Positions 1-64,000 of a DNA stretch of 64,000 nt are shown here, one piece after another. Source of the stretch: an uncultured Paracoccaceae bacterium (GTDB taxonomy: Bacteria > Pseudomonadota > Alphaproteobacteria > Rhodobacterales > Rhodobacteraceae). The notes below the pieces were generated by a model, which saw only the letters and a program-made list of their open reading frames with translations, was not told where the DNA came from and searched no databases. Within the stretch, counting starts at the first letter, position 1, and every line of letters begins with the position of its first letter. The translations under genes were made by a program, and so were the position numbers. Location of the stretch: the NCBI GenBank assembly GCA_947500825.1, contig CANMTR010000008.1, positions 84,607 through 148,606 on the forward strand, written 5' to 3'.

Positions 1-185
1 TCGATCACCACGTCCACGTCGTCACGCCCGGACTGCTCGATGGCCAGCATGAAGCCGTCGCGGGTATCGACGCCGAGGCTCGCGCCGCCGCCCGACAGGG
101 TGGTGATCATGCCGACCTTGGTCTGGGCGGTGGCGGTCCCGGCCAGGGCGGCCAGCGCCAGGGCGGCGATCGTCGTCTTGGTCAT
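1..185 (-). CDS. ABC transporter substrate-binding protein, N-terminal part (runs off window)
   Basis: The reading frame starts at an ATG at 185 and is still open at the window edge, so only about 61 residues are visible. They begin with a signal peptide (MTKTTIAALALAALAGTATA, probable cleavage after the second ATA/AQ). The mature start KVGMITTLSGGGASLGVDT resembles the first strand and loop of Leu/Ile/Val-type periplasmic binding proteins (Peripl_BP_6). This suggests a periplasmic solute receptor of a branched-chain-amino-acid or amide type importer. The ligand cannot be read from the fragment. The 138 bases to the divergent gene at 324 would hold both promoters. Confidence 0.7.
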   Translation of the reverse strand, partial: MTKTTIAALALAALAGTATAQTKVGMITTLSGGGASLGVDTRDGFMLAIEQSGRDDVDVVI

Positions 186-323
186 CCTCGTCCTTCCCGT
201 TGCGCGCCGGATCGTCCCGTCCGGTCGGCCCCTTCGGTAGCGCGTGCGCACGCGGTTTGGAACCGGGCTTTTCCCGCGCCGCCCGATCTGCGTATCTGGC
301 CCAAGCCGAAGAGGGGAGCGCGA

Positions 324-1484
324 ATGCGACGCGACGATCTGGGGGCGCGCCCCGACTGGCGCGAGAAGGCCGAGGCGGCGGGGTTCACCTTCCACCACCT
401 CGGCGGCGAGCTCTACTGGGACGAGGCGAAGGCCTATGCCTTCGAGCTGGAGCGGATCGAGGCCGACCTGGAGCGCCCGGCCGAGGAGCTGCACGCCATG
501 TGCCGCGAGGCGGTGGACCACGTCCTGCGCTCGCAGGAGTTGATGGAGCGCCTGGCGATCCCCGAGGCCCACCGCGATCTCGTGGCCCGGAGCTGGGCGG
601 AGGGGGAGCCCGAGGTCTATGGCCGGATGGACCTCTCCTATGGCGGGGAGGGGCCGGCGAAGCTCCTGGAATACAACGCCGACACGCCCACCACCCTCTA
701 CGAGGCGAGCGGCTTCCAGTGGCACTGGCTGGAGGACATGATCGCGTCGGGGCGCCTGCCGGAGGGGGCCGACCAGTTCAACGGCATCCACGAGGCCCTC
801 GTCGCGCGGTTCCGCGACCTCTTCTACCAGGGCACCAACATCCATTTCGCCGCCTTCGAGGACGCGGTGGAGGATTACGCCACCGTCGAGACCATCGGCT
901 GGGCCGCGCGCGAGGCCGGGATGGGGGCGCATTTCACCGACATTCGCAAGATCGGGATCACCGACACGGGGCAGTTCGCCGATGCCGAGGACCGCGCCAT
1001 CGGCATCCTGTTCAAGCTCTACCCGTGGGAGGACATGCTGCGCGACGACTTCGCCGACGCCATCGCCGGGGCGCGCTGCCGCGTGATCGAGCCCGCCTGG
1101 AAGGCGATCGTGTCCAACAAGGGGCTCCTGCCGGTCCTGTGGCGGATGTTCCCGGGCCACCCGAACCTGCTGCCGGCCGTCTTCGCCGACGAGGATGCGG
1201 GCGAGCTGGGCGGGGAGGTGGTCGAGAAGCCCATCTTCTCGCGCGAGGGGGCGGGGGTGCGCATCCGCGCGGGAGAGGCGAGCGAGGCCTCCACCGACGC
1301 CGCCTACGACGCCCATCCGCGTATCCTGCAGGCCTATGCGCCGCTGCCGCGCTTCGGCGAGGACCACGTGGTCTGCGGCATCTGGATGGTGGGCGAGGAG
1401 GCCCACGGCCTGTCCCTGCGCGAGGATGTGTCGCGCATCACACAGGATACGTCGCGCTTTCGGCCGCACTATATCTTGCCCTAG
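324..1484 (+). CDS. Glutathionylspermidine synthase family ATP-grasp ligase (YgiC-like)
   Basis: This 386-residue protein matches the C-terminal synthetase half of glutathionylspermidine synthase and the E. coli YgiC/YjfC group, both in family composition and length. Seen: EYNADTPTTLYEAS near residue 115, a family hallmark of the ATP-grasp/Mg site, then the long central block with TDIRKIGITDTG, and the C-terminal VVEKPIFSREGAGVRI, where Lys and Glu are expected to bind ATP. There is no amidase domain and no signal peptide, so a cytoplasmic ATP-dependent C-N ligase is expected. The acceptor substrate is not known for YgiC proteins. It ends one base before the SD region of the DUF1190 lipoprotein gene, the same partnership as ygiB-ygiC in enterobacteria but in reverse order. 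Confidence 0.85.
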   Translation: MRRDDLGARPDWREKAEAAGFTFHHLGGELYWDEAKAYAFELERIEADLERPAEELHAMCREAVDHVLRSQELMERLAIPEAHRDLVARSWAEGEPEVYGRMDLSYGGEGPAKLLEYNADTPTTLYEASGFQWHWLEDMIASGRLPEGADQFNGIHEALVARFRDLFYQGTNIHFAAFEDAVEDYATVETIGWAAREAGMGAHFTDIRKIGITDTGQFADAEDRAIGILFKLYPWEDMLRDDFADAIAGARCRVIEPAWKAIVSNKGLLPVLWRMFPGHPNLLPAVFADEDAGELGGEVVEKPIFSREGAGVRIRAGEASEASTDAAYDAHPRILQAYAPLPRFGEDHVVCGIWMVGEEAHGLSLREDVSRITQDTSRFRPHYILP

Positions 1485-1494
1485 GATGATGCCC

Positions 1495-2088
1495 ATGACC
1501 CACCGCCCCCGCAAACGCGCCCGCCACGCCCGCTATGTCCTGATGGGCACCGCCGCCTTCGGGCTGGCGGCCTGCCAGCAGGAGGAACAGGTCGAGGCGA
1601 CGGTGTTCCCCTCCGCCGAGGAATGCCGCGCCGTGGCGGACCTTCCCGAGAACGACTTCACGGCCGAGGATTGCGATGCGGGCTTCGCCGAGGCCCAGGC
1701 CGTCCACGAGGAGAGCGCGCCGCGCTACGAGGAGGAGGCGGTCTGCGAGACCGAGCACGAGGGCGGCTGCGTGCAGGAGACGCGCTCGGACGGCTCGTCG
1801 ATCTTCCTGCCGCTGATCGCGGGCTACATGATCGGCAACATGCTGGGCGGGCGTGGCTTCGCCTCCAAGCCGCTCTACCGCACCAGCGCGGGGCGCTACG
1901 CCACGCCGGGCGGCTCGACGATCCTGTCAGGCCTGAGGGGCAAGACGAACCTGCGCGCCAACTCCTTCTCCGCCTCGCCCAACACCCGCACCGCCGCGCC
2001 GCTGAGCCGCTCCGCGGTGCAGAGCCGGGGCGGCTTCGGCGCGGCGCGCACCTCGGGCGGTTTCGGATCGCGCGGCTTCGGCGGCTGA
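1495..2088 (+). CDS. DUF1190 family lipoprotein (YgiB-like)
   Basis: A 197-residue protein with an N-terminal Arg-rich stretch, a short hydrophobic segment and a lipobox (FGLAAC, Cys at about residue 26), so it is probably a lipoprotein. The mature part has the DUF1190 pattern: an FPSAEECRAVADLP start, several spaced Cys, a short Gly-rich hydrophobic stretch (GYMIGNMLGG) and a low-complexity Gly/Phe/Ser/Arg tail ending GFGSRGFGG. Start choice: ATGs at 1486, 1489 and 1495 are in frame. Only 1495 has AGGA at good spacing (1483-1486). It directly follows the YgiC-like gene and is almost certainly co-transcribed. The biochemical role of this family is unknown. Confidence 0.82.
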   Translation: MTHRPRKRARHARYVLMGTAAFGLAACQQEEQVEATVFPSAEECRAVADLPENDFTAEDCDAGFAEAQAVHEESAPRYEEEAVCETEHEGGCVQETRSDGSSIFLPLIAGYMIGNMLGGRGFASKPLYRTSAGRYATPGGSTILSGLRGKTNLRANSFSASPNTRTAAPLSRSAVQSRGGFGAARTSGGFGSRGFGG

Positions 2089-2095
2089 GGGGGCC

Positions 2096-2716
2096 TCACC
2101 CCGGCAGGCGCAGGACCACGTCCGCGAGGCGCGAGCCGTCGCGGACAGCACGGCCGTTGGGCAGGTCGTTCACCTCGACCTTCGCGGCGGCTTCGGCCGG
2201 GGGCAGGTGGGCCCATCGCTCCAGGAGCCGGGCGCGCAGCACCTCCTGCGGCACGTCGAGCGCGACGGTCAGGTCGAACAGCGCCCCCAGGTCGCGCCAG
2301 CCAGGCCGGTCGAGCAGCAGGTAGTTGCCCTCCGCGATCACCACGTCCGTCTCCTTCGGGATGAGGCGCGCGGCGTTGCGCGACAGCTCCAGCCCCCGGT
2401 CGAAGACGGGCACGGCGACCTCCGCCTCGGCGTTGCGCCGCAATCGGTCGAGGAGGTGGGCGAGGCCGCCGATGTCGAACGTCTCCGGCGCGCCCTTGCG
2501 CGGGAGAAGGCCGCGCGTCGCGAGGAGCGCATCGTCGTAGTGGAACCCGTCCATGGGCAGGATCGCGGCCGTGCGTCCCCGCGCGTCCAGCTCAGCCCCC
2601 AGAGCCTCGGCCAGGGTGGACTTGCCCGAGCCGGGCGCGCCCGCGAGCGCCACGATCCGCCGCCCCGAACCGAGGCCGGCGATCCGATCGGCCAGTGCCG
2701 CCACCTCTCCGGGCAT
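2096..2716 (-). CDS. Nucleoside/sugar kinase-like P-loop protein (FrcK/uridine-kinase-like)
   Basis: A 206-residue protein with Walker A GAPGSGKSTL near residue 25, MDGFHYDD (substrate/base-binding motif of the uridine kinase and pantothenate kinase fold), RKGAPETFD, and IAEGNYLLLD as the Walker B-like strand. This family includes FrcK, encoded with fructose ABC transporters in rhizobia. The ATG at 2716 overlaps the stop of the decayed ABC ATPase as TGATG, so it was originally the last, translationally coupled gene of that sugar transport operon. Its reading frame and motifs are intact although the transporter is ruined. Substrate is unproven; a sugar or nucleoside phosphotransfer is the family expectation. 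Confidence 0.75.
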   Translation of the reverse strand: MPGEVAALADRIAGLGSGRRIVALAGAPGSGKSTLAEALGAELDARGRTAAILPMDGFHYDDALLATRGLLPRKGAPETFDIGGLAHLLDRLRRNAEAEVAVPVFDRGLELSRNAARLIPKETDVVIAEGNYLLLDRPGWRDLGALFDLTVALDVPQEVLRARLLERWAHLPPAEAAAKVEVNDLPNGRAVRDGSRLADVVLRLPG

Positions 2717-3383
2717 CAGGCGATCCGGGCTTCGGTGCGGGCGTCGAAGGCCAGGGCCTTGCCCATGTCGAAGACGCAGGGTGCGCGGGCGCCGCGCGTG
2801 GCGGTCGCGGGCAGCAGGGTCATGGCCGGAGAGCCCATGAAGCCCGCCACGAACATGTCGGCCGGGTCGTCGCAAGCCTGACGCGCGGTGCCGATCTGCT
2901 GCACGTCGCCGGCATGCATCACCTCGATCCGCGTCGACAGCGTCAGCGCCCGGCCCACGGGGCCGCGCTGGCGCTGCCCGCCGGAGAGCTGGCCGGGCTT
3001 GCGGTCCGGAAGGTCGGTGATCTGCAACACCTCGGCTACTTTCGCAGTCTTCCCCCCGCGCTCGGGTCCGGGGATCTTGTGCATCTCCATCTCGAACGAG
3101 ACGTTCCCGCGCGCGGTCATGCCAGGGTAGAGCGCGTAGGACTGGAACACCATGGCGATGTTGCGCTTGGCCCGTCGCACCTCGTTCATGCGCTGCCCGT
3201 CCACCCGGATCTCTCGGGTGACGGTCTCGAGCCCCGCGATCATGTTCGGCAGGGTGGACCTGCCGCCGCCCGTAGGGCCGACGAGCACGAGGAACGCGCC
3301 CTTCTCGACCGGGATGTCTGTCTCGTTGAGATCTCCGCCGCGCCGAAGGACCTGGTCACGCGGTCGATATCGATAAAACCCAT
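2716..3383 (-). pseudogene. Decayed sugar ABC transporter ATPase (UgpC/MalK type)
   Basis: The start MGFIDIDRVTRSFGAAE at 3383 is followed by a frameshift at about 3330. The rest continues in another frame with VEKGAFLVLVGPTGGGRSTL, where the Walker A Lys of GKST has become Arg and the Cys has become Gly. QSYALYPGMTARGNVSFEM (Q-loop region) and LSGGQRQR (signature) remain. After GRAL the sequence jumps to TLSTRIEVMHAGDVQQIG, so the Walker B, D-loop and switch-His region is deleted. The tail ADMFVAGFMGSP is typical of MalK-type regulatory domains. A frameshift, a lost catalytic Lys and a large deletion mean it cannot be a functional ATPase. Confidence 0.88.
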
Positions 3384-3389
3384 TGTGGT

Positions 3390-4091
3390 CATCCTTTGAC
3401 GGAGCCTGACATCGCCCCCCCGGGCAAAGATGCGCCCGGCGACGATGTAGACGGGGAGGGTGGGCAGGGCGGCCATGATCGCGCCCGGGAAGGTGGCGAT
3501 GGCCGCGACGGTCATCAGCATGATGACGGCCGAGGCGGCGTCGTCGATGCCGCGCAAGCCGACCAGGAACATGGCCATCACGAAGCCGGAGGTCTGCCAC
3601 ACGGCCGCGCCGGCGATGGTGTGGATCGCCATGTCCCGGTCCTTGATCCAGTCGAAGGCGAAGCCCTCCCAGCCCCATCCGCGCACCACGGCCTCGATCC
3701 CGATGCCCGGGGCCCACTTCCAGGCCACGCCGGTGACGATGAAGCTCAGTGCCATGGGATAGAGGTAGATCGTGCGGATCGCCCCCTTCGTCCGGATGCG
3801 CCGGTCGAACAGGATCGCCAGCGTCAGGCCCGGAGGGCAGCAGATCACGATGTAGAGGATGCCGAGGATCGCCAGGTTCGCAAGCGCGATGTCCCAGGTG
3901 CGCAGGCTGAACCGGCGCGTGTAGTCGATCCCGCCCACCCGGTCGTAGCCGGGCAGCATCCGGCTGTCGCTGAAGGACGGTTACGTAGTGAAGGCGATGA
4001 AGCCGTAGACGACGATCTCGACGAGGGTGATCGTCGGGCTGAGGACGCGCTGCGGGAGCGCGTCGCGCAGGACGCCCCGGGCGAAGTCGGG
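3390..4091 (-). pseudogene. Decayed carbohydrate ABC permease (MalF-type fused to a MalG-type tail)
   Basis: The N-terminal membrane segment (LVEIVVYGFIAFTT, about 3984-4030) is followed by an in-frame TAA at 3981-3983. It then resumes as SFSDSRMLPGYDRVGG and continues through IRTIYLYPMALSFIVTGVAWKW and WQTSGFVMAMFLVGLRGID, all typical of the glucose-type (GtsB-like) inner-membrane permease. After GLRGID the usual EAA loop and later helices are missing. The reading jumps to SAVIMLMTVAAIA and then ALPTLPVYIVAGRIFARG, which resembles the C-terminus of the partner MalG-type permease. A nonsense codon plus one or two deletions destroyed both permease genes and fused their remnants. Confidence 0.8.
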
Positions 4092-4600
4092 TCGGGCCAA
4101 GGCGGCCTTCCCTGGAAGTGTCGGACGGCCGGGGGCCGGCAGCGGAGCTGGGCGGACTCCCCCGCGATCTGCATCTCGGCGGCGGCGTTGAACTCTTCCC
4201 GGGTGGTCGGCGGCTCGATGCCCTGCTCCTCGAATATCCGCGCGTTGGTCCACGGTCTGTTGGGACGGTGGATCTTGACCGGCGCGGCGACCCATTCGCC
4301 TTCGTAGGTGGCGAACTCCTGCACGGCGCCGGGGGCGACCTCGGTCCAGTCCTCCTCCTCGGCCACCGCGGTGAGGTCGCCCAGGGAGCCCTGCTCGGCC
4401 CGTTCGCGGATTTGCCTCCCGAGAAGCTGTGCGGCGCTCGGTGGGGTCCTGGCGTTGAGCGCCGCGGCCTCGCCGCCGGTGGTCCACCAGTGCAGCACCT
4501 CGACGCTCTGCGCCGAGGCGGTCGTGGCGGCGCAGCCGAATGCCGCCGTCGCCAGCGGTCGAGCCGTTTTCGCGAATGTCGTGCTGTCCTCCCTTGCATC
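4092..4600 (-). pseudogene. Decayed sugar-binding protein of the same ABC transporter
   Basis: A signal-peptide-like stretch (ARPLATAAFGCAATTASAQ) is followed by SVEVLHWWTTGGEAAAL, the characteristic start of mature glucose/mannose-type binding proteins. About 30 residues are then missing before SAAQLLGRQIRERAEQGSLG and the recognisable EWVAAPVKIHRPN and PPTTREEFNAAAEM. The rest of the roughly 400-residue family is absent; the frame runs into the permease remnant. No good ATG stands at the expected start, but a GGGAGGA Shine-Dalgarno remnant lies just upstream near 4595. Boundaries are approximate. It is the first gene of the ruined operon and divergent from the truncated ROK regulator. Confidence 0.78.
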
Positions 4601-4757
4601 CAATGCGGTTCCCCCCCACGCGCCGGCCCCGACGTCTCCTCCCCGAAGCGCCACGGCATTTGTTTTTTTTGCGACAACGAGCATGAGATCACGAAAAGCT
4701 CGACGGATCTCGTGCCGCCGCGTGGGATGCGCTCGCGGGAGGAGAAAATCCGTGGCG

Positions 4758-4994
4758 ATGCCGGCCACCGTCAGGCAGATCAACGTCGGCCGGGCGCTGG
4801 AGCGGCTGCGCGACCGCGACGCCCTCAGCCGGGCAAACGTCGCGCGGGAGCTGGATACCACCCGCTCCACCGCCGGGGGCATCGCCGGTGGCCTGATCCG
4901 CGCGGGGCAGGTGCGGGAAGAGGAGGGGCCCGGCGACGCGCGCGGCCTCCGCTCGGGCCGGCCGTCGGTCCGGCTGCGGCTCGACCGACCCGGA
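4758..4994 (+). pseudogene. Truncated ROK-family transcriptional regulator (HTH part only)
   Basis: ATG at 4758 opens with PATVRQINVGRALERLRD, then a winged HTH (LSRANVARELDTTRSTAGG) and the linker GRPSVRLRLDRPG. This is the exact start of XylR/NagC-like ROK repressors. About 79 residues match; the sugar-binding ROK kinase-like domain of about 300 residues is absent. The frame then runs into the 3' end of the convergent GlxA-type regulator at 5010. It lies divergent from the sugar-binding remnant, as expected for the local repressor of that operon, and has decayed with it. Confidence 0.75.
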
Positions 4995-5009
4995 TGCGCG
5001 CCCCGCCCC

Positions 5010-5996
5010 CTAGCCCGCGGGGCCCGTCCGGGCGCGGCGCCAGGCATCGGGGGGCACGCCCTCCCGTGCGCGGAACACGCGGCCAAGATGGGAGGCGTCG
5101 CAGAACCCGGTGCACGCGGCGATCTCGGTCACGGAACGGTCGGAGGTCTCCAGGAGCAGCCGGGCCTGCGCCAGGCGCAGGCGCAGGAACGCCTCCGCCG
5201 GGCTGATCCCCAGCGCCTCGGCGAAGTGGCGTTCCAGCTTGCGCCGCCCCACGCCGAGCGCGGCGGCGACCCGGGCGATGCCCGGCGGGTCCTCCAGCTC
5301 CTGCTGCATCGCAAGGAGCGCGCGGCGCACCAGCGCGTCGCGCGTGCCCAGGTCGGGCGGCAGCACCGGCTGGGGCTCGTCGGCGGGCATGGCATCGTCG
5401 ATGATGAGGATGTGCAGGCTCTTCCTCGCCGCGCGTCCGCCCACGTGCCGCTCCACGAGGAACGCCGCGAGATGCGCGGCACTCGCGCCGCCCGAGCAGG
5501 TCAGCCGGTCGCGGTCCACCACGAAGATCCTGTCCGACACCGGCACCAGCCCGTCGTAGCGCTCCAGGTAGTCGTTGTGGTGAAACCAGCTCACGCAGCA
5601 GCGATAGCCCTGCATCAGGCCCGCGTCGTGCAGCAGGAACGCCCCCGTGCACAGACCCACCAGCGGCACGCCCGCCGCCGCCGCCCGGCGCAGGAAGGCC
5701 GCGTGGCGCGGGTCGAGCCGGCCCGCCTCCTCCAGGAGGCCGCCCACGACCACCACGTAGTCGAAGCGCGACGGGTCGCCGGGCCGCTCGTTCGGGCCCA
5801 CCGACACGCCGCAGCTCGACCGCACGGGGGCCATGTCCGGCGACAGGACCTGCCAGGCGCACCGGATGGGGCGCGAGCGGTCGCCCTCGTCGGCCGCGAG
5901 GCGCAGCACGTCCACGAAGGTGGCGAAGGCCGAGAGCGTGAACCGCTCGGCCAGGATCAGCCCGACGCGCAGGCTGGGGGGAATCGGATCGGCCAT
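5010..5996 (-). CDS. GlxA-family AraC-type transcriptional regulator (DJ-1/PfpI domain plus HTH)
   Basis: A 328-residue protein. Residues about 10-180 form a DJ-1/PfpI-like domain with the nucleophile-elbow region [10 protein letters not shown]. Residues about 215-320 carry the AraC DNA-binding domain ([19 protein letters not shown], then a second HTH with [19 protein letters not shown]). The family includes GbdR/SouR-type activators of betaine, dimethylglycine and sarcosine catabolism. The divergent neighbour is soxB, so control of the sarcosine oxidase operon is the natural inference. Start is the ATG at 5996; an in-frame ATG at 6140 would overlap soxB coding sequence and lacks family homology. 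A 7-bp inverted repeat in the intergenic region is a candidate binding site. Confidence 0.88.
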
Positions 5997-6008
5997 GACG
6001 CAGTTATA

Positions 6009-6043
6009 CCATCTGGGCGACGTGCATCTACTGGCACAGATGG
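6009..6043. promoter_or_regulatory. Inverted repeat between glxA-type regulator and soxB
   Basis: CCATCTG at 6009-6015 and CAGATGG at 6037-6043 are perfect inverted arms separated by 21 bases. They lie in the 100-base divergent region, 54 bases upstream of the soxB start. The spacing (two faces about 28 bases apart) suits a dimeric AraC-type activator, but nothing in the sequence proves binding. Confidence 0.4.
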
Positions 6044-6096
6044 CCCGTGATCTGTCACAAGGGAGGCGTCGCCCCGATTCCGGGAGGAGATCCCCC

Positions 6097-7350
6097 GTGA
6101 CACGATTTTCCGCCGCAGCCCTGGTGAGGAACGCCCTCAACGGCCAGACCGGCTGGACGGCACAATGGCCCGACGCCGAACCGAAGGGCGCGTATGACGT
6201 GGTGATCGTCGGCGCCGGCGGCCACGGCCTGGGCGCGGCCTACTACCTCGCGAAGGAGCACGGGATCACCAATGTCGCGGTGATCGAGAAAGGCTGGCTG
6301 GGGGGGGGCAACACGGGCCGCAACACCACGATCATCCGCTCCAACTACCTCTACGACGAGAGCGCGCGGCTCTACGACCACGCCCTCGACCTGTGGGAGG
6401 GGCTGAGCCAGGAGCTGAACTACAACGTCATGTTCTCGCGCCGGGGCGTGATGATGCTGGCCCACAACGTCCACGACGTCCAGAGCTTCCAGCGCCACGT
6501 CCACGCCAACAGGCTGAACGGGGTCGACAACCGCTGGCTGACGTCCGCCGAGGCGAAGGATCACTGCCCGCCCCTGAACATATCGGCCGACGCGCGCTAC
6601 CCCGTCCTGGGGGCGGCCCTGCAGAAGCGCGCGGGGACGGCCCGCCACGACGCGGTCGCCTGGGGCTATGCCCGCGCGGCGGCCGCGCGCGGCGTCGACA
6701 TCGTGCAGAACTGCCCCGTGACGGCCATCCGCCGCGGTGCGGACGGCGCGGTGGAGGGCGTCGAGACCGCCCGCGGACTGATCCGCGCCAAGAAGGTCGC
6801 CGTCTCGGCCGCGGGCCACACCAGCGTGCTCATGGACACCGCCGGCGTGCGCATGCCGCTGGAGAGCTTCCCGCTCCAGGCGCTTGTCTCGGAGCCGGTG
6901 AAGCCGTGCTTTCCCGGCGTGGTCATGTCGAACGCGGTCCACGCCTACATGAGCCAGTCCGACAAGGGCGAGCTGGTGATCGGGTCCGGCACCGACCAGT
7001 ACACCTCCTATTCCAAGCGCGGCGGGCTCCCGTTGATCGAGCACACCCTGGCCGCGATCTGCGAGATCTTCCCGATCTTCTCCCGGATGCGGATGCTCCG
7101 GAAATGGGGCGGCACGGTGGACGTGACGCCCGACCGCTCCGCGATCCTCGGCACCACGCCGGTGCCCGGTCTCTATGTCAACTGCGGCTGGGGGACGGGG
7201 GGGTTCAAGGCCACGCCGGGCGCGGCGCATACCCTCGCCCACACGGTGGCGCGGGGCGAGCCGCACGCCATCAACGCGCCCTTCACGCTCGACCGTTTCC
7301 GCACGGGGCGGCTCATCGACGAGGCGGCCGCGGCGGCCGTCGCGCATTGA
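6097..7350 (+). CDS. soxB: Sarcosine oxidase subunit beta
   Basis: A 417-residue protein, the usual length for heterotetrameric sarcosine oxidase beta. It has a dinucleotide-binding motif [16 protein letters not shown] at about 39-54, [15 protein letters not shown], and the DAO-type C-terminal FAD site ([10 protein letters not shown] and the [13 protein letters not shown] region). It holds FAD and covalent FMN and oxidatively demethylates sarcosine to glycine in the cytoplasm. The start is a GTG at 6097, preceded by GGGAGGAG at good spacing; upstream in-frame ATGs would run into the divergent promoter and regulator. First gene of soxBDAG. Confidence 0.95.
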
Positions 7351-7387
7351 TGCGCGCGTCCCGAAACGCGCCTTGGGGAAGGTCCAC

Positions 7388-7684
7388 ATGCTCCTGATCC
7401 ACTGTCCCTATTGCGACGAGACCCTTCCCGAGATGGAGTTCGCCTATGCCGGCGAGGCCCATGTCGCCCGCCCGGTGGACCCCTCGCGCACCACCGACGA
7501 GGAATGGCGCGACCATCTCTTCGTGCGCTCCAACACCCGCGGCCCCCATGCCGAGCGGTGGCGCCACGTCCATGGCTGCGCGCGCTTCTTCAACGCCGTG
7601 CGCGACACGGTGACGGACCGGGTGCTGGCGACCTACCCGGCCGGCAGCCCCCGTCCCGACCTGCCCGGAAAGGACACGCCATGA
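7388..7684 (+). CDS. soxD: Sarcosine oxidase subunit delta
   Basis: A 98-residue protein with the delta-subunit zinc site: HCPYCDE at residues 5-11 and the second ligand group HVHGCARFF near residue 64. DHLFVRSNTRGPHAERW is the family's central motif. Delta is a small structural Zn-binding subunit at the interface of alpha, beta and gamma. It lies 37 bases after soxB. Its stop overlaps the start of soxA as ATGA. Confidence 0.95.
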   Translation: MLLIHCPYCDETLPEMEFAYAGEAHVARPVDPSRTTDEEWRDHLFVRSNTRGPHAERWRHVHGCARFFNAVRDTVTDRVLATYPAGSPRPDLPGKDTP

Positions 7685-10674
7685 GCCGCCACCGCATCCC
7701 CGGGCGGGGCCGCGTAGACGCGGGCCGGCCCGTCCAGTTTACCTTCGACGGGCGCAGCTACGACGGCCTTCAAGGCGACACGCTGGCCTCCGCGCTCCTG
7801 TCCCACGGCGTCCACCTGATGGGGCGGTCCTTCAAGTATCACCGCCCGCGCGGCCCCGTCACCGCCGGCTCGGAAGAGCCCAACGCGCTGGTGGGCACGT
7901 CGCGCGGGCCGGGCCGGACCGAGCCCAACACCCGCGCCACGGTGCAGGAGCTGCGCCATGGCCTCGTGGCCGAGAGCCAGAACCGCTGGCCGACCCTGTC
8001 GTTCGACGCCGGCGCGGTGAACGACGCGCTGTCGCCGCTCTTTTCCGCCGGGTTCTACTACAAGACCTTCATGTGGCCGCGAAACTTCTGGGACAAGGTC
8101 TACGAGCCGGTGATCCGCCGCGCCGCCGGTCTGGGCCGCGCGCCCACCGAGGAAGACCCCGACATCTATGCCTCCCGCTATGCCCATACGGACGTCCTCG
8201 TCGTGGGGGCGGGGCCCTCGGGCATCGCCGCCGCGCTCGCCGCCGCGCGGGCGGGCGCCTCCGTCACCCTGGCCGACGAGGGGACGGAGATTGGCGGCTC
8301 GCTCCTGTCCGATCCCGGCGTGGAGATCGACGGCAGTCCCGCGTGGGACTGGCTGGAGGACAGGGCCGCCGAGCTGCGCGACCTTGGCGTCACGCTGCTG
8401 ACCCGCACCACCGCCATCGGCTACTACCACCAGAACTTCCTCGGGCTGGTGGAGCGGCTGACCGACCACCTCGACGAGATCCCCCACGGCGCACCGCGCG
8501 AGCGGATGTGGCGCCTGCGCGCCGCGCGCGTGGTGCTGGCGCAGGGCGCGCTCGAACGCCCGCTCGTCTTCGACGGCAACGACAGGCCGGGCGTGATGCT
8601 GGCCGGCGCGGCGCAGACCTACCTCAACCGCTACGGCGTCGCGGTGGGGGAGCGGGCCGTCGTCGTCACCTCCCACGACAGCGCGTATTACGCGGCCTTC
8701 GATCTCGCCGATGCCGGTATCGCCGTCCCCGCGATCATCGACACGCGGGCCGAGATCCGGCCCGACCTCGCGAGCGAGGCGCGCCTGCGCGCCATCGAGG
8801 TGCTGTCGGGCCACACGGTCACCGCCACGTCGGGCCGCCTGTGCGTGGCCTCCGTCACGGCGAACCCGGTGACCGGGGGAGAGGTCGGCGAAGGGCGCCA
8901 GCTGCGCTGCGATTGCCTTCTCGTGTCAGGGGGTTGGACGCCGTCCCTGCACCTCTTCTCCCACACCAAGGCGAGCCTGTCGTGGGACGCGGAGGCGGGC
9001 ACCTTCCTGCCCGACCGCTCCCTCGAGGACCTTCACCTCGCCGGCGCGGGGCGGGGCCTGTGGGGCTATGCCGCGAGCCTCTCGGACGGGGCCGAGGCGG
9101 GTGCCGCCGCGGCCCATGCGCTGGGGCACGCGGCGCAGGCGACCGGCCTGCTGGTCGCGCGGGACCGTATCGGCACGGGCATCACCCACGGGCAACTGCC
9201 CACCCACCGCGCGCCCTCGCGGGTGCGGGCCTTCGTCGACTACCAGAACGACGTCACCGCCAAGGACATCAAGCTCGCCGTGAGCGAGGGCATGCGCTCC
9301 ATCGAGCACGTCAAGCGCTACACCACCACCGGCATGGCCACCGACCAGGGCAAGCTGTCGAATCTCAACGCCCTGGCCATCGCCGCCGACGCGCTGGGGA
9401 CCACGCCGCCGCAGGTGGGACTGACCACGTTCCGCCCGCCCTATACCCCCACCACCTTCGCCACCTTCGCGGGCTACCACCGCGGCGCGGCCTTCGAGGT
9501 GACGCGCCGCACCCCCATCGACGGCTGGGCCGAGGAGAACGGCGCGGTCTGGGAGCCGGTGGGCCAGTGGCGCCGGGCGCGGCACTTCCCCCAAGGCGAC
9601 GAAGACATGGACGCCGCGGTGGACCGCGAATGCCGCGCGGTGCGCGCGGGCGTGGGCATCTTCGACGCCTCGACCCTGGGCAAGATCGACGTGACCGGGC
9701 CCGATGCGGCCACCTTCATGAACCGGATGTACACCAACGCCTGGACCAAGCTCGCGCCGGGGCGCTGCCGCTACGGCCTCCTGCTGGGGGAGGACGGCTA
9801 CGTGCGCGACGACGGCGTGGTGGGCCGCATGGCCGAGGACCGCTTCCACGTCACCACCACCACCGGGGGCGCCGCGCGGGTGCTGACCATGATGGAGGAC
9901 TACCTCCAGACCGAATGGCCCGACCTCGACGTGTGGCTCACCTCCACCACGGAGCACTGGGCGGTGGTGGCGCTGAACGGCCCCCGCGCGCGCGACGTGC
10001 TCGCGCCGCTGGTCGAGGGGCTCGACATCTCGGGCGAGGCCTTTCCGATGATGTCGGTGGCCGAGTGCACGGTCGCGGGGTTCCCCGCGCGGCTCTTTCG
10101 CCTCAGCTTCACCGGCGAGCTGGGATACGAGATCAACGTGCCGGCCCGCCATGGCCGGGCCCTGTGGGAGGCACTGATGGCGGCGGGGGCGGACCATGGC
10201 ATCACCCCCTACGGCACCGAGGCGATGCATGTCCTGCGCGCCGAAAAGGGCTTCATCATCGTGGGCCAGGACACCGACGGCACCGTGACGCCGGAGGATC
10301 TCGGGCTGGGCTGGACCATCGGCAAGACGAAGGAGGACTTCGTGGGTATGCGGTCCCTCTCGCGCCCCGACCTGGTGGCGCGGGGGCGCAAGCAGTTCGT
10401 GGGCCTCCTGACGGCCGACGGCGCGGTGCGGCTGGAGGAGGGGGCGCAGATCGTGGACGACCCCGACCAGCCCCTGCCCATGCGGATGATCGGCCACGTC
10501 ACGTCGAGCTACAACAGCGCGGCGCTGGGGCGCTCCATCGCGCTCGCCGTTGTCGAGAACGGGCGCGAGCGGATGGGCGAGACGGTCCATATCCCCATGC
10601 CCGAGGGCAACGTGGAGGCCACCATCGCGCCCGGCGTGTTCTACGACCCCGACGGCGGGCGGGCGAAACTTTGA
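7681..10674 (+). CDS. soxA: Sarcosine oxidase subunit alpha
   Basis: A 997-residue protein with full family architecture. An N-terminal 2Fe-2S-like fold (about 1-100; GDTLASALLSHGVHLMGRSF) is followed by the NAD(P)/FAD Rossmann motif VVGAGPSGIAAALAAARAGA at about 172-191. The C-terminal GcvT-like tetrahydrofolate-binding domain begins near 620. It transfers the methyl-derived C1 unit to tetrahydrofolate as 5,10-methylene-THF while sarcosine is oxidised. The start overlaps the soxD stop (ATGA), indicating coupled translation. Nothing is broken or missing. Confidence 0.95.
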   Translation: MSRHRIPGRGRVDAGRPVQFTFDGRSYDGLQGDTLASALLSHGVHLMGRSFKYHRPRGPVTAGSEEPNALVGTSRGPGRTEPNTRATVQELRHGLVAESQNRWPTLSFDAGAVNDALSPLFSAGFYYKTFMWPRNFWDKVYEPVIRRAAGLGRAPTEEDPDIYASRYAHTDVLVVGAGPSGIAAALAAARAGASVTLADEGTEIGGSLLSDPGVEIDGSPAWDWLEDRAAELRDLGVTLLTRTTAIGYYHQNFLGLVERLTDHLDEIPHGAPRERMWRLRAARVVLAQGALERPLVFDGNDRPGVMLAGAAQTYLNRYGVAVGERAVVVTSHDSAYYAAFDLADAGIAVPAIIDTRAEIRPDLASEARLRAIEVLSGHTVTATSGRLCVASVTANPVTGGEVGEGRQLRCDCLLVSGGWTPSLHLFSHTKASLSWDAEAGTFLPDRSLEDLHLAGAGRGLWGYAASLSDGAEAGAAAAHALGHAAQATGLLVARDRIGTGITHGQLPTHRAPSRVRAFVDYQNDVTAKDIKLAVSEGMRSIEHVKRYTTTGMATDQGKLSNLNALAIAADALGTTPPQVGLTTFRPPYTPTTFATFAGYHRGAAFEVTRRTPIDGWAEENGAVWEPVGQWRRARHFPQGDEDMDAAVDRECRAVRAGVGIFDASTLGKIDVTGPDAATFMNRMYTNAWTKLAPGRCRYGLLLGEDGYVRDDGVVGRMAEDRFHVTTTTGGAARVLTMMEDYLQTEWPDLDVWLTSTTEHWAVVALNGPRARDVLAPLVEGLDISGEAFPMMSVAECTVAGFPARLFRLSFTGELGYEINVPARHGRALWEALMAAGADHGITPYGTEAMHVLRAEKGFIIVGQDTDGTVTPEDLGLGWTIGKTKEDFVGMRSLSRPDLVARGRKQFVGLLTADGAVRLEEGAQIVDDPDQPLPMRMIGHVTSSYNSAALGRSIALAVVENGRERMGETVHIPMPEGNVEATIAPGVFYDPDGGRAKL

Positions 10675-10688
10675 GCGGAGGAGCGCAG

Positions 10689-11201
10689 ATGGGTGCGACG
10701 CACGTGCCGATGGTGGAGGATCTGCCCCCCCGCCACCGCCTGTCCCTGCGCGTGCGCGAGGGGGGCCGCGGGGCCGTCGGCGCGGCGCTCGGCCTCGACC
10801 TGCCGGAGCGGGTCGGCGAGCGGGCGCGCGGCGGCGGGCGCGAGGCGCTGTGCCTCGGCCCGGACGAGTGGCTGATCGAGGCGGAGGAGGCGGACGCCGC
10901 CGCCCTGGCCCGGGCGCTGGGGGGCGTGGACGTCTCCCACGCGGCCGTCGACATCTCCGACAGGGAGGTGGGGTTTCGCGTCTCGGGGCCGGGGACGCTC
11001 GCGCTCCTGGCCATGGGATGCCCCCGCGACGTGGCCCGGATCGCGCCCGGTCGGGGGGCGCGGACGATCTTCCACGGGGCTTCCGTCGTGATCCGGCGCG
11101 AGGCGGAGGAGGAGGTGCGCATTGACATCTGGCGCTCCGTCGCGCCGCATGTGCGCGCCCTGATGGAGACCGGCCTGAAGGAGCTGCGCGCCGGCCTCTG
11201 A
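10689..11201 (+). CDS. soxG: Sarcosine oxidase subunit gamma
   Basis: A 170-residue protein with the gamma-subunit pattern: LCLGPDEWLIEA, VDVSHAAVDISDREVGFRVSG (a GcvT-related fold) and a C-terminal EVRIDIWRSVAPHVRALME. It completes the heterotetramer. A strong GGAGGAG Shine-Dalgarno sits 8 bases upstream of the ATG at 10689, 14 bases after soxA. Gamma is the least conserved subunit, so the assignment leans on both motif and position. Confidence 0.93.
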   Translation: MGATHVPMVEDLPPRHRLSLRVREGGRGAVGAALGLDLPERVGERARGGGREALCLGPDEWLIEAEEADAAALARALGGVDVSHAAVDISDREVGFRVSGPGTLALLAMGCPRDVARIAPGRGARTIFHGASVVIRREAEEEVRIDIWRSVAPHVRALMETGLKELRAGL

Positions 11202-11255
11202 CCCAAGGCCCCGCGGGGTCGAGATGCCGCGCGCCCGCGCGGGGAAAGGCCGACC

Positions 11256-12659
11256 ATGTCCGTCTCCGTCTTCGAGCTCTTCAAGCCCGGGATCGGGCCG
11301 TCTTCGTCCCACACGATGGGGCCGATGGTGGCGGCGCGGCGCTTCCTGGACGACCTGCGCGGCGGGGCGGAGCGCATCCCCGGCGCCGACGCCCCGGCGG
11401 CGATCCGCGCCTCCCTCCACGGCTCGCTGGCCTTCACCGGCAAGGGACACGCGAGCGACCGGGCGGTGATGCTGGGCCTGCTGGGCTTCGACCCCGCCAC
11501 GGTCGACCCGGACGCGGCCGAGGCGGCGCTCGCGCGCCTGCACGAAACGCGCCGGCTCCACCCCGAGAGCCTGCCGGAGATGGCCTTCGACCCTGCCGCC
11601 GACCTGGTCTTCGACTACGACACCGTGCTGCCGCTCCATGCCAACGGCATGGTTCTGCGCGCCTTCGACAGGCGCGGGGCGCCCGCCCTGACGCGGACCT
11701 ACTACTCCGTGGGGGGCGGCTTCGTGCTGACCGACGAGGAGCTCCAGGCCGAGCGGGAGGGGACCGGGCGGCCCGCCCCGGGCCCGACGCTGCCCTGGCC
11801 CTTCGCTTCCGCCCGGGAAATGCTTGAGATGGGACGGTCCTCGGGGCTGACGATCGCGGCGATGACGCGGGCGAACGAGGAGGCGCGGGCCGCCCGGGAC
11901 GAGGTGGATGCACGGCTCGACCTGATCTCGGAGGCGATGGATGACAGCATCGACCGGGGGCTGGCGCAGACGGGTGTGCTGCCGGGGGGGCTGAAGGTGC
12001 GCAGGCGCGCCCACGACATCCACGAGAAGCTCGAGGCGGAAGCGTTCTCGAACCAGAAGCTGCCCCATTCGGGCAACGAGTGGCTGTCGGTCTATGCCAT
12101 GGCGGTGAACGAGGAAAACGCGGCCGGGGGGCGGATCGTGACGGCGCCCACCAACGGTGCCGCGGGGACGGTGCCGGCGGTGCTGCGGTACTGGCGCGAT
12201 CAGTGCGGGGGATTGTCGGAGGCGGGGCGGCGCGATTTTTTGCTGACCGCGGCGGCGATCGGGGGGATATTGAAGGCGAACGCCTCGATCTCGGGCGCGG
12301 AAGTGGGCTGCCAGGGGGAGGTGGGCAGTGCCGCGGCGATGGCCGCGGCGGGCCTGTGCGCCGTCCAGGGCGGCACCAACGAGCAGATCGAGAACGCCGC
12401 CGAGATCGCGCTGGAGCACCACCTGGGCATGACCTGTGACCCCGCGGCGGGGCTGGTGCAGGTGCCCTGCATCGAGCGCAACGCGCTCGGGGCGATCAAA
12501 GCGGTATCGGCGGCGGCGCTGGCGCTGCGGGGGGACGGGACGCATTTCATGCCGCTCGACAACTGCATCGCGGTGATGCTGCAGACCGGGCGCGACATGG
12601 ACGCGAAGTACAAGGAGACCTCCACCGGAGGGATCGCGGTGAACCTGCCCGAGTGCTGA
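11256..12659 (+). CDS. sdaA: L-serine ammonia-lyase (iron-sulfur dependent)
   Basis: A 467-residue single-chain bacterial L-serine dehydratase: beta domain at the N-terminus ([20 protein letters not shown]), alpha domain at the C-terminus. The cluster-binding Cys are visible in [25 protein letters not shown] and QVPCIERN. It converts L-serine to pyruvate and ammonia using a labile [4Fe-4S] cluster. It follows soxG by 54 bases and fits the pathway: sarcosine gives glycine plus methylene-THF, serine hydroxymethyltransferase (not in this window) joins them to serine, and SdaA feeds pyruvate. Confidence 0.94.
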
Positions 12660-13034
12660 AAACCCCGCCCCGCCCACGCCCCGCCCACGCCGGGCACGTG
12701 CCGGACCCGCGCCCCGCAGGGGCCGCACCGTCGCCCCGCCCGCGCCCCGCATCCGCCCGACGCGCGCCCCGACAGGGCCGGCGGCGCCCGTAGGCCGGGC
12801 CCGGGCGCTCCTGCCGCGACCGTCTGCGAGACCAAGCGGTCGGCGTGGAAGCTGCCGACGTTCCCGAAGGCGCCGGTCGGCGTCTGGCCTTTCGAGAAGG
12901 TAACCGATGCGCCCGTCGTCCGGAGTCCGCACGCTGCCGGTCTGTGCGGTCGGGGCCGGGCGGCGGGGGCTGCTGGACACGGGGGCCCGCATGGGCCAAG
13001 GGCGAGGGTCTGACCGATCGGAGGGGCTCCGCCC
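12660..13034. other. 375-base intergenic region, no gene found
   Basis: Extremely C-rich on the plus strand with short imperfect repeats of CCCCGCCC/CGCCCACGCC just after sdaA. No frame with family resemblance was found on either strand, and no convincing hairpin followed by a T run. The GGAGGGG at about 13019-13025 is the Shine-Dalgarno of the next gene. Confidence 0.5.
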
Positions 13035-14078
13035 ATGCGCGCGATCCTGACCGTCCTTTTATGCCTTGCCGTGGCGGTGCCGGTTGCGGCGACGTTCCTG
13101 CCGCTCTGGCGCACCGACGCCTGGTGGGTGCGGATGGCCGATTTTCCGCGCCTGCAATACACGGTTGCGCTGGTGGCGGTGCTGGGCGCGGTGGCGCTGG
13201 CGCGGCCGGTGTCCCGGCGCCTGCGGATGGTGCTGGGGGCGATGGCCGTGGCGGCGCTGGCCTTCGACGTGGCCAAGATCGGGCACTACTTCATCGGCGC
13301 GCCGCCCCGGGCCGAGGCCTGCCCCGAGGGGCAGCGGCTGAGCCTGATGGTGGCCAACGTCAAGCTGGAGAACCGCCACGCCGAGGAGCTTCTGGCGATC
13401 GTGCGGGAGCGCGACCCGGACCTGCTGCTGGCGCTGGAGACCAACGCGTGGTGGAACGCGCGGCTGGCGCGGCTGTCGGACCGGCTGCCCCACGGGCTGG
13501 CCCAGATCACCGGCAGTTATTTCGGGATGCACCTTCTGTCGCGCTGGCCCCTGTCGGACGCGCGGGCCGTGTTCGCCGCCGACCAGGGCGTGCCGGCGCT
13601 GCTGGCGACCGTGTCGCCGCCCTCGGGCGAGGCGGTCCGGCTGATCGGGCTGCACCCTCGTCCGCCCCATCCGGGACAGTCCTCGCGCGGGCGGGACGCG
13701 CAACTGATGTGGGCGGCGCTGGAGGCGCGGGAGGCGGCGCTGCCGGTGGTGCTGGCGGGCGACCTGAACGCGGTGCCCTGGGAGCGGGGCGTGGAGCGGA
13801 TGCGGCGCATCGCGGGCCTTATCGACCCGCGCGCGAGCCTCGGGTTCCTGCCCACCTACGACGCGCAGTCGTGGTGGATGGCCTGGCCGCTCGACCAGGT
13901 GCTGCACCAGGAGGGCCTGTCGGTGACATCGCTCGAGGTGCTGCCCGGCTTCGGCTCGGACCATTTCCCCGTGGAGGCGGAACTGTGCCGCCGCCCAGCC
14001 GGCCGGGAGGCGCCCGAACCGGAGGCGGGCGACCTGGAGCGGGCGCGCGAGCTGCTGGAGGCGGTGGGCGCGCGCTAG
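13035..14078 (+). CDS. Membrane-anchored endonuclease/exonuclease/phosphatase-fold protein
   Basis: A 347-residue protein. Three N-terminal hydrophobic segments (about 3-22, 42-57, 64-82) are followed by an EEP-fold domain from about 98. Catalytic-type motifs are visible: MVANVKLENR (metal-side Asn), LLLALETNAWW (Glu), LIGLHPRPPHPG (His), VLAGDLNAVPW (Asp/Asn) and FGSDHFPVEAEL (final Asp-His pair). Thus a divalent-metal phosphodiesterase or phosphatase facing the periplasm or membrane surface; the substrate is not predictable. Its TAG stop overlaps the TAG stop of the convergent DMT transporter on the palindrome CTAG at 14075-14078. Confidence 0.85.
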   Translation: MRAILTVLLCLAVAVPVAATFLPLWRTDAWWVRMADFPRLQYTVALVAVLGAVALARPVSRRLRMVLGAMAVAALAFDVAKIGHYFIGAPPRAEACPEGQRLSLMVANVKLENRHAEELLAIVRERDPDLLLALETNAWWNARLARLSDRLPHGLAQITGSYFGMHLLSRWPLSDARAVFAADQGVPALLATVSPPSGEAVRLIGLHPRPPHPGQSSRGRDAQLMWAALEAREAALPVVLAGDLNAVPWERGVERMRRIAGLIDPRASLGFLPTYDAQSWWMAWPLDQVLHQEGLSVTSLEVLPGFGSDHFPVEAELCRRPAGREAPEPEAGDLERARELLEAVGAR

Positions 14079-14998
14079 CCCGCGCGGCTCATCAGGAGCG
14101 AGCCCAGGCCGATCAGCGCGATCCCCGCCGCCTCGGCCGGGCCGGGCGCGGTGCCGAAGAGGAGCGCCCCCCACAGGACGGCGAAGGCCAGGTAGGCGTT
14201 GTCGAACATCCCCACCAGGGGGGCCGGGGCCGACTGGTAGGCGCGTGCCACCAGGGTCGCGATGACGGCGAGGAGCACGGCGAGAAGCCCGATCAGGATC
14301 GCGTCCTCGCGCGTGACCTCGCGCCACTGGGCCAGCACGAAGCCGGTGCCGCCCGGGTGGACGAGCCCCAGCCCCGCGACCCAGGCCGCGCCCGCGACCG
14401 CGAGCACCGCGTTGAGGTTGAAGGCCATGGTCAGCGCCGCCTCGTCCCTGAGCCGCGTCTCGGTCAGGAGGGCGGCGAGGGCGTAGCACAGGGCCGCGCC
14501 CAGGGGCAGGGCGAACCAGGCGGAGGCCATGCCCGCGCCGGGGCGCAGCACCACCGCGACGCCCGCGAGGCCGAGGCCGAGCGCGCCCCAGCCGGCCCGG
14601 CCGAGGCGCCGGCCGAGCCAGGCGCGCGCCATCAGGGCCATCCACAGGGGCGCGGTGTAGAATCCCGCCGCCGCCACCGCGAAGGGCAGGACCGGCAGCG
14701 ACGCGTAGTAGAGAAACCACATGGCCGCCAGGCACAGGCTGCGCGCCGTCACCCAGCCCGGGCGGCGGGGGCGCAGGCCGGAGCGGCTGCTGGCCGAGCA
14801 GGCCAGCGCCAGCAGGAACCCCGCCGCCACCGAGCGCAGGCAGACGAGCTGGCCCAGGGCGAGCCGGTCGCCCAGGAGCTTGACCACCGAGTCCGACAGC
14901 GACAGGAGCGCCACGGCGAGGGTGATCGCGAGGATGCCCGACAGCCGTGCGCCGGGGGGAGAGGACCGAACCTCTCCGAATGCATTGATCCGTGTCAT
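14075..14998 (-). CDS. DMT-superfamily (EamA) transporter
   Basis: A 307-residue integral membrane protein with two EamA repeats and about ten hydrophobic helices. The first repeat includes LLSLSDSVVKLLGDRLALGQ and the second ends GTAPGPAEAAGIALIGLGSLL. The family exports metabolites, often amino acids, across the inner membrane; the cargo is unknown. The ATG at 14998 is the last in-frame Met before the hydrophobic start. It is divergent from a LysR regulator whose start is 69 bases away, so that regulator is a plausible controller. Confidence 0.85.
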   Translation of the reverse strand: MTRINAFGEVRSSPPGARLSGILAITLAVALLSLSDSVVKLLGDRLALGQLVCLRSVAAGFLLALACSASSRSGLRPRRPGWVTARSLCLAAMWFLYYASLPVLPFAVAAAGFYTAPLWMALMARAWLGRRLGRAGWGALGLGLAGVAVVLRPGAGMASAWFALPLGAALCYALAALLTETRLRDEAALTMAFNLNAVLAVAGAAWVAGLGLVHPGGTGFVLAQWREVTREDAILIGLLAVLLAVIATLVARAYQSAPAPLVGMFDNAYLAFAVLWGALLFGTAPGPAEAAGIALIGLGSLLMSRAG

Positions 14999-15067
14999 GG
15001 GAGCGGGATAGCCTGCCGGGCGGCGGCCCCCTATCGAGTTGTCGTCGGATTTCCATGAGGTGAGGTC

Positions 15068-15964
15068 ATGCAAACACCGCGCCTGCCGCCCCTGTCGAGC
15101 CTGCGCCCCTTCGAGGCGACGGTCCGGCGCGGCAGCGTCACCCTGGCCGCCGCCGAGCTGGGCCTGACGCAGACGGCGGTGAGCAAGCAGATCCGCGCGA
15201 TCGAGCGCGACATCGGCCGGCCCCTGTTCGAGCGGCGCAACCGCGCCGTGGTGCCCACCGGGGAGGGGGCGCGGCTGGCGCGGATCGTGCGCGAGGCCCT
15301 GGGCGACATCGCCGCCGAGGCGGGGCGGCTGCGCGGACGGGCCGGGCCGGGCGAGGTGGTGCTGCACTGCCAGCTTTGCGAGGCGTTCTACTGGCTGATG
15401 CCGCGGCTGTCGCGGTTCCACGAGGCGCATCCGGGGGTGGAGCTGCGGGTGGTGTCGTCCATGCGGCCGCTGACGGAGGCCACCGGGCCCTTCGACGTGG
15501 CGTTGCAGACCACGGGGCGCCCGTCGGAGGGGGCGCGGCTGGCCTTCACCGCCGCGGACACGATCCTGCCGGTCTGCGCGCCGGGGCTGGTGGCGGGGCG
15601 TGACCTGCCGCTGGCGCCGGGCGACCTGGCGGCGTTCCCGCTCCTGTCGCACCGGGCGGTGCCCCAGGATTGGGCGGACTGGGCCGACTGGTTCGCCGCG
15701 CAGGAGCTGGAGGTGCCGGGGGGCGCGGGGCGGATCGGCTACGACAGCTTTCCGCTGGTGCTGCAGGCGGCGGTCGCCGGGCAGGGCATGGCGCTGGGAT
15801 GGGGCCGCACGGTGGAGGGGCTGGTGGCGGACGGCAAGCTGGTCGCGCCCTGCGCCGAGGCGATGGCGCGGCCCGCCGAGATCTCGGTGTTCCGCGCCGG
15901 CCACGGGGCGCGGTCGCCGGGAGCGCGCGCGCTGCTCGACTGGCTGGCGGCAGAGTTGGCGTGA
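15068..15964 (+). CDS. LysR-family transcriptional regulator (GcvA-like)
   Basis: A 298-residue LysR regulator. The N-terminal winged HTH (about 10-65: LRPFEATVRRGSVTLAAAEL, LTQTAVSKQIRAIE, LFERRNRAVVPTGEG) is followed by a substrate-binding domain with LPLAPGDLAAFPLLSH and VLQAAVAGQGMALGWGR. The WADWADWF motif near residue 205 is common in GcvA-like members. A GAGGTGAGG Shine-Dalgarno precedes the ATG. It lies divergent to the DMT transporter and directly upstream (37 bases) of an M20 hydrolase on the same strand, so both are candidate targets. The inducer is unknown. Confidence 0.9.
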   Translation: MQTPRLPPLSSLRPFEATVRRGSVTLAAAELGLTQTAVSKQIRAIERDIGRPLFERRNRAVVPTGEGARLARIVREALGDIAAEAGRLRGRAGPGEVVLHCQLCEAFYWLMPRLSRFHEAHPGVELRVVSSMRPLTEATGPFDVALQTTGRPSEGARLAFTAADTILPVCAPGLVAGRDLPLAPGDLAAFPLLSHRAVPQDWADWADWFAAQELEVPGGAGRIGYDSFPLVLQAAVAGQGMALGWGRTVEGLVADGKLVAPCAEAMARPAEISVFRAGHGARSPGARALLDWLAAELA

Positions 15965-16001
15965 CTGGACGGCGACGCGCGACGGGGGCAGGGTCGCGGC
16001 G

Positions 16002-17192
16002 ATGACACGGGAGACGGACATGGCGGATCTGGACGCGGTGGTGGCCTGGCGGCGGGAGCTGCACCGCCACCCCGAGCTTGCCTTCGAGGAGGTGTGGACG
16101 CGCGACTTCGTGGCCGCGCGGCTGGCGGAGATGGGCGTGGACGAGATCACGCCCCTCGCCGGGACGGGGCTGGTGGCGCGGATCGCGGGGCGCGCGGGAG
16201 GTCACGCGGTGGCAGGTCGCGCCGGGGGCGGCGCGGTGGCGCTGCGCGCCGACATGGACGCGCTGCCGATCACCGAGGCGACGGGAGTGGCCCATGCCTC
16301 CCTCACGCCGGGCGTGATGCATGCCTGCGGGCACGACGGGCATACCGCGATGCTGCTGGGCGCGGGGCGGGAGCTGGCCGCGGCGCGGGACTTCGACGGG
16401 GAGGTGTTCCTGGTGTTCCAGCCCGCCGAGGAGAACGGCCACGGCGGGGGCGCGCGGATGGTGGCCGAGGGGCTGATGGACCGGATCGGGGACGCGGCGA
16501 TCTTCGGGCTGCACAACTGGCCGGGGATGGAGCTGGGCCGGTTCGGGGCGCTGCCGGGACCGGCCATGGCCTCGATGGACACGTTCGACGTAAGGATCAC
16601 GGGCCGGGGCGGGCACGCGGCCATGCCCGAGCAGACCCGCGACCCGGTGGTGGCGGGTGCGGCGCTGGTGGGGGCGCTGCAGGCCGTCGTCAGCCGCTCG
16701 GTCGCGGCCACCGAGGCGCTGGTCGTGTCGGTCACCCAGGTCCATGCCGGCGACGCCTACAACCTGATCCCCGAGACGCTGCGGCTGGCGGGCACGGTGC
16801 GGACCCTGTCGGCGCGAGTGCGCGACCATGCCGAGGCCCGCCTGCGCGAGACGGTCGCCGGGGTGGCCGCGCTCCACGGCGTGGCGGCGGAGGTGAGCTA
16901 TCGCCGGTCCTACCCCGTCACGGTGAACGCCGCGGCGCAGGCCGCGACGGCGCAGGCGGCGGCGCGCGACGCCGGCCTGGAGGTGGCGGAGGGGCTGGCG
17001 CCGTCGATGGGATCGGAGGACTTCGCCTACATGCTGGAGGCGCGGCGGGGCGCCTATGGCTGGCTGGGCGCTGGCCCGACCGAGGGCGGCCGCCAACTGC
17101 ACAGCCCGCATTACGATTTCGACGACGCGCTGATCCCGCCGGGGGTGGCGTGGTGGCGCGCGCTGGTGGCGCGGGAGCTCGGGGCGGGCTGA
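16002..17192 (+). CDS. M20-family amidohydrolase (hippurate hydrolase/aminoacylase-like)
   Basis: A 396-residue metallopeptidase-fold protein: HRHPELAFEE start motif, ALRADMDALPI, HACGHDGHTAML (metal His/Asp), FQPAEENGHGGGARM (catalytic Glu and metal ligand), a lid domain with ITGRGGHAAMPEQTRDP, and the final metal motif APSMGSEDFAYML. These enzymes remove N-acyl groups from amino acids in the cytoplasm. An in-frame ATG at 16020 (390 residues, closer to the family norm) is an alternative start with GGGAGACGG just upstream. The preceding LysR gene and the DMT exporter suggest an N-acyl amino-acid module. Substrate unknown. Confidence 0.88.
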   Translation: MTRETDMADLDAVVAWRRELHRHPELAFEEVWTRDFVAARLAEMGVDEITPLAGTGLVARIAGRAGGHAVAGRAGGGAVALRADMDALPITEATGVAHASLTPGVMHACGHDGHTAMLLGAGRELAAARDFDGEVFLVFQPAEENGHGGGARMVAEGLMDRIGDAAIFGLHNWPGMELGRFGALPGPAMASMDTFDVRITGRGGHAAMPEQTRDPVVAGAALVGALQAVVSRSVAATEALVVSVTQVHAGDAYNLIPETLRLAGTVRTLSARVRDHAEARLRETVAGVAALHGVAAEVSYRRSYPVTVNAAAQAATAQAAARDAGLEVAEGLAPSMGSEDFAYMLEARRGAYGWLGAGPTEGGRQLHSPHYDFDDALIPPGVAWWRALVARELGAG

Positions 17193-17204
17193 GCGCCCGC
17201 CCCC

Positions 17205-18527
17205 TCACGCCGCCTTCTGCGGTCGCCCGGCGATGTAGGTCTGGGCCACGGCGCGGTCGTCGCCCATGACCTGGAGGACGAAGAGCTCCTCGGGCAGGGT
17301 TTCGGCGCGCTCCATCCTGAGGGCCATGTCGGGGGTGGCGCGAGCGTCGAGCACGGCGATGTCGGCCTCGGTGCCTGGATCGAGGGTGCCGATACGGTCC
17401 GCGAGGCCCAGGACCTCGGCGTTGCCGCGGGTCATCCAGTGGAAGGCGGCGAGGGGGGAGAGATGCTGGCCGCGAAGCTGGAGCACCTTGTAGCCCTCGG
17501 CCAGGGTGGCGAGCATCGAGAAGGAGGTGCCGCCGCCCACGTCGGTGGCCACGCCAGAGCGGATGCCGCGCGCGGCGAGCCCCTCGGCGTCGAAGAGGCC
17601 GCTGCCCAGGAACAGGTTGGAGGTGGGGCAGAAGACGGGATGGGCGCCGGTGGCCGCGAGCGCGTCGATCTCGCGCGTCTCCAGGTGGATCGCGTGGCCG
17701 AGGAGCGTGCCGGGCCCGACCAGCCCCGCGCGCTCGTAGATGTCGAGGTAGTCGCGGGCCTGCGGGTAGAGCTGCGCGGTAAAGGCGATTTCGTCGCGGT
17801 TCTCCGACAGGTGGGTCTGGACGTGGATGCCGGGAGTCGCGGCGGCGAGCGCGCCCGCGGCCTCGAGCTGCGCGGGGCTCGACGTGATGGCGAAGCGGGG
17901 TGTCACGGCGTAGAGCGCACGGCCCCGCCCGTGCCAGCGCGCGATCAGCGCGGCGCTGTCGTCGAAGGAGGATTGGGCGGTATCGAGGACGCCTTCGGGC
18001 GCGTTGCGGTCCATCATCGTCTTGCCCGCGATCAGGCGCATGTCGCGGCGGGCGGCCTCGGCGAAGAGCGCCTCGGCCGAGGCGGGGTGGGACGCGCAGA
18101 AGGCGGCGACCGTGGTGGTGCCGTGGGCCGCGAGCCGGTCGCAGAAGCGGCGCGCCATGGCCGCGGCATGGGCGGGGTCGGCGAACTCCGCCTCGGCGGG
18201 GAAGGTGTAGGTTTCGAGCCAGTCGAGAAGCTGGCGGCCCCAGCTCGCGATCACCTGGAGCTGGGGGAAGTGGATGTGGGGGTCGATCAGGCCCGGCAGG
18301 ATCAGGTGGGGGCGATGGTCGATCACGCCCGCCTCCGGGTGGGCGGCGGCGATCTCGGCGAAGGGGCCGCGCGCGGCGATGAGCCCGTCCGACAGGAGCA
18401 GGCCCCCGTCGTCGAGATAGGTATGGGCGGCGGCGTCGTCCGGCCCCTCGGGGGCGCGGTCGAAGCTCAGGAGGCGGCCGCGCAGGAGCGTGGCGGGCAT
18501 GGGCGGACCCCGTCTGTCGGATGTCAT
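17205..18527 (-). CDS. guaD: Guanine deaminase
   Basis: A 440-residue amidohydrolase. Zn-site and family motifs are in order: LPGLIDPHIHFPQLQV (HxH), HVQTHLSENRDEI, LLGHAIHL and SGVATDVGGGTSFSML (Asp). Length and motifs match guanine deaminase, converting guanine to xanthine and ammonia. The start at 18527 forms an ATGA overlap with the permease stop; a second ATG at 18500 (431 residues) fits the family N-terminus MPATLLRGRLLSF slightly better. Last gene of the purine operon, so guanine feeds xanthine to the dehydrogenase encoded upstream. Confidence 0.92.
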   Translation of the reverse strand: MTSDRRGPPMPATLLRGRLLSFDRAPEGPDDAAAHTYLDDGGLLLSDGLIAARGPFAEIAAAHPEAGVIDHRPHLILPGLIDPHIHFPQLQVIASWGRQLLDWLETYTFPAEAEFADPAHAAAMARRFCDRLAAHGTTTVAAFCASHPASAEALFAEAARRDMRLIAGKTMMDRNAPEGVLDTAQSSFDDSAALIARWHGRGRALYAVTPRFAITSSPAQLEAAGALAAATPGIHVQTHLSENRDEIAFTAQLYPQARDYLDIYERAGLVGPGTLLGHAIHLETREIDALAATGAHPVFCPTSNLFLGSGLFDAEGLAARGIRSGVATDVGGGTSFSMLATLAEGYKVLQLRGQHLSPLAAFHWMTRGNAEVLGLADRIGTLDPGTEADIAVLDARATPDMALRMERAETLPEELFVLQVMGDDRAVAQTYIAGRPQKAA

Positions 18528-20092
18528 TCGGCCGGCGCGGCCGGGGCGGTGGGGGCCTCGCCGGTGTCGGGCTCCACCCGCGCGAAGCGCGGATAGAGGG
18601 CGAGGAAGGCGGCGGCGATCAGGTAGCCCGCGGTGACGCCGTCGAGCTGGGGCATCCGCAGGGCGGGGGCGTGGACGATGCCCAGGGCGGACATGGCGGC
18701 GGCGGCGGCGGCGAAGCCGGCGGCGTTGCGGAAGCGCGCGTCGATCACGCTGGCCACGATGGCGCCCCAGACGAGCCCGGTGATGATCGCCCCCTGCGAC
18801 AGGGCGAGGTGGCCCTCGTAATGGGCGCCCTCCTGAAGGAGCGCGGCGGTGAGCCCGGGGTCGCCCAGCTCGGGCAGCCCCTCGGCGCCGGCCTCGCGCA
18901 GGGCGCCCAGCATCGAGGTCCACTTGGTGATGAGGAACGCGGAGACGTGGGGCAGCACGGCGATGGCCACCGCCGCCATGTGCTCGGGGCGGACGTTGCG
19001 GGCGGTGTCGGCCACCAGGCTGATCGCGACGAAGACGAGGATCGGGGCGGCGGCGGCGATGGGGATCAGCTCGTTGAAGAGCGCCAGGAGGCCGAACACC
19101 GCCGAGACCGCCACCACCGCGCCCACGCCCATGACGTAGCCCGCCCGCGCGCCCATGCGCCGGTAGGCGGGGTGGCCGATATAGACGGTGGTGGGGAAGG
19201 GCGAGCCGAACACCGCGCCGATCATGGTGCCCGCCCCGTCGGTGAGCTGGCACAGGCCCACGGGGTAGGGGTCGCCCGCGGCCTCGGCGCTCTCGACGTT
19301 GTTCATGGTCTCGATGAAGTTGTAGATCTGGACCGGGACCAGCACCAGCAGGAGGTCGGGGTTGGCGGCGAGGTAGGACAGGCCGGCGGCCATGTCCCCC
19401 AGCCACGGCACCGGCAGGTAGAGGCCGGTGCCGGAGACGTCGATGGTGGACTGGCCGGTGGCCAGGGCGGCGGCCGTCCCGAGGCCGATGGCCAGGAGCC
19501 CCGCGGGCAGGCCGAAGGGCAGGCGGAAGCGGCCCACCAGCCCCCACAGGACCACGATCATGGCGGTGAAGCCGATCACCGGGCTTTCGAACACCTCCGC
19601 CAGGGGGACGGCGCCGATGAAGACGAGCGCGATGCCGCACAGGGTGCCCAGCATGCCGGCGCGCGGCGTGACCCGCTTGAGCCAGGGGCCGACGAGCGCG
19701 CCGGAGGCCGCGACGAGACCGCCGATGAGCCCCGCTGCGATGCCCACCTGCCAGGCGAGCAGCGCGTCGTCGGTGGACCAGTAGATCGGCCCGATCACCC
19801 CGAAGAGATAGACGAACATCACCGGCGTGGAGATGCCGTAGGGCAGGGCGGTGACGTCGCGGCCCAGGCGCCGGGCCGCGCGGCGCGCGAGGACGACGTA
19901 GACGGCGACGCCCGCCAGGATCGCCACCGCCGCGCCGGGCACGATGCGGCCGTAGACGACCTCTCCGGGCATGTCGAAGACGAAGCGGCACACGCCCGAC
20001 AGGACCATCAGGTTGACGAGGTTGTCGGTGAACAGCGCCCAGAAGGCGCTGCTGTCGCCGCGCGAGACGAGGCGGTAGCTGTAGGTGCTCAT
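18524..20092 (-). CDS. NCS2-type purine permease (xanthine/uracil family)
   Basis: A 522-residue membrane protein with about 12-14 hydrophobic segments. The NCS2/AzgA-type motifs include YGISTPVMFVYLFG, QIYNFIETMNNVESAEAAGD (where the NCS2 signature Glu and Asn cluster) and FGSPFPTTVYIGHPAYR. A purine base symporter is expected. It overlaps xdhC upstream and guaD downstream by ATGA at both ends, placing it within one purine catabolic transcript. Which base (guanine, hypoxanthine or xanthine) it carries cannot be read. Confidence 0.87.
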   Translation of the reverse strand: MSTYSYRLVSRGDSSAFWALFTDNLVNLMVLSGVCRFVFDMPGEVVYGRIVPGAAVAILAGVAVYVVLARRAARRLGRDVTALPYGISTPVMFVYLFGVIGPIYWSTDDALLAWQVGIAAGLIGGLVAASGALVGPWLKRVTPRAGMLGTLCGIALVFIGAVPLAEVFESPVIGFTAMIVVLWGLVGRFRLPFGLPAGLLAIGLGTAAALATGQSTIDVSGTGLYLPVPWLGDMAAGLSYLAANPDLLLVLVPVQIYNFIETMNNVESAEAAGDPYPVGLCQLTDGAGTMIGAVFGSPFPTTVYIGHPAYRRMGARAGYVMGVGAVVAVSAVFGLLALFNELIPIAAAAPILVFVAISLVADTARNVRPEHMAAVAIAVLPHVSAFLITKWTSMLGALREAGAEGLPELGDPGLTAALLQEGAHYEGHLALSQGAIITGLVWGAIVASVIDARFRNAAGFAAAAAAMSALGIVHAPALRMPQLDGVTAGYLIAAAFLALYPRFARVEPDTGEAPTAPAAPAE

Positions 20093-20901
20093 GCGGGAGC
20101 CTTGCGATCGGTGGGGAGGGAAATGCGGGCCAGGGCCGACAGGATCTCGGCGGTGCAGAAGGCGGCGATGACCTCGGGGCGCTTGTCGCCCTGCCCGGCG
20201 GCGCCGATGGGGCAGGTCAGGCGGGCGGGGTCGAAGCCGGGATGGGCGCGGTGGAAGCGGGCGCGCTTGGTGGCCGACCCGATCAGGCCCACATAGGCGG
20301 CGTCCGCGCGCGACAGGGCCTCGGCCGCCAGGAGGAAGTCGAGCCCGTGGTCGTGGGTGGCAATCACGACGGCCGCGCCGGGGGGGGCCGCGCGCAGCTC
20401 CGCCTCGGGCAGGGGCGTGTGGAGCCGGGCCACGGGCGCGTCGCACAGGGCGAGCTCGCCCGCGCGGGGGTCGATGAGGCGCGCGGCCACGGGCAGGGGG
20501 GCGAGGCTGCGGGCCAGCGCCCGACCCACATGCCCCGCCCCGAAGACGAGGACGGCGGGCCGCGCGGCCAGCAGCTGCGCCTCGCGGGCGAGCGCCTCGG
20601 CGCGGTGGGCGGCGTCCATGGGATCGAGGGCGAGCGCCACGCGGCCGCCGCAGCACTGGCCGATGCCGGGGCCCAGGGGCACGTCGAGCCGCCGGGCGGG
20701 GGCGTTCGCGGCCAGCATCTCGCGCGCGGCCTCGACGGCCATGTGCTCCAGCCGGCCGCCGCCGATGGTGCCGTGGAGGGCGGCGCGGGAGACGGCCATC
20801 TCGGTCCCCTCGCCGCGGGGCACGGAGCCGTGCGCGGCCACGACGCGGACCCGGATCGCCGGGCCCTCGCGGTCGAGGAAGGGGCCGAGCTGGTCGCTCA
20901 C
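20089..20901 (-). CDS. xdhC: Xanthine dehydrogenase accessory protein (MoCo insertase)
   Basis: A 270-residue XdhC: N-terminal VRVVAAHGSVPRGEGTEM, GTIGGGRLEHMAVEAAREML, the conserved GIGQCCGGRVALALD Cys pair, and a Rossmann-type C-terminal part (VLVFGAGHVGRALARSL, VVIATHDHGLDF, YVGLIGSATKRARF). It sulfurates and inserts the molybdenum cofactor into XdhB. The start is a GTG at 20901 that overlaps the xdhB stop as GTGA; no upstream ATG in frame fits the family. Confidence 0.92.
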   Translation of the reverse strand: MSDQLGPFLDREGPAIRVRVVAAHGSVPRGEGTEMAVSRAALHGTIGGGRLEHMAVEAAREMLAANAPARRLDVPLGPGIGQCCGGRVALALDPMDAAHRAEALAREAQLLAARPAVLVFGAGHVGRALARSLAPLPVAARLIDPRAGELALCDAPVARLHTPLPEAELRAAPPGAAVVIATHDHGLDFLLAAEALSRADAAYVGLIGSATKRARFHRAHPGFDPARLTCPIGAAGQGDKRPEVIAAFCTAEILSALARISLPTDRKAPA

Positions 20902-23255
20902 GCGGCGCCCGACAACCGGTCGATGGCGGCGAGCACCCGCTCGGGCGTGGCGGGGGCGTCGAGGCGGGGGCATTCGCGGTAGCCGGCCACGCTCGCCACC
21001 GCCATGGACAGCGCCTCGAACACCGAGACCGCGAGCATGAAGGGCGGCTCGCCCACCGCCTTGGAGCGGCGGATCGTGGGTTCGGGGTTCTCCGCCCAGT
21101 CGGCAAGCGCCACGTTCATCACCCGCGGCCGGTCGGAGGCCAGCGGAATCTTGTAGGTGGAGGGGGCGTGGGTCTTGAGCCGCCCGTCGCCGTCCCACCA
21201 CAGCTCCTCGGTGGTCAGCCACCCCATGCCCTGCACGAAGGCGCCCTCCACCTGGCCGAGGTCGATCGCGGGGTTGAGCGAGCGGCCCGCGTCGTGGAGG
21301 ATGTCCGTCCGCTCCACCCGGTACTCGCCCGTCAGGGTATCGACCGAGACCTCCGAGCAGGCGGCGCCGTAGGCGTAGTAGTAGAACGGCCGGCCCTTGC
21401 CCGCCTCCCGGTCCCAGTGGATGTCGGGGGTGCGGTAGAAGCCCGCGGCCGAGAGGTGGACCCGCTCCATGTAGGCGGCGCGCACCAGGTCGGGGAAGGG
21501 CACCGTGCGCGCGCCAACGGCCACGCCGGCGGGCGTGAAGGCGACCGTCTCCTCGGCCACGGACCAGTGGCGGGCGGCGAAGGCCGTCAGGCGGTCGCGG
21601 ATCTGGCGGCAGGCGTCGAGGGCGGCCATGCCGTTGAGGTCGGAGCCCGAGGAGGCGGCGGTGGCCGAGGTGTTGGGCACCTTGCCCGTGGAGGTGCGGG
21701 TGATGCGGACATGGTCGGGATCGACCGCGAAGGCGTCGGCCACGACCTGGATGACCTTGACGTGCAGGCCCTGCCCCATCTCGGTGCCGCCGTGGTTGAG
21801 CTGGATCGAGCCGTCGGCATAGACGTGGACCAGCGCGCCGGCCTGGTTGAAATGGGTCGCGGTGAAGGAGATGCCGAACTTCACCGGGGTGAGGGAGATG
21901 CCCTTGCGGATCACGCGACCGCCCGTCACGCCCCCGCCCGCGTTCCAGTCGAGCACGGCGCGGCGGCGGACGGCGTAGTCGGCGCTCGCCTCCAGCTCCG
22001 AGACGATGCGGGGGGCGATGTTGTCCTCCACCCGCTGGTGGTAGGGGGTCAGGTCGCGCCCCTCGCCCCCGTAGAAGTTGAGGCGCCGGATCTCCAGCGT
22101 GTCGCGCCCCAGGGCGTAGGCGATCTCCTCGATCATGCGCTCGGCCGCGAGGACGCCCTGCGGCCCGCCGAAGCCGCGGAAGGCGGTGTTGGAGACGGTG
22201 TTGGTCTTCAGCGGATGGGAGCGCAGCTCCACGTCGGGGTAGAAATAGGCGTTGTCGGCGTGAAACAGCGCCCGGTCGGTGACCGGCCCCGAAAGGTCCG
22301 ACGACCAGCCGCAGCGCGCGGCGAGGTCGCCCGAGACGGCCAGGATACGGCCCTCGTCGTCGAAGCCCACCTCGTAGCAGACGTCGAAGTCGTGGCGCTT
22401 GCCGGTGGCGATCATGTCCTGGTCGCGGTCGGGGCGGATCTTGACCGGGCGGCCGAGGCGGGCGGCGGCGAGCGCGGAGACGGCGCAGAACAGGTTCATC
22501 TGCGTCTCCTTGCCGCCGAAGCCGCCGCCCATGCGCCGCACCTCCACCGTGACCATGGCCGAGGGCAGGCCCAGGACCCGACCCACCATGTGCTGGGCCT
22601 CGCTGGGATGCTGGGTGGAGGAATGGACGTGCATCGCCCCGTCCTCCCCCGGGGTGGCGAGCGCCACGTGCCCCTCGAGATACATGTGGTCCTGCCCGCC
22701 GATGCGGATGCGCCCGGCGATGCGGCGGGGCGCGCGCGCCATCGCCGCCTCGGGCGCGCCGCGGCGCAGGGTGAGGGGGGGCGTGACGTAGGCGCTGCCC
22801 GCCGCCCGGGCGGCGGCCACGTCGAGCAGCGGCGCGAGGTCGTCGTAGGCGATCTCGGCCAGGGTGGCGGCCCGGCGGGCGGCGTCGCGCGTCTCGGCCA
22901 CCACGGCGAAGACGGGCTGGCCGTGGAACTGCACGAGGCCATCGGCGAAGACCGGCTCGTCGTTTCGGCCCGTGGGGCTCACGTCGTTCTCGCCCGGCAC
23001 GTCCTCGGCGGTCAGGACCGCGACCACGCCCGGCGCGGCGCGCACCGCCCCGAGGTCCAGCGAGGCGATGCGCGCATGGGCGCGCTCCGCCAGGCCGAGG
23101 CAGGCATGGAGCGTGCCCGCGGGTTCGGGGATGTCGTCGGTGTACTCGGCCCGGCCGGTGACGTGGAGCGCGGCCGAGTCGTGGGCGCGGGGGATGTTGA
23201 CGAAGGCCGTGTCGGGCGCTGCTTCGGGGCCTGTCTCGGGGCCTGTGTCCTTCAT
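20898..23255 (-). CDS. xdhB: Xanthine dehydrogenase, molybdopterin-binding subunit
   Basis: A 785-residue large subunit. Seen: GRAEYTDDIPEPAGTLHACL at the domain start, GGQDHMYLEGHVALA, MGGGFGGKETQ (MoCo-binding Gly loop), SNTAFRGFGGPQG (substrate-pocket Arg/Phe), GGTEMGQGLHVKV, and SKAVGEPPFMLAVSVFEA carrying the catalytic Glu of the GEPP motif near residue 730. It hydroxylates hypoxanthine and xanthine to urate. It starts 16 bases after xdhA and overlaps xdhC. All key motifs are intact. Confidence 0.95.
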   Translation of the reverse strand: MKDTGPETGPEAAPDTAFVNIPRAHDSAALHVTGRAEYTDDIPEPAGTLHACLGLAERAHARIASLDLGAVRAAPGVVAVLTAEDVPGENDVSPTGRNDEPVFADGLVQFHGQPVFAVVAETRDAARRAATLAEIAYDDLAPLLDVAAARAAGSAYVTPPLTLRRGAPEAAMARAPRRIAGRIRIGGQDHMYLEGHVALATPGEDGAMHVHSSTQHPSEAQHMVGRVLGLPSAMVTVEVRRMGGGFGGKETQMNLFCAVSALAAARLGRPVKIRPDRDQDMIATGKRHDFDVCYEVGFDDEGRILAVSGDLAARCGWSSDLSGPVTDRALFHADNAYFYPDVELRSHPLKTNTVSNTAFRGFGGPQGVLAAERMIEEIAYALGRDTLEIRRLNFYGGEGRDLTPYHQRVEDNIAPRIVSELEASADYAVRRRAVLDWNAGGGVTGGRVIRKGISLTPVKFGISFTATHFNQAGALVHVYADGSIQLNHGGTEMGQGLHVKVIQVVADAFAVDPDHVRITRTSTGKVPNTSATAASSGSDLNGMAALDACRQIRDRLTAFAARHWSVAEETVAFTPAGVAVGARTVPFPDLVRAAYMERVHLSAAGFYRTPDIHWDREAGKGRPFYYYAYGAACSEVSVDTLTGEYRVERTDILHDAGRSLNPAIDLGQVEGAFVQGMGWLTTEELWWDGDGRLKTHAPSTYKIPLASDRPRVMNVALADWAENPEPTIRRSKAVGEPPFMLAVSVFEALSMAVASVAGYRECPRLDAPATPERVLAAIDRLSGAA

Positions 23256-23271
23256 GGGAGGCGTCCTTTCG

Positions 23272-24717
23272 TCAGGCGCGTTCGGGCGCGGCCTCGGCCT
23301 GGGAGAGCCAGAAGCGGCGGAAGAGGTTCTGCGCCACGCGCATCCGGTAGCCGCCCGAGGCGCGCATGTCGTCGATGGGGGCGAAGTCGTCGGGCAGGCG
23401 CGCGGCGGCGGCCGCGAAGCTGGAAGCGGCGAAGGGCTGCCCCGCCAGCGCGGCTTCGGCGGCCGCCGCGCGTTTCGGTGTGGCGGCCATGCCGCCGAAG
23501 GCGATGCGGGCCTCGGCGATGCGGTCGCCGTCGAGGGCGACGCGAAAGCCCGCCGCGACCGCCGAGATGTCCTCCTCCCGCCGCTTGGAGACCTTCCACG
23601 CGCCGTGGCGGTGGGCGGGGTTGGGGCGGGGCAGGCGGATCTCCTCCACGAACTCGCCGGGCCGGCGGTCCTGGCGGCCGTAGTCGAGAAAGAAGTCCTC
23701 AAGCGGCAGGGTGCGGCGCTCGTCGCCCCGGCGCAGGACCAGGCGCGCCCCGAGCGCGATCAGGACGGGGGGCATGTCGCCGATGGGCGAGCCGTTGGCG
23801 ATGTTGCCCCCCAGCGTGCCCATGGAGCGCACCTGCCAGCCCGCGAACCTGTCCCAGTACTCCGTGAGGTGGGGATAGTCGGCCAGGATTGGCCGGGCGG
23901 CATCGGCGTAGCTTGCGTTGGCGCCGATGCGCAGCGTGTCGCCATCGCGGCGGATCGCGCGCAGATCGTCGAGATGGGCGGTGAAGATCGCCGGGGAGAT
24001 GCTCCGCAGCCCCTTGGTGACCCACAGCCCCACATCGGTCGCACCGGCGACCAGGGTGGCCTCGGGCCGGGCGGCGTAGCGGCGGGCGAGGTCGGCGGTG
24101 TCGCGCGGCAGGACGGCGTGACCCTCGGCCCCCAGAGAGACGGCCGCGCCGTCGTCCATGGCCGCGAGGCGCGCGGCGACGGCCTCGCGCTCGGTCGCGA
24201 GCGGGTCGGCGGCGGCGTCGCCGTGGTCGGAGACGGTCATGCCCGCTGCGAGGATCGGGCCGTAGCCGGTGCAGCGGCACAGGTTGCCCTGGAGCGCCGT
24301 CTCGACCTGCGCCTTCGTGGGGCGGGGGTGGCGCATCCACAGGGCATAGAGGGCCATGACGATGCCCGGGGTGCAGAAGCCGCACTGGCTGCCGTGGTTG
24401 GCGACCATCGCCGCCTGGACGGGGTGGAGCGCGCCGCCCGGGCGGCTCAGGTGCTCGACGGTGACCACGTGGGCGAGATCGACCGAGGCCAGGAAGCGGA
24501 TGCAGGCATTGACCGGCTCGTAGGCGAGGCGGCCCTCCCGCAGGCGGCCCACCAGCACGGTGCAGGCGCCGCAATCGCCCTCGGCGCAGCCCTCCTTGGT
24601 GCCGGTGAGGCGGCGCGCGAGGCGCAGGTGGTCGAGGAGCGTGTCGCCCGGGGCCACATCGGCCAGGCGGACCTCCGTGTCGTTGAGCAGGAAGCGGATC
24701 TCGGTGCGGTCGGGCAT
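23272..24717 (-). CDS. xdhA: Xanthine dehydrogenase, FeS/FAD small subunit
   Basis: A 481-residue protein. Plant-type [2Fe-2S] cluster ligands at C44, C49, C52 and about C72, and the second cluster at C112, C115, C147 and C149 (QCGFCTPG, NLCRCTGYG). An FAD-binding domain follows (LVAGATDVGLWVTKGL, SMGTLGGNIANGSPIGDMPP), then the CO-dehydrogenase flavoprotein C-terminal domain. It passes electrons from the Mo centre to NAD+. AGGGAGAG precedes the ATG at 24717. First gene of the operon xdhABC-permease-guaD. Confidence 0.95.
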   Translation of the reverse strand: MPDRTEIRFLLNDTEVRLADVAPGDTLLDHLRLARRLTGTKEGCAEGDCGACTVLVGRLREGRLAYEPVNACIRFLASVDLAHVVTVEHLSRPGGALHPVQAAMVANHGSQCGFCTPGIVMALYALWMRHPRPTKAQVETALQGNLCRCTGYGPILAAGMTVSDHGDAAADPLATEREAVAARLAAMDDGAAVSLGAEGHAVLPRDTADLARRYAARPEATLVAGATDVGLWVTKGLRSISPAIFTAHLDDLRAIRRDGDTLRIGANASYADAARPILADYPHLTEYWDRFAGWQVRSMGTLGGNIANGSPIGDMPPVLIALGARLVLRRGDERRTLPLEDFFLDYGRQDRRPGEFVEEIRLPRPNPAHRHGAWKVSKRREEDISAVAAGFRVALDGDRIAEARIAFGGMAATPKRAAAAEAALAGQPFAASSFAAAAARLPDDFAPIDDMRASGGYRMRVAQNLFRRFWLSQAEAAPERA

Positions 24718-25089
24718 GGGGCTCTCCCTGGCCTGCCTCCGTCCGGGCGGCGCGCGCCGCCCGGATCGGGTCGAGGCGGAAGGGTATGGCAGATCGCCGC
24801 GGAAAGTCGAGGGCGACGGGAGGGGGGGTTGGACGGACCCGCGGCGGACGCGAGGCCGCGGACCGATGCGGGATCGGCGAAACGCGGTTCTGCGTGGCGG
24901 ACGAAAAGGGGCGGTGGGCCTTGACCGGGCGCGGCGGGCTCTCCTAGCTGTCGGGGACGGAACGCCCGGGACGCGGTGCCGCCGTCCGGGGCCGGGCCCC
25001 GGCGGGCGGTGCGAGACCGGGCGGCCCGCGCCGCCATACATCGCAGGGGCCGCCCGTTGACCCCCCGAAGCCCGCCCGAGGAGCCCCGG
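24718..25089. promoter_or_regulatory. Divergent intergenic region xdhA / acyl-CoA dehydrogenase with a candidate promoter
   Basis: No gene was found in these 372 bases. On the plus strand TTGACC (24921-24926) is followed after 17 bases by CTAGCT (24944-24949), a plausible sigma-70 promoter for the dehydrogenase at 25090 with a leader of about 135 bases. No clear palindrome for an operator was recognised. Confidence 0.35.
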
Positions 25090-26394
25090 ATGCGCCACGC
25101 CACGCCCGACGACCAGCTCAACGACCTGTCCATGTCCGAGCGGGCCCGCCCGCTCCTGGGAAAGGTGATCCGCCACATCACCGAGGCCTGCGACCCCGCC
25201 GAGCCCGAATACGAGCGGCTGGGGGAGGGGCGCGCGGAGCGGTTCAGCTTTGCGCCCGGACAGCTCGAGATCCTCGACGAGCTGAAGGCGAAGGCCAGGG
25301 CGGCGGGGCTGTGGAACTTCTTTTTACCCGACAGCGAGACCGGGGAGGGGCTGTCGAACCTCGACTACGCCTATGTGGCGTTCGAGCTGGGCAAGAGCGC
25401 GCTGGCCGCCGAGTCCCTCAACTGCGCCGCGCCGGACACCGGCAACATGGAGGTGCTGGAGCGAGTCGGCACGCCCGCCCAGAAGGAGCGCTGGCTGAAG
25501 CCGCTCATGGCGGGCGAGATCCGCTCGGCCTTCGCCATGACCGAGCCCGACGTGGCCTCGTCGGATGCCAAGAACATCTCCACCCGCGCGGTGCTGGAGA
25601 ACGGCGAGTGGGTCATCGACGGCGAGAAGTTCTACATCTCGGGGGCGGGCGACCCGCGCTGCAAGGTGATGATCGTCATGTGCAAGACCTCGCCCGAGGC
25701 CGAGACGTTCCGCCAGCAGAGCCAGATCCTGGTGCCGATGGACACGCCGGGCGTGCAGGTGCTGGGGCCTATGCACGTCTTCGGCCAGGACGACGCGCCC
25801 CACGGGCACATGCATATCCGCTTCGACGACGTGCGGGTGCCCGAGGAGAACGTGCTGTGGGGCGAGGGGCGCGGCTTCGAGATCAGCCAGGTGCGGCTGG
25901 GGCCGGGGCGCATCCACCACTGCATGCGCTCCATCGGCGCGGCGGAGAAGGCGCTGGACCTGATGATCGACCGCGGCATCACCCGCGAGGCCTTCGGCAA
26001 GAAGGTGATCGACCTGGGCAAGAACATGGAGACGATCTCGCGCGCGCGGATCGACATCGACGCCATGCGGCTGATGGTGCTCAAGGCGGCGAAGGCGATG
26101 GACGTGCTCGGCAACAAGGAGGCGCGGGTCTGGGTGTCGAAGGCCAAGGCGATGGTGCCCGAGCGGTGCTGCGACATCATCGACCAGGCCATGCAGATGC
26201 ACGGCGCCACCGGGATCAGCCAGTGGTCGGACCTGCCGCAGATGTACGTCAAGCAGCGCACCCTGCGCTTCGCCGACGGGCCGGACGAGGTGCATCACCA
26301 CGTGATCGCCCGTGCCGAGCGCAAGGCCTACGAGGAGTCGGACGACCGCCGCTCGACCGTCGCGGCGGCGACCGCGCGGGCGGGCAAGAGCTGA
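25090..26394 (+). CDS. Acyl-CoA dehydrogenase (ACAD10/11-like)
   Basis: A 434-residue flavoprotein. Seen: FAMTEPDVASSDAKNI (FAD/acyl motif), VIDGEKFYISGAGDPRCKVM, REAFGKKVIDLGKNM, and MQMHGATGISQWSDLPQMY followed by LRFADGPDEVHHHVIARAE. The ADGPDEVH ending is the hallmark of the ACAD10/ACAD11-type group (and bacterial LvaC-like enzymes) rather than short-chain FadE. This group works with an APH-like kinase on 4-hydroxyacyl-CoAs; such a kinase gene lies at 42593. GAGGAG sits upstream of the ATG at 25090. The substrate remains inferred. Confidence 0.88.
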   Translation: MRHATPDDQLNDLSMSERARPLLGKVIRHITEACDPAEPEYERLGEGRAERFSFAPGQLEILDELKAKARAAGLWNFFLPDSETGEGLSNLDYAYVAFELGKSALAAESLNCAAPDTGNMEVLERVGTPAQKERWLKPLMAGEIRSAFAMTEPDVASSDAKNISTRAVLENGEWVIDGEKFYISGAGDPRCKVMIVMCKTSPEAETFRQQSQILVPMDTPGVQVLGPMHVFGQDDAPHGHMHIRFDDVRVPEENVLWGEGRGFEISQVRLGPGRIHHCMRSIGAAEKALDLMIDRGITREAFGKKVIDLGKNMETISRARIDIDAMRLMVLKAAKAMDVLGNKEARVWVSKAKAMVPERCCDIIDQAMQMHGATGISQWSDLPQMYVKQRTLRFADGPDEVHHHVIARAERKAYEESDDRRSTVAAATARAGKS

Positions 26395-26425
26395 TCCGGG
26401 GCCGCGGGCCGGGCAGGGTCGGGGC

Positions 26426-27190
26426 CTATTCGGCGATCGACCAGCCGCCGTCGACGATCAGGGTCTGGCCGGTCGTCCAGGCGCCGGCGGGGCTCGACAG
26501 GAACAGGGCGGCGCCGGCGATGTCGTCGGGCTCGCCCAGGCGCTTGAGGGCGTAGCTGTCGGCCACCTCGCGGGCGCGGCCCTCGTCCTCCCACAGCTTG
26601 CGGGCGAAATCGGTCCTGACCACGGCGGGGGCGATGCCGTTGGCGCGGATGTTGTCGGCCCCGTAGGACACCGCGAGGTTGCGCACGAGCTGGGCGTCGG
26701 CGGCCTTGGTCAGGGCGTAGGTGCCCAGCATCCCCGAGCCTTTGAAGCCCGCGATGGACGAGATCACCACGATGGCGCCGTCGCGCTGCGCCTGCATGTG
26801 GGGGATCACGCGCCGGGCGAGGCGCATGTTGGAGCGGATGTTGACGCGGATGGTCTTGTCGAAGGCCTCGTCGGGGATGTCGAGGAAGGGGCCGTAATAG
26901 GGGTTCACGGCGGCGTTGCACACGAGGATGTCGACCCCGCCCAGCTCGGCCTCGGTGCGGTCCACCAGGGCGTCGAGCGCGTCGTCGCGGGAGATGTTGG
27001 CGGCGATGGGCACGGCGTGGCCGCCGCGCCCGTTGATGCCCTCGGCGACCGCCTCGCAATCCTCCGCCGTGCGGCTGGAGACGACGACGCGCGCGCCCGC
27101 CTCGGCCAGGAGCTCGACGATGGCGCGCCCGATCCCCTTGGTCGAGCCGGTGACGAGCGCGGTCTTGCCGGCGAGATCGAACAGGCGCAT
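26426..27190 (-). CDS. SDR-family NAD(P)-dependent oxidoreductase
   Basis: A 254-residue classical short-chain dehydrogenase: TGSTKGIGRA cofactor motif near 14, NAAVNPYYGP (NxAG-like), the catalytic Ser in VISSIAG, YALTKAA (Tyr-x3-Lys), and IAPAVVRTDFARKL. The C-terminal GQTLIVDGGWSIAE is standard. Start at 27190 is set by GGGGAGG at good spacing. It is convergent with the acyl-CoA dehydrogenase and divergent from the nitronate-monooxygenase-like gene. A role in hydroxyacyl or alcohol oxidation near the ACAD gene is plausible but not proven. Confidence 0.88.
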   Translation of the reverse strand: MRLFDLAGKTALVTGSTKGIGRAIVELLAEAGARVVVSSRTAEDCEAVAEGINGRGGHAVPIAANISRDDALDALVDRTEAELGGVDILVCNAAVNPYYGPFLDIPDEAFDKTIRVNIRSNMRLARRVIPHMQAQRDGAIVVISSIAGFKGSGMLGTYALTKAADAQLVRNLAVSYGADNIRANGIAPAVVRTDFARKLWEDEGRAREVADSYALKRLGEPDDIAGAALFLSSPAGAWTTGQTLIVDGGWSIAE

Positions 27191-27291
27191 GGCATCCTCC
27201 CCTAGTGTGGGCGAAATTGAACGGGCCGGGCCCGGGGTTGTCAACGAGACGCGGAACGATATTCTGCCATGCGAAACGTGAGGAGCTCCCG

Positions 27292-28296
27292 ATGCCGCTG
27301 CCCCCCGCCCTGTCCGCGCTGCGGCTGCCGATGGTGGCGGCGCCGCTGTTCATCATCTCCAACCCCGAGCTGGTGATCGCGCAGTGCAAAGCCGGGGTGG
27401 TGGGCAGCTTTCCGGCGTTGAACGCGCGCGAGCCCGAGGGCGACCCGCCGATGCTGGAGGCGTGGCTGAAGCGCATCACCGAGGAGCTGGATCGCCACAA
27501 CCAGGCCAACCCCGACGCCCCCGCCGCCCCCTTCGCCGTCAACCAGATCGTGCACCGCTCGAACGCGCGGCTGGAGCGCGACATCGAGATCTGCGCGCGC
27601 TGGAAGGTGCCGATCTGGATCACCTCGCTGGGTGCGCGCCCGGAGGTGAACGAGGCCGCCCACGGCGCGGGGGGGATCGTGCTGCACGACGTGATCGACG
27701 ACCGCTTCGCGCGGAAAGCCGTCGAGAAGGGCGCCGACGGGCTGATCGCGGTGGCCGCGGGCGCGGGCGGGCACGCGGGGCGGCAGTCTCCCTTCGCGCT
27801 GGTGCGCGAGATCCGCGACTGGTTCGACGGGCCGCTCCTGCTGTCGGGCTCCATCGCCACGGGCGCCGGGGTGCTGGCCGCGCAGGCGATGGGCGCGGAC
27901 CTCGCCTATGTGGGATCGGCCTTCATCGCCACCGACGAGGCGGGGGCGGAGGAGGACTACAAGCGCATGATCGTGGAGGGGCGTGCCTCGGACATCGTGA
28001 CTTCGGCGCTGTTCACGGGGGTCTCTGGCAACTATCTGCGCCCGTCGATCGAGCGCGCGGGGCTCGACCCCGACGACCTGCCCGAGGACGACACCAAGAT
28101 GAACTTCGGCGACGGCGCCTCGAAGCCCAAGGCGTGGAAGTCGATCTGGGGCGCGGGACAGGGGATCGGCGCGGTGGACCGGGTGGTACCCGCCGCCGAC
28201 CTCGTCGCCCGGCTGGCCTCGGAATACGAAGCCGCGCGGGCGCGCCTGGCGGCCTCGGCGGACACGCCGCGGCGGGGCGGTGACGCGGGCCCATGA
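27292..28296 (+). CDS. Nitronate monooxygenase-like FMN flavoprotein
   Basis: A 334-residue TIM-barrel flavoprotein of the NMO/2-nitropropane dioxygenase family. Seen: RLPMVAAPLFIISNPELV, GVVGSFPALNARE, VAAGAGGHAGRQSPFALV (FMN phosphate and catalytic-His region), LSGSIATGAGVLAAQAMGAD and YVGSAFIATDEAG. Members oxidise alkyl nitronates or act as quinone/enone reductases, so the real substrate is uncertain. GTGAGGAG precedes the ATG. Its stop overlaps the start of the IclR gene (ATGA), so the two form one transcript. Confidence 0.88.
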   Translation: MPLPPALSALRLPMVAAPLFIISNPELVIAQCKAGVVGSFPALNAREPEGDPPMLEAWLKRITEELDRHNQANPDAPAAPFAVNQIVHRSNARLERDIEICARWKVPIWITSLGARPEVNEAAHGAGGIVLHDVIDDRFARKAVEKGADGLIAVAAGAGGHAGRQSPFALVREIRDWFDGPLLLSGSIATGAGVLAAQAMGADLAYVGSAFIATDEAGAEEDYKRMIVEGRASDIVTSALFTGVSGNYLRPSIERAGLDPDDLPEDDTKMNFGDGASKPKAWKSIWGAGQGIGAVDRVVPAADLVARLASEYEAARARLAASADTPRRGGDAGP

Positions 28297-29116
28297 CGCC
28301 GGGCGCGGCGCGCGACGGGTTTGACCCCGGGGACGCCCCGGGGAGCACGGACCGCGCCTTCGTCACCGCGCTGGCGCGGGGCTTGGAGGTGCTGCGCTGC
28401 TTTCGGCCGGGCGAGGTCGGCCTGTCCAACAGCGACATCGCGCAGCGCACCGGCCTGCCCCGGCCCACGGTCACGCGGCTGACCCATACCTTACGCCGGA
28501 TGGACTACCTCGTGCAGGTGGAGGCGACGGGGCAATACCGCCTGGGCGCGGGGGTGCTGCAGCTCGGCTACGGCGTGCTGGCCGGGATCGGCCTGGCGGG
28601 CCGCGCGGCGGAGGTGATGCGGGTGCTGCAGGAGAGCGGACCCAACCCCAACGTGACCGTCGCCCTGGGCGAGCCCACCGCTTCGGCGTGATCTACACCG
28701 CCGTTCACCGAGCCACGGGGGACGTGTCGCTGACCATGAACGTGGGGGCGCGGCTGCCACTGTTCCGCTCGGCCATCGGGCGGGCGATGATGAGCGCCAT
28801 GGCTCCGACCGCGCGCGACGAGATCCTGGCGCGGGTCAAGGCGGCGGGCCGCCACGACATGGGGCAGGTGCGCGCCGACCTGACGCAGGCGGCTGAGGAA
28901 TATGCCGCGCACGGCTATTGCTCGTCGTTCGGCGACTGGACGCCCAATGTCAGCGGCATCGCGGTGCCGGTGCTGTCGCTGAACGGCGACCGGTTGTTCG
29001 CCATGAACCTGGGCGCGCCGAGCTTCCTGACCTCGGAGGCGGAGATGCGCGAGGTCCATGCCCCGCGCCTGATCGCCGCCGGGCGGAGCTTGAGCGACGT
29101 TCCCGGCCGGCTCTGA
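28293..29116 (+). pseudogene. IclR-family regulator interrupted by a one-base frameshift
   Basis: The first frame (28293-28691) gives an intact winged HTH (LARGLEVLRCF, LSNSDIAQRTGLPRPTVTRL) and the start of the effector domain up to LGEPTASA, then stops. The second frame (about 28688-29116) continues exactly where the family should: IYTAVHRATGDVSLTMNVGA, PLFRSAIGRAMMSA, SFGDWTPNVSGIAVPVLS. Adding one C in GAGCCCACCGCTTC near 28680 restores a continuous reading (GEPTRFGVIYT). So it is a one-base deletion: either a very recent inactivation or a sequencing/assembly error. It would have controlled the upstream NMO gene or the neighbouring fatty-acid-type genes. Confidence 0.85.
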
Positions 29117-29127
29117 TCCGGCCGGGA
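29101..29127. terminator. Hairpin over the iclR stop codon, between convergent genes
   Basis: TCCCGGCCGG (29101-29110), loop CTCTGAT, CCGGCCGGGA (29118-29127): a perfect 10-bp stem that includes the iclR stop codon in its loop. The convergent YceI gene ends at 29151. There is no T run, so termination by this hairpin is plausible but not demonstrated. Confidence 0.4.
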
Positions 29128-29150
29128 CACGGGCCGGAGTCCGGTCCCCG

Positions 29151-29723
29151 TCAGGAGGCGGGGGAGGTCTCCATCGAGATCGTCACCTCCACCTCGGCGG
29201 GGATGACGGGCGTGAAGGCGCCGAGCTCGAAATTGGTGCGGTCGAGCGTCGTCGTGGCCAGGAAGCCGGTGGAGGGATCGCCCTGGGGGCCCGTGCCCTG
29301 CTGCGTCAGGGTGGTGTCGAGGACCACCTCGTTGGTGATGCCGTTCAGGGTCAGGTCGCCGGTGATCTCGGCGGTATCCTCGCCCGTCACCTCGATGGAG
29401 GTGGACTCGAACGTGATCATGCTCTCCTGCGCGTCGGTGAAGAAGTCGCCCGACTGCATGAGGTGCTCGGTGAACTCGGGCGTCACGACGATCGCCGAGG
29501 TGGGGATCTGGATCGACACGCTCGAATTGGCCGGGTCTTCCTGGTCGAACATCACGTCGCCCTGGATGTCGAAGACGATGGCGCGGGTGGTGGAGAAGCC
29601 CGCGTGGTTCCAGGAGGCGACGAGCTCGCTGTGGGCGGGGTCGATGTCGTAGGGCTGCGGCTCGGCGAAGGCGGCGCCGGCAAGGAGGCTCGCGGCGGCG
29701 GCGGTCGAGAGGATGCGTGTCAT
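29151..29723 (-). CDS. YceI-family periplasmic protein
   Basis: A 190-residue protein with a clear signal peptide (MTRILSTAAAASLLAGAAFA, cleavage before EPQPYDID). The lipocalin-like YceI fold follows: YDIDPAHSELVASWNHAGFS, TPEFTEHLMQSGDFFTDAQE, and EITGDLTLNGITNEVVLDTT. Family members bind polyisoprenoid-type lipids in the periplasm and are often stress-induced. It is a single gene, convergent with the iclR remnant and tandem to the GntR gene that ends 143 bases upstream. Confidence 0.9.
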   Translation of the reverse strand: MTRILSTAAAASLLAGAAFAEPQPYDIDPAHSELVASWNHAGFSTTRAIVFDIQGDVMFDQEDPANSSVSIQIPTSAIVVTPEFTEHLMQSGDFFTDAQESMITFESTSIEVTGEDTAEITGDLTLNGITNEVVLDTTLTQQGTGPQGDPSTGFLATTTLDRTNFELGAFTPVIPAEVEVTISMETSPAS

Positions 29724-29866
29724 CTGGGGTCCTTCGGTTGTGTCCGGTCGGGGTCGTCCCGTCTGCGGCAGAGATAGCCTATCGGGTCGGGAGGGGCGCC
29801 CCCCGTCGCGAGAGACGTCTTATGCACCTGCGCACGAAACTCCCCCGGGGCCGGGCGCCTCGGCGC

Positions 29867-30559
29867 TCAGGGGGCGCCCGGCGCGTCGTGCCCGCGGCCG
29901 CGCAGGACGGCGCGATTCACGTCGAGGAGGTGCACCTCCATGTGTCGCGCGGCCTCCGCCCCGTCGCGGGCGGCGATGGCCTCGAACAGGACGCGGTGCT
30001 GGGCGCCGAACCTGGTCATCGCCTCGGGGGTATGGCTGAGCCGGCGGCTCGCGTCCCAGGTGGCGAGCTTGCGGACGGTGCGGATGGAATCGAAGATCTC
30101 CAGGAACAGGGGATTCCGGGCCGTCAGGGCGATCTGGTAGTGGTAGATGTCGTCGGCGGCCTCGTAGGAGCCCTGCCATTCGAGGTTCAGCGTCGCCCGC
30201 ATCGCCTGTTCGAGCCGCGAGAGGTCGTCGCTGCGGGCGCGCAGGGCGGCGAGGGCGGCGAGGGCGGGCTCGATCTCCAGCCGGACCTCCATGATGTCCT
30301 GGGGCGTGACCTCGCGCGCGATGCGGCCCAGGGGGCCGGAGCGGTCGTGGGTGGGGGGGGCCGCGAAGGTCCCGCGGCCCTGGCGGCGATAGACGACGCC
30401 TGCCTCCTCCAGGTCGTCGAGCGCCTGGCGCAGCCTGGCCCGGCTGATCCCGAAGCGGTCGGCCAGGTGCCGTTCGGGCGGCAGGCGGCCGTCGGCGGGA
30501 AGCTCGCCCGAGGCGATGAGGGTGGTCAGCCCCTCGGTGATGCGGCGCACGTCGCTCAT
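29867..30559 (-). CDS. GntR/FadR-family (FCD) transcriptional regulator
   Basis: A 230-residue regulator. The winged HTH (PPERHLADRFGISRARLRQA, EEAGVVYRRQGRGTF) spans about 8-70. The FCD effector domain follows with EVRLEIEPALAALAALR, the metal-ligand pattern DDIYHYQIA and a His-rich C-terminal helix (FGAQHRVLFEAIAARD, ARHMEVHLLDV). Such regulators usually sense small carboxylates. It is the last gene of the Dpp/GGT operon; its start overlaps the tauE-like stop as ATGA. It therefore probably autoregulates that operon, perhaps through the palindrome at 41061-41095. Confidence 0.9.
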   Translation of the reverse strand: MSDVRRITEGLTTLIASGELPADGRLPPERHLADRFGISRARLRQALDDLEEAGVVYRRQGRGTFAAPPTHDRSGPLGRIAREVTPQDIMEVRLEIEPALAALAALRARSDDLSRLEQAMRATLNLEWQGSYEAADDIYHYQIALTARNPLFLEIFDSIRTVRKLATWDASRRLSHTPEAMTRFGAQHRVLFEAIAARDGAEAARHMEVHLLDVNRAVLRGRGHDAPGAP

Positions 30560-31389
30560 AGTGCCCCGTAGAGATCCCGGAACATCCGCAGGGAGGTGGC
30601 CAGCAGGAACAGCCCGAAGCCCAGGCGCAGGCCGCGGCGCGGAATCCGGTGGGCGATGGCCACGCCCAGGCGGGCGAAGGGGACCGTCAGGGGGACGATG
30701 AGCAGGGCCGCGGCGATGTTCACGTAGCCCAGCGACAGCGGCGGCAGCCCGGACGCGCCGAGGCCGGTCAGCACATAGGTCACCGCGCCGGGCAGCCCGA
30801 TGACGAAGCCGATGGCCGCCGACGTGCCCACCGCGCGCCGGATGTCGTAGCCCAGGAAGTTGAGGAGCGGCACGCAGACCGTGCCGCCGCCGATCCCCAT
30901 CATCGCCGAGATCGCCCCGGCCACGACGCCGAAAGCCGCCCAGACGGGGCGGGAGAAGCTCCGCGCCGGGCCTGTGCCGGGACCGCCGCGCAGGATCATG
31001 TCGCAGGCCACGAGGAGGGCCACGACCGCGAACACGCCCACCAGCACGAGGCCTGAGACGACCCCGCCCAGAAGCGCCCCGATCACCACGCCCGCCAGGA
31101 TCGACGGCCCCCAGAGGCGCAGGAGCGCGAAGTCGACCGCGCCCTTGCGGTAGTGGCCCCAGGCGGAGCTGAGCGAGGTGAAGACGATGGTGGCGAGCGA
31201 GGTGCCGACCGCGACCTGCATGACCCGGGCCGTGTCCATGTCAGTGAGCGACAGCGCGAGGTAGAGGGCGGGGACGATGACGATGCCGCCGCCCACCCCC
31301 AGGAGGCCCGCGAGGGTCCCCCCGAGGATGCCGGCGGCGATGGCGGGAAGCGCTATCGCCGCGACGAGCTGTGCAACCTGTCCGTCCAT
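30556..31389 (-). CDS. TauE/SafE-family sulfite/organosulfonate exporter-like permease
   Basis: A 277-residue membrane protein with about eight hydrophobic helices in two repeats. Both repeats carry the family glycine motif: LLGVGGGIVIVPALYLAL near residue 30 and MMGIGGGTVCVPLLNFLGYD near 165. TauE/SafE proteins export sulfite, sulfoacetate or related anions. It starts one base after the DUF1028 stop and overlaps gntR. Within a peptide-import and gamma-glutamyl-cleavage operon it suggests that a small anionic, possibly sulfur-containing product is expelled. The cargo is not readable. Confidence 0.87.
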   Translation of the reverse strand: MDGQVAQLVAAIALPAIAAGILGGTLAGLLGVGGGIVIVPALYLALSLTDMDTARVMQVAVGTSLATIVFTSLSSAWGHYRKGAVDFALLRLWGPSILAGVVIGALLGGVVSGLVLVGVFAVVALLVACDMILRGGPGTGPARSFSRPVWAAFGVVAGAISAMMGIGGGTVCVPLLNFLGYDIRRAVGTSAAIGFVIGLPGAVTYVLTGLGASGLPPLSLGYVNIAAALLIVPLTVPFARLGVAIAHRIPRRGLRLGFGLFLLATSLRMFRDLYGAL

Positions 31390-31390
31390 G

Positions 31391-32143
31391 TCAGCGGCCG
31401 GTATCGGTGGCGCGGGAGCGGCTGGCGATGCCCTCCGCCCCGCGGCGCTCCGCCTCGGCGCGGATCGCGGAATCGATCGGGGCGCGATCGGTCATGCCGG
31501 AGAAGTTCGCCGTGGTGCCGAAGGCCTGGGCGACGTGGGCGTAGCGTTCGCGGGACACGTCGAGGAGGCGGTCGAGCTCGGACAGGGGGTCGTCGTGGTC
31601 GTCGGCGCGCAGGTCGAGCACCGCGTAGGCCTCGCCGCGATGGATCTTGAGCCCGGCGGCCTGGCGCCCGCGCCGGTCGCCGCCCGCCACCTCGCCCGCG
31701 CGCATGGCGTGGAGGAGCCGGTCGGGCATGGGACGGTCGGAGGCCTCGGCATAGGCGTCGAACACGGCCTCGACCACCTCGCCGCCCGCGAGCATGTTGC
31801 CGGCGACGGAATGGGTCTCGCCGGTCAGGTGGCCGCACCATGCGACGCAGTCCTGCCCCGTATGGGCGGCGAACCGCCCCTGCGCATCGAGCATGTGGCA
31901 CTGCCTGATCGCCTGCCCGCCATCGCGGCACACGAGGTCCGACAGGACCGCCTCGGCGTGTTCGCCCCGCTCCAGCCGGGCGAGCCCCTCGGTCCCCCAG
32001 AGGGGATTGACGAAGGCCTGCGTGGCCACGGCCGCGCGGGCGCCGGCATGGGGGACGATGGCGCCGCAGGCGAAGAAGCGCGAGGCGACGGCGATGCCGA
32101 TCTCGCCCGTTCCGGGGTCGCGGGCGATGAGGGACCAGGTCAT
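31391..32143 (-). CDS. DUF1028 family protein (Ntn-hydrolase-like)
   Basis: A 250-residue protein with the DUF1028 start MTWSLIARDPGTGEIGIAVA (mature-type start Thr/Ser after Met), ATQAFVNPLWGTEGLARL, HTGQDCVAWCGHLTG, AGNMLAGGEVVEAVFDAY and AAGLKIHRGEAYAVLDLR. DUF1028 proteins have an N-terminal-nucleophile amidohydrolase-like fold and commonly stand beside peptide transporters and peptidases; no activity is established. No signal peptide, so cytoplasmic. It begins two bases after the gamma-glutamyltransferase-like gene and is surely co-expressed with it. Confidence 0.88.
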   Translation of the reverse strand: MTWSLIARDPGTGEIGIAVASRFFACGAIVPHAGARAAVATQAFVNPLWGTEGLARLERGEHAEAVLSDLVCRDGGQAIRQCHMLDAQGRFAAHTGQDCVAWCGHLTGETHSVAGNMLAGGEVVEAVFDAYAEASDRPMPDRLLHAMRAGEVAGGDRRGRQAAGLKIHRGEAYAVLDLRADDHDDPLSELDRLLDVSRERYAHVAQAFGTTANFSGMTDRAPIDSAIRAEAERRGAEGIASRSRATDTGR

Positions 32144-32145
32144 CC

Positions 32146-33954
32146 TCAGCGGCCCACGGCGTAGGCCTGCATCAGGCGGGGCGTGGCCGCGGCCGTCAGG
32201 CCGCCGTCGGGCGCGCGCCGGGCGGCCGTCAGGCGCCCGACGGTCCAGGGCCCGGCCTCCGTCACGCGGTGGCCGCGCGCGCGCAACGACGCGATGCACG
32301 CCTCGCCCACGCCGGGCTCGATCATCATCTCGCCGGGCTTCACCGCGCGGGGATAGAACGACCCCTGGAAGTGCATGGTGTGGAACAGGGGCGCGTCCAT
32401 CCCCTCCTGCAGCCCCAAGCCGTGGTGGACGTAGCGCAGGAACCACACGAGCTGCCACTGGTCCTGTTGGTCGCCGCCGGGGGTGCCGAAGACGAGGCGG
32501 GTGCCGTCGGCGTGCGTGGCCAGCGTCGGGGTGAGGGTGGTGCGGGGCCGGCGGCCCGGCGCGAGGGAGGTGGGCAGCCCCTCCTCCAGCCAGAACATCT
32601 GGGCGCGGGAGTTGAGCGGGAAGCCGAGGCCGGGGACGACCGGGTTCGATTGCAGCCAGCCGCCCGAGGGGGTGGCCGCGACGCAGTTGCCCCACCGGTC
32701 GATCACGTCGAGATGGACGGTGTCGCCGCGCCGCTCGGTCAGGTGGGCCATGGTCGGCTCCTGCGCGGCGATGCCCGAGACCCCGAAGTCGTGCGCGGCA
32801 CGGGCGACATAGGCGTCGGCCTGGTGCTCGAAGCCGGGCACCCGGCCCGGGCGCTGCTCCAGCGAGGCCTCCGCCCCGATCAGGGCGGCGCGCTCGGCGT
32901 TGTAGGCGTCCGACAGGAGGTGCTCCATGGGCACGTCCGAATGGGCGGGGTCGCCGTAATAGGCCTCCCTGTCGGCGTAGGAGAGCTTCATCGCCTCGAT
33001 CACGGTGTGGACGAAGTCGGCCCCCATCGGGTCCATCGACGCGAGGTCGACATGCTTCAGGATCGCGAGGGACTGCAGCAGGACGGGCCCCTGGCCCCAT
33101 GGGCCGGTCTTGTTCAGGGTCCAACCGTGGTAGTCGTAGGTGAGCGGGGGCTCGATGCCTGCGCGCCATCCGGCCATGTCGGCGCGGCTGAGCACGCCGC
33201 GGTTGCGCTGGCCCGATCCGTCGTGAACCTCGGCCGTCTCGAGGAACTCCGCGACGGCGTCCGCCACGAAGCCCTCGGCCCATTCGGTGCGCGCCGCGTC
33301 GATCTGGGCCGTGCGGTCGTCGCCCGCGGCCTCGCCGGCCTCCACCAGGCGCTCGTAGGTGCGCGCGAGGTCGGGGTTGCGAAAGAGGGCGTGGGCCTGG
33401 GGCAGCTCGCCTCCGGGCGTCCAGACCGCGGCCGAGGAGGGCCATTCGGCGGCCAGGTACTCGGCCAGCCCGGCGATGGCGTCGGCCACGCGCGGCAGCA
33501 TCGGGTGGCCGTCGCGGGCATAGGCGATGGTGGGGGCGACCACGTCGCGCAAGGGCAGGATGCCGTGGTTGCGCAGCATCAGCATCCAGCCGTCGAAGGC
33601 GCCCGGCACGACCGTGGAGAGAAGCCCCGAGCCGGGGATCAGCGCGAGGCCCTGCGCGCGGTAGTGCTCGATCGTGGCGGCGGCGGGGGCGGGCCCCTGG
33701 GCGGCGAGGACGCCGTCGCCCTTTTCCACGTCGTGGAACACCGCCGGCAGGTCGCCCGCGGGGCCGTTCAGGTGCGGCTCCAGCACCTGCAGGACGAGGC
33801 CGGTGGCCACGGCCGCGTCGAAGGCGTTGCCGCCCCGCTCCAGCATCGACATGCCCACGGAGGAGGCGATCCAGTGGGTCGAGGTGACGGTGCCGAAGGT
33901 GCCGCGGATGTCGGGACGGGTGGTGAAGTCGGTCATTGTGCCTCGGGTTGTCAT
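32146..33954 (-). CDS. Gamma-glutamyltransferase-family Ntn hydrolase (cytoplasmic)
   Basis: A 602-residue GGT-fold protein. N-terminal SSVGMSMLERGGNAFDAAVA and GPAGDLPAVFHD, a large-subunit core with GAFDGWMLMLRNHG, and the autoprocessing site ERRGDTVHLDVIDRWGN, with Thr about 412 as expected new N-terminus and nucleophile. VAATPSGGWLQSNPVVPGLG and FGTPGGDQQDQWQLV are also typical. No signal peptide, unlike the periplasmic Ggt of E. coli, so it would act on imported substrate. Start 33954 overlaps the dppC-like stop (ATGA); ATG 33936 is an alternative. It could hydrolyse gamma-glutamyl amides or, as in some relatives, other acylated amines. Confidence 0.9.
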   Translation of the reverse strand: MTTRGTMTDFTTRPDIRGTFGTVTSTHWIASSVGMSMLERGGNAFDAAVATGLVLQVLEPHLNGPAGDLPAVFHDVEKGDGVLAAQGPAPAAATIEHYRAQGLALIPGSGLLSTVVPGAFDGWMLMLRNHGILPLRDVVAPTIAYARDGHPMLPRVADAIAGLAEYLAAEWPSSAAVWTPGGELPQAHALFRNPDLARTYERLVEAGEAAGDDRTAQIDAARTEWAEGFVADAVAEFLETAEVHDGSGQRNRGVLSRADMAGWRAGIEPPLTYDYHGWTLNKTGPWGQGPVLLQSLAILKHVDLASMDPMGADFVHTVIEAMKLSYADREAYYGDPAHSDVPMEHLLSDAYNAERAALIGAEASLEQRPGRVPGFEHQADAYVARAAHDFGVSGIAAQEPTMAHLTERRGDTVHLDVIDRWGNCVAATPSGGWLQSNPVVPGLGFPLNSRAQMFWLEEGLPTSLAPGRRPRTTLTPTLATHADGTRLVFGTPGGDQQDQWQLVWFLRYVHHGLGLQEGMDAPLFHTMHFQGSFYPRAVKPGEMMIEPGVGEACIASLRARGHRVTEAGPWTVGRLTAARRAPDGGLTAAATPRLMQAYAVGR

Positions 33955-34853
33955 TGTTCGCGGGGATCGAGCGCGTCGCGCAGACCGTCGCCCAGGAGGT
34001 TGAAGCCCAGCACCACGAGGAAGATCGCGACGCCCGGCCAGAGCGCCATCCACGGCGCCTGGTTGAGGAAGTTCTTGGCGGTGTTGAGCATAGAGCCCCA
34101 GGAGGGGGCTGGGGGCTGCTGGCCCAGGCCGAGGAACGACAGCGACGCCTCGGCGATGATCGCTGTGGCGATGGTCAGCGTGGCCTGCACCAGCACGGGC
34201 GGCAGGATGTTGGGCAGGATGTAGCGGGCCAGGATCTTGCGCGTGGGCAGGCCGATGACGCGGGCGCTGTCGACGTAGTCCTCGGCGGCCACCGACAGGA
34301 CCTGGCCGCGCGTCAGGCGCACGAAGAGGGGGGTGGCGGAGATGCCGATGGCGATCATGGCGTTGGTCAGGGACGGCCCCAGGAAGGCGGCGAGCGCGAT
34401 CGCCAGGATCAGGAAGGGCGCGGCCAGAAGCGCCTCGGTGCAGCGCGAGATGACCGCGTCGGTCCAGCCGCCGAAATAGCCCGCCGCGATCCCCAGGGGG
34501 ACGCCCATGAGCACGGCGATGACCACCGACACGACGCCCGCGAGGAGCGAAGCCTGGGCCCCCCAGACCATGCGCGAGAGCACGTCGCGCCCGATCTCGT
34601 CGGTGCCCAGGAGGTGGGTGGACGAGGGCGCCTGGCGCACCGCGGCCCAGTCGGTCGCGGCGGGGTCGGGGATGGGAAGGACCGGGGCCAGGAGCGCCAT
34701 GGCGACGAAGAACGTGACCAGGATGCCGCCCAGCATGGCCGAACGGTGGCCGCGGAACTTCTTCCAGACCCGGTTCTCGGGCTTGCGGTCGAGAACCGGG
34801 TCGTTGGCGCTCTCGGCGTCGATGGTGGTCGGGGTGGCGGCCTGCGGCATCAT
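33951..34853 (-). CDS. dppC: Dipeptide/oligopeptide-type ABC permease (DppC-like)
   Basis: A 300-residue inner-membrane permease. It has an N-terminal cytoplasmic tail (OppC_N type), a first helix GGILVTFFVAMALLAPVLP, the signature HLLGTDEIGRDVLSRMVWGA, and the EAA loop DYVDSARVIGLPTRKILARY. The C-terminal SFLGLGQQPPAPSWGSML is the DppC/GsiD hallmark. It pairs with the DppB-like permease, whose stop it overlaps (ATGATG). Substrate is set by the two binding proteins of the operon. Confidence 0.92.
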   Translation of the reverse strand: MMPQAATPTTIDAESANDPVLDRKPENRVWKKFRGHRSAMLGGILVTFFVAMALLAPVLPIPDPAATDWAAVRQAPSSTHLLGTDEIGRDVLSRMVWGAQASLLAGVVSVVIAVLMGVPLGIAAGYFGGWTDAVISRCTEALLAAPFLILAIALAAFLGPSLTNAMIAIGISATPLFVRLTRGQVLSVAAEDYVDSARVIGLPTRKILARYILPNILPPVLVQATLTIATAIIAEASLSFLGLGQQPPAPSWGSMLNTAKNFLNQAPWMALWPGVAIFLVVLGFNLLGDGLRDALDPREQ

Positions 34854-35794
34854 TGCCCCCTGAGACGCGGGTTGAGAAGGACGTAGGCCACGTCGGCGAG
34901 CAGGTTCATGATGATGAAGCCCACGGCCGTGACCAGCACGATGCCCTGCACCACCGCGTAGTCGCGGGTGAAGACGGCATCGACGATCAGCTTGCCGAAG
35001 CCCGGCACGGTGAAGATCTGCTCGGTCAGCACGGCCCCGGCGATGAGCTCGCCGAAGAGGAGTGCCGAGAGCGTGACGATGGGGGTGAGCGCGTTGCGGA
35101 AGGCGTGGCGCAGGATCACGCGCCGCTCGCTCAGGCCCTTGGCCCGCGCGGTGCGCACGTAGTCGGAGGTCAGCACCGAGAGCATCGCGGAGCGGGTATG
35201 GCGCATGAGGGTGGCCGCGAGCGCGGTGCCCAGCACGAAGGCGGGCATGAGCATCACCTGGATGGAGCGCAGCGGGTCCTCGCCGAAGGGGACGTAGCCG
35301 CTGGCGGGCAGGAGCTGCCATTTCACGGACACGAGCAGGATCAGCATGATGCCGAGCCAGAAGTTGGGGATCGACAGGCCCGACAGCGCCACCACGTTGG
35401 CCACGTAGTCGGTGAGCGTGCCCTTGCGGATCGCCGACAGGATGCCCGCCGGGATGCCGATGACGAGGGCGAAGATCATCGCCATGGTGGCGAGCTGGAT
35501 CGTGACGGGGAGCTTCTGGCCGATGAGCTCCAGCACCGGCTGGTTGGTCCTGAGCGAGATCCCCAGATCGCCGGTGAGCGCGTTGCCGACCCAAGTGACA
35601 TACTGCACCGGGATCGGGTCGTTCAGGCGGTACTTCTCGCGCAGGAACTCGATGGTGGCGGGGTCGCGCTCCTCCCCGGCCATGGCCAGGATCGGGTCGC
35701 CCGGCAGAAGCTTCTGCAGGGTGAAGACAAAGACCGAGATCAGCAGGATCGTCGGGATCGCGATCAGCAGGCGGCGCAGGATGAAGGAGAGCAT
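34850..35794 (-). CDS. dppB: Dipeptide/oligopeptide-type ABC permease (DppB-like)
   Basis: A 314-residue permease with the DppB pattern: MLSFILRRLLIAIPTILLIS start, KLLPGDPILAMAGEE, YVTWVGNALTGDLGISLRTN, the EAA loop DYVRTARAKGLSERRVILRH, and the C-terminal RDYAVVQGIVLVTAVGFIIM. About six helices. It is preceded by two binding-protein genes and overlaps the dppC-like gene, so expression is coupled. Confidence 0.92.
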   Translation of the reverse strand: MLSFILRRLLIAIPTILLISVFVFTLQKLLPGDPILAMAGEERDPATIEFLREKYRLNDPIPVQYVTWVGNALTGDLGISLRTNQPVLELIGQKLPVTIQLATMAMIFALVIGIPAGILSAIRKGTLTDYVANVVALSGLSIPNFWLGIMLILLVSVKWQLLPASGYVPFGEDPLRSIQVMLMPAFVLGTALAATLMRHTRSAMLSVLTSDYVRTARAKGLSERRVILRHAFRNALTPIVTLSALLFGELIAGAVLTEQIFTVPGFGKLIVDAVFTRDYAVVQGIVLVTAVGFIIMNLLADVAYVLLNPRLRGQ

Positions 35795-35861
35795 GGGGGC
35801 GGTGTCCTCGGGTCGTCGGGCGGCCCGTCCCCCGCCGGTGCGCGGGGAACGGGCGGGGGCG

Positions 35862-37376
35862 TCACTCGGCCAGGCGCACGCCTTCGAGGCGCATCATGCC
35901 GTCGGGATAGGCGGTGAAGCCCTCGACGCCTTCGGCGAGCCCGGTCAGCCAGGTCTGGTGATAGAGGTACATGATCGGCAGGTCCTCGTTCAGGATCGCG
36001 CGGGCCTCGTCGTAGAGTTCCTTGCGCTCGGCGTCGTCCGAGACGGTGCGGGCCTCGTTCAGGAGCCTGTCGACCTCCTCGTTGGAGTAGCCCGAGTCGT
36101 TGATGCCGCCCTCGGTGGTCAGGAACTGGTGGATGTTGCCGTCGGGGTCGATCCGGCCCGACCAGCCCACCTGGCTGCCGGTGAAGGCGCCGGCGCTCTG
36201 GTCCTGGAGCATGGAGGCGAACTCCTTGGAGGTGATCGAGACCCGGATGCCCGCCTCGGACGCCATGGACTGGACGACCTGCATGACCTGGAGGTTCTCG
36301 GGGCGGTTGGGGACCTGCACCTCGAGGTCGATGCCGTCGGGGTAGCCGGCCTCCTCCAGGAGGGCGCGGGCGGCCTCCACGTCGCGCTCGGGCACGGGGA
36401 AATCCTCGTCGTACCACGGCGAGGTGGGCGGGAAGGGCTGGTTGCCGCCGCGGTAGACGCCGTTGAAGACAACGTCGTTGATGATCCCGCGGCCCACGGC
36501 GAGGCTCAGCGCCCGACGCAGGCGGGCGTCGTTGCCCCAGGGGTTGTCGCCGCGCTCGCCGTTGTCGACGTTGAACGTGATCCCCTGGTAGCCGAGAGAC
36601 ACCGCCTCCTCGACGGTGATGCCGCCGCCGCCGCCCTGGACCTGGGCCAGATCGGTGGCGCCGAGGCGGTCGATGATGTCGAGGTCGCCCGATTGCAGGT
36701 TGGCGAGGCGCACGGTGGTGTCGGGGATGGGCAGGTAGGTGACGCTGTCGAGGTGGATCTCGTCGGCGTTCCAGTAGTCGTCGAAGGCCTCGAGCACGAT
36801 GCGGTCCTGGGCCACGCGCTCGGCGAAGCTGAACGGACCCGAACAGACCGGGTTCGACCCGAAATCGGCGCCGGCCTCGTCGGCCGCGTCGGGGGAGATC
36901 ATCATGCCTGCGCGGTCGGCGAGCTGCGCCAGCACGGTCACGTCGGGCTGGCCCAGGTCGAGGCGGATCTGGTGGTCGCCCAGGACCTCGACGTTCTCGA
37001 TCGACGACAGCTCGGACTTGCGGCGGCTCTCCTCCAGCGTCTGGGAGCGCTCGATGTTGCGCGCCACGGCCTCGGCGTCGAAGGGGGTGCCGTCGTGGAA
37101 GGTGACGCCCTCGCGCAGGGTCAGGGTGAGCGCGGTGTTGTCGTCGTTGAAGGACCAGTCGGTGGCGAGCTGGGGCACGATCTCCAGCTCGGGGGTGATG
37201 TCCACGAGCTTGTCGCACAGGGAGGCATAGACGATCCGGCCCACGAAGGTGCGCGACTGGTCGGGGTCGAGCACGTCGGCGTCCGAGGCCAGGCCGATGC
37301 GCAGGTCCTGGGCCTGGGCGCCGAGGGCGGTGGCGCCAAGGAGGGCGGCGGCGAGGGGGAGGCGGGAGAGGGTCAA
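35862..37376 (-). CDS. Peptide-type ABC substrate-binding protein, copy 1 (SBP_bac_5)
   Basis: A 504-residue periplasmic receptor with signal peptide MTLSRLPLAAALLGATALGA, cleaved near QAQ. It has SBP_bac_5 features: [20 protein letters not shown] near residue 90, the conserved [24 protein letters not shown] and YLYHQTWLTGL. It is a close paralogue of the next gene: both begin MTLSRL and share long identical stretches such as [19 protein letters not shown]. The duplicate differs mainly in the hinge/pocket half. Dipeptide, glutathione or nickel-type ligands are all possible for this fold. Confidence 0.92.
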   Translation of the reverse strand: MTLSRLPLAAALLGATALGAQAQDLRIGLASDADVLDPDQSRTFVGRIVYASLCDKLVDITPELEIVPQLATDWSFNDDNTALTLTLREGVTFHDGTPFDAEAVARNIERSQTLEESRRKSELSSIENVEVLGDHQIRLDLGQPDVTVLAQLADRAGMMISPDAADEAGADFGSNPVCSGPFSFAERVAQDRIVLEAFDDYWNADEIHLDSVTYLPIPDTTVRLANLQSGDLDIIDRLGATDLAQVQGGGGGITVEEAVSLGYQGITFNVDNGERGDNPWGNDARLRRALSLAVGRGIINDVVFNGVYRGGNQPFPPTSPWYDEDFPVPERDVEAARALLEEAGYPDGIDLEVQVPNRPENLQVMQVVQSMASEAGIRVSITSKEFASMLQDQSAGAFTGSQVGWSGRIDPDGNIHQFLTTEGGINDSGYSNEEVDRLLNEARTVSDDAERKELYDEARAILNEDLPIMYLYHQTWLTGLAEGVEGFTAYPDGMMRLEGVRLAE

Positions 37377-37434
37377 GGTCGGTCTCCTGTCGGGGGATAG
37401 GGGGCCGCTTGCGTCGCGGCTCTTGGGGCGGGTG

Positions 37435-38948
37435 TCAGCCGTCGCTGCGGCGGACGCCTTCGAGGCGGATGATCCCGTCGGGGTAGGGGGTGAAGCCCTC
37501 GATGTCGTCGTCGAGCGCGTAGACCCAGTTGCGGTGATAGAGGTAGAGGATCGGCAGCTCGGCGTTGGCCACGTCCTGCACGGCGTCGTAGATCTCCTTG
37601 CGCGCGGCGGGATCGGTGGCGGCGCGGGCCTCGGCGAGCTGCGTGTCGATCTCCGCGCTGCCGAAGCCCGAGTCGTTCAGGCCCCCCTCGCTGTGGAGGA
37701 AGGTGGCGAGGTTGCCGTCGGGGTCGATGCGGCCCGACCAGCCGATCTGGCTGGCCTCGAAGGCGCCGCGGGCCTGGTCCGCGAGGAGGGTGGCGAACTC
37801 CTTGGAGACGAGCTCGATCTCGATGCCCGCCTCGGCGGCCATGGATTGCACGACCTGCATGACGCGGCCCGCCTCGGTGCTGTTGGGGACCTGCACCTCG
37901 AGCGGCAGCCCGTCGGGATGGCCGGCCTCGGCCAGGAGGGCGCGGGCGGCCTCCACGTCGCGGTCGGGGACGGGCCAGTCGGCGTCGAACCACGGGCTGT
38001 CCGGCGCGAAGGGCTGGATCGCGGGGGCGAAGACGCCGTCGAAGACGACCTGGTTCAGCGCGTCGCGGTCGATGGAGAGGTTGAGGGCCTGTCGAAGGCG
38101 CGGGTCGTCGGCCCAAGGGTTGTCCTCGGCGCCGGGGCCGTTGGCGAGGTTGAAGGTGATCCCCTGGTAGCCCAGGGGCGTCACCGTCTCGACCGAGATG
38201 CCGGGCGCGGCGCGGGCCTGGCCCAGATCGGTGGCGGCCAGGCGCTCGATCATGTCCACGTCGCCCGATTGCAGGTTGGCGAGGCGCACGGTGGTGTCGG
38301 GGATGGGCAGGTAGGTGACGGTGTCGAAATGGATCGCGTCCGCGTTCCAGTAGTCGTCGAACCGGGTGAGGGTGATGCGGTCCTGCGCCACGCGGCTGTC
38401 GAAGGCGAAGGGGCCGGAGCAGACGGGGTCGCGGCCGAACTCCTCCCCGGCGGCACGGGCCGCGGTGGGGGAGATCATCATCCCCGCCCGGTCGGTGAAC
38501 TGCGCCAGGAGGGCCGCGTCGGGGGTGGAGAGGTGGAGGCGCAGCGTGGCGGGGTCCACGACCTCGACCCTTTGAATTGTCTCGATCTCGGTCTTGCGCT
38601 GGCTCACGTCGAGGGTCTGCGACCGCTCGATGTTCCATTTCGCCGCCTCGGCGTCGAAGGGGGTGCCGTCGTGGAAGGTGACGCCCTCGCGCAGATCCAT
38701 GGTGAGCGTGCGGCCGTCGTCCGACCACGACCAGCCGGTGGCGAGCTGGGGCACGATCTCCAGCTCGGGGGTGATGTCCACCAGCTTGTCGCAGAGCGCG
38801 GCCAGCACGACGCGGCCCACGAAAGAGCGGTTGGGGTCGGGGTCGAGGGTGTCGGGGTCCGACTGCAGGGCGATGCGCAGCTCCTGCGCCGGGGCGGCCA
38901 GGGCGCTGGCCGCGAGGAGCGCGGCGGCGAGGGAGAGGCGGGAAAGGG

Positions 38949-38952
<4 letters not shown>
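37435..38952 (-). CDS. Peptide-type ABC substrate-binding protein, copy 2 (SBP_bac_5)
   Basis: A 505-residue receptor with signal peptide [20 protein letters not shown]. Motifs parallel copy 1: [69 protein letters not shown] and [14 protein letters not shown]. Its ATG at 38952 overlaps the DppF-like stop (ATGA), and 58 bases separate it from copy 1. A tandem duplication followed by divergence is the simplest reading; the two may give one membrane channel two ligand ranges. Confidence 0.92.
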
Positions 38953-41080
<2,128 letters not shown>

Positions 41081-41351
41081 TCTTGGATTGGTTGCAGACT
41101 TCACGTTCCCGCGTGGCCTGTCAACACGGGGCGTGGCGGGGGTGCGCCTGCGCCGTCTGGCGGGGTGCGGATGCCCGAAATTTGGGCGAATACGGCCAGA
41201 TCCTGCGCGGTAACGGGTCAGCCTCCGCCCTCGTCCCCGGGCCGGCAAGGCTGGCAACCGTCACGGGGAGCGCGGCGGCATCCGGGGCGGAGGGATTAAT
41301 TGGTTGGGACGGAGGGGGTCTCGCCGGCCCCCGATCCGCCCCGTGAGGGAC

Positions 41352-42350
41352 CTACCCGGCGACCGTGACGAGGACCTTTCCCATCACGCCGCGCGCCGAC
41401 AGGGCGGCGATGGCGTCTCCGGCGCGTTCCAGCGGGTAGCGGGCATGGATGCGCGGCTTCAGGTGCCCCTCGCCGTAGAGGCGGAACAGGTCGGCCAGGT
41501 TCTCGGCATGGGCCTCGGGCTCGTGGCTGGTATGGGCGCCCCAGAACACGCCCACCACCTCGCACCCTTTCAGGAGAGGCAGGTTCATGGGCAGGGTGGG
41601 GATGCCCGCGGGGAAGCCCACCACGAGATAGCGGCCCCGCCACGCGGTGGCGCGGAGCGCGGGCTCGGCGTAGTCGCCCCCGACGGCGTCGTAGACCACG
41701 TCGGCGCCGCGACCGCCGGTCAGGGACTTGATGCGGTCCGACAGGGCCTTCTGCGCGGCCCGGTCCATCTCGCGCGGATAGACGATGGTGTGGTCCGCGC
41801 CGAGATCGGTGCAGAACGCGGCCTTCTCCTCGCTCGAGACGGCGGCGATCACCGTGGCCCCGGCGGCGCGGCCCAGCTCCACGGCCGCGGCGCCCACGCC
41901 GCCCGAGGCGCCCAGGATCAGCAGCGTCTCGCCGCGGGCCAGCCGGGCGCGGTCCTTCAGCGCGTGGTGCGAGGTGCCGTAGGTGAAGACGAAGGTCGCC
42001 GCCTCGTCGGAGGGCATGGCCGCGGGCACCTTCACGACGCGGGCGGCGTCGGCCACCACCTGCTCGGCGAAGCCGCCGAAGCCCGTCAGCGCCACGACCC
42101 GGTCGCCGGTGGCGAAGCCGTCGACGCCCTCGCCCAGGGCCGAGACGGTGCCGCAGACCTCGCCGCCCGGCGCGAAGGGCCGGTCGGGCTTCATCTGGTA
42201 GAGGTCGCGGATGATCAGCGTGTCGGGAAAGTTCACCCCCGCCGCCGCCACGTCGATGCGGACCTGGCCCGGCCCCGGCTCGGGCGCGGGCAGGTCCGCG
42301 AGCTCGAGCGTCTCCGGCCCGCCCGGATCGCGGCTCAGCATCGCTTTCAT
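41352..42350 (-). CDS. Zinc-independent MDR oxidoreductase (NADPH:quinone oxidoreductase-like)
   Basis: A 332-residue medium-chain reductase. Seen: MKAMLSRDPGGPETLELADL, AAGVNFPDTLIIRDLYQMKP, PGGEVCGTVSALGEGVDGF, the NADPH-binding LILGASGGVGAAAVELGRAA near 145, and VGVFWGAHTSHEPEAHAEN. The Cys/His catalytic and structural zinc ligands of alcohol dehydrogenases are absent, so it belongs to the QOR/acrylyl- or enoyl-reductase group. GGAGGGGGAG precedes the ATG. It is divergent from the APH-like kinase gene, a pairing common in this bacterial group. True substrate unknown. Confidence 0.88.
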   Translation of the reverse strand: MKAMLSRDPGGPETLELADLPAPEPGPGQVRIDVAAAGVNFPDTLIIRDLYQMKPDRPFAPGGEVCGTVSALGEGVDGFATGDRVVALTGFGGFAEQVVADAARVVKVPAAMPSDEAATFVFTYGTSHHALKDRARLARGETLLILGASGGVGAAAVELGRAAGATVIAAVSSEEKAAFCTDLGADHTIVYPREMDRAAQKALSDRIKSLTGGRGADVVYDAVGGDYAEPALRATAWRGRYLVVGFPAGIPTLPMNLPLLKGCEVVGVFWGAHTSHEPEAHAENLADLFRLYGEGHLKPRIHARYPLERAGDAIAALSARGVMGKVLVTVAG

Positions 42351-42592
42351 GGCGTCTCCCCCTCCTTGGCGCCGTGTCTCGGGAGGCAGGACAGCCCGGG
42401 GCGGGGCGGATTGTCAATCGGTTGACGGAACGCCATTCTGCATTGCGGAAGGGTGTGGTGCAGGTCCGGACCCGTGGCGACGCCGCGGACCCCTTGTCCC
42501 GGGGGCGGTCGCCGCCCCACAGTCCAGACGCGCTCCGGCGGACAGGGCCGCCGGGGACGGCCCCGTTCGAGACCCATGCCCGAGGAGCCCCC

Positions 42593-43621
42593 ATGACCGA
42601 CAGCCGCACCCTCGACCGCGAGGCGATCACCCGCTACCTGTCAGACCGGCTGGAGGGGTTCCGCGGGCCGGTGGAGATCGACAAGTTCGCCACCGGGCAG
42701 TCGAACCCGACCTTCCGCATCGCGACCCCGGACCGGGCCTACGTTCTGCGGGCCAAGCCCCTGGGGCAGCTCCTGAAGTCGGCCCACGCGGTGGACCGCG
42801 AATACCGCGTCCAGTCGGCGCTCGCGGACAGCGACGTTCCGGTGGCGCGGATGCACCTGCTGTGCGAGGACGAGACGGTCATCGGGACCATGTTCTACGT
42901 CATGGACCACGTGGAGGGACGCAACTTCCTGCGCCCCGACCTGCCCGAGCTGGGCCGCGACGCGCGCGCGGGCGTCGCCGCGGAGATGAACCGGGTGCTG
43001 GCAGCCCTCCACGACGTGGACATCGAGGCGCGCGGCCTCGCTGACTACGGGCCGCCCGGCAACTACTACGCCCGCCAGATCGGGCGCTGGTCGAAGCAGT
43101 ACTATGCCTCCGAGACCGGCCCGATGCCGGCCATGGACCGCCTGATCGCGCGGCTGGAGGAGCGCATCCCCCCCGACGACGGCCAGCGCACCCTGGTCCA
43201 CGGCGATTACCGGATCGACAACATGATCTTCGACGCGGAGGCCACCGCGTGCCGCGCGGTGCTTGATTGGGAGCTGTCGACCATCGGCCATCCCTACGCC
43301 GACCTGGCGGCGGTGATCATGCAGTGGCGGATGCCCGCGGGCGGCGAGACGCGGGGGCTTGCGGGCCTCGACCGCGCCGCCCTGGGCCTGCCGTCGGACG
43401 AGGCGTTCGTGGCGCGTTACTGCGAGCGGCGGGGGCTGGCGGGCATTCCCGACTTCGGCTTCTGCGTGGCGTTCGCCTTCTTTCGCATGGCCGCGATCAT
43501 CCAGGGCGTGAAGAAGCGCGGCCTGGACGGCAACGCGTCGAACCCCGAGAAGGCCCGCCTTGCCGGCGAGCGCATTCCCGAGTTCGTCGCGGGCGGCCTC
43601 GACGCCCTGGAGGAGGACTGA
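42593..43621 (+). CDS. APH-fold phosphotransferase (ACAD11-associated kinase-like)
   Basis: A 342-residue aminoglycoside-phosphotransferase-fold protein. Seen: FATGQSNPTFRI (nucleotide loop), YVLRAKPLGQLLKSAHAVDR (catalytic Lys and the insertion typical of ACAD10/11 kinases), TLVHGDYRIDNMIFD (HGDxxxxN catalytic loop) and AVLDWELSTIGHPYADLA (metal-binding DWE). This subgroup phosphorylates 4-hydroxyacyl-CoAs, with an ACAD partner completing the isomerisation to 3-hydroxyacyl-CoA. Such an ACAD is encoded at 25090. GAGGAG lies upstream of the ATG at 42593. Antibiotic resistance is unlikely. Confidence 0.87.
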   Translation: MTDSRTLDREAITRYLSDRLEGFRGPVEIDKFATGQSNPTFRIATPDRAYVLRAKPLGQLLKSAHAVDREYRVQSALADSDVPVARMHLLCEDETVIGTMFYVMDHVEGRNFLRPDLPELGRDARAGVAAEMNRVLAALHDVDIEARGLADYGPPGNYYARQIGRWSKQYYASETGPMPAMDRLIARLEERIPPDDGQRTLVHGDYRIDNMIFDAEATACRAVLDWELSTIGHPYADLAAVIMQWRMPAGGETRGLAGLDRAALGLPSDEAFVARYCERRGLAGIPDFGFCVAFAFFRMAAIIQGVKKRGLDGNASNPEKARLAGERIPEFVAGGLDALEED

Positions 43622-43663
43622 CCCCCCCTGCGCCGCGCGGTCGGGGGGCGGGGCGCCCTGTGG

Positions 43664-46600
43664 TCAGGTGGCCGCAGCGGTGGCGTCGCCCCGGCGCGCG
43701 CGGCCCTCGCGCAGCATCAGCATCGCGGGGGTGACCACGAGGGTCAGGATCGTGGCGACCACGAGCCCGCCCGCGATCGCGCTCGACAGTTCCGTCCAGT
43801 ACTGGGTGGAGGGGGCGCCGTAGACGATCTCGCGGCGGAAGAAGTCGATGTTGAGGCCGATCACCATGGGCAGGAGCCCCAGCGCGGTGGTCACCGAGGT
43901 GAGGACCACGGGGCGCAAGCGCTGCGCGCCGGTCCTGAGCGCGGCCTCCATCGGCGATTGCCCGCTCCGGCGCAGGTCGTTGTAGGTGTCGATCAGCACG
44001 ATGTTGTTGTTCACCACGATGCCCGCGAGCGCGATGACGCCCACGCCGCCCATGACCACCCCGAAGGGGCGCCCGGTGACCACGAGGCCCAGAAGGACGC
44101 CCGCGACCGAGAAGACGATGGCGCTCATCACCACCATGGCCTGGAAGACGCTGTTGAACTGCGCGACCAGGATCACGAACATCAGCCCGATGGCGGCCGC
44201 GAAGGCGCCCGCGAGGAAGGTCATCGACTCCTGCTGGTCCTCCGCCTCGCCGGCGAACTCGTATTCCGCGCCGTCCGGAAGGTCGGCCGCGTCGAGCGCC
44301 GATTGCAGCGCCGCGATCCGGTCGCTGACCAGGAGGCCCGGGGCGACGTTGGCCTCGATCGTGGTGACGCGCTCCTCGTCGATGCGCCGCACCACGCCCA
44401 CCCGCTCGACGGGGGAGAAGGACACGAAGTTGGAGATCGGGACGAGGCCGGACGAGGTGGGAACCCGCAGGCTGCCGAGTTCGGCCAGGGACCGCTCCTC
44501 GCTGGGGAAGCGCACGCGCACGTCGAGCTCGCCGTCGGCGTCGGCGGGGCGGTAGTCGGTTACGGTGATGCCCTGGGTCAGGAGCTGGACCGCCTGGCCC
44601 AGGAGGCTCACGTCGGCGCCGTAGCGCGCCGCCTCGGCCCGGTCGACGCCGATCGCGACCTCGACGCCCGGCAGGGGGCGGGTGTCGGTGACGTCCGTGA
44701 ACCCCCCGACCCGGTCCATGGCGGCCAGGACCCGCTCCACCGCCTCGGCCTGGGTCTGCGGCGTCTCGCCGGTGACCTGGAGATTGACGGGCTTGCCGCT
44801 GGTGGGTCCGCCGCTCTCGGTCTGGACCTGCACGTCGATGCCGCCGATATCGGCCATCTCGTCGCGGATGCTGGCGCCGATCTCGGCCGCGGGGGGGCGC
44901 GCGTCCCAGTCCACCAGGTCGAGCTGGATGGTGCCGATCACCTCCTCGTCGCCCTGTCCCGCGCCGATGGAGGAGCGGGCATAGACGCTGGCCACGCCCT
45001 CCTGCCCCACGAGCCGCTCCTCGACCCGGCGCACCAGCGCGTCGCGCTCGTAGATCGACAGGTTGTCGCGGGCGCGGACCTCCACCTGCATGAACTCGGG
45101 CTCCACCGAGGGGAAGAAGGCGACGCCGCGGCCGAACTCGCCGTAGAGGGCGAAGCCGCCCAGGAGGAGCGCCACGGCCAGGGCCAGGGTGGTGGCGGGG
45201 CGCAGGATGGCGCGCTCCAGCAGGCGGACATAGGCGCCCGTGATGCCGCCGATCTCGCGCGGGTCGCCGGTCTCGGCGGCGACGAGGGCGGCCTTGGCGC
45301 GGGCCGACTGGGGCTGGCGCTTGCCGATCAGGCCGCCCACCACGGGGATGAAGACGAGCGCCATGAAGAGCGAGGCGAAGAGCGTCAGGATCACGGTGAT
45401 GGGCAGGAACTTCATGAACTCGCCCACGAGCCCCGTCCAGAACAGGAGCGGGAAGAACACGCTGAGGGTGGTCGCGGTGGAGGCGACGATGGGCCAGGCC
45501 ATGCGCTTGGCGGCATGGGCGTAGGCCGCGCGGGGCGCGTCGCCCTCCTGCAGGCGCCGGTCGGCCAGCTCGACGGTGACGATGGCGCCATCCACCAGCA
45601 TGCCCACCACGAGGATCAGCGAGAACAGCACCACGATGTTCATGGTGTAGCCCATGGCCCAGAGCGCGGCGACGCCGGCGAGGAACGCCCCCGGGATCGC
45701 CAGGCCGACGAGGATCGCCGAACGCAGGCCGAGGGCGAAGACGATGACGATCATCACCAGGATGATCGCGGCGATGACGTTGGATTCGAGGTCCGACAGC
45801 AGGGTCTTCACCTGCTCGCTCTGGTCCTGGAGGTAGGTCACGTCGACCGAGTCTGGCCAGTCGGCGCGCATGGCCTCGACCGCGCCCTGCACCCGGGCGA
45901 CGGTGTCGATGATGTTGGCGCCCGAGCGCTTCTTGACCTCGAGGGCGAGGGCGGGCTGGCCGTCGATGCGCGCGAAGCCCGTCGGGTCCTCGAAGGAGCG
46001 GCGCACGGTGGCCACGTCGCCGAAGGTCACGACCGTGTCGCCGTCGACCTTGACGGGCATGGCCATGACGTCCTCCAGGTTCTCGATCAGGCCGGGGACC
46101 TTGAGCACGATGCGCCCGCCCCCGGTCTCGATGGCGCCGGCGGCGATCAGGCGGTTGTTGCGCTGGAGCTGGCTGGTGAGCTCGTCGAAGCTCAGGTTGT
46201 AGGTCTGGAACACGGTGGGGTCGATCAGCACCTCGAGGAACTCCTCGCGGGCGCCGCCGATATCGACCTCCAGCACGCCGGGCAGGCCCTCGACCTCGTC
46301 CTGCACGTCTTCGGCCAGGTCGTTGAGGGCGCGCTCGGGCACCGGGCCCGACAGGATCGCGGTGATGATCGGGAACAGCGCCGTGTTGATCTCGGTCACG
46401 GTCAGGTCGTAGGCGTCCTCGGGCAGTTCGCCCTCGGCGCGGTCGGCGGCCTCCCGGACCTTGTCGAGGGCCTCGTCGATGTCGCCGCCGGCGGCGAATT
46501 CGAGCTGCACGCTGGCGAAGCCCTCGGCGGCCTCGCTCGACATCTTCTCCAGCCCCTCGATGGCGCCGAACTCGACCTCCATGGGTTCGAGCAGGAGCCG

Positions 46601-46783
46601 TTCGGCGTCGGTGGGACTGATCCCGTCGATGCCGGTGGAGACATAGACCAGCGGCAGGGGAACCTCGGGGTTGGCCTCCTTGGGGATCGAGACATAGGCG
46701 ACGGCCCCCACGGCCAGGATCGCGGCGAGGGCCATGACCACGACCCGGGCGCGGGAGAAGGCAGCGTCGATCAGGGTGTTCAT
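43664..46783 (-). CDS. RND-family efflux pump, inner-membrane permease
   Basis: A 1039-residue AcrB-type transporter with two halves, each one helix, a large periplasmic loop and a bundle of helices. The TM4 proton-relay region reads VVGMLVDGAIVTVELADRR, with one Asp where AcrB has two. TM10-11 contains GVGVIALAGIVVNNNIVLID. The family drives drugs or lipophilic compounds out using proton motive force. Start 46783 overlaps the adaptor stop (ATGA). No outer-membrane channel gene is adjacent, so a TolC-like partner must come from elsewhere. It is regulated, by inference, by the divergent TetR protein. Confidence 0.93.
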   Translation of the reverse strand: MNTLIDAAFSRARVVVMALAAILAVGAVAYVSIPKEANPEVPLPLVYVSTGIDGISPTDAERLLLEPMEVEFGAIEGLEKMSSEAAEGFASVQLEFAAGGDIDEALDKVREAADRAEGELPEDAYDLTVTEINTALFPIITAILSGPVPERALNDLAEDVQDEVEGLPGVLEVDIGGAREEFLEVLIDPTVFQTYNLSFDELTSQLQRNNRLIAAGAIETGGGRIVLKVPGLIENLEDVMAMPVKVDGDTVVTFGDVATVRRSFEDPTGFARIDGQPALALEVKKRSGANIIDTVARVQGAVEAMRADWPDSVDVTYLQDQSEQVKTLLSDLESNVIAAIILVMIVIVFALGLRSAILVGLAIPGAFLAGVAALWAMGYTMNIVVLFSLILVVGMLVDGAIVTVELADRRLQEGDAPRAAYAHAAKRMAWPIVASTATTLSVFFPLLFWTGLVGEFMKFLPITVILTLFASLFMALVFIPVVGGLIGKRQPQSARAKAALVAAETGDPREIGGITGAYVRLLERAILRPATTLALAVALLLGGFALYGEFGRGVAFFPSVEPEFMQVEVRARDNLSIYERDALVRRVEERLVGQEGVASVYARSSIGAGQGDEEVIGTIQLDLVDWDARPPAAEIGASIRDEMADIGGIDVQVQTESGGPTSGKPVNLQVTGETPQTQAEAVERVLAAMDRVGGFTDVTDTRPLPGVEVAIGVDRAEAARYGADVSLLGQAVQLLTQGITVTDYRPADADGELDVRVRFPSEERSLAELGSLRVPTSSGLVPISNFVSFSPVERVGVVRRIDEERVTTIEANVAPGLLVSDRIAALQSALDAADLPDGAEYEFAGEAEDQQESMTFLAGAFAAAIGLMFVILVAQFNSVFQAMVVMSAIVFSVAGVLLGLVVTGRPFGVVMGGVGVIALAGIVVNNNIVLIDTYNDLRRSGQSPMEAALRTGAQRLRPVVLTSVTTALGLLPMVIGLNIDFFRREIVYGAPSTQYWTELSSAIAGGLVVATILTLVVTPAMLMLREGRARRGDATAAAT

Positions 46784-47940
46784 CGCGCCTCCTCCGGGGT
46801 GGCGGCGACGGCGAGGTCGGCCGGGTCGGCAGGCTGGGGGCTGACCTCCTCGCCGGCCTGGACGAAGCCCTGGCCGATGGTGATGATCTCGGCCGTCTCG
46901 GGCAGGCCGGTGACCCAGACGCCCCTGAGCTCGGCCCGGACGATCTCGATGGGGTGGAAGCGCACGGTGCCGTCCTGGGCCGTCTTCACGCCGATCTCGC
47001 CGTCGGGGCCCAGGGAGATGATGGACGGCGAGACGAAATGCGCCCGCGTCTCGCCGGTGGGGATTTCGATCTCGGCGGAGATGCCGGCGGGGATGGCGCC
47101 GTCGTCGTTGGCGACCTCGATCTCGGCGAGGAAGGTGCGGGTCTCGGCCGAGGCGGAGGTGCCCACGAAGGTGACCTCGCCCTCGCGCGTCTCGCCGGTG
47201 ATGAAGTTCACCCGCGCGGACTGGCCATCCTCGATGCGCCTCAGGGCCTGCTGGGGGACCTGGATGGCGACCGTGAGGGGGCGGTTGTCGACGATGCGCC
47301 CGACCTCCTCGCCCGCGGAGACGAACTCGCCGGCGTCGAGGGAGAGCATCTCGATCCGCCCCGGAAAGGGGGCGAGGATGCTCAGGTCGTCGAGCGCCTG
47401 CTCGGCGGTGGTGACCTGGGCGCGGGCGGCGGCAAGGGAGGCGCGGGCCTCGGCCACCCGGTCGGCGGTGCCCACGCCGCGCTCGCGCAGCTCCTGGGCG
47501 TTGTCGAGCTCGCGCGCGGCGCGGACCTGCTCCTCCTCGGCGCGGTCGAGGTCCGCCTCGGCGCGGGTGGAGGAGAGCCGGGCGATCGGCTGGCCCGCCT
47601 CCACCGTGTCGCCCTTGCCGACGAAGAGCTCGATCACGTCGCCGGTGGCCTCGGCGCGGAGCGGGGTGTCCCGGTCGGGCAGGGCCTGCCCCTCGGCCTG
47701 GAAGGTGAGGGTGACCGGCCGGGCGGTGGAGGTGCGCACCACGACGGAGGCGGGCTCCGCCTCGGCGGCCTGGGGCACAGGCGCATCGTCCGGAGCGGGC
47801 AGGACGAAGCCGCTGCCCATCCACAGGACCAGCGCGATGAGGATCGCGGCCGCGATCCAGATCGAGCGCGAGGCGCCGCGATCGGTGTCGAAGCGGAGGG
47901 GCTCCGCCACCCCGGGTCTGTCGTCCATCGTCATGTCCAT
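46780..47940 (-). CDS. RND efflux periplasmic adaptor (membrane fusion protein)
   Basis: A 386-residue adaptor with one N-terminal membrane helix (about 29-49: WIAAAILIALVLWMGSGFVL). A lipoyl half-motif (VIELFVGKGDTVEAGQPIAR), a coiled-coil hairpin (about 130-180), and the second lipoyl half with beta-barrel LSILAPFPGRIEMLSLDAGE follow. It links the inner-membrane pump to an outer-membrane channel. First gene of the two-gene pump operon, facing the TetR gene across a 25-bp palindrome. Confidence 0.92.
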   Translation of the reverse strand: MDMTMDDRPGVAEPLRFDTDRGASRSIWIAAAILIALVLWMGSGFVLPAPDDAPVPQAAEAEPASVVVRTSTARPVTLTFQAEGQALPDRDTPLRAEATGDVIELFVGKGDTVEAGQPIARLSSTRAEADLDRAEEEQVRAARELDNAQELRERGVGTADRVAEARASLAAARAQVTTAEQALDDLSILAPFPGRIEMLSLDAGEFVSAGEEVGRIVDNRPLTVAIQVPQQALRRIEDGQSARVNFITGETREGEVTFVGTSASAETRTFLAEIEVANDDGAIPAGISAEIEIPTGETRAHFVSPSIISLGPDGEIGVKTAQDGTVRFHPIEIVRAELRGVWVTGLPETAEIITIGQGFVQAGEEVSPQPADPADLAVAATPEEAR

Positions 47941-47987
47941 TCCAGCGGTCCAGGGGCGCCGCGCGACTTGACGCGGCGCGCCATGCG

Positions 47988-48012
47988 TTACATACCGACT
48001 GTCGGTCTGTAA
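47988..48012. promoter_or_regulatory. TetR-type operator between the RND pump operon and its repressor gene
   Basis: TTACATACCGAC (47988-47999), centre T at 48000, GTCGGTCTGTAA (48001-48012): a 25-base palindrome with one mismatched pair (T versus G at the sixth position). ATACCGACNGTCGGT-type sites are classical for AcrR/TetR repressors of RND pumps that sit in a divergent promoter. It lies 48 bases from the adaptor start and 17 bases before the TetR start, so it would control both directions. Confidence 0.75.
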
Positions 48013-48029
48013 TCAAGGGACGATCGCGC

Positions 48030-48800
48030 ATGGGCGCCCGCGAAGGGTCACATCGACGTCAGCGGATGGCCGCGCCGGACCGGCGCGAGGCGATCCTGGA
48101 CGCGGCCGAGGCGCTGTTCACGGCGCGCGGATGGGACCGGGTCACCATCGCGGACGTGCTGGGGGCGGCGGGGATTTCGAAGGGCGGGTTCTATCACCAC
48201 TTCACCGCGCGGGACGACCTGCTCGCGGGGATCGTGGCGCGGATGACGGACCGGGCGCTGGCCGCCGCGCGGACGGCGCGGGACCGCAGCGGCGGCGACG
48301 CGCTCGCTCGGCTCAACGCCTTCATCGCCGGGTCGCTGCGCTGGACCGCCGACAACCCCGACGCGTCGCGGTTGCAGGCCGAGATCCTGTCCCGGTCGGG
48401 CAACGAGATCCTGTTCCAGCGCGTCTTCGACGCGACCTCGGCGCTGGTGCGGCCGGCCCTGGCGGAGATGATCGCGGAAGGCGTCGAGGAGGGCTCCTTC
48501 GACGTGGCCGACCCCGCCCTGACGGCGGAGGTGATCGTCGGCCTGGCCCAGGGACGGCGCAGCGCCCTTGCGCGGGCCTTGGGGGAAGCATCCGCCGGTC
48601 GCCCCGAGGCCGGCGCGACGGTGCTGGAGGCGCGCATGGTGGCGGAGGGCATGATCTGCGACCGGCTTCTCGGAGTGGCACAGGGCAGCGTCGCCCTGTC
48701 GAGCCCGACGGAGTATCGCCGGATCTTCGCCGGCCTCGCGGCCGCGCCGGCCGGGGCGGATGTCATCGACGGAGCGCCGATCCCGCCGCGGCGTGCATGA
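48030..48800 (+). CDS. TetR/AcrR-family repressor of the RND pump
   Basis: A 256-residue regulator. TetR HTH at about 18-64: REAILDAAEALFTARGWDRV, TIADVLGAAGISKGGFYHHF. The rest is an all-helical ligand domain with NEILFQRVFDATSALVRPAL, somewhat longer at the C-terminus than average. Start 48030 has AAGGGA nine bases upstream; ATG 48066 (MAAPDRR) has none. The divergent position and palindrome make it the local repressor, released by a pump substrate. Confidence 0.9.
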   Translation: MGAREGSHRRQRMAAPDRREAILDAAEALFTARGWDRVTIADVLGAAGISKGGFYHHFTARDDLLAGIVARMTDRALAAARTARDRSGGDALARLNAFIAGSLRWTADNPDASRLQAEILSRSGNEILFQRVFDATSALVRPALAEMIAEGVEEGSFDVADPALTAEVIVGLAQGRRSALARALGEASAGRPEAGATVLEARMVAEGMICDRLLGVAQGSVALSSPTEYRRIFAGLAAAPAGADVIDGAPIPPRRA

Positions 48801-49094
48801 CGGTTGCGCCTCGAGCGCCAGCGGTCGGCGTGAGATCCCGGCGGTTTCGCACGGAAACCGGCACGGCCCGTCAGGTGGCACATCCTCGGGAGAAGTGGCC
48901 CCTCGCGGGTGTCCAGTTCGACGGCCCAGGGGAGGCCGGACACGTCGCGAGCGATCGGGATCTCGCCTCGAAGCCCGTTCTTCGACACCCGGACCAGGAC
49001 CGCGCCTCGGGGTGAGGCCGATATGAAAGCGAATAAAAGTATCCTATAGCATCTTCAGGTTGCATCGGGTCGCGATGGCGCCTTTAGTCGGGAC
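48801..49094. other. 294-base intergenic region, no gene found
   Basis: No frame with family resemblance was found. An AT-rich stretch unusual for this genome (about 49021-49055, with TATCCTATAGC) stands 40-75 bases before the OM-like gene at 49095 and is its likely promoter zone. No clear -35 partner was identified. Confidence 0.4.
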
Positions 49095-49682
49095 ATGAGC
49101 CTCGAGCGTCTTTCGCATATCGCGCTCGCGGGAGCGGTCCTGTCCGTCGGCCTTTGCAGCCAGGCGCGGGCGGACGGGGCCTTCGGCCAGATCGACATCG
49201 GGAAGCAGACGGTCACGGCGGTCGGTGCGGTGGAGCGCGGCGCCCTGTCGTTCGGGCTGGTGCGCTCGGACCACGAGGGGGGGCACGAGTGGAGCCTGTC
49301 CACGAGCTACCGGGTGGCGCGGCCGCGGATCTTCGGGGCGGACGGGACGGTGCGGGCGGGCGTCGTCGCCAAGGTCGATGACGCGGAGGACCTGGGCGCG
49401 GGCCTGCGGCTGACGGTGGAATCCTATCGCGCGCTCGACTGGGGCAGCGTCTTCTGGCTGGCGCAGGCGGACACGCTCGACGGCGCCTATTACGCGGGCG
49501 TCCAGGTCGGGCTGGGACAGGTGCCGATCGGGATCGGACTGGAGGCGCAGGGCGGGGACGACTGGCGCGAACGGAGCGCGGTGGTGACCTGGCGCCTGAG
49601 CGGGACGCCCGTGAGCCTGCGGCTCGGGCGGAAGTTCGAGACCGAGGAGGTCTTCGTCGGGGTGTCCGTCAACACGTTCTGA
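49095..49682 (+). CDS. Secreted small outer-membrane-barrel-like protein, unknown function
   Basis: A 195-residue protein not recognised as a named family. The signal peptide (about residues 1-26, ending LCSQARA before DG) is clear. The mature 169 residues alternate polar and apolar positions in many short strands (for example SFGLVRSDHEGGHEWSLSTS, GLRLTVESYRALDWGSVFWL) and end with an aromatic residue (VSVNTF). A C-terminal Phe is the classical BAM recognition feature of outer-membrane beta-barrels. It is convergent with the GH8 glucanase gene, 11 bases away, and sits in the polysaccharide locus. It may be the outer-membrane exit or an accessory barrel of the glucan system. Barrel nature is inferred. 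Confidence 0.6.
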   Translation: MSLERLSHIALAGAVLSVGLCSQARADGAFGQIDIGKQTVTAVGAVERGALSFGLVRSDHEGGHEWSLSTSYRVARPRIFGADGTVRAGVVAKVDDAEDLGAGLRLTVESYRALDWGSVFWLAQADTLDGAYYAGVQVGLGQVPIGIGLEAQGGDDWRERSAVVTWRLSGTPVSLRLGRKFETEEVFVGVSVNTF

Positions 49683-49693
49683 GAAGGGGCCGT

Positions 49694-50737
49694 TCAGCCC
49701 CAGCCGCGGTCGTGGCGGGCCAGGCCCGCGAGCATGTGGATCGTGGCGGGATAGTAGGGCTGGGCGGCGTCGAAGGGGGGTGCTGGCACCTCGGCCGGGG
49801 ATGCCCCCGTGGCGGCGACGAGCGCGGCCACGGCGCGGTAGCCCGGCGCCGCGCTCTCTTCCAGCACGGTACGGCCGTCGCGGGAAAGCCGAACGGGCAG
49901 GGGGCCGTCCCCGCGCGCGGCCCACGCCGTGCGGGCGGCGGTGACGGCAGGGTGACCGGCGCGGCCCGACCAGACCAGGTAGAGCGGCACCCGGATCGCC
50001 TCGTAGCCGAAATCGGCGGAGAACCCTTGCGCCGGGCGCCACCCCTCCGAGGTGACCTCGATCCAGTCGGGGACGAGCCCGTCCGTGGCGATCCCGGCGA
50101 GGAGATCCGCCATCGCCTCGGCCACCGCCGGAAGCTCGGGGTGCGCGAACGCGGCGCCCAGGTCGTGGAGCGCGAGCGGCATCAGGTAGGAGGGATTGAC
50201 GATTACGCCCCCGGCGTCGCGGAACCGCTCGGCACCGGGCAGGAGCAGGGTGCGGCCGGGACGGGAGGGGTCGGTCGCGAGCAGGATCGTCACGACCGCC
50301 CCGGCCACCTCGCGGGCACGGCGCGCGAACTCCTCCTCCCCGAAGGTGCGCGCCGCGCGGAGGAGGGCCCAGGCATAGAGCACGTCCCCGTCGGAGGCGT
50401 TGTTGTAATCCGCGACGCCCGCGCCCGGCATCCATCTCCAGGCCAGGAGCGGGTCCTGCCGGACCGCCAGATGCGCCTCTGTCCACGCGACGATGCGCCG
50501 GGCGGCATCGCGGTCGCCGTGCCAGGTCGCGAGGAGCAGCCCGTAGGCCTGTCCCTCGGAATGGCTTGCCCCGTCCTGCTCGACGTCGACCACGCGCCCT
50601 TCGGGCCGCAGGAACGCCCGCGACCATGCCTGCCAGTCCGCCATGGACCCTCCGCCGGTTTGGCCATCCTGCGCCGGCGCGGGACGCGCGGCGGCAAGGG
50701 ACGCGGCCAAGGCCAGGAAATGCCGCCGATCCATCAT
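49694..50737 (-). CDS. Glycoside hydrolase family 8 endo-glucanase
   Basis: A 347-residue enzyme. The signal peptide carries a twin-arginine-like start (MMDRRHFLALAASLAAA), suggesting Tat export. The GH8 (alpha/alpha)6 barrel shows the general acid Glu in GASHSEGQAYGLLLA (E61), WRWMPGAGVADYNNASDGD with the conserved Asp (D117), VNPSYLMPLAL, and DFGYEAIRVPLYLVWSG. GH8 includes BcsZ cellulases, licheninases and chitosanases. Next to a beta-glucan synthase it would trim or release the nascent glucan in the periplasm. AAAGGAAAG precedes ATG 50737. It is divergent from the Cache sensor. Confidence 0.88.
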   Translation of the reverse strand: MMDRRHFLALAASLAAARPAPAQDGQTGGGSMADWQAWSRAFLRPEGRVVDVEQDGASHSEGQAYGLLLATWHGDRDAARRIVAWTEAHLAVRQDPLLAWRWMPGAGVADYNNASDGDVLYAWALLRAARTFGEEEFARRAREVAGAVVTILLATDPSRPGRTLLLPGAERFRDAGGVIVNPSYLMPLALHDLGAAFAHPELPAVAEAMADLLAGIATDGLVPDWIEVTSEGWRPAQGFSADFGYEAIRVPLYLVWSGRAGHPAVTAARTAWAARGDGPLPVRLSRDGRTVLEESAAPGYRAVAALVAATGASPAEVPAPPFDAAQPYYPATIHMLAGLARHDRGWG

Positions 50738-50853
50738 GGGAACTTTCCTTTGACGCAAGGTCCGGTCCGTGTCGCGTGCTCGCCTCAAACGTGTATCTTG
50801 GTCCCGTGGATTGTGCCATTCCCGATGGCGGCCGAAAGAGAAGGAGACCCCGC

Positions 50854-51930
50854 GTGAAACGACCTCCCCTGACGCTTCCCTCGGCGCTCTACGGCCTGAT
50901 CCTGGTGGCGCTGGCGCTGTTCATCGTCGTCGGGAGCTCGCTCCTCTATGCACGGGTGCGCAGCTTTCAGGACACGGCCATGTCGGCGGCCATCGAGGCT
51001 CGCACGGCCGGCGCGGCGCAGGCCTTCGCGCAAGCCCTGGCCGCCGACTGGGACAATGTGGCGAGCATCGCCGCATCCGCCTCGATGGATGACGCCGACA
51101 CCACGCGGGCCCTTCTGGACGTGGCGTCCAACGGGGTGGACAGGGTCTCCTGGGCGGGTGTCGCGGATACGTCGGGGCGGATCGTCGCCGCGTCCGACGG
51201 ACTGCTCGAGGGCCAGGACGTCTCCGGGCGGCCATGGTTCCTGAGAGGATTGCGGGGCGACTTCGCCGGGGACGTCCACGAGGCGGTCCTGCTGCAGGAA
51301 GCGCTGGGGAGCGGTGACGATCCGCTGCGCTTCATCGACATGTCGGCGCCGATCCGGAACGCCGCCGGGGATCCGACGGGAGTCCTGGGCTTTCACATCA
51401 ACGCCGCCTGGGCGGAGACCTACCTGACGGACATGGCCCGGACCCTCGGGATGGAGCTGATCCTGGTGGGGGCGGGGGGCGATATCGTCACCTCGACGGT
51501 GCCGGACCTGCCCGACGACCTGTCGTTCCGGGGCCTCGACCTGGCGCGGATCGGCTCGTCGGGGGCGAGCTACGATGTCTGGCCGGACGGGCGGGAATAC
51601 TTCTCGTACATCCTGTCGGACGTGACCGCGGGGGACATGCCGTCGTTCGGATGGCGGCTCGTCGGCCGCATCGACCCCGCGACCTTCCTGCCGACCAGCC
51701 CGCGCGCGCTGTTCTACGCGATCCTGTCGGCGCTGGCGGCGGCGGGCCTGTCGGTGGTGATCGCCTGCGCCCTCTTCGTGGCGATGTTCCTCCGGCCGAT
51801 CGCGGCCATGTCGCTGAACGCGGAGCGGATTGCCGCGGACAGCGACGAGTACCCGATGGAGATCACCCGCACGGACGAGCTGCGCCGCCTCTCGGCGGCG
51901 CTGGCCCGGCTGCAATCGCGGGACGCCTGA
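50854..51930 (+). CDS. Cache/HAMP membrane sensor without output domain
   Basis: A 358-residue protein. First membrane helix at about 10-32, then a periplasmic dCache-like domain (about 35-280) with DTSGRIVAASDGLLEGQDVS followed by GRPWFLRGLRGDF and PIRNAAGDPTGVLGFHIN. The second helix spans about 286-313, and a HAMP region (LRPIAAMSLNAERIAADSDE, then TDELRRLSAALARLQ) ends the protein at 358. There is no kinase, GGDEF/EAL or methyl-accepting domain after HAMP. The start is GTG 50854 with AGAAGGAGA just upstream. It is divergent from GH8 (116 bases) and convergent with the GT2 synthase gene (12 bases). It might signal to the synthase through protein contact. Confidence 0.8.
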   Translation: MKRPPLTLPSALYGLILVALALFIVVGSSLLYARVRSFQDTAMSAAIEARTAGAAQAFAQALAADWDNVASIAASASMDDADTTRALLDVASNGVDRVSWAGVADTSGRIVAASDGLLEGQDVSGRPWFLRGLRGDFAGDVHEAVLLQEALGSGDDPLRFIDMSAPIRNAAGDPTGVLGFHINAAWAETYLTDMARTLGMELILVGAGGDIVTSTVPDLPDDLSFRGLDLARIGSSGASYDVWPDGREYFSYILSDVTAGDMPSFGWRLVGRIDPATFLPTSPRALFYAILSALAAAGLSVVIACALFVAMFLRPIAAMSLNAERIAADSDEYPMEITRTDELRRLSAALARLQSRDA

Positions 51931-51942
51931 GGCGGGGAGGGT

Positions 51943-53928
51943 TCAGGTGTCGCGCTCGCGGCTGAACCTCGTGCCGAGATCGGCGATCAGTCCCGCAAGG
52001 CGCACCCGCCCGGTGCCCGGTGCGGGCCCCTCGGCGTAGAGGCGGCGCAGGAGGGCCATGCGGACCGGCTGCTCCTCGACCACGAGGTGCAGTCGCGCGC
52101 CGTCCGGGAGCGTCTCCATCACGGTGGCCTCCATGTCGCCCAGCCCCGGGATCCGCAGGATGCCGCGCACCCCCCCGGCGAAGGGGCGACCGCGAATCCG
52201 CGCGGTGTCGAGGGCCAGGGAGGCCAGCCAGACCCGCGCGGGCGCGGCCCCCTCTGGCGCGAAGATCACGCGCTCGGGCGCGTCGGCCACGTGCTCCTCC
52301 CGGCGGGGCAGCTCGATGCAGGCCAGCACGGTCAGGGACAGGACGATGACGTTGTAGATCGTCCAGAACAGGATCACCGCCTTGCCCTCGCCCGCGTCGT
52401 GGTAGGCGAAGCGGTCGGAGAAGATGCCGAGGCCGAGGCCCACGACGTTCAGGGCCAGGAGCACGGCGAAGGGCGCCATCACCCACCACTGGATCACCAC
52501 CTTGCTGCGGTCGCCGCCCTTGGCCGTGACGGAGAACGGATGGCCGTGGGGCTTGAGGATGCCGGTGATCGCCGCGCGCGAGATCTGGAAGGCGCCGAGA
52601 TACTGCGTCACGTCCTTGAGAACCGGCACGACCATTCCCGGCGAGAGCAGGTTGTAGGCCAGGATCGACCAGGCGAAGTAGACGCCGAAATGGCCCAGGA
52701 CCTGCGGCAGCGGGGCCACCACGACGATGACGTTGAAGTACCAGTAGAGCAGCGGGAAGATCAGCGCCGCGATGCGGAACGGGAAGGTCATGATCCAGTA
52801 GAGCACCGAATCCGCCACGCTCCAGCGGTCGCGCAGGCGCAGCCGGTTCTGCCCCAGGGGGCCCAGCCGGCCGCGGGCGATCTGCATCAGTCCCAGGCAC
52901 CAGCGCGCCCGCTGGGTGATGTATTCCTTGAGACCCTCGGGCGCGAGCCCTTCGGTCAGGGCTTCGTTGAGATAGGCGGTCCGCCAGCCGGCCTCCTGCA
53001 AGGTGAGCGAGAGCAGGAAGTCCTCCGTCACGCTGTCGGTGGGCAGGAAGCCCACGTCCTCCACGGCCGTCCATCGCGCCACCGACGAGGTGCCGCAGCA
53101 GATCGCGATCCCCCAGCCGTCGCGGGAGGGCTGCATGTGGTCGAAGAAGAAGCGCTGCTCGTCGGGGTAGGAGCGCGCGAGGCCGAGATTGTTCTGGATC
53201 GGGTCGGCGTTGAAGAAGTGCTGCGGCGTCTGCACGAGGCCGACCTCCGGGTCGGCGAAGACCGCCAGGGTGCGCGTCAGGAAATTGCGGTGCGGGACGA
53301 AGTCGGCGTCGAGGACGGCGAAGAAGTCCGGCGCGCGTCCCTGGGCGGCCAGGCGGCGCAGGGCGTGGTTGATGTTGCCGGCCTTGGCGCCGTGGCCGTC
53401 CGGGCGGGTGACATAAGTCACCCCGCGCTCTGCGCAGTAATGGCGCAGCCACTCCCGCCGTCCGTCGTCGAGCACCATGACCTCGAAGTCGGGATAGTCG
53501 AGGGCGGCGGCGCCGACGATGGTGCGTTCGAGCACCTCGCGGCTTTCGTTGTAGGTGGCGACGAAGATCGCCACCCGGGGCGGCGGCCCGGGCGCCCACC
53601 AGTCCCGCCCGGCCTCGGCCTCGGGCGAGCGGTCGCGGAACCGCGTCATCAGGATGCCCGCCGAGACCGAGCTGAGGAACGCGCCCAGCTCCAGCGTATA
53701 CAGAAGAAGGCCGGAGACGAACCCGACGTCGAGCCCGGGGGGCGGCAGGGTCTCGGTCCCGCGCCACCACATGTAGCGGCATCCCAGGAGGATCGTCACG
53801 CCCATAAGCGCCGCGCGGTGCCAGATGCGGCGCGGATCGACCACGCCGGGAAGGATCGCGGCCATGGCGAGCACGGCCAAGACCGCCATCGCCGCCGAGC
53901 CGGTCTCGGAGAGCAGGACCGGCGGCAT
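51943..53928 (-). CDS. GT2 beta-glucan synthase (BgsA/BcsA-like)
   Basis: A 661-residue processive glycosyltransferase. N-terminal helices lie at about 12-30, 38-54 and 70-94. The GT2 domain follows: FVATYNESREVL, DDG at 154-156, DAD at 207-209, QTPQHFFN at 233-240, TED at 301-303, QRARW at 339-343. Further helices run from 370 to 535. It polymerises UDP-glucose while threading the chain through the membrane. In the tail (540-661) a PilZ-like position is degenerate: PRREEH replaces the RxxxR pair and LDTARIRG replaces D/NxSxxG. Length, tail and the preceding fusion-protein gene (TGATG overlap) match the mixed-linkage (1,3)(1,4)-beta-glucan synthase BgsA of Sinorhizobium better than BcsA; there are no bcsB or bcsC genes. 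Cellulose remains possible. Confidence 0.82.
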   Translation of the reverse strand: MPPVLLSETGSAAMAVLAVLAMAAILPGVVDPRRIWHRAALMGVTILLGCRYMWWRGTETLPPPGLDVGFVSGLLLYTLELGAFLSSVSAGILMTRFRDRSPEAEAGRDWWAPGPPPRVAIFVATYNESREVLERTIVGAAALDYPDFEVMVLDDGRREWLRHYCAERGVTYVTRPDGHGAKAGNINHALRRLAAQGRAPDFFAVLDADFVPHRNFLTRTLAVFADPEVGLVQTPQHFFNADPIQNNLGLARSYPDEQRFFFDHMQPSRDGWGIAICCGTSSVARWTAVEDVGFLPTDSVTEDFLLSLTLQEAGWRTAYLNEALTEGLAPEGLKEYITQRARWCLGLMQIARGRLGPLGQNRLRLRDRWSVADSVLYWIMTFPFRIAALIFPLLYWYFNVIVVVAPLPQVLGHFGVYFAWSILAYNLLSPGMVVPVLKDVTQYLGAFQISRAAITGILKPHGHPFSVTAKGGDRSKVVIQWWVMAPFAVLLALNVVGLGLGIFSDRFAYHDAGEGKAVILFWTIYNVIVLSLTVLACIELPRREEHVADAPERVIFAPEGAAPARVWLASLALDTARIRGRPFAGGVRGILRIPGLGDMEATVMETLPDGARLHLVVEEQPVRMALLRRLYAEGPAPGTGRVRLAGLIADLGTRFSRERDT

Positions 53929-55076
53929 CAGCCTCGCCGCAGCCAGTCGAGCGGGCGGCGCTCGAAGAAGACGCGGCCGGTGCGCCCGACGGGGCACGAC
54001 AGGTCCGGCACGCGGGCGAGGTCCGGCACCAGGAGGGCGACGTCGAACCGTTCCAGATGGGCGGCGTCGGGGCTGATCGCCAGCGTTTCGTAGACCCGGC
54101 CCGCGCCCGATCCGGCCAGCCGGGTGATCGTCCCGTCGAAGGCGCGGCCGTCCGAGGCGAGGCGAAACCGTGCCGTGTCGCCCAGGGAGAGCGTGTTGAA
54201 CACGCCCTCCGTCACCGAGAGCGTCACGAGGACCGACTCGCAGTCGACCATCCGCAGGATCGGATCGCCCCGTTCCACGTAGGTGCCGTCATCGGCGAGG
54301 ATCGCCCAGATCTGTCCGTCGCTCGGCGCGGCGAGCCCCGTCTCGGTCATCTGGCTGGTGCTGTACTGCTCCGAGCGCAGGCGGGAGGTCACGGCGGCGA
54401 GCCGGGCCTCGGCCTCGGTGATTTCGGCGGCAAGTCGGGCCCGGCGGTCGCGCAGCTCGGCGCCGCGCTGCAGCCCGAAGGCGGCATCGTTCCGCATCGC
54501 CTCGAGCGCGATCTCCAGCGTCGCGATCCGCTCCCGTGCGGTCTCGAGGCTCCAGCGCGTCGCGACATCGCCTTCGGGGGGCCGCGCCGGTCGCTCCGAG
54601 GAGAAGGTTATGCCCGTCACCTCGTCCCCGTCGGCACTGTCGGCACTGTCGATACCGTCGAGCCGGGCAAGGCGCCGCCGGGCGGCGGCCAGCATCGCCT
54701 CCAGCTCGCGGGTCCGGTCGTCGCGGACCCGGACCGTGCGGGCGTCGAGCGCGGCGATCTCGGCCGCGGTCTCCTTGGCCTGGGCATCGAGGCGTTCGAG
54801 CGCCGCGTCGGCGAACTTCTGTTCCATGACGAGGTCCTGCAGGCGGACCCGGTCGACGCGCGGATCGGCGACCTTGGCGAGCTCCTCGCCGTCCCTGACC
54901 CGGGAGCCCAGGGCGCGGCCGGTCATGGACACCTCGCCGGCCACGGGGCTGCGGATCGTGTCGAGCCGCGCGTTGATCACCGCGTCGGCGCTGGCCCCGG
55001 CCATCTGCTCGCCCACGAGGACCCAAACGGCCCCGACCAGGACGACGCCCCCCAGGATCAGTCGTTTCAGCCGCAT
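53928..55076 (-). CDS. HlyD-type membrane fusion protein of the glucan synthase operon (BgsB-like)
   Basis: A 382-residue protein. One N-terminal helix (about 5-22: RLILGGVVLVGAVWVLVGEQ), a lipoyl half (NARLDTIRSPVAGEVSMTGR), a long helical hairpin (about 75-235, rich in Ala/Arg/Glu), the second lipoyl half (GLAAPSDGQIWAILADDGTY) and a beta-barrel part. Unlike efflux adaptors it is not beside a pump but is translationally coupled (TGATG) to the GT2 synthase, the same order as bgsB-bgsA. It would guide the glucan across the periplasm. GGAGGG precedes ATG 55076. Confidence 0.82.
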   Translation of the reverse strand: MRLKRLILGGVVLVGAVWVLVGEQMAGASADAVINARLDTIRSPVAGEVSMTGRALGSRVRDGEELAKVADPRVDRVRLQDLVMEQKFADAALERLDAQAKETAAEIAALDARTVRVRDDRTRELEAMLAAARRRLARLDGIDSADSADGDEVTGITFSSERPARPPEGDVATRWSLETARERIATLEIALEAMRNDAAFGLQRGAELRDRRARLAAEITEAEARLAAVTSRLRSEQYSTSQMTETGLAAPSDGQIWAILADDGTYVERGDPILRMVDCESVLVTLSVTEGVFNTLSLGDTARFRLASDGRAFDGTITRLAGSGAGRVYETLAISPDAAHLERFDVALLVPDLARVPDLSCPVGRTGRVFFERRPLDWLRRG

Positions 55077-55595
55077 GATACCCTCCGCGATTCCACGTGG
55101 GCTCCTGATAGGCCGCAAACCGGTAAAAATGTTTTAAGACAAAATGGAGCGGTCGGAGCGGGAGGCCCTTGGCGACCTCGCGCGGGCTCCGCGACGGGTG
55201 GGCCGCGCGCGGTGTCGCCCCCGCGGAATGGCGAAGGCCGTTATATGCCGCATGCACGGGGCGCGACGGCGCGGGGCCGTGGAGCGGTCGAGCTTACGGT
55301 ATGGGAGCGTTCGATCCGACGGGGGCGAGGTGCCCGTCTGCGCATCGGGCGTACCTTGAGGGATCAACGGCCGGGCGGGAGGGGAACATCGGGCTTTGGC
55401 CGGCGGATTCCACGAAGGGAGCTCGCCTGGTGGTCGGAGAAGAGGGGGCTGACAAGGTGCCCTGCACCTTCGATCGATTGGCGTAGCCCCGGCAGGGCAC
55501 GTCGTGACCGGGGCCGGTATTGCGGTGATTGGCAAGGGCCGGCCGATGGTTTCGGCCGGCCCTCCAAGGTGTTCCCGTTGAGCGTCGTGAGCCGG
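55077..55595. other. 519-base intergenic region with AT-rich promoter zone and three hairpins
   Basis: No recognisable gene. Bases 55118-55146 are unusually AT-rich (AAACCGGTAAAAATGTTTTAAG and following) and are the likely promoter area of the fusion-protein/synthase operon on the minus strand. Three inverted repeats cluster at the right end: AAGGTGC/GCACCTT (55454-55470), GCCCCGG/CCGGGGC (55486-55515) and the long stem at 55537-55563. They may end the lactate permease transcript or belong to a small structured RNA. Confidence 0.4.
55537..55563. terminator. 11-bp perfect hairpin downstream of lactate permease
   Basis: GGGCCGGCCGA (55537-55547), loop TGGTT, TCGGCCGGCCC (55553-55563). It stands 33 bases beyond the stop of the lactate permease gene on the minus strand, as a terminator would. 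The following minus-strand bases (TTGCCAATC) only weakly resemble a T tract. Confidence 0.5.
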
Positions 55596-57371
55596 CTATT
55601 CCGCCGGCGCGGTGGAGCCCTGCGACGACACGTGGCCCTTGTTGCGGCTCATGGCCCCGACCACGAGCAGCAACCAGAGCACCGCGCCGATGGCCCACCA
55701 GCCGCTGTAGATAAACGCCATTCCGATCAGGCCCGCCTGGACCACGTAATAGGCCATCGGGATCAGCGTCATGCGGATGACCTCTCCCTCGCGATCGGTC
55801 AGGCCCACCACCGCCGAGGCGGCGACGACGTTGTGCACGCAGATCATGTTGCCCGCCGCGCCGCCGACCGCCTGCAGGACCACGACCATCATCGCGCCCC
55901 AGCCCGCCGTCAGGCCGATCTGCTCGGCGGTGGAGAACTGGAACAGCGAGAACATCATGTTCGAGATCGTGTTGGACCCGGCGATGAACGCCCCCAGCGC
56001 GCCCACCAGCGGCGCGAACAGCGGCCAGGCCGCGCCCGCCAGGTTGGAGAAGCCCTGTGCCAGCACGATGGGCATGGACTCCATCGGCCCCCGGCCGGTG
56101 TTGAGGAACACCTGCACCATGGGCACCGCAAGGAGGAGCGCCGGGGCCGCCGCGACCATGGTCTTGGCCGAGGCGACCCAGACACGGCCATAGGCCGCGG
56201 GCCGCATCCGATAGATGAAGACCGACAGCAGCGACGCCAGGATCAAGATCGCCCCCGGGGAATACAGCAACTGCGCGCTGGCGTTGATCCCGGAGCCGAA
56301 GATGTCGTTGAGGACGATCGTGGCCTCGGGAGAGGTCAGGGCCGCCTTGACCGGGGCGATGATCCGGGTCGCGACGAGGAGGAGCGCGATCAGGATGTAG
56401 GGCGACCAGGCATGAACGAGGGAGATGTCGCCGGCGCTGTCGCGCGTCGCATCGTCGGCCTCGGGCTCGACGGTGCCGAACCAGTGCTCGTTGGCGCTGG
56501 TCCGCGGGGGGAAGTCGAAGGTGTCGCTGGGCAGCAGGAACCCGCGCCGCGCCGCCGGGACCACGATCAGGAGCCCGATCAGCCCCCCCAGGAGCGAGGG
56601 GAATTCAGGGCCCAGGAACCAGCCCACGAGCAGGTAAGGCAGGGTGAAGGCGAAGCCCGCGAAGAGCGCGAACTTCCACACCCGGAACCCCTCCATGAAG
56701 GAGCGGTTGGCGCCGAAGAAGCGCGTCAGCATTCCCACCATCAGGAGCGGAATGACGAACCCCACCAGGGTGTGGAGGAGCGCCACATGCGCCGCGACCT
56801 CGACCATGTAGTCGAAGATGGAGGTGGGCGCGATCGCCTGCTCGACGGCGGGGCTGCCCGACAGGCCGGTCTGGACGCCCACCAGCATCGGGGTGCCCAC
56901 CGCCCCGAAGGAGACGGGGACGGACTGGATGATCAGCGTCACCAGGACGGCCGCCATCGCGGGGAACCCGATCGCCACGAGCAGGGGAGCCGCCACCGCG
57001 GCGGGAGTGCCGAAGCCCGACGCGCCCTCGATCATGCAGCCGAAGAGCCACGCGATGATGATGGTCTGGATTCGCCGGTCGGGGGAGAGGTCGGTGAAAC
57101 CGCGCCGGATCGCCCGGATCGCGCCGCTCTCCTGCACCGTCTGCACCACCAGGATGGCGCCGAAGATGATGAAGAGCAGCGTCAGCGCGGTGACGATGCC
57201 GTTCACCGTGGCCGCCGCGACGGTGCCTGCGGACTGGCCCCAGACCGACAGCGCGATCAACACGGTGGCGATATAAGCCGCGAGCATGGCGAGCTTGGCC
57301 GAGAAGCGCATCACCACAAGCAGCAGGAATACCACCAGTATCGGCACGGCGGCCAGAAGAACGTAGATCAT
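55596..57371 (-). CDS. lctP: L-lactate permease
   Basis: A 591-residue transporter with about 12-14 helices, the standard length of the LctP/LldP family. Motifs: [20 protein letters not shown] (family signature with Glu-Gly-Ala-Ser-Gly-Phe-Gly), [37 protein letters not shown], and [18 protein letters not shown]. It imports L- or D-lactate and glycolate with protons. It is a single gene; lactate dehydrogenase genes are not in the window. The start is the ATG at 57371; in-frame upstream codons do not match the family. Confidence 0.93.
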
Positions 57372-57799
57372 GGGCTTGCCCACCTCTTTTTTCTCAGAGT
57401 GTCGAACATGTCCGGGTCGGGCGGCATCGCGCGGCGGGCGACGCTCAGGTCGTCCGTCCGGCCGCGGTGGCGCGTGGATCTGCGTACCGACGGCATTCGG
57501 TGCAAGCTTCCCCTCCCGTGCGCCGGCAAAAGTGCCGCCCGGTCCCCTCCACGGACCCGGCGGCGCGGCGCGTTCCTCCATCAGAGACTATATTTCGCCG
57601 ACGTCAAGCGCGACGCGGATGCGCGGCGTCCACGACGTGCCGTAAGGGTGTCGTGACGGGATGCGGCCTTCGGATGGTGCCGAGGATCGGTGAATATGGC
57701 CGGGCCGGTCTTCGGTCGCGAGACCGGAGGTAGGCAGCGATTTCGACCTCTCGGACAGGTGCGCCCGATCCGGCGAGGTGCTCCGGGGTTTCGCCGATC
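57372..57799. other. 428-base intergenic region; weak hairpin after the metal transporter operon
   Basis: No gene recognised. CCGGTCT (57705-57711) and AGACCGG (57721-57727) form a 7-bp perfect stem with a 9-base loop, 73 bases downstream of the sitD stop on the minus strand; it may end that transcript although no T run follows. The promoter of lctP should lie nearer 57380-57450. Confidence 0.35.
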
Positions 57800-58636
57800 T
57801 CAGGGCCGACGGCCGACGGCCGCCCGCGCGCCCCGCAGCCGGCGCAGCAGCGCCACGATGAACAGCGCCGTCAGGACGAGGACCACCGTGGGCGCCGGGG
57901 CGCTGTCGAGGAAGAAACTCAGATAGACGCCGGTCAGCATCGCGGCGACGCACGTGCCCGTGGCCGCCCAGAGCATCGCCCCGAAGCTGCGCACCAGCAG
58001 GAACGCGATCGCCCCCGGCGCGATGAGCAGCGCCACGGCGAGGATCAGCCCCGTGGCGGAGAGCGTCGCGACGATGGTGAGCGACATGAGGGCGAGCAGG
58101 CCGTAGTGGAGCGCGCGCACCGGCAGGCCGCTGGCCTGGGCCTGGGCCGGGTCGAAGGCGTGCAGCAGGAGGTCCTTCCATCTCAGGAGGAGGACCGCCG
58201 CCACCCCGAGCGAGATCGTCCCCGCCGTCCAGAGGTCATTCGCCCCCACCCCGAGCATGTTGCCGAACAGGACGTGGTCGAGATGCTCGTTGGTGGGGGC
58301 CCAGGTGTGGAGGATCAGGCCGATCCCGAACATCCCCGAGAACACGACGCCCATCACCGTGTCCCGCTTCACCCGGCTGTTGTCGCTCAGGTATCCGGTG
58401 AGGAGCGCGCAGCCCATGCCGGCGGCGAAGGCGCCGAGGATCAGCGGCAGGCCCGTCATCCATGCCAGCACGATGCCCGGCAGCACGGCGTGGCTCACGG
58501 CGTCGCCCATGAGCGCCCAGCCCTTCAGGACCAGAAAGCACGACAGCAGCCCCGTGGGCACCGCGACCATGGCCGCGATCAGGAAGGCGTTGCGCATGAA
58601 GGGGAACTGGAAGGGCAGGAGGAGCGTGTCGATCAT
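57800..58636 (-). CDS. sitD: Manganese/iron ABC transporter permease (SitD-like)
   Basis: A 278-residue ABC-3 family membrane protein with about eight helices: NAFLIAAMVAVPTGLLSCFL, LKGWALMGDAVSHAVLPGIV (the conserved DAxSHAVLPG motif), RDTVMGVVFSGMFGIGLIL, and LSATGLILAVALLIAPGAIA. It is paralogous to the preceding sitC gene. Start 58636 overlaps its stop (ATGA). Last gene of the sitABCD operon. Confidence 0.9.
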   Translation of the reverse strand: MIDTLLLPFQFPFMRNAFLIAAMVAVPTGLLSCFLVLKGWALMGDAVSHAVLPGIVLAWMTGLPLILGAFAAGMGCALLTGYLSDNSRVKRDTVMGVVFSGMFGIGLILHTWAPTNEHLDHVLFGNMLGVGANDLWTAGTISLGVAAVLLLRWKDLLLHAFDPAQAQASGLPVRALHYGLLALMSLTIVATLSATGLILAVALLIAPGAIAFLLVRSFGAMLWAATGTCVAAMLTGVYLSFFLDSAPAPTVVLVLTALFIVALLRRLRGARAAVGRRP

Positions 58637-59520
58637 TCCGCGGCCTCCGGCGGGCGGGGAGCGGGGCGGTCCCGCAGGGCCGCGGCGGCCTTGCGCCGCG
58701 CGGCGAGCAGCCCGTGCCTCGGCGCGAGGACGAAGACCGCGAGGAAGATCGCCGTCTGCAGCGCGACGATCACCCCGCCGGTGGCCCCGTCGAGGAAGTA
58801 GCTGGCATAGGCGCCCACGAAGCTCGTCGCCGCGCCGATCCCGACCGACACCGCGATCAGGCGCGGGAAGCGGTCGCACAGAAGGTAGGCCGCGGCGCCC
58901 GGTGTCACCACCATGGCAATCACCAGGAAGGCGCCGACGGTCATCATCGCCGCCACGACGCAGGCCGACAGCAGCACGAAGAAGACGGCCTTCAGCAGGT
59001 CCGGCCGCAGCCCGACGGACCGCGCGTGGCCCTCGTCGAAGAAGACCACCATCAGGTCCTTCCACTTCAACAGCAGGACCGTCAGCGAGACGAGGCCGAT
59101 CAGGGCGAGCTGCAACGTGTCGCCGGGCGTGATGGCGAGGATGTTGCCCATGGTGATGGTCTGGATGGAGACCGCCATCGGGTCGATCGAGATCATGAAC
59201 AGCCCCAGCCCGAAGAAGGCGGTGAAGATCAGGCCGATGATCACGTCGGGCTTCAACCCGGAGCGGTCCGACAGGAGCAGCATCGCGCCCGCCGCCAGCC
59301 CGCCCGAGACGAAGGCGCCGAGGGCGAAGGGCAAGCCGAGGATGTAGGCGCCCGCAACGCCCGGCACGACCGCGTGGGACAGCGCGTCGCCGATCAGGCT
59401 CCAGCCCTTGAGCATCAGGTAGGCCGACAGGAACGCGCAGACGCCCCCGACGAGCGCGGAGACCCACATGGCGTTGACCATGTAGCCGTATGAGAACGGC
59501 TCCAGCAGGGTCGCGGTCAT
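58633..59520 (-). CDS. sitC: Manganese/iron ABC transporter permease (SitC-like)
   Basis: A 295-residue ABC-3 permease: [60 protein letters not shown] and [21 protein letters not shown] charged Ala/Arg-rich C-terminal tail of about 30 residues follows the last helix. Two different permease genes in tandem are the SitC/SitD arrangement, as opposed to the single ZnuB of zinc transporters. Overlaps sitB upstream and sitD downstream. Confidence 0.9.
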
Positions 59521-60368
59521 AGGGGGGCGTCCGGGGGAGCGGGCGAATGCCCGCCGCCTAGCGGGGCGACGACCCCGCGCCCGTCCTCCCGCGCGTCGCC
59601 CGGCGGCAGCCCTTCGAGGGCCGCGTGGCGCAGGCCGCCGCCGAAGGCGCGTTCGAGGTTGGCCCGGGTGAAGGTCGTCGCGGTGGGGCCGTGGGCCACC
59701 ACGGTGCCGTCCACCAGCACGGTGCGGTCGCAGAACCCGGGCACCGAGCCCAGGGCGTGGGTGGAGACGAGCATCACCCGACCCTCGCCGCGCAACTCCC
59801 GCAGGAGGGCCACGATCCGCTCCTCGGTGCGGATATCGACGCCGGTGAAGGGCTCGTCGAGCAGGATCACCCGGCCGTCCTGGGCCAGCGCCCGCGCGAG
59901 GAAGACGCGCTTGCGCTGGCCGCCCGACAGCTCGCCGATCTGGCGGTGGCGCAACCCGTCCATGTCCATGCGGGCCAGCGCCCGGTCCACGGCGGCGCGG
60001 TCGGCCCGGGAGGGGCGGCGCAGGAAGCCCATGTGACCGTGGCGGCCCATGGTCACCACGTCCTCGACCAGCACCGGAAAGGCCCAGTCGACCTCCTCCG
60101 CCTGGGGCACGTAGGCGACGAGGTTCTGCTTCAGGGCCTCCTTCACGGTGCGGCCCAGCAGGCGGATCTCGCCCCGAGCTGCCGGGACGAAGCCCATGAT
60201 CGCCTTAAAGAGCGTGGATTTCCCCGCGCCGTTGGTGCCGATCAGGGCGGTGATCGTGCCGCGCGGGATCTCGAAGCTCGCGCCGTGCAGGGCGGTGTGG
60301 CCGTTGCGGTAGGTCACCGTGAGGTCCCGCACGCTCAGGCCGGGCTCTTCGGAACGGCTGTCGGTCAT
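59517..60368 (-). CDS. sitB: Manganese/iron ABC transporter ATPase (SitB-like)
   Basis: A 283-residue ATPase: Walker [18 protein letters not shown]-loop [20 protein letters not shown] (the PQ..VDW.FP signature of Mn/Zn metal importers), signature [15 protein letters not shown], Walker [13 protein letters not shown], switch [11 protein letters not shown]. Start 60368 is chosen for AAGGAACC upstream; ATG 60392 is an alternative adding eight residues. It lies 78 bases after sitA. Confidence 0.92.
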
Positions 60369-60446
60369 CTGAAGGGTTCCTTGTGCGCGCATACGCCCTT
60401 TTGCACGACGTCCGCCCCCGCGATGGCGCGGGAAGCGTGGCCGGGA

Positions 60447-61352
60447 TCAGTCGATGTTCTCTGCCAGGCCCCGCGCGACGGTCTCGGACGTGACCCTCAG
60501 GAGGTCCAGGTAGGTCGACACCGCGCCGCCTTCACCCGAGAGACTGTCGACATGGAGCTCGCCGCCATAGGCCACCCCGGTCTCGCGCGCGACCTGTTGC
60601 GCGGGGGCGGTGTTCACCGTGCTCTCGCAGAAGACGACGGGGATGTCGTTGTCGCGCACCCCGTCGACCACGGCACGGACCTGCTGCGGTGTGCCCACCT
60701 GGCCCGCGTTCATCGGCCAGAGGTAGAGTTCCCGCATCCCGAAGTCGCGCGCCAGATACGAGAAGGCGCCCTCGCAACTGACAAGCCAGCGACGGTCCTC
60801 GGGGATCGCGGCGACCGCGTCCCGCAGCGGCCGGATGGTGTCGCGGATCTCCTGCTTGTAGCGCTCGGCGTTGTCGCGGTAGGTCTCGGCCTTCCGCGGG
60901 TCCTGCTCCGACAGCGCGGCGGCGATGTTGTCCACGTAGATCATGGCGTTGTCGAGACCCATCCAGGCATGGGGGTTCGACTGCCCCTCGTAGGCGCCGG
61001 CGGCGATGGGGATCGGGTCGATCCCGTCGGTCAGCGTTGCGGAGGGCACGTCTCCGAGATTGGCCAGGAACTGCTCGAACCAAAGCTCCAGGTTCAGCCC
61101 GTTCCAGAGGATCAGGTCGGCGTCGTGGGCGCGCACGATGTCCTGCGGCGTGGGTTCGTAGCCGTGGATCTCCGCGCCGGGCTTGGTCACGGAGACGACC
61201 TCCGCCGCGTCGCCGGCGACGTTGCGGGCCATGTCGGCCAGGACCGTGAAGGTCGTGACGACCTTCATCGGCGCGCCGGTTTCCCGCGCCATCGCCCCCT
61301 GCGGCAGCAGCGACGCGAGCGCGGCCGCGGCGACGGGTGTGAAGAAGCGCAT
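60447..61352 (-). CDS. sitA: Manganese/iron-binding periplasmic protein (SitA-like)
   Basis: A 301-residue cluster A-I metal receptor with a signal peptide ending near AMA-RE (residues 1-22). Predicted ligands are visible: H63 in AEIHGYEPTP, H128 in SNPHAWM, E194 in SCEGAFSYLARDFGM, and D269 in HVDSLS. A Glu rather than a third His at the E194 position, and absence of the His-rich loop, point to Mn2+/Fe2+ rather than Zn2+. First gene of the operon; an MntR-type palindrome lies 21 bases upstream of its ATG. Confidence 0.92.
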   Translation of the reverse strand: MRFFTPVAAAALASLLPQGAMARETGAPMKVVTTFTVLADMARNVAGDAAEVVSVTKPGAEIHGYEPTPQDIVRAHDADLILWNGLNLELWFEQFLANLGDVPSATLTDGIDPIPIAAGAYEGQSNPHAWMGLDNAMIYVDNIAAALSEQDPRKAETYRDNAERYKQEIRDTIRPLRDAVAAIPEDRRWLVSCEGAFSYLARDFGMRELYLWPMNAGQVGTPQQVRAVVDGVRDNDIPVVFCESTVNTAPAQQVARETGVAYGGELHVDSLSGEGGAVSTYLDLLRVTSETVARGLAENID

Positions 61353-61372
61353 ATTTCTCTCGGACTCCACAA

Positions 61373-61388
61373 TTTAGCTTAGGCTAAA
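61373..61388. promoter_or_regulatory. MntR-type operator upstream of sitA
   Basis: TTTAGC (61373-61378), TTAG, GCTAAA (61383-61388): a palindrome matching the DtxR/MntR-box style in an otherwise GC-rich context. It overlaps the expected sitA promoter, 21 bases before the start codon, and the MntR-like gene lies just upstream. Mn-dependent repression is the obvious inference. Confidence 0.7.
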
Positions 61389-61485
61389 AATATGTGCCGA
61401 GAAGAAGGAAATCAAGCCGGGTCCGCCCGACCTCTTGACCAGAACGCAAACGGGACAAAGGGCGACAGAACGGCCCCCGCGGGGC

Positions 61486-61920
61486 CTACTCCTTCGTGCC
61501 GAGCATCCGGGCGAAGGCCTTCAGGGTCGTCTCGCTGACATGGTGTTCGATCCCTTCGGCGTCGCCTTCGGCCACGTCGCGATCGACGCCGATCGAGACC
61601 AGGAAATCGCGGACCAGAACGTGGCGCCGCCGCGCCGCCTCGGCCATCTCGCGGCCCTTGTCGGTCAGGAAGATCGAGCGATAGGGCCGGGTCGTGACCA
61701 GCCCCTGCTGGCTCAACCTCTGGATCGTGTTGTTCACCGTGGGGGGAGCTACCGCGAGCCTGTGGGCGAGGTCCGCCGCGCGCGCCTCGCCGTTCACGGC
61801 GATCAGGTCCGCGATGAGTTCCACGTAGTCTTCCGCGACCTCGGTCTGGTGCGCCTCCCGCACGCGGGCGAAATAGCTCGCCTGGCGCTTGGGATCGTGA
61901 AGACGGGGAGGTTCGGCCAC
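61486..61920 (-). CDS. mntR: MntR-like manganese-dependent repressor (DtxR family)
   Basis: A 144-residue regulator with the MntR pattern: VREAHQTEVAEDYVELIADL near 25, winged HTH (ARAADLAHRLAVAPPTVNNT, LVTTRPYRSIFLTDKGREMA), then the dimerisation/metal helix VAEGDAEGIEHHVSETTLKA with the Glu-His-His ligand cluster. There is no SH3-like C-terminal domain, as in MntR. The GTG at 61920 is chosen because it gives the family length (about 140); its Shine-Dalgarno is weak, so the start is uncertain. It is in the same direction as sitABCD, 133 bases ahead of sitA. Confidence 0.88.
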   Translation of the reverse strand: MAEPPRLHDPKRQASYFARVREAHQTEVAEDYVELIADLIAVNGEARAADLAHRLAVAPPTVNNTIQRLSQQGLVTTRPYRSIFLTDKGREMAEAARRRHVLVRDFLVSIGVDRDVAEGDAEGIEHHVSETTLKAFARMLGTKE

Positions 61921-62353
61921 GGCAACGCTCGGATGAACAAGGGTCTTCGAATGTCGCAATCCATGCGACCGACTGCAAGTTCGGAGTGTGAACCGAGTAT
62001 GGCCGGGAAGGTTTTCCCGTGCCGTGGCGGGGCCCCTCTTCGCGGCCATCGGGACCGGACGAGGTCGATACCACTCTCGTTGCCCTGCCGATATATCGTG
62101 CCGGAGCTTTCGGGCGGGTATCGACATCGGCTCCGTGACCGCGACGGTTCACCGCGACGCCCCAAACCTCATCCCGGCCCGGATTGAGGGCCAGTATCTT
62201 TCGCGGGAATCGGGCCTCCCCGCGTCCCCGGCGGTCACTGTGATGCCCGCGGCGGGAGCCGTTCGGTATGGCTCGTCTGTGCGCCACGTGCCTTGTCGGC
62301 GCGGTGACGCTCTCGTTCGTGACGATATGGGGGTGGGGGACGCTGGTGGCGGT
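61921..62353. other. 433-base intergenic region, no gene found
   Basis: Lies between the pcaB stop and the mntR start on the minus strand, so it should hold the terminator of the pca operon and the mntR promoter. No family-like frame, no T-tailed hairpin and no MntR-like palindrome were recognised here. Confidence 0.4.
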
Positions 62354-63400
62354 CTAGCGGGGTTGCCCGATGCGGTGGATGTCCCCGATCAGCTCCGCGG
62401 CGACGGCGAGGCTTCTCGCGGCGGCGACGGCGAGGCCGGGCAGGGACATCCACTCGAGCGCCCAGGCGGCGCCGGAGCGTTCCTGTTCGTGGATCTGGGC
62501 CTGGTGGACGCCGCAGACCTGGGTGGCGGCGTGGCGCGCGAGGGTGACGAGAAGCTCCGCCCGGATGGGGTTCTGCTTGTGGGGCATGGCCGAGGAGCCG
62601 CCCCCGCCCGCGAGGGCGACCTCGTCGATCCCCTGCTGGGCCATCAGGCAGATGTCCTGCCCGATCTTGCCGACGCTGCCGGCGATCAGCGACAGGAAAC
62701 CGGCGTAGTCCGCGACCCCGTCCCGGGCGGCGTGCCAGGCGCGGTCGGTGGGCGCGAGGCCCAGCTCGGCCGAGAGGGAGGCGATCACCGCGTCCGCGTC
62801 CTGCCCCAGGGCGGCGCGGTCGCCGGCGGCGCCGCCGACCTGGAGACGCTCCACCCGGGGGCGGAGCTGCGCCAGCCGCTCGACGTGGCGGGGCATGGGA
62901 TCGGCCCAGGCGGCGATCCGGTCGCCCGCGGTGATGACCGTCGCCGCCTGCATCCGCGTGCGGCCCATGAGGGGGCGGTCTCCGAACCGGGCGGCGAGGC
63001 CCGACAGCGCCGCCTCCAGCGCGGCGAGACGCTCCGCCAGCAGGTCGGAGGTCTCGCGGAGCGTGAGGGCGAGCGCGGTGTCCATGATGTCCTGCGACGT
63101 GGCGCCCGCGTGGACGGCTTCGGCCGCGTCCTTCAGGGCCCGGACCAGGGCGGGGACGGGCAGGCCGTCCGTCGCGGTGCCCGCGCGCAGGAGATCCGCG
63201 TCGGGGGCCCAGGACAGGATCGCCGCGGCGGCCCGCTCGGCCGTGTCGGGCGCCACCCGGCCCGCGGCGGCCAGGCCGCGGGACCAGGCCGCCTCGACCG
63301 CCAGCATGTGGCCGAGCTGGCGGTCCGGCGACCAGATCGCCCGGGCCGCCTCGTCGGCGAAGAGTCCGCCGAGCCACGGGTGGTCGAAGACGGAGATCAT
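62354..63400 (-). CDS. pcaB: 3-carboxy-cis,cis-muconate cycloisomerase
   Basis: A 348-residue member of the fumarase/aspartase superfamily. Seen: MLAVEAAWSRGLAAAG, the first active-site region VHAGATSQDIMDTALALTLR, and the signature GGSSAMPHKQNPIRAELLV. The C-terminal helix domain found in longer (about 450-residue) PcaB is short here, as in many alphaproteobacteria. It converts 3-carboxymuconate to gamma-carboxymuconolactone in the protocatechuate branch. The start at 63400 overlaps the pcaD stop (ATGA). It closes the pca operon in this window. Confidence 0.88.
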   Translation of the reverse strand: MISVFDHPWLGGLFADEAARAIWSPDRQLGHMLAVEAAWSRGLAAAGRVAPDTAERAAAAILSWAPDADLLRAGTATDGLPVPALVRALKDAAEAVHAGATSQDIMDTALALTLRETSDLLAERLAALEAALSGLAARFGDRPLMGRTRMQAATVITAGDRIAAWADPMPRHVERLAQLRPRVERLQVGGAAGDRAALGQDADAVIASLSAELGLAPTDRAWHAARDGVADYAGFLSLIAGSVGKIGQDICLMAQQGIDEVALAGGGGSSAMPHKQNPIRAELLVTLARHAATQVCGVHQAQIHEQERSGAAWALEWMSLPGLAVAAARSLAVAAELIGDIHRIGQPR

Positions 63401-64000
63401 CCGATCCGGGCGCCCAGGTCGCCGATCGCGCGGGCGACCGCATCGGGGGCCTCGATGCAGGGCAGGTGGCCCACATCCGCGACCTCGCGGTATTCCCCCC
63501 GCGGCAGGCGCTCCGCCAAGTCGGCCAGGAGCTCTGGCGGTGTCGAGAGGTCGGCGCCCCCCGCGAGGCAGATCGCCGGGACGGTGATCGCCCCCACCCG
63601 CTCGCGCAGGTCGGCGTCGCGGATCGCGGCGCAGCAGGTGGCATAGCCTTCGGCGGGGGTGCGGGTCAGCATGGCGCGGTATCCCTCCAGCTCGACTTCG
63701 CGCTCCGCGCGGAAGGCGGGGGAGAACCACCGCTCCAGCGCCGCGTCGGCCATGGCCGCGAGCCCGTGGGTGGCGAGCGCGTCGAGCCGGTCGGACCACG
63801 TCGTCTCGTCGCCGATCTTCGCGCCGGTGTTCGACAGGACCAGCCCGGCGACGAGGTCGGGGCGGGCCAGCGCCAGTTCCTGCGCGATCTGGCCGCCCAC
63901 CGACACGCCGCAGACCAGCGCGCCCGAGAGGCCGGCCGCGTCCATCAGCGCGGCGGCGTCGGCGGCATAGGTCGCCATGTCTGCGGGGCCGGTCTGCGAC
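63397..64000 (-). CDS. pcaD: 3-oxoadipate enol-lactonase, C-terminal part (runs off window)
   Basis: About 200 residues of an alpha/beta-hydrolase are visible; the frame is open at the right edge. Seen: the nucleophile elbow GVSVGGQIAQELAL, LSNTGAKIGDETTW, GGADLSTPPELLADLAERLP (acid Asp) and VADVGHLPCIEAPDAVARAI (catalytic His). This is the PcaD pattern, hydrolysing beta-ketoadipate enol-lactone to 3-oxoadipate. The stop overlaps the pcaB start. An internal ATG at 63978 is not the true start, because homology continues before it. Other pca genes probably lie beyond 64000. Confidence 0.85.
   Translation of the reverse strand, partial: SQTGPADMATYAADAAALMDAAGLSGALVCGVSVGGQIAQELALARPDLVAGLVLSNTGAKIGDETTWSDRLDALATHGLAAMADAALERWFSPAFRAEREVELEGYRAMLTRTPAEGYATCCAAIRDADLRERVGAITVPAICLAGGADLSTPPELLADLAERLPRGEYREVADVGHLPCIEAPDAVARAIGDLGARIG

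Follow-up and report, generated by a model that had tools for sequence, protein, structure and literature searches.

The locus lies on contig CANMTR010000008.1 of an uncultured Paracoccaceae bacterium (GCA_947500825.1), and positions refer to the window, the whole 64,000-nt stretch of DNA that was analysed. Open reading frame and sequence reading, together with domain profiles, confirmed the five genes that a first-pass annotation had placed there (Table 1).

Table 1. Features of the locus, in window positions
Feature	Position	Strand	Basis
195-residue protein, predicted outer-membrane 12-stranded beta-barrel, candidate export pore	49095..49682	+	
Signal peptide of the 195-residue protein	49095..49172	+	By eye; helix 3-19, conserved A26-D27-G28
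GH8 endoglucanase	49694..50737	-	PF01270, E 1e-43
Divergent region between GH8 and sensor, 116 bp, possible shared promoter region	50738..50853	.	Sequence
dCache-HAMP membrane sensor without output domain	50854..51930	+	
GT2 processive synthase of a separate clade, 661 aa	51943..53928	-	PF13641, TIGR03030, BcsA structures, tree
HlyD-type periplasmic adaptor, overlapping the synthase start	53928..55076	-	PF13437, 2.3e-14

The junction TGATG, read in the sequence, is the overlap of the HlyD stop with the GT2 start, confirming that these two genes are coupled as had been claimed. HlyD lies directly upstream of GT2 here, and the two are on the same strand in all 48 relatives that were compared. 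The order in the window, HlyD> GT2> <Cache GH8> <barrel, is uncommon, occurring in one of these 48 (L078), and the commonest is GH8> HlyD> GT2> <Cache <barrel (18 of 48). BcsB had been reported missing, and a profile search of the window's own genome indeed found none; the same model matched 2 of 14 control genomes, including E. coli.

The neighbourhood survey started from 51 loci, of which L079-L081 were distant and left out; the remaining 48 come from 47 genomes because L066 and L070 belong to one genome. The HlyD gene and the Cache-HAMP sensor were found around all 48 GT2 relatives, GH8 around 40 and the barrel around 31, one of these barrels being frameshifted. Some loci are cut short by the end of a contig, such as L064 with 5.5 kb, and a gene missing from them counts for little. 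The five-gene arrangement is far from chance and represents a real module. A sample of 295 whole genomes from the same family had the synthase clade in 15, the barrel in 9 and both in 8 (Fisher 4e-11), the barrel thus being almost confined to synthase-clade genomes (8 of 9), and in a class sample of 385 genomes the barrel was found in the window's own genome only. In one genome (G149) the module is split, with GH8-HlyD-GT2 on a plasmid and barrel-sensor on the chromosome, and both halves are kept. We also looked for a sixth companion gene: a codon-position GC rule picked 853 ORFs from the surroundings of the 48 loci, and these were clustered. Beyond the five families, none had more than four free ORFs within 4 kb of the synthase; the top families had four (transposase-like, named by eye) and three. 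One cluster at eight loci consisted of ORFs overlapping core genes, and the larger other clusters covered at most ten loci, mostly 6–8 kb or more from the synthase. The GC rule kept HlyD at only 38 loci, GH8 at 29 and the barrel at 22, so a rarer companion could have escaped.

The synthase carries the motifs LDDG, LDADF, VTEDF, QRARW and FSVTAK, matches PF13641 (E 4.3e-27) and aligns with BcsA structures (E 1e-72). With the Bcs cellulose systems (BcsABZC) the module shares the GT2 core D,D,D,QxxRW plus FxVTxK and a GH8. The synthase fell below the cut-off of the BcsA equivalog TIGR03030 (370 against 699 bits), and the module GH8 scored 143 bits against the BcsZ model, whose cut-off is 299. Where the Bcs systems have BcsB and the 16-stranded BcsC, the module has HlyD and a small barrel. 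At the homologous site, the PilZ motifs RxxxR and (D/N)x(S/A)xxG were found in none of the 48 GT2 clade members, whereas the motif is kept in four of five sister-clade rows and in 33 of 36 scored BcsA-group rows; two matches within the clade (L037 and L044) are at non-homologous positions. We prepared 104 synthase rows, 62 of which entered the tree and 48 the AU tests. The results revealed that GT2 belongs to a clade of its own with support 100/98 and does not group with BcsA. A BcsA identity was rejected on the missing BcsB, the TIGR03030 score and the lack of PilZ motifs. Firm grouping with BcsA and neighbours failing to co-occur in related genomes were the two results named beforehand as contrary to the first-pass reading; since the synthase lies outside BcsA and the genes co-occur, neither was obtained.

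The locus had been labelled BgsBA, and this part of the annotation did not hold. A divergent bgsBA locus making mixed-linkage beta-glucan under c-di-GMP control, with the other genes as accessories, would account for the shared HlyD-GT2 order and overlap seen in the BgsBA operon of Sinorhizobium meliloti and Rhizobium etli, for the lack of BcsB, and for the C-terminal domain without PilZ motifs, which are missing from BgsA too. However, joining the clade to the BgsA rows of R. etli and S. meliloti was rejected (lnL 79 lower, p-AU 4e-75), identity is 38% for GT2 and 26% between HlyD and BgsB, and the same genome holds a separate BgsA-group synthase, with PilZ and HlyD, 110 kb away. The C-terminal c-di-GMP residues of BgsA are R599 and H615 (PMC5567048). 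The R599 loop is absent from the clade, its column being gapped in all 48 rows (the window and 47 others), and the H615 column holds R in 46 and His in none of the 48, although the alignment in this region is loose. The 17.7-kb BgsBA stretches of R. etli and S. meliloti showed no GH8, sensor or barrel of this module. Since the tree, the HlyD identity and the R599 loop all speak against BgsBA, a mixed-linkage product cannot be inferred from homology.

The channel entrance bears on this reading and on a curdlan-like one. The seven residues described for CrdS are Q237, Q259, K270, H374, W422, E439 and H442 (PMC6821405); the clade keeps only Q237 and Q259 and has R, D, mostly L or I, D and Q at the other five. 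With BgsA it shares Q at the CrdS-237 position and R at the CrdS-270 position, which favours the bgsBA reading, but the two differ at three positions, and we consider a divergent bgsBA locus unlikely. These counts, like those for R599 and H615, were made without L062. A (1,3)-beta-glucan synthase locus sister to crdASC would fit the features common to the module and the Agrobacterium curdlan system, namely a GT2 of about 655 aa, no PilZ motif and an HlyD-like neighbour, the gene before CrdS giving a weak HlyD-type match. Placement of the clade as sister to CrdS alone was not rejected (p-AU 0.069), and one of the 120 relatives among the matches listed bears the source name curdlan synthase. Against this, CrdS grouped with other rows (95/80) and its grouping with the clade was not recovered, GT2 identity is 37–38%, H374, E439 and H442 are replaced by D, D and Q, and no CrdC relative was found in the window's own genome in a search run without a positive control. 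At the one crd-like locus examined, Cache, GH8 and barrel had no match. A curdlan-like locus is quite unlikely in our judgement. Related too are the HlyD-GT2-Cache loci on the pAt plasmid of Agrobacterium fabrum C58 and on plasmids of Azospirillum and Bradyrhizobium barranii, which fall in the same or the sister clade (46–58% GT2 identity); no GH8 or barrel match was found at these loci, and a literature search found no description of them.

The sensor has a GTG start downstream of a GAAGGAGA site and consists of dCache, with the double Cache domain dCache_1 predicted to adopt the dCache fold, followed by HAMP and a stop. No C-terminal output domain was found at any of the 48 relatives, where at most 56 residues follow the profile, in agreement with the earlier description of a sensor lacking an output module.

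GH8 scored 150 bits against PF01270 (cut-off 24) and is the only GH8 match in the genome. Its start is most likely the ATG at 50737 (or 50734) and not the mechanical ORF start at 50788. The enzyme, likely periplasmic or secreted, begins with the twin-arginine-like MMDRRHFL, and of 39 relatives checked 29 have RRx[FL] ahead of the GH8 domain. E59, which we take to be the catalytic Glu, and D116 were conserved in all 46 ungapped rows. At position 244, presumably the catalytic Asp base, the window has Glu; the 46 ungapped rows have Asp in 41 and Glu in three. Five duplicate loci were left out of these counts and the Bcs-type GH8 of L094 was included.

The first-pass annotation had proposed that the 195-residue protein is a small barrel, and structure prediction agreed. 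AlphaFold gave a confident 12-stranded barrel, whose in/out hydropathy alternation was not matched in 2000 shuffles. The protein ends in VNTF, and its family ends in NTF or NTY (Asn-Thr-Phe/Tyr) in 35 of 35 aligned rows, consistent with a predicted outer-membrane barrel. The closest folds were the KdgM, NanC and VhGalP sugar channels, which have 12 strands as well but only 6–9% identity to it; the module barrel differs in accompanying a synthase and in a lining that is Arg/Lys-poor (K+R 9%) and rich in Gly, Ser and Thr. No KdgM match was found in Pfam among the 35 members at E 0.1, Pfam giving one OMP_b-brl and one YaiO match (E 0.02–0.03). Sequence links to solved structures were limited to NspA (E 0.0033, 85 positions) and an antibody chain (0.53), and were not used.

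KdgM-type sugar channels import. The barrel and sensor could accordingly serve glucan uptake or recycling, with GH8 making oligosaccharides, the barrel importing them, the sensor reporting them and the synthase using another pore. Consistent with this, the barrel and sensor genes share a strand at 25 of 31 loci and are still paired in G149. Furthermore, whole-genome searches did not find the barrel in 16 of the 47 synthase genomes (among the 17 loci without it, a barrel was present elsewhere in one), which is what chiefly speaks against the barrel being an indispensable pore. No alternative outer-membrane gene recurred among these 17 loci. An uptake role is weakened by the absence of a recurrent sixth family within 4 kb and by the near confinement of the barrel to synthase genomes. 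In addition, three genomes have a barrel-family member close to a different GT2 synthase (next to it, 2.6 kb and 6.7 kb off), and in one of them the next open frame is a GH5 cellulase. We regard uptake as possible but rather doubtful. That the barrel, instead of being a pore, works as an enzyme or anchor in the outer membrane, as OMPLA, LpxR or Wzi do, and holds or modifies the surface polymer seems improbable.

On balance, we lean towards a conserved, self-contained five-gene module that makes and secretes a beta-glucan around a GT2 clade separate from the cellulose, curdlan and mixed-linkage synthases, in line with the compact glucan-type module first proposed, and we read it as a fourth class of synthase-dependent system for beta-glucan secretion. 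The working that we infer, in substrate, linkage, route and sensor action, is that GT2 would polymerise UDP-glucose and extrude the chain through a membrane channel of its own. The HlyD adaptor would then take the chain across the periplasm and the 12-stranded barrel would release it through the outer membrane, while GH8 would trim or cleave chains in the periplasm. A small periplasmic ligand would be sensed by the dCache-HAMP protein, whose direct contact with the synthase complex would control it in place of c-di-GMP binding to a PilZ domain. A bolder and rather unlikely proposal is that this fourth class of machine has a D-D-Q code of its own at the channel entrance and a product that may differ from cellulose, curdlan and the known mixed-linkage glucan, that a dedicated output-less dCache-HAMP subunit gates the synthase from the periplasm in place of c-di-GMP, and that the 12-stranded mini-barrel is an unusually small export pore for polysaccharide.

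For the outer-membrane step of HlyD-type beta-glucan systems, which make mixed-linkage glucan or curdlan, CrdA and CrdC are described as proteins of unknown function (PMC10819609), and BgsB as no more than a likely participant in channel formation (PMC9495663). The module supplies a concrete outer-membrane candidate, in cultured strains such as Sulfitobacter indolifex DSM 14862 and Maritimibacter alkaliphilus HTCC2654, and its clade is a synthase set with a further residue state at positions thought to set linkage. Since an output-less sensor stands beside a synthase without the c-di-GMP motifs kept by most sisters, direct control of the synthase by the sensor is testable. The module recurs around one synthase branch in dozens of alphaproteobacterial genomes.

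All five genes that the first-pass annotation had placed at 49095-55076 were found there in the window (C8:84607-148606 of G000, the organism's own 3.93 Mb genome); the HlyD frame overlaps that of the GT2 in the sequence TGATG. The GH8 and sensor starts are divergent with 116 bp between them, and the convergent ends of barrel and GH8 and of sensor and GT2 lie 11 bp and 12 bp apart, respectively. Against the cellulose synthase equivalog TIGR03030 (cut-off 699) the GT2 reached 370 bits, and the BcsA chains 5ej1 and 4hg6 matched its residues 11-601 (E 1e-72). At E 1, neither Pfam nor NCBIfam gave a match to the 195-residue protein, and prediction bore out its description as a barrel. The window GH8 carries Glu at residue 244, a position in the YDA(I/L)R motif occupied by Asp in 41 of 46 rows; this change may alter GH8 activity.

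Positions (window coordinates unless a contig or locus is named) and family assignments of the features discussed
Feature	Position	Strand	Family or domain evidence
195-residue predicted barrel	49095-49682	+	
GH8	49694-50737	-	PF01270, 150 bits; best solved relatives 6vc5, 1wzz
GH8 (P0002) residue 244	50000-50002		
Sensor	50854-51930	+	dCache_1 and HAMP, each under cut-off
GT2	51943-53928	-	PF13641, 4.3e-27
HlyD protein	53928-55076	-	PF13437, 2.3e-14
Second GT2 (L082)	C8:24818-26593 (L082:9801-11921)		
Frameshifted barrel gene	L078:14238-14915		
G291 barrel locus (L154)			HATPase (Pfam)
G686 barrel locus (L169)			SpoIIE phosphatase, STAS, HATPase (Pfam)
G693 barrel locus (L170)			HAMP-SpoIIE phosphatase, two DUF3131 proteins, OpgC (Pfam)

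The locus had been labelled BgsBA, and this label fails. In a GT2 tree of 62 rows, the window synthase fell in a clade of its own (28 rows, support 100/98), to which Azospirillum and Bradyrhizobium rows attach at 100/99, and forcing this clade together with BgsA cost 79 lnL units and was rejected (p-AU 4e-75). The BgsA group (100/99, inner branches weak) held the BgsA of S. meliloti and of R. etli p42e, the product of whose system is examined in PMC9495663, together with the second synthase of the own genome, L082, and three other rows. The BcsA group comprised 18 rows (99/100), and CrdS, for which the plasmid GT2 L087 was assigned as reference in this analysis, grouped with three unnamed rows at 95/80. 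Uniting the window clade with CrdS cost 8 lnL units (p-AU 0.069). The tree program flagged CrdS, L102 and L081 for long branches and L082 and L102 for odd composition, and a second tree was made without L081. The L082 synthase, encoded about 58 kb before the window on the same contig, was 47% identical to the S. meliloti BgsA row, scored over the cut-off for PilZ and has an HlyD gene of its own just upstream; compared with the window locus, it is the better candidate for a system of the BgsBA kind in this organism. In S. meliloti Ak57 (CP090105.1, a record named pSymA), the bgsBA genes adjoin a gene annotated as a sensor domain-containing diguanylate cyclase.

Residues including CrdS 374, 439 and 442 are proposed, in PMC6821405, to set linkage; the ten CrdS residues taken from it all fell on the stated letters in our reference. 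At these three positions the window clade has D (47/47), D (46/47) and Q (47/47), and the window synthase has D, D, Q; CrdS has H, E, H, BgsA has P, S/T, G and the BcsA group has N/S, E, E. PMC6821405 also reports two synthase clades without known function.

One synthase scan of the named genomes yielded 51 loci. Of these, 48, from 47 genomes, had 54-68% identity, and companions were sought with profiles made from the window proteins. The claim that the five genes co-occur held: HlyD and the sensor were each found at 48 of 48 loci, GH8 at 40 and the barrel at 31, most often in the order GH8> HlyD> GT2> <Cache <barrel (18/48). The sensors were divergent (23 to 48% identity to that of the window), and the barrel end was intact in 30 of the 31 loci. 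Clustering of 853 neighbour ORFs, chosen by an imperfect gene-picking rule, gave no sixth family, with at most four free ORFs per family within 4 kb outside the five.

Against an indispensable pore role for the barrel, whole-genome search left it undetected in 16 of the 47 synthase genomes, among them those whose synthases are most closely related to that of the window (L031, L032, L077); these genomes either use another channel, or the barrel is dispensable or has a different role. Together with the frameshifted copy in L078, a relative sharing the window's gene order, its absence from the closest relatives looks as if this subclade were losing the barrel. PMC9384988 and PMC9603273 describe 16 strands for the synthase-dependent pores PgaA and BcsC and 18-stranded barrels in other polymer pathways, respectively. 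Barrel-family members lay near different GT2 synthases of 633-670 aa in G291 (divergent neighbour), G686 (6.7 kb) and G693 (2.6 kb), which supports an association between the barrel and GT2-based glucan machinery in general. G686 and G693 also carry a window-type synthase (L060, L038) and so are not independent of it. A GH5 cellulase occupies an open frame adjoining the G686 barrel, and the three loci are perhaps glucan loci with partner-switch control.

Among 295 whole genomes of the same family, the synthase clade occurred in 15 (own plus 14; identity at least 57%), with the sensor nearby in the own genome and 13 others, and GH8 nearby in the own genome and 7 of the 14, two of the remaining seven being on contigs under 9 kb. 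The exception for the sensor, G149, has its module in two parts, GH8-HlyD-GT2 on a plasmid (L128) and barrel-sensor on the chromosome (L155). The barrel profile matched 9 of the 295, 8 of them within the 15 (Fisher 4e-11), and in the class sample it matched 1 of 385, the own genome. The sole other same-genus genome in the family sample, G066, had neither clade synthase nor barrel. Clade members in A. fabrum (pAt), Palleronia, Pacificitalea, S. indolifex and Allorhizobium, and the Azospirillum and Bradyrhizobium sisters, are plasmid-borne (L083-L085, L090-L093), which suggests that plasmids spread these synthases. No prior description of a window-type locus was found in our searches of open-licence papers, and we read the five-gene locus as a putative form of synthase-dependent beta-glucan secretion, new as a variant.
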